Below, piece after piece: positions 1-10,273 of a stretch of 10,273 nucleotides of DNA (the first letter of the stretch is position 1; each line of letters starts with the position of its first letter). Under the pieces are notes generated by a model, which saw only the letters and a list, made by a program, of their open reading frames with translations, did not search any database and was not told the DNA's origin. The stretch comes from Promethearchaeia archaeon (GTDB lineage: Archaea; Asgardarchaeota; Lokiarchaeia; Sigyniarchaeales; SOKP01): contig JAHQWX010000038.1 in NCBI GenBank assembly GCA_029856375.1, positions 1-10,273 of the forward strand. Direction: 5' to 3'. A program made the translations under genes and the position numbers.

Positions 1-3
1 AAA

Positions 4-750
4 TTGTCAAAAGTTCCAATTATTGGCAAATTAATAGATAAAATGCTCTTCGAAGGCGACGATATTATGTATTTGCCGCGAGATCAAGTGATTCAAATCG
101 GTGAAACTCTGGACCAACCCCACGAAATCGTGCTTCCCTCTCAAATAGTCGAGCACTTTATTAACGAAGCTAATTATCATTGGATTATGAACTTCTGCAT
201 ATGTCGAGATGCGAGAGAATGCGAAGATTACCCAAGAGATATGGGATGCTTATTTCTAGGAGAGGCTGTTTTAGGGATCAACCCACAACTAGGGCGCCGC
301 GTTTCCAAGGAAGAAGCGTTAGAATACGCTAAAAAATGCCGAGAAGCTGGTTTAGTCCATTTAATTGGGAGGAATAAGCTAGACGCAGTCTGGCTCAATG
401 TAAGTCCAGGAGACAAGCTTCTTACGATATGTAATTGTTGTCCATGCTGTTGTTTATGGCGCGTATTACCGCATGTCGCAAACAAAATTGGCGCAAAAAT
501 CACGAAAATGCCGGGAGTGTCGGTAAGAGTTACGGACAAATGTATAGGTTGTGGGACTTGTACCAAAGATGTCTGCTTTGTCGACGCAATTCATTTAGTT
601 AATAAGCGCGCTAAAATTAACGATGTCTGCAGGGGTTGCGGGAGGTGCGTGAGCGTATGTCCTCAAAACGCAATAGAATTAATCGTTGAAAGCGACCAAT
701 TCGTTAAAAAGTCAATCGAGCGAATTACACCTTTAGTCGATGTGTCATAA
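4..750 (+). CDS. 4Fe-4S ferredoxin-domain protein with a large cysteine-rich N-terminal region
   Basis: About 248 residues. The C-terminal third carries two ferredoxin-type motifs. The first is C180-x2-C183-x2-C186-x4-C191, one residue longer than usual before the last Cys. The second is a standard C209-x2-C212-x2-C215-x3-C219-P. Together they should bind two 4Fe-4S clusters and move electrons, presumably in the cytoplasm, since no membrane segment or signal peptide is seen. The N-terminal part has further cysteines: C65-x-C67, C73, C82 and a dense patch CNCCPCCC at 143-150, possibly an additional metal site. I recognise this arrangement (MYLP near residue 22, FCICR near 64, the Cys patch, then the clusters) as a conserved prokaryotic 4Fe-4S protein family, but the redox partner and substrate are not known to me. 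The start is a TTG only 3 nt from the window edge, so a start further upstream cannot be excluded. The 3' end overlaps the convergent GTPase gene by 6 nt. Confidence 0.85.
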   Translation: MSKVPIIGKLIDKMLFEGDDIMYLPRDQVIQIGETLDQPHEIVLPSQIVEHFINEANYHWIMNFCICRDARECEDYPRDMGCLFLGEAVLGINPQLGRRVSKEEALEYAKKCREAGLVHLIGRNKLDAVWLNVSPGDKLLTICNCCPCCCLWRVLPHVANKIGAKITKMPGVSVRVTDKCIGCGTCTKDVCFVDAIHLVNKRAKINDVCRGCGRCVSVCPQNAIELIVESDQFVKKSIERITPLVDVS

Positions 751-1806
751 TATAAAAAAAGTTTTTCTTTTTTTGAAACCAACTAATTTTTCGCCTATGT
801 TATCGAAGGCTTCATTAATGTTTTGACCTGATAAGGCCGAGGTTTCTATATATTCGAGACCCAATTCTTCTGAAAGCATAGAAATCGCTTGTTGCTCCAC
901 ATTTCTTTGCTCTGCTAGGTCGCGCTTATTTCCAATAAGCACCCCGATGAACTCGTCTTGAAGGTTTGATTTTATGTCCTGATACCATTTTTTCACATTT
1001 TGAAACGATTCAGAATTAGTTAGATCAAACATAAAAAAAACGCCTTGCGCGCCCGCGTAGAAATGTTTTCTCATTGGCTGAAATTTAGATTGTCCCGCGA
1101 TGTCCCAAATTGCAAACGTAATCAAGATGTTTGATTCCTTCAATCGGATTCTTTTATCAGTTACATTTACGCCAATCGTTGGAAGGTATGTTCTTTTAAA
1201 CGCCTCGTCGGTGAACCTTAGGACAGAAGCCGTCTTTCCCACTTCTGGATCGCCACAGACGAGTAATTTATAATTATATTTCTGAGCCTCAGCTACCTCG
1301 TCTACTGGTTCCGGAAATTCTTCAGCTTTAGCGCTCTCCTTCTCTTCTTGGTACAACTCGTTTAAGAAATCTAAAGCCTTTTGCCTTAAACTCTCCAATT
1401 CCTCGTCTATTAAAATTTTTTCCGCTTTTGATTCCTCTAATTCAACGATTTTTGTGGCAGCCTCGTTAAACAAATTTTCAAAGTTATTCATGTATTTGTA
1501 AAAAATCGCGTCTAAGTCTTCCTCAAAAAGCATCGTGATCATCGTGAGTTTAAACCCTCCCCTACGCTCTTCGTCCTTTATTTGTAAATATTTAACCACG
1601 CTCTTCAGTTTCTCTGAAGGGTAAGGGATCACCACCAAGGATTTCGGGATTTGCCACTTTTCTCCCGACAATAGGGTTATCGCTTTTAAACTTACGAGAT
1701 TCTTATTCACTACGGACATGTCGGGAGGCATAACTGAAATTATAGAAGGTCCATCTGCCTCGTGGAATTGACAATAAATAATTCCTTTGACTGCCTTCTC
1801 GTACAT
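745..1806 (-). CDS. Ras/Rab-type small GTPase with an N-terminal longin/DENN-like domain
   Basis: This is a 353-residue protein in three parts. Residues 1-120 look like a longin/uDENN-type module: the opening GIIYCQFHEADGPSI resembles the SEFHPTLGPKI opening of eukaryotic NPRL2 (recalled, not searched). Residues about 121-165 are a charged, probably coiled-coil linker. Residues about 179-345 are a complete small GTPase: G1 GDPEVGKT (185-192), switch I T210, G3 WDIAGQ (234-239, with the catalytic Gln kept), G4 NKRD (293-296) and G5 ETSA (321-324). The C terminus is basic and hydrophobic and has no cysteine, so no prenylation site. It should act as a GTP switch, with the longin part as an in-cis partner or membrane/protein adaptor (inference). 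The ATG start lies 44 nt after the stop of the upstream M24 peptidase gene, so co-transcription is possible. An AAAGGT stretch lies about 12 nt before the ATG. The stop overlaps the convergent ferredoxin gene. Confidence 0.9.
   Translation of the reverse strand: MYEKAVKGIIYCQFHEADGPSIISVMPPDMSVVNKNLVSLKAITLLSGEKWQIPKSLVVIPYPSEKLKSVVKYLQIKDEERRGGFKLTMITMLFEEDLDAIFYKYMNNFENLFNEAATKIVELEESKAEKILIDEELESLRQKALDFLNELYQEEKESAKAEEFPEPVDEVAEAQKYNYKLLVCGDPEVGKTASVLRFTDEAFKRTYLPTIGVNVTDKRIRLKESNILITFAIWDIAGQSKFQPMRKHFYAGAQGVFFMFDLTNSESFQNVKKWYQDIKSNLQDEFIGVLIGNKRDLAEQRNVEQQAISMLSEELGLEYIETSALSGQNINEAFDNIGEKLVGFKKRKTFFIL
754..774 (+). terminator. Candidate oligo-T terminator for the ferredoxin gene
   Basis: A run of A (754-760), then G, five T, C and seven T (768-774) starts four bases after the ferredoxin stop codon. 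The plus strand therefore ends in a strong T tract, the usual archaeal termination signal. The tract lies inside the 3' coding end of the convergent GTPase gene, so the two transcripts must overlap. Motif-only call. Confidence 0.4.
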
Positions 1807-1850
1807 GTCGATTAATAACCTTTAAGCCGCAAGTTTTTAATTTTATTCTA

Positions 1851-2957
1851 TTAATAATAGTATATTTTTGATTTTGATAAACATTCGTAGCCGTTTTGTT
1901 TCACGACTAATAAGTCTTCGGTTCTCGCGCCCCCTTTTCCGGGGATATATATTCCGGGCTCGACGGTTACGACCATATTCTCTTCCAAAACAGCGTTAGA
2001 CTTCGAGTTTAAATAGGGCAACTCGTGAATGTCCACGCCCACTCCATGCCCGAGACCGTGAATGAAAAACTCGCCAACCTTATTCTTCTCACAGTAATTA
2101 CGAGCTATTTGGTCCATTTCTACGCACTTTTCTCCCGCCTTAATTTTCTCGAGCACTACTTTTTGAGCGTCGTTCACCAAATTTATTATGTTTGCGCGCT
2201 CCTCCTGGACTTTTCCGAATATAAAAGTTCTCGTGAGGTCCGAATTATATCCCTCTACGACGGCTCCAATGTCTATTGTGATGATGTCGCCGTTTTGAAT
2301 CTTCCTCTGGGTGGAGACGCCGTGAGGAAAAATAGAACGCTCTCCAGACGCAACGATCGTTTCGAACGCGGCCCTGCTCGACCCGTTCTTTCGCATGTGA
2401 TACTCAACTTCTGCCGCTATTTCGAGTTCTGTTTTACCTTCCTCGAAAAAATCTTCTATGGCGTTCATTCCAACGTCCGCTAATCGAGCCGCCTCTTTTA
2501 TTTTCTCGATTTCGTCGTCATCCTTTACCATACGCGCCTCTTCCATGATGTTAGAGATGCCAACAAAATCAATCCCCTCGTATTTGTTTTTTAACTCGTT
2601 AAATCCCTTTACCGTTACGAATCCATCCTCGTAACCGAGTCGCTTAAGTTTCAACCTTTTAATCTCTTCAGAGACGATATTCTCCTGACCTATTAAAATC
2701 TTCACCACGTCGATTTTATCGCGAATTTTCAAATCCTTTAGCTTCGAAACCACCATCTCGTAATCTAACTCCGTCACAAAAAATTTTGGCACCGACAAGC
2801 GCTTGAATTCCACATCAGGTATTAGTAAATACGCCACCGTCTCGAGCTTAAACCCTAAAAGATACAAAATGTTCTCGGGCTTGTACATCAAAATAGAATC
2901 GAACTTAATTTCTCCCGAGGTTATCTTATTGTGGTCTAAAATTTTTCTTATTCTCAT
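1851..2957 (-). CDS. M24-family metallopeptidase, Xaa-Pro dipeptidase/aminopeptidase type
   Basis: This 368-residue protein has the pita-bread fold signature of M24 peptidases. All five metal ligands can be placed: D229 (in TIDIGA), D240 (in YNSDLTRTF), H304 (in GLGHGVG), E333 (in VEPGIYI) and E347 (in GARTEDLL). H212 (PHG) and H311 (HELP) correspond to the usual substrate-site histidines. Residues 1-125 form a creatinase-like N-terminal domain, which favours a prolidase or Xaa-Pro aminopeptidase over methionine aminopeptidase. Length is similar to archaeal prolidases (about 350 residues). It probably removes N-terminal residues next to proline from cytoplasmic peptides, with two Mn, Co or Zn ions. 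The ATG start follows a T-rich leader without a clear Shine-Dalgarno. It lies 75 nt from the stop of the DUF998 gene and 44 nt before the GTPase gene, all on the same strand. Exact peptide specificity cannot be read from the sequence. Confidence 0.92.
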   Translation of the reverse strand: MRIRKILDHNKITSGEIKFDSILMYKPENILYLLGFKLETVAYLLIPDVEFKRLSVPKFFVTELDYEMVVSKLKDLKIRDKIDVVKILIGQENIVSEEIKRLKLKRLGYEDGFVTVKGFNELKNKYEGIDFVGISNIMEEARMVKDDDEIEKIKEAARLADVGMNAIEDFFEEGKTELEIAAEVEYHMRKNGSSRAAFETIVASGERSIFPHGVSTQRKIQNGDIITIDIGAVVEGYNSDLTRTFIFGKVQEERANIINLVNDAQKVVLEKIKAGEKCVEMDQIARNYCEKNKVGEFFIHGLGHGVGVDIHELPYLNSKSNAVLEENMVVTVEPGIYIPGKGGARTEDLLVVKQNGYECLSKSKIYYY

Positions 2958-3032
2958 ATGTAAAAATAGATAATTTTCAAAAAAAAAATTTGGAATTAAT
3001 TGGATAATATTTAAAATATTTGAAAATACATC

Positions 3033-3662
3033 CTATACTTTCAGCGTTAAGATACCCGTCTCAACGAACCAAAACAAATTACCAAAAAGAAACAACCACT
3101 CAGCAAAACTCTGGAATTCCGGACAAAGCCCAGGACTTACTCTGTTCGCGATTAACAAGACGAGGTACAAAACGAATAGCGCTGCAACAACGAGGTTTAT
3201 AATTACTTGCAACCTTGGAATAGCGTGTATCTTAGATTCGATTACCGAGTAAAGGAATAGATACAAAATACCCGTGAAGAAAAATATTAACTCAGCGATC
3301 AAGTGCTCGTCGGGAAAAGTAGTTTTGTTATAAATCGCCAATCCAATAATTCCACCCGCTGAAATAACACCAGAAACGAACGATATCCATGTGAGCGCCG
3401 AACCCCCTCCCTTTTCTAGCAAATACCTGGTAAAAAACAGCAAGAAAAATATCATCAATACTCCAGTGATAGCCCACCCTATATTAAATATTAAATGCAT
3501 AGAATTCGTCAGAGCGCCCATATCGCTAACTTTATGAAAGAAAAAACTAAAATTGGGCTCAACGGCAATCGCAATAATTAAAACAATAACAAAGATAGCC
3601 ACGCCAATAAAAGCGAAGTAGCTACCGTGAATTTTTGTATAAAATCCATCAACCTTTTCCAT
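3033..3662 (-). CDS. DUF998-like six-helix integral membrane protein
   Basis: About 209 residues, almost all hydrophobic, with roughly six predicted membrane helices (near 13-34, 57-78, 88-110, 119-141, 148-172 and 186-206, counted from the chosen ATG). The motif VSDMGALTN at 45-53, followed by a helix beginning IFNIGWAITG, matches what I know of the DUF998 family (S-D-x-G after the first helix, then fN-x-G). No biochemical function is established for that family. I chose the ATG at 3660-3662 rather than the TTG just upstream (3663-3665), because GGTGAG sits five bases before the ATG, a good archaeal ribosome-binding site. The gene follows the right-hand member of the 23-bp repeat pair and precedes the M24 peptidase by 75 nt. 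Nothing in the context reveals a substrate; it may be a membrane-embedded enzyme or a sensor. Confidence 0.75.
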   Translation of the reverse strand: MEKVDGFYTKIHGSYFAFIGVAIFVIVLIIAIAVEPNFSFFFHKVSDMGALTNSMHLIFNIGWAITGVLMIFFLLFFTRYLLEKGGGSALTWISFVSGVISAGGIIGLAIYNKTTFPDEHLIAELIFFFTGILYLFLYSVIESKIHAIPRLQVIINLVVAALFVLYLVLLIANRVSPGLCPEFQSFAEWLFLFGNLFWFVETGILTLKV

Positions 3663-3722
3663 CAAATCTCACCAATTTAAAAAAGTCCTAATCTCCACTT
3701 CGTGCGATTTATATTTATATTA

Positions 3723-3745
3723 TCCTATTAATACGAAAAAAGAGA
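3723..3745. repeat. 23-bp perfect direct repeat, copy A
   Basis: This copy begins TCCTATTAAT and ends AAAAAAGAGA. It is identical over 23 bp to positions 4571-4593, 848 bp away in the same orientation. It lies 14 nt beyond the stop of the winged-helix gene at 3760. Read on the minus strand it contains a TTTTTT tract, so it may also serve as a terminator for that gene. Confidence 0.85.
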
Positions 3746-3759
3746 ATTTTTAAAAGATA

Positions 3760-4077
3760 TTAGAATTTTCCTTTATTTTTATCGTAAGGGACATCTTTAA
3801 TTTCATCCCAATCAAGGAGTTCCTTCCAATCAACTGCTCTATATTTTTTACGAAGCCTCCCATTAACAATTTCTTCAGAATTTTTAATAATTCCATCTTT
3901 AAGTAATTTTTTGATGTAATAGTCAGTTTTGCCTACGGTCCAATTAAACTTTTTTGCTAATTCGTAAGTAGTGTGTCCAGGATTTTTATCAATGTATTCA
4001 TAAAGTTGATTCCTATTTTCAAAGGCCTTCTTTCTTCTCACCTGATTAGCAATTTTTAATTTTATCAATTTTATCAC
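3760..4077 (-). CDS. Small winged helix-turn-helix DNA-binding protein
   Basis: A 105-residue basic protein. Residues 22-68 form a winged-helix domain: a first helix (NRNQLYEYIDKNPG), a helix-turn-helix (TTYELAKKFNWTVGKTDYYIKKLLKDG) and a wing with IIKNSEEIVNGRLRKKYRAV. The TTYELAK...V.Y.IKKLLKDGII pattern is typical of archaeal ArsR/MarR-like regulators and plasmid or virus regulators. It probably binds DNA as a dimer; the target is unknown. The start is a GTG at 4075-4077 with no Shine-Dalgarno, but a TATA-like box (4102-4110) lies about 28 nt upstream, so a leaderless mRNA is likely. An imperfect palindrome just upstream (4113-4126) could be its own operator. The gene is much poorer in CG dinucleotides than the housekeeping genes around it and lies within the segment bounded by the 23-bp repeats, which suggests acquisition. 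Confidence 0.75.
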   Translation of the reverse strand: MIKLIKLKIANQVRRKKAFENRNQLYEYIDKNPGHTTYELAKKFNWTVGKTDYYIKKLLKDGIIKNSEEIVNGRLRKKYRAVDWKELLDWDEIKDVPYDKNKGKF

Positions 4078-4101
4078 TAAATATATTTATAAATTTTATA
4101 A

Positions 4102-4126
4102 TATTTATAATTATTCCATATAGAAT
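4102..4126 (-). promoter_or_regulatory. TATA-like box and overlapping palindrome upstream of the winged-helix gene
   Basis: On the minus strand TTATAAATA at 4102-4110 is centred about 29 nt from the GTG start at 4077. Directly upstream, ATTCCATATAGAAT (4113-4126) is an imperfect palindrome (ATTC and GAAT arms around CATATA). A dimeric winged-helix protein binding there would block TBP/TFB, so autoregulation is plausible but not shown. Confidence 0.3.
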
Positions 4127-4153
4127 ATTATGTATGGTTTTTTTATTAATTTT

Positions 4154-4420
4154 TTATTCTTTTTTTAGTTCATTACACGCTTTCAATCCTTTCTCAGTTA
4201 ATTCATAAGTTGTTTTGCGACACGTTGGATGTTTTTTTATAAAACCATTTGAAAGTATAAACTGAAAAGCTTTTTTAACATGTTTGGGATTCATTTTTCT
4301 ATTGAGTTTCTTAATAACAGGTTCCTTTGGATTATGAGCTCCTAAACTAAACTTATTCATATATCCAAAACCCATTAATACAGATTTTTGAACATTATTT
4401 AAATCTTTTAATTCTTTCAT
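4154..4420 (-). CDS. Small winged-helix-like DNA-binding protein
   Basis: An 88-residue basic protein. The second half reads as a recognition helix plus wing: MNPKHVKKAFQFILSNGFIK, followed by TYELTEKGLKACNELKKE. The YELTEKG ending of the wing is characteristic of winged-helix regulators in archaea and their mobile elements. The N-terminal 30 residues have no recognised domain. The ATG start has a TATA-like TTTTTAATATTA (4446-4457, minus strand) about 31 nt upstream, giving a leader of only a few bases. It lies 76 nt upstream of the second winged-helix gene, on the same strand and inside the same 23-bp-repeat-bounded segment, with the same low CG-dinucleotide content. The two probably belong to one mobile or accessory module. 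Its DNA target is unknown. Confidence 0.6.
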   Translation of the reverse strand: MKELKDLNNVQKSVLMGFGYMNKFSLGAHNPKEPVIKKLNRKMNPKHVKKAFQFILSNGFIKKHPTCRKTTYELTEKGLKACNELKKE

Positions 4421-4570
4421 TTTTTAATCGTCTTTTGTTTTCCCCTAATATTAAAAACTAAGAGTAAGAGTGTTAATATCCTTTTAGAAAAAGTAAATAT
4501 TCTATTAAGATAACATAAATTTTATTCAATAATTTTGTATTTACTTTATAGCAACAAAACAAGGATCTTG

Positions 4571-4593
4571 TCCTATTAATACGAAAAAAGAGA
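4571..4593. repeat. 23-bp perfect direct repeat, copy B
   Basis: Identical to 3723-3745. It starts 9 nt beyond the stop of the C2H2 zinc finger gene. As with copy A, the minus-strand reading has a TTTTTT tract just after a gene end, so the repeat may double as a terminator. The two copies flank both winged-helix genes. Confidence 0.85.
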
Positions 4594-4602
4594 TTGCGAA
4601 TC

Positions 4603-5142
4603 CTACTTTTTCTTTGGTTTTTTCAACACGTATTTGTTCACGAAGTTGATTAACCGTTGCATGTTCCCGGATTCCTTGTGAAACCTATTCAACAACCGAC
4701 TCAGCTCCTCGTATTCGAAGATTTCCTTGTCTACATCCAACTCGACGCCGTACTGGTTCATGGGGTAAGGCTTGTCGAAGTCGTAATCGGGATATTTGGC
4801 CAGTATTTCGTTCTTTAATACCTCTCGACGCGCAATAATCCGCTTTTGGATTTTTTTTAATGGGGGAATTTGAACTTGAGTCTTCTCTTTTAATTGTTTC
4901 TCTAACACCGAGTAATCCTTCTGCAATTCTTCGATAATTTCTTTTAGATCATTGTATTCAGGTTTAGGTGCTTCGTGAACTTCTCTTATGTGCCTTTCTA
5001 AGGTGCCCGAACTGGCGTATTTCTTCCCACAATACGCGCACTCGTACTTTTTTTCTGCGATTTTTTTTGGTTTTTCGACCTTGGGCTTTTTTGGCACCTC
5101 TTTTTTCTTGCCTAAAGCAGTCCAGTCTATATCTTCAGTCAA
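4603..5142 (-). CDS. C2H2 zinc finger protein with lysine-rich linker and coiled coil
   Basis: A 179-residue, very basic protein. Residues 35-56 form a classical C2H2 finger, C35-x2-C38-x12-H51-x4-H56 (CAYCGKKYASSGTLERHIREVH), with the usual aromatic (Y42) and Leu (L48) core positions. Before it lies a Lys/Pro-rich stretch (11-32). After it residues 64-120 look helical and coiled-coil-like (LKEIIEELQKDYSVLEKQL), and the tail is again Lys-rich (KKPKKK). A single finger flanked by basic segments suggests nucleic-acid binding, possibly RNA or ribosome-associated, but a protein-binding role is equally possible. The TTG start (5140-5142) overlaps the end of the upstream coiled-coil gene by 8 nt, with AGGAG two bases before it, so translation is probably coupled. 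The unusually short spacing makes the exact start uncertain. The product ends just before repeat copy B. Confidence 0.78.
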   Translation of the reverse strand: MTEDIDWTALGKKKEVPKKPKVEKPKKIAEKKYECAYCGKKYASSGTLERHIREVHEAPKPEYNDLKEIIEELQKDYSVLEKQLKEKTQVQIPPLKKIQKRIIARREVLKNEILAKYPDYDFDKPYPMNQYGVELDVDKEIFEYEELSRLLNRFHKESGNMQRLINFVNKYVLKKPKKK

Positions 5143-5542
5143 AACTCCTAAGCCACTTTTTTAACTCTTCGTTTTCTTTTAATAACTCTTGATATTTAGC
5201 TTTTGTGATTATTAATTCTTTGCTCTTGGGCTCGATTTCCTGAGTTTTTTGAATAAAGAAATTTATTTCGTTTAATTTTTCTAACTCTTCTGGACTGAAA
5301 TAAGGCGCGATATCGGCGGCGTGATTCACAAAAATTTTATATAATTCTTTAAGTTGATTAAAAGGCACACCTATTGAATCTACAATCAAGTCTTTTATAG
5401 GAGATAAATCGCTTCCGTTTTTAAATCTCCATACATTAAGTTTTAAACTTTCGCCAATGTTTTTAGAAAAATTAGACATTCGAACTCTATCGTATTTACT
5501 TTTATACTTAATTAAAACTATTTTTTCACTATTCGCCGACAT
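5135..5542 (-). CDS. Unknown protein with C-terminal coiled coil, coupled to the zinc finger gene
   Basis: I do not recognise this 135-residue protein. Residues 1-45 are basic and beta-like (EKIVLIKYKSKYDRVRMS). The middle (50-85) is mixed, and residues 87-133 are helical with heptad-like Leu/Ile spacing (LIITKAKYQELLKENEELKKWL), indicating a coiled coil. The downstream zinc finger protein also has a coiled coil, and the 8-nt gene overlap means both are made from one message, so a two-protein complex is a reasonable inference. The ATG start is supported by a TATA box TTTAAATA (5566-5573, minus strand) centred 28 nt upstream, which predicts a leaderless mRNA beginning at or near the ATG. No catalytic motif, membrane helix or signal peptide is visible. 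Confidence 0.65.
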   Translation of the reverse strand: MSANSEKIVLIKYKSKYDRVRMSNFSKNIGESLKLNVWRFKNGSDLSPIKDLIVDSIGVPFNQLKELYKIFVNHAADIAPYFSPEELEKLNEINFFIQKTQEIEPKSKELIITKAKYQELLKENEELKKWLRSFD

Positions 5543-5565
5543 AATAACTATAATTATAATAATTG

Positions 5566-5573
5566 TATTTAAA
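5566..5573 (-). promoter_or_regulatory. TATA box of the coiled-coil/zinc finger operon
   Basis: TTTAAATA on the minus strand is centred about 28 nt before the ATG at 5540-5542. This is the spacing expected if transcription starts at the first codon. Confidence 0.5.
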
Positions 5574-5619
5574 CATTTGTAATTTAAATATTTATTACGA
5601 AAAAATTAAGGAAATGAAC

Positions 5620-5676
5620 ATAGCTTAAGCTATAACAATAGCTATTTAATTAATTTAAAATCGAATTAATCGAATT
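5620..5676. promoter_or_regulatory. Palindrome and direct-repeat cluster in a divergent intergenic region
   Basis: Three ordered motifs lie between the divergent starts at 5542 and 5781. They are a perfect 14-bp palindrome ATAGCTTAAGCTAT (5620-5633), a perfect 8-bp palindrome ATAGCTAT (5638-5645) that repeats its half-site, and two adjacent copies of AATCGAATT (5659-5667 and 5668-5676). The shared TAGCT half-sites suggest an operator for a dimeric regulator. It could act on either flanking promoter; no regulator is identified. Confidence 0.4.
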
Positions 5677-5750
5677 TAACCTGATATATTCTTATACCTG
5701 GTAAAAAGTCGAAAATTTTAAGATCAAGAATGCGGACCATTCGTTTTTCT

Positions 5751-5758
5751 TTTAAATA
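5751..5758 (+). promoter_or_regulatory. TATA box of the zinc-ribbon gene
   Basis: TTTAAATA is centred about 26 nt upstream of the ATG at 5781, matching a leaderless archaeal transcript. Confidence 0.55.
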
Positions 5759-5780
5759 GACTCGTTTTATTCACAATAAT

Positions 5781-5912
5781 ATGAGCGTTAAAACCGATAA
5801 TAGCGAAGTTCCGCGTATGTGCATAAGATGCAAGGAAACGCCGCTTAAAAAATTTTCAAGTCGTTGCTTGTGGTGTCCCAAATGCAAAGGCTTGTACAAA
5901 AAAAAAGATTGA
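5781..5912 (+). CDS. 43-residue zinc-ribbon microprotein
   Basis: This short ORF (43 residues) has five cysteines in a ribbon-like layout: C14-x2-C17 (CIRC) and C29-x2-C32-x2-C35 (CLWCPKC), separated by 11 residues and followed by a basic tail KKKD. Four of these would bind one zinc; the fifth is extra. Support for a real gene comes from the cysteine pairs, codon usage like the neighbouring genes (AGC, CCG, CGT, TCG), and a TATA box TTTAAATA (5751-5758) spaced for a leaderless start at this ATG. No Shine-Dalgarno is needed or seen. It probably binds nucleic acid or a protein partner, as archaeal one-ribbon microproteins often do; nothing more specific can be said. It is divergent from the coiled-coil/zinc finger operon, with the palindrome cluster between them. 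Confidence 0.65.
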   Translation: MSVKTDNSEVPRMCIRCKETPLKKFSSRCLWCPKCKGLYKKKD

Positions 5913-5978
5913 AAGTGGGTAAGACAAAAATATGGGTTCTGAAATGCACTATTTTAGCCGACAAAATTAGCTGGTTTC

Positions 5979-6104
5979 ATGGGAACTTTGTGGGAAAAAA
6001 ATTGTAGAAATCTTAAAAAAATTATTAGTCGTCCCGATAAAATTATAGGTATTGCCATCTCGAGAAAAAATCCCGGGAACTCTCGAAAAAAATTGAAACC
6101 ATAA
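5979..6104 (+). CDS. Doubtful 41-residue ORF
   Basis: An ATG-started ORF of 41 basic residues (opening MGTLWEKN, ending KKLKP) lies 66 nt after the zinc-ribbon gene. There is no clear Shine-Dalgarno or TATA box at the right distance, and another ORF of similar size (5882-6007) overlaps it in a different frame. Base usage is slightly gene-like (TCG, CGA, CCC, GGG codons). I list it only because the region is otherwise unexplained; it is more likely non-coding. Confidence 0.15.
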   Translation: MGTLWEKNCRNLKKIISRPDKIIGIAISRKNPGNSRKKLKP

Positions 6105-6176
6105 TTCGCCTTCAAAAAAAATGTAATATGTGTCGTACCTTTACATTTATGTCGAATCCCTTAAAATGCCCTCCAA

Positions 6177-6273
6177 TAGCCGACTAAAAAAGATTAGAAA
6201 CCTTTTTATAAGAGAAATGATATTAATTACTAGATTAAACACTTTGACTCGTAATTTCATAAAAGGTCGGCTA
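6177..6273 (+). other. Large imperfect hairpin, possible structured RNA or DNA element
   Basis: The 3' strand 6251-6273 can pair without interruption to four ordered segments of the 5' strand. These are GTAATT with AATTAC (6225-6230), TCAT with ATGA (6217-6220), AAAAGG with CCTTTT (6201-6206), and TCGGCTA with TAGCCGA (6177-6183). The 5' side has bulges of 4, 10 and 17 nt and the loop is 20 nt. The free choice of bulges weakens the case. Confidence 0.25.
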
Positions 6274-6318
6274 AGTCCAACGCTTTCGATTTTCCCGTTA
6301 GTCGCGGGACAAGCGAAA

Positions 6319-6326
6319 CTTTTTAA
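6319..6326 (+). promoter_or_regulatory. TATA-like box upstream of structured element copy 1
   Basis: CTTTTTAA preceded by purine-rich GCGAAA (TFB-site-like) lies about 54 nt before the first closing helix of copy 1. The stronger TATA box of copy 2 is at a similar distance. The predicted transcript would begin near 6349. Confidence 0.35.
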
Positions 6327-6372
6327 GGGTGAAAAACGAATATAGATAGTGAAGTCTAAGGACTATAAAATA

Positions 6373-6508
6373 ATATTCGGTACAAGGAGAAATAAGCAAT
6401 GTATTCTTATACCTCAACCCTTAACCCTATTGTTAGAAACTACATCTCCCTCATTTTAGATGCTTTTTAGTTATTTCTCCCACCCGAATATCTCTTTATC
6501 CTTTTTTT
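6373..6508 (+). ncRNA. Duplicated structured RNA candidate, copy 1
   Basis: The outer helix pairs ATATTCGG (6373-6380) with CCGAATAT (6484-6491), all 8 bp. After a 5/3-nt internal loop, the inner helix pairs GGAGAAATAA (6386-6395) with TTATTTCTCC (6471-6480), all 10 bp. A third short helix, CAAT (6397-6400) with ATTG (6429-6432), follows, and a CATCT/AGATG hairpin (6443-6447, 6458-6462) fits the 3' half. The element ends in a pyrimidine tail with seven T (6502-6508), an archaeal termination signal. Blocks shared in order with copy 2 include AAGGAGAAATA, TCAACCCTTAA, CCTATTGTTAGA, TCTCCCTC, GTTATTTCTCC and CCCGAATAT. The plus strand is favoured by the 5' TATA-like box and 3' T tract. I cannot match it to a known RNA family (not tRNA, SRP or RNase P RNA by visible motifs). 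A mobile inverted-repeat element is the main alternative. Confidence 0.6.
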
Positions 6509-6654
6509 AACGCGACTTCGCTAAGTGATTTTGAAATATATAGCAGTTGGAGTTTAAAAAGAGCACGGTTATTTCTAAATTTGAAATTATTAAATTTTAA
6601 TTTTTAATAGTATGTTAAAAAATTCTAAATTTTGATTATCTGGCTTTTAATTGA

Positions 6655-6675
6655 AGAAAAAAAAGAAAAAAAAAT
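6655..6675 (-). terminator. Candidate T-rich terminator of the MFS transporter gene
   Basis: On the minus strand two uninterrupted T runs separated by a single C begin about 35 nt after the transporter stop codon, consistent with archaeal oligo-T termination. Motif-only call. Confidence 0.4.
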
Positions 6676-6709
6676 ATTAAATTAAATAAGATCCCATTTC
6701 AAGTACCAA

Positions 6710-8071
6710 TTACTTCGCTTTTTCCCAGTCGAAATCAAGTCGAACATATTTTCTTGTATATAGAAAAGAACACAAGAGTATCCCAGAACATATTGGTCCC
6801 CACAACACCAAACCCAACGAATAGGTCAGAGATCCCACGGTAATTTCGGGCAACGAATCGATGACAACGCCAAGCACAAGCACCCCAAACGCTTGGAACG
6901 CGTTAAGAATTATGCTATTAAAACCGGTATAAATTCCCGCCTTTAAGCACCCCGTGTTTTTTTCGTCGTCTTCCGCAACATCGGCGTATATTATGTACGG
7001 AAACAAGCCCCACCCTCCTAACATTGCCGCTATGCAAGTAACCATAATTAACGCGAACACGATGTTGGTCGCAAATTCTAGGAGTCCAACGAGAGAGAGG
7101 GGAAGCGTTATTACCGCAAAGAGGAAGATCATTAGTAGCGTCGTTTTTTTACCTTTTTTCTCAACCAATTTTCTCCACATCAATACAAAGATTAAGATGC
7201 CGACGATTAAGATTATCGAGATAATTAGATTTGCATCGCCTCCTATGTTTAGTACGACCAAACTGTAGGTTAACATCACATCGGTTATTATTGACCACCC
7301 TAAACTCGAGATTCCGATCATAAGTATGATGCGAAGGTAATTTTTGTTTTTTAGAATTAATTTTAGGCTTCCTATTAAATCTGTATCGATTTCGGAGTAC
7401 GGCTCGGTTGGCATTAAAATGGCGACTATGTAGAATAGGGCTATTAGGATAATCCCAAATAATATCGTTAGAATAAGAAAGTCTGATGGCATAGGGCTGT
7501 TGATATTTACTTCTAATTGATCAGCAAAACTCGATAACACGAGCATTGTCATGAGAAACATAATCGCGTTCCCGATGTAATTGAAGTAGTTCTGAAATTG
7601 AGACACTTTTGGGCGCTTTTCAGTTATAAATTGCTCGGGCACCCACGCTTGGTACACTGTCGTCATAGAATAACCGATCTTAAATAAAGCATCCCATAGT
7701 AAAAACCATAAAAACAAAGCAATTTTGTCGTTAAGATCGGGTAGGATCAAAGTTGGGAACAATAACATAATAAACGAAATCGCTAATAAGGGGGTAAGCA
7801 GTAATATATATGGCTTCCTTCTTCCCCATTTTGTATACTTTGCGTCGCTAATCCATCCAAAGAAAAATTGACCAAATCCAATTATAATAAATCCTATCGC
7901 TTGGGCAATTCCTATAAGTAAAAACGGTACTCCTAAACCCACATAATAAAAAGCTGACAACGCAAAACCTTCAATTCCCAAAACCATTGACGAGCCAAGC
8001 CTCGCTGACGCGTAAAATGCCATTTTTCTCGTAGAAGTCTTACTGGTTTCAAAATCGTTTTTCTCGTTCAT
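6710..8071 (-). CDS. MFS transporter of the GPH (glycoside-pentoside-hexuronide:cation symporter) type
   Basis: A 453-residue membrane protein with about twelve hydrophobic segments. Two family signatures are visible. The loop between helices 2 and 3 reads GWISDAKYTKWGRRKP (72-87), the D-x(n)-GRR-x-P motif of GPH/MFS_2 carriers. YADVAEDDEKNTG (362-374) with the following AGIYTGF matches the DvxdydExxTGxRxxGixxG motif near helix 10-11. GPH carriers usually import sugars or related glycosides with Na+ or H+; the substrate here cannot be read. The hydrophilic first 16 residues are cytoplasmic. The ATG start is supported by a TATA box (TTTATAAA at 8092-8099 on the minus strand) about 25 nt upstream, predicting a leaderless mRNA. 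The gene therefore has its own promoter although it lies 174 nt downstream of the decarboxylase-family gene. An ATCATGAT palindrome (8105-8112) sits just upstream of the TATA box. Confidence 0.87.
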   Translation of the reverse strand: MNEKNDFETSKTSTRKMAFYASARLGSSMVLGIEGFALSAFYYVGLGVPFLLIGIAQAIGFIIIGFGQFFFGWISDAKYTKWGRRKPYILLLTPLLAISFIMLLFPTLILPDLNDKIALFLWFLLWDALFKIGYSMTTVYQAWVPEQFITEKRPKVSQFQNYFNYIGNAIMFLMTMLVLSSFADQLEVNINSPMPSDFLILTILFGIILIALFYIVAILMPTEPYSEIDTDLIGSLKLILKNKNYLRIILMIGISSLGWSIITDVMLTYSLVVLNIGGDANLIISIILIVGILIFVLMWRKLVEKKGKKTTLLMIFLFAVITLPLSLVGLLEFATNIVFALIMVTCIAAMLGGWGLFPYIIYADVAEDDEKNTGCLKAGIYTGFNSIILNAFQAFGVLVLGVVIDSLPEITVGSLTYSLGLVLWGPICSGILLCSFLYTRKYVRLDFDWEKAK

Positions 8072-8091
8072 ATTTTTCGCCTAAATTTGTT

Positions 8092-8112
8092 TTTATAAAT
8101 TACGATCATGAT
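8092..8112 (-). promoter_or_regulatory. TATA box and adjacent palindrome of the MFS transporter gene
   Basis: On the minus strand TTTATAAA is centred about 25 nt before the ATG at 8071. The perfect 8-bp palindrome ATCATGAT (8105-8112) lies immediately upstream, where a regulator could interfere with TFB binding. The TATA part is fairly sure; the operator role is a guess. Confidence 0.4.
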
Positions 8113-8245
8113 ATAGACGGTAAATTTTATAAAAATATTTTCAAATCGGAAATCATGTAAATTATAGGTTAATATTTAAAAAATGTAGTTTTTTCAGCTT
8201 TTTTAATACCAATTTCTCTGAAAAAAAGAAAGAATTTAGGTTAAA

Positions 8246-9046
8246 TTAGAAAGGATCCCATTTCAGGAACGCGTAAGGGGCAAAGGTCGTTGGTTTCGCC
8301 TCGGCAACAACGCTGCCCTTTAGCATTTTGTTATCTCCAATAGTGAACGTGCTCCCAATTATCTCAACTATTTCTACTTCTGCCCACGGGTCGTCCGCCG
8401 ACGGTTTTAGAGTTATATCCACTTCGGCCTTTCGAATAGATTTGTGATTAAACTGAACCTTTTCCCGAATTAAGCGAGGGTCGTAATCGAATATCGCGTC
8501 GCCACCAGGGGCGGGAAAGTGCTTGTAATTGTAAATGGTCAAGTTAAAGTCTTCGACACCAAACTCGTTTATCATTTTTATAGCTTCTTCTAAGGTTATC
8601 TCTTCGGTTAATTTTGCTTTCATTTCCACAATCCTAATTCCCTTACGCTCAAACCAACCTTCCACGCTCTCGGCGTCCCGCTTGTAGTGAAAGTTGGCCA
8701 TTTTTTTTGGATAGCCGTAGTATTCCCTACCGGCTGCCATCGCTATGTCGTTATCGACGGGCATCGAAAGAATGTAAAGCCCTAATTCTCCTTTATGTTG
8801 AGCTAAAACGGAGAGGGCGCTTTCGTGGTATGTAACGCCGAAATTCGTTCTCGGATAATAGGCGATAAAGGCTACCGCAATTGGGTCTTTTGCGGGTTTT
8901 AACGGGCGCGGCAATATTTTCTTAATCATTTCGGGTTTTGTTTTGTAATAAACGACCAGCATTTCCGCGTCGTAAAAATCAGCGGTTTCCATTTGCGTCG
9001 CTTTCATAATTTCTTCTAAAGACTTGACAAAACTCACGATTATCAC
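8246..9046 (-). CDS. Acetoacetate decarboxylase family enzyme
   Basis: A 266-residue protein with the active-site pattern of acetoacetate decarboxylase (EC 4.1.1.4; acetoacetate to acetone plus CO2). REYYGYPKKMANF (107-119) carries the Lys-Lys pair K114-K115, equivalent to Schiff-base K115 and its neighbour K116 in the Clostridium acetobutylicum enzyme. YHES at 73-76 supplies E75, equivalent to its E76. The near-identical spacing (one residue off) is good evidence for the fold and the catalytic lysine. Many ADC-like proteins act on other beta-keto acids or do aldol/dehydratase chemistry, so the substrate is open. The GTG start at 9044-9046 gives the longest form; ATG at 9005-9007 (M14), preceded by purine-rich AGAAGAAATT, or ATG at 8990-8992 (M19) are alternatives. 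A T-rich minus-strand tract at 8219-8233 probably terminates it. The MFS transporter gene follows on the same strand. Confidence 0.85.
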   Translation of the reverse strand: MIIVSFVKSLEEIMKATQMETADFYDAEMLVVYYKTKPEMIKKILPRPLKPAKDPIAVAFIAYYPRTNFGVTYHESALSVLAQHKGELGLYILSMPVDNDIAMAAGREYYGYPKKMANFHYKRDAESVEGWFERKGIRIVEMKAKLTEEITLEEAIKMINEFGVEDFNLTIYNYKHFPAPGGDAIFDYDPRLIREKVQFNHKSIRKAEVDITLKPSADDPWAEVEIVEIIGSTFTIGDNKMLKGSVVAEAKPTTFAPYAFLKWDPF

Positions 9047-9195
9047 TTTTTAGTAGCATTAAATTGGATTTAGCGAATAAGAAGAAGCTATTTCATTTAA
9101 ATCTTTTTTGACTTATGGCAATATAAAATTTATTGAGAAAGTGTTGCGTTATTAAACCTTTTATCCGTCCCCTTTTTAAAATAGGTCGCATAATA

Positions 9196-9204
9196 TTTAT
9201 ATAA
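9196..9204 (+). promoter_or_regulatory. TATA box of the TPR microprotein gene
   Basis: TTTATATAA predicts a transcription start near 9226, a few bases before the ATG at 9232. It lies downstream of most of the spacer shared with the divergent decarboxylase-family gene. Confidence 0.5.
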
Positions 9205-9231
9205 TCCAATGCAATTTTGCGAGTTTCGAAC

Positions 9232-9432
9232 ATGACAATTAACGGAGAAAACGCGCCAGAACTCAATCTTAACGAGCTGGTAAATATGGGCAACGAGTAT
9301 TTGCTAAAATACGATCTTAAAAGAGCGTTTGAGTGCTACGATAAGGCCGTTAAGTTAGATCCCGACCATTGGACCGCGCTCAAGGTCCACGAGATCGTAA
9401 CGAAAGCGTTCTCGGAAAACACGGCGTACTAA
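9232..9432 (+). CDS. Single-TPR microprotein
   Basis: A 66-residue protein containing one complete tetratricopeptide repeat, from about residue 17 to 50: LVNMGNEYLLKYDLKRAFEC then YDKAVKLDPDHWTAL. The consensus positions are present (G near the start of helix A, A and F/Y in helix B, LDPD at the turn). One extra helix follows (LKVHEIVTKAF). TPRs mediate protein-protein contacts; a single repeat is too short for a full superhelix, so it probably pairs with itself or docks on a larger TPR partner. I chose ATG 9232 over the in-frame TTG at 9217, because the TATA box at 9196-9204 places the transcript start near 9226, downstream of the TTG. There is no Shine-Dalgarno, as expected for a near-leaderless message. 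It is divergent from the decarboxylase-family gene and converges with the gene at 9496-9693. Confidence 0.72.
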   Translation: MTINGENAPELNLNELVNMGNEYLLKYDLKRAFECYDKAVKLDPDHWTALKVHEIVTKAFSENTAY

Positions 9433-9495
9433 TCCTGTATTCAGTAACAAACGCTTTTCTGGGTTACCAATCCTATTCCGTTTACTCCTAAACGC

Positions 9496-9693
9496 TTATT
9501 TTTCGCAAACTCTCTTTAATCTATGTTTTAATTCGCCAAAGAAGCCCATTAACATCGACAGTTGCATGCCTCTGTTTTTCTCGTCCCTAACCTTGTTGTA
9601 AAAACTTGAAATGCGCTGGCACAAATCTTCAATGAAATCGTGCGTCGTGTCGATGTCGTGACCCCAGAGAGTTCTTTCTCCCTTTACCTTCAT
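9496..9693 (-). CDS. Unknown 65-residue protein
   Basis: I do not recognise this product. It is a mostly helical, basic protein: HDFIEDLCQRISSFYNKVRDE reads as one amphipathic helix and MLMGFFGELKHRLKRVCEK as a second. Two cysteines (one in each helix) are too far apart in type to call a metal site. There is no signal peptide; the MLMGFFG stretch is too short for a sure membrane helix. The ATG start is preceded by GAGAGTGA four bases upstream, a partial Shine-Dalgarno, and by a TATA-like CTTTTAATAG (9736-9745, minus strand) that would give a leader of about 20 nt. It converges with the TPR gene (63-nt gap). Codon use is like the neighbours, which supports a real gene. Confidence 0.55.
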   Translation of the reverse strand: MKVKGERTLWGHDIDTTHDFIEDLCQRISSFYNKVRDEKNRGMQLSMLMGFFGELKHRLKRVCEK

Positions 9694-9870
9694 AATTCAC
9701 TCTCTTATTGTTAGAACGAACATAATACGAATTAGCTATTAAAAGCAGTTTCTTAACACCTATTGGAATTTAACTATTTAAAGGAAAAGTTTTTTTTTTA
9801 ATTTAAAAGTACTTTCAATCCGACATAATTTAGACTTACTATTTTTGCAATGATGAGAAGGTGGAGAAAA

Positions 9871-9880
9871 GTTTATAAAT
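9871..9880 (+). promoter_or_regulatory. Strong TATA box upstream of structured element copy 2
   Basis: GTTTATAAAT preceded by purine-rich GGAGAAAA (TFB-recognition-like) is one of the best archaeal promoter matches in the window. No protein-coding start lies downstream at the right distance, but the conserved structured element does (predicted transcript start near 9902, first helix from 9931). Confidence 0.6.
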
Positions 9881-9930
9881 AAATTATCGTCTATAATTAA
9901 ACTAAGAAATTATCTTTTGATGATTTCGGT

Positions 9931-10090
9931 AGTATTCGGTGAAAGGAGAAATACAATGATGTATTGTTATTCAACCCTTAAAGAGTCGATCGGTTCGCTG
10001 TGACTTGGGGAAACCTATTGTTAGATACTTAGTCTCCCTCGTCCTTATTTCTTTGGTTATTTCTCCGCCCGAATATTCTCTTTATTCTTT
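9931..10090 (+). ncRNA. Duplicated structured RNA candidate, copy 2
   Basis: This has the same architecture as the element at 6373-6508. The outer helix pairs AGTATTCGG (9931-9939) with CCGAATATT (10069-10077), including one G-U where copy 1 has A-U. The inner helix pairs GGAGAAATA (9945-9953) with TATTTCTCC (10058-10066), 9 bp. The third helix is CAAT (9954-9957) with ATTG (10017-10020). Relative to copy 1 an arm of roughly 25-30 nt is inserted between TCAACCCTTAA (9971-9981) and CCTATTGTTAGA (10014-10025). It can fold on its own through AGTC/GACT (9984-9987, 10000-10003), as variable arms of structured RNAs do. The 3' tail CTCTTTAT plus pyrimidines is also kept. The strong upstream TATA box supports plus-strand transcription. 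Function unknown. Confidence 0.62.
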
Positions 10091-10152
10091 CTATCAAAAA
10101 CAACATTCCTAAAAATCTTAAAGAAAAGTAGGAATAATAAGTGAAATTTTGC

Positions 10153-10273
10153 TTATTTGCTCAGCGCGGCCTTTAAGTTTGGGACGAAATTTTCTTGGCT
10201 GAATTCAATCAGCGAATTAATATAATCAACCATTTGTTTCTTCAATTCAGGGTGGGAGAGAAGTTCTAAAGTT
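10153..10273 (-). CDS. C-terminal end of an unknown gene, cut by the window edge
   Basis: An open minus-strand frame enters from the right edge and stops at TAA (10153-10155). It gives about 39 residues with a clearly helical, protein-like composition: LELLSHPELKKQMVDYINSL then IEFSQENFVPNLKAALSK. I do not recognise a family. Codon use resembles the real genes nearby and no stop interrupts the frame. It converges with structured element copy 2, with about 60 nt between them. Start and full length are outside the window. Confidence 0.5.
   Translation of the reverse strand, partial: TLELLSHPELKKQMVDYINSLIEFSQENFVPNLKAALSK

Follow-up and report, generated by a model that had tools for sequence, protein, structure and literature searches.

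A putative family of non-coding RNA genes with a near-invariant core and intron-like inserts in a single family of Lokiarchaeota

Archaeal introns bordered by bulge-helix-bulge motifs are hosted by pre-tRNA, pre-rRNA and some pre-mRNA. Among other described RNAs: (i) in Y RNAs the 5' and 3' ends form a two-part stem interrupted by an internal loop, and there are also a large pyrimidine-rich loop and a U-rich 3' end; (ii) 6S RNA is a long stem with an internal bubble; (iii) RsaE and LhrC are C-rich bacterial sRNAs with several seeds. The motif at the exon-intron border is described as two 3-nt bulges around a 4-bp helix (PMC6379350). The SRP RNA of Thermoproteus is described as circularised and permuted, the tRNA-splicing endonuclease processing a bulge-helix-bulge motif (PMC4731332).

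The window, i.e., the whole stretch of 10,273 nucleotides that was analysed, contains two copies of an RNA that can be compared with these systems (Table 1). The sequence blocks that the earlier note had seen as common to both copies were found in that order and at those places (repeat families D2, D4, D13 and D15). The two closing helices around an internal loop were also recovered: the outer helix P1 has 8 bp in both copies, the internal loop is 5/3 nt in copy 1 and 5/2 nt in copy 2, and the inner helix P2 has 10 bp and 9 bp, respectively. On the contrary, the short third helix that had been proposed as a common feature is not shared by the two copies; the actual small hairpin of the family, P3, is absent from this genus. 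Neither copy is overlapped by an ORF of at least 60 aa in the window, in agreement with the absence of gene overlap noted before.

Table 1. Positions of the two RNA copies, of their parts and of the upstream signals in the window.
Feature	Position	Strand	Remark
Upstream element of copy 1, TTTTCCCGTTAGTCGCGGGACAA	6290..6312	+	read against upstream stretches of relatives
TATA-like box, copy 1	6320..6327 (about)	+	by eye
RNA copy 1, P1 to P1'	6373..6491	+	model match E 1.5e-29; the sequence itself is in the model-building set
P1 5' strand, copy 1	6373..6380	+	partner strand 6484-6491
P2 5' strand, copy 1	6386..6395	+	partner strand 6471-6480
Core, copy 1	6399..6455	+	57 nt, without P3, without intron
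P2 3' strand, copy 1	6471..6480	+	
P1 3' strand, copy 1	6484..6491	+	followed by a pyrimidine/T-rich tail
TATA-like box, copy 2	9872..9879 (about)	+	by eye
RNA copy 2, P1 to P1'	9932..10076	+	core diverged
P1 5' strand, copy 2	9932..9939	+	partner strand 10069-10076
P2 5' strand, copy 2	9945..9953	+	partner strand 10058-10066
32-nt insert, copy 2	9981..10012	+	read as bulge-helix-bulge intron
P2 3' strand, copy 2	10058..10066	+	
P1 3' strand, copy 2	10069..10076	+	

The starting model was built from the two copies of the window and four same-genus orthologues only. It retrieves members in other genera that were not used to build it (G005, G019 and G017, E = 7e-9 to 2e-8), thus the likeness of the two copies goes beyond chance. 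Copy 2 is detected by model R1; it lies below the threshold of model R2 and was missed in the family search made with R2. The RNA is present in 55 of the 65 genomes of the taxonomic family of the window (Lokiarchaeota), and in 14 of the 15 genomes with completeness of at least 90% and contamination of at most 5%. No match was obtained in ten of the 65 genomes, among which G009, G055 and G072 have a completeness of at least 90%. None of the 162 other genomes of the same phylum carries the RNA according to the model search. Most carriers have a single copy, whereas G006 contains two at a short distance from each other. Weak second matches of the first family search in G053, G019 and G052 are unverified candidates, and the weak match in G040 was discarded (read through, it proved not to be this RNA, and the second model gave no match). 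Since copies are mostly single and the same neighbour genes recur, a transposon-like spread is not indicated; the locus is the stretch from a deacetylase-like gene to an M24 peptidase.

Rfam 15 gives no overlapping match at E <= 5, either in the window or in 19 loci of relatives, and the RNA family was not found in print in the open-licence literature without preprints, among the matches listed. The proposal of an undescribed structured small RNA thus holds, with an outer helix, a bubble and an inner helix. The best explanation is that the two copies are members of the same new family of non-coding RNA genes, confined to a single Lokiarchaeota family. The novelty lies in this RNA family, for which Rfam has no counterpart; the intron type discussed below is already known.

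Compensatory changes, which had been expected in relatives, are seen in the P1-P2 stem: in 19 of the 20 modelled pairs, both partners vary. Paired stem cells amount to 89.8%, vs. 78.3% after shuffling and at most 50.2% after sliding, and doubly changed stem cells number 95, vs. 27.0 (sd 4.3) and at most 40, respectively; these counts come from an alignment fitted to the model and hence lean toward the structure. On the plain alignment, RNAalifold recovers P2 only. In most genera the core is broken by P3, i.e., a small variable hairpin lacking in the genus of the window; P3 stems predicted from the flanks alone have 5.4 bp vs. 3.2 bp after shuffling. Judged by eye, P3 fits poorly as an intron.

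The stem carries a core of about 50-60 nt which is largely unpaired in the model and characterized by repeated A-C-C-Y motifs and a pyrimidine-rich 3' part. A 26-nt piece of this core recurs without any change in 44 of 46 sites. Over 22 aligned rows, two core segments of 19 and 31 columns are 99.0% and 99.7% identical, compared with 77% for the stems and 61% for P3. The core of copy 1 is identical at 57/57 nt in all four same-genus orthologues, while in the neighbouring genes agreement at four-fold sites is limited to 24/90, 23/86, 16/54 and 24/63 positions within the same genus.

The TATA-like boxes reported upstream of both copies are visible by eye, and relatives have an A/T-rich box at the place matching that of copy 1. 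An element of the TTTTCCCGTTAGTCGCGGGACAA type recurs ahead of the TATA box in relatives, the form in the window being too diverged to match the consensus. By eye, it was not seen in 11 stretches ahead of RNase P, SRP or rRNA genes.

Taken together, these features and the inserts described below suggest a new RNP-type RNA gene with an invariant core, intron-like inserts and probably a protein partner, a reading to which a probability of about 0.45 is given. The gene would be transcribed from its own promoter, and the transcript would fold on the two-part stem P1 + P2 and so present the core. Inserts of 29-33 nt would be removed by the tRNA-splicing endonuclease and a ligase, as their motif suggests. 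The product may be a housekeeping-type RNP RNA with the stem as its handle, and a conserved partner, presumably a protein rather than another RNA, may bind the core sequence-specifically via the A-C-C-Y motifs and the pyrimidine-rich 3' part. A more precise version is offered tentatively, as a possibility only: a Lokiarchaeota housekeeping RNP RNA not known so far, of the kind of RNase P RNA, SRP RNA or snRNA, whose invariant single-stranded core would work in a basic process, e.g., RNA processing or translation, and which would have gained introns repeatedly at five core sites and be matured by the tRNA-splicing machinery in the same way as tRNA and rRNA.

It is also conceivable, if less likely, that the RNA acts in trans as an antisense RNA, its C-rich unpaired core pairing with a number of mRNAs or else with a single, highly conserved RNA, e.g., a tRNA. 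A long, invariant and unpaired core with repeated ACCY motifs would suit such a role, and short complements (8-14 nt) are below the reach of the tests made. However, no complement rises above shuffled cores in the regions tried: (i) for SSU rRNA (G001 only), with which a U3-like RNA would pair, the score falls among those of 15 shuffled cores, and LSU rRNA was scanned without shuffles; (ii) for RNase P and SRP (7 comparisons in four genomes), an equally high score is reached by 9 to 40 of 40 shuffles; (iii) for 5S regions (six genomes), by 4 to 40 of 40. The nine loci scanned contain no tRNA genes. The 26-nt piece has no second place within 3 mismatches in 227 genomes and no near-complement elsewhere, which speaks rather against a long antisense target. 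An sRNA blocking Shine-Dalgarno sequences is not supported, as there is hardly a signal to block: a ribosome-binding signal precedes 8 of 154 ORFs, vs. 9 of 154 in the control stretch, starts being taken as the first ATG. The guide-like or polymerase-binding role envisaged in the earlier note finds no support, and little speaks for or against it.

The likeness to the described small RNAs is partial. The new RNA shares with Y RNAs the two-part end stem with an internal loop, the pyrimidine-rich loop and the U-rich 3' end, but no Rfam match was obtained and none of the 25 family genomes searched has a Ro60/TROVE gene (the only one, among 39 genomes searched overall, is from another family), so that a Y RNA is not supported. 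It shares with 6S RNA the long stem with an internal bubble, but its conserved part is a long unpaired core and not a double-stranded bubble, again without Rfam match. It resembles RsaE and LhrC in its repeated unpaired C-rich motifs and differs from them in that no Shine-Dalgarno signal was found in the family of the window and the core is far more invariant.

Inserts of 29-33 nt interrupt the core in 14 of the 55 sequences compared, including copy 2 of the window, at one of five core sites per insert-bearing sequence. A strict bulge-helix-bulge motif (a 4-bp central helix and two 3-nt bulges, with cuts restoring the intronless RNA) is found in 10 of the 14, exactly at those cuts. The motif occurs at 17 of 3954 misplaced cut pairs (0.43%), at 0/14 on the reverse strand and in 0.44% of shuffled inserts, vs. 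9/13 real inserts; when an adjoining stem of at least 3 bp is demanded, 6 of the 14 pass. In copy 2, the central helix is complete (4/4, exon CCCU / intron GGGG), the bulges are UA^A and AA^A and the adjoining stem has 2 bp. The «inserted arm» of copy 2, which had been taken as a structural arm, is therefore best read, from its sequence, as a putative tRNA-type intron. That all the inserts are instead alternative arms of the mature RNA appears improbable: every insert is able to form a hairpin and 4 of the 14 lack the strict motif, but inserts sit at five places within an otherwise invariant core, and the coincidence of the restoring cuts with the motif is far from the control values.

As putative introns, the inserts share with the archaeal introns described in PMC6379350 the border motif and a very short length; unlike the known hosts, the RNA that carries them matches no Rfam family. 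As in Thermoproteus (PMC4731332), a stable RNA other than tRNA would bear a bulge-helix-bulge motif, with splicing only presumed here. The SRP RNA is a member of an established family, and there the motif serves to link the two ends (PMC4731332), whereas the motifs found here surround internal inserts.

That a known universal RNA (RNase P, SRP, 5S or similar) is present here in strongly diverged or rearranged form is very improbable. This would agree with the mostly single copy and with the apparent rearrangement of the 5S genes of this family themselves, but other places in the genome carry RNase P RNA-like genes in 9/9 family genomes searched (6 over the cut-off), SRP-like genes in 7/9 and 5S-like genes in 6/9 (none over the curated cut-off), and the 19 loci have no Rfam match near the gene at the threshold given above. 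It is scarcely credible that the sequence is no independent RNA gene but codes for a small protein, acts as a cis-regulatory leader or belongs to a mobile element, in spite of a reading frame of 21-23 codons from 6399 in the genus of the window and of the two copies each in G006 and in the window, since the ATG of the genus is ATA in rows outside it and silent sites are conserved while those of neighbouring genes are saturated, the downstream gene varies and is in some loci in opposite orientation, and viral contigs contain none of the exact core patterns. A viral origin was also rejected, the 15 viral matches being to the AT-rich 17-mer, with the remainder of the core missing (in one case the contig ends within the match region).

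As a separate observation, the 5S rRNA genes of the taxonomic family of the window look circularly permuted; no description of this was found in the open-licence literature without preprints, among the matches listed.

Of the archaea known so far, the Asgard group is considered the closest to eukaryotes. The core of the new RNA is near-invariant across most genomes of the family while silent sites in the genes around it are saturated, which points to an important, still unknown machine. If the inserts are truly introns, they would represent a further substrate class for the tRNA-splicing enzymes in Lokiarchaeota.

Comparison of the genomes establishes, at the level of sequence, that the RNA gene is conserved, that its stem covaries, that its core is invariant and that intron motifs lie at the cuts restoring this core; its promoter, transcription, splicing and function are putative. 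The RNA fits no Rfam family (the sole Rfam match in the window is weak, E 3.8, and lies away from both copies), and no such RNA is named among the best matches of searches in open-licence papers, preprints aside. The order of its elements is: P1 (outer helix, AAGATCGGAA/TTCCGATTT type), a small loop, P2 (inner helix, CCATGATA/TATCATGG type), AAUAUAUUCUUAUACCUAA, P3 (a small hairpin: GCCGA..UCGGC, GAGUC..GACUC and other forms), AAUACCUCAACCCUUAACCCUGUUAUUAGAU, AAAUACGUCUCCUCUUUUU, a linker, P2', P1' and a T-rich tail. The blocks common to the two window copies, reported in the earlier note, are found again by sequence and repeat comparison, and folding recovers both helices and the internal loop in each copy.

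Location of the features in the window and in related genomes (L, loci; G, genomes; C, contigs)
Feature	Sequence	Position
RNA, copy 1 (+)		window 6373-6491
RNA, copy 2 (+)		window 9932-10076
Two full RNA copies, ~476 nt apart, cores intact		L065 (G006:C389), 1979-2135 and 2455-2609
Insert site A	UUCUUA-UACCU	L061, L073
Insert site B	ACCUC-AACCC	L045, L059
Insert site C	ACCCUU-AACCC	L058, L071, L072, L075, window copy 2
Insert site D	ACCCUG-UUAUUAG	L120-L123
Insert site E	GUUAU-UAGAU	L124
Upstream element of RNA gene, before TATA box	TTTTCCYTTTTGTCATRKGAAAA type	window 6290-6312; L151-L170
Repeats, 93-100% alike over 14-29 nt	TTAATACGAAAAAA	window 3717-3745, 4565-4593, 5592-5605
Block of small genes		window 3760-5542
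51-nt direct repeat, 75%		window 6656-6706 and 8220-8270
Weak Rfam match		window 4569-4628
Permuted-looking 5S loci		L202 and L204 (G004, G001), L203 (G020), L205 and L206 (G050, G047), L207/L209 (G013)

The window is contig C458 of a 2.54 Mb assembly (69% complete). The closest four carriers of the RNA are the MAGs CSMAG_2237, ABR01, 2R3_4 and 6H3_1, labelled Lokiarchaeota or Lokiarchaeia. BLASTN with copy 2 against 39 genomes gives clear two-part matches in four genomes of the same genus and in the window's own, the other rows being short and at chance level. A first model (six sequences, E ≤ 0.1) matched 50 of the 65 genomes of taxonomic family f1, i.e., that of the window's genome, with at least one false row (the G040 match is not the RNA). 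A second model (24 sequences, E ≤ 0.01, stricter Infernal filters) matched 55 of these 65 genomes, with no match in the 162 genomes of the phylum outside the family. Of the 15 family genomes that are ≥ 90% complete and ≤ 5% contaminated, 14 match. Most genomes have one copy and G006 has two; in the window's genome the first model finds two copies and the second model one, copy 2 being missed. Searched in 227 genomes with ≤ 3 mismatches, a 26-nt core pattern has 46 matches (44 exact) spread over 45 genomes, all inside the family and none outside; its reversed control has no match in the same genomes.

The core is identical (57/57 nt) in copy 1 and its four same-genus orthologues, while the four-fold sites of three neighbouring genes agree at only 24/90, 23/86, 16/54 and 24/63; these comparisons thus indicate that selection acts on the nucleotides of the core, not on a peptide. 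No Shine-Dalgarno signal is seen at ORF starts (8/154 vs. 9/154 in the control). For 22 of the 24 rows of the alignment (two rows from the window's genus left out), pairwise identity is 99.0% and 99.7% for the two core segments, 92% for the pyrimidine-rich segment, 77% for P1+P2 and 61% for P3.

Among six sequences the stems are nearly constant (2 pair types beyond the first, no two-sided change). For covariation, 54 matches were used (53 of them distinct; the set does not include window copy 2), in an alignment fitted to the model: 89.8% of cells pair, 19/20 modelled pairs have two-sided changes, and doubly changed cells number 95 vs. 27.0 (sd 4.3) in shuffles and ≤ 40 in slid structures. When P3 is sought from its flanks alone, the longest stem averages 5.4 bp vs. 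3.2 when shuffled (26 distinct of 48 segments). On a plain MAFFT alignment, in which the outer stem is scattered across different columns, RNAalifold recovers P2 but neither P1 nor P3.

Among 55 sequences (54 model matches plus window copy 2), 14 have their core interrupted by an insert of 29-33 nt, each at one of five places. The cuts considered were those restoring the intronless sequence. At these cuts a strict bulge-helix-bulge (4-bp central helix, 3-nt bulges cut between bases 2 and 3, ≥ 2 bp beyond) is found in 10/14 inserts, and in 6/14 when 3 bp beyond are required. Misplaced cut pairs pass in 17/3954 cases (0.43%), and shuffled inserts at 0.44% vs. 9/13 real inserts. The motif is absent on the reverse complement (0/14), which also favours the plus strand as that of the RNA. 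L045, L059 and L075 form only 3 of the 4 central pairs; in L058 the central helix is there but no stem adjoins it. For copy 2 there is no intronless orthologue; once joined, its core reads CAACCCUUAACCUAUUG and is one C shorter than that of copy 1. Each of the sites A-D is used in two genera, thus gains or losses were repeated. Bulge-helix-bulge motifs are described in pre-tRNA, pre-rRNA and pre-mRNA (PMC6379350), and so is the processing of an SRP RNA by the splicing endonuclease (PMC4731332).

The 5S rRNA genes of the family look circularly permuted from their sequences: a tetraloop closes helix I, and the gene ends and starts near helix III/loop C. RF00001 gives sub-threshold matches only (6/9 family genomes); in G030, which belongs to another family, the 5S is ordinary. 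The strict motif lies on the junction restoring the usual 5S sequence in 5/6 genes (not G020); 1530-1710 pairs were tried in each gene, of which 2-3 pass, this one included. The phrase "permuted 5S" occurs in none of the open-licence papers searched (preprints aside).

The upstream element (≤ 2 mismatches) occurs at 46 places in 37/65 family genomes; by coordinates, 28 of these places are within ~100 nt upstream of the RNA gene, the other 18 at different locations. It also precedes other genes in the family, and is perhaps a common transcription-factor site. Visual inspection of 11 stretches upstream of RNase P, SRP and rRNA genes did not reveal it.

The window's genes include a ferredoxin-like protein, a Ras-like GTPase, an M24 peptidase, an MFS transporter and an acetoacetate decarboxylase; ARAGORN finds no tRNA in it. 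The M24 peptidase gene directly follows the RNA in 2 same-genus relatives and is near it in 4/4; in the window ~3.4 kb separates the RNA from that gene, to which it is inverted. Among 53 usable loci (54 examined, the window's genus being largely counted twice), the RNA has a CoiA-like nuclease gene upstream in 29, a deacetylase-like gene beside it in 22 (upstream in 21), and an uncharacterised small protein gene beside it in 29 (downstream in 28); 17 loci have an M24 peptidase gene. Because these neighbours recur, the RNA is inherited vertically within a slowly changing neighbourhood. The block of small genes that separates the RNA from the M24 peptidase gene includes one with a C2H2 zinc finger; this block is flanked by the TTAATACGAAAAAA repeats and is found in the window only (vs. 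four same-genus relatives). The stretch directly after the MFS gene (51-nt repeat) is similar to the end of the acetoacetate decarboxylase coding sequence and looks like the remnant of a duplicated gene end.

Base-pairing of the RNA with another RNA, outside those examined for complementarity, is less likely than the protein-bound reading given below; complementarity of the core to the SSU, RNase P, SRP and 5S regions tried is within the shuffle range. The RNA is very unlikely to be RNase P RNA, SRP RNA or 5S, genes resembling these being found elsewhere in 9/9, 7/9 and 6/9 family genomes searched, respectively (the last two by matches below the curated cut-off). Exact core patterns are absent from the viral contigs searched; six of these (L213, L214, L221, L222, L223, L225) have AGTATATATATAGTTTTGTCATATATTCTTATACCTACCC in common, whose overlap with the AT-rich segment of the RNA is probably chance. 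Ro60/TROVE is absent from 25 family genomes searched. We favour over base-pairing, with a probability of about 0.45, that the RNA would act bound to a protein, its invariant unpaired core being the binding surface, because it is mostly single copy, its unpaired core is invariant while the stems vary freely, and removal of the inserts can restore the core, i.e., marks of the RNAs of ribonucleoproteins.
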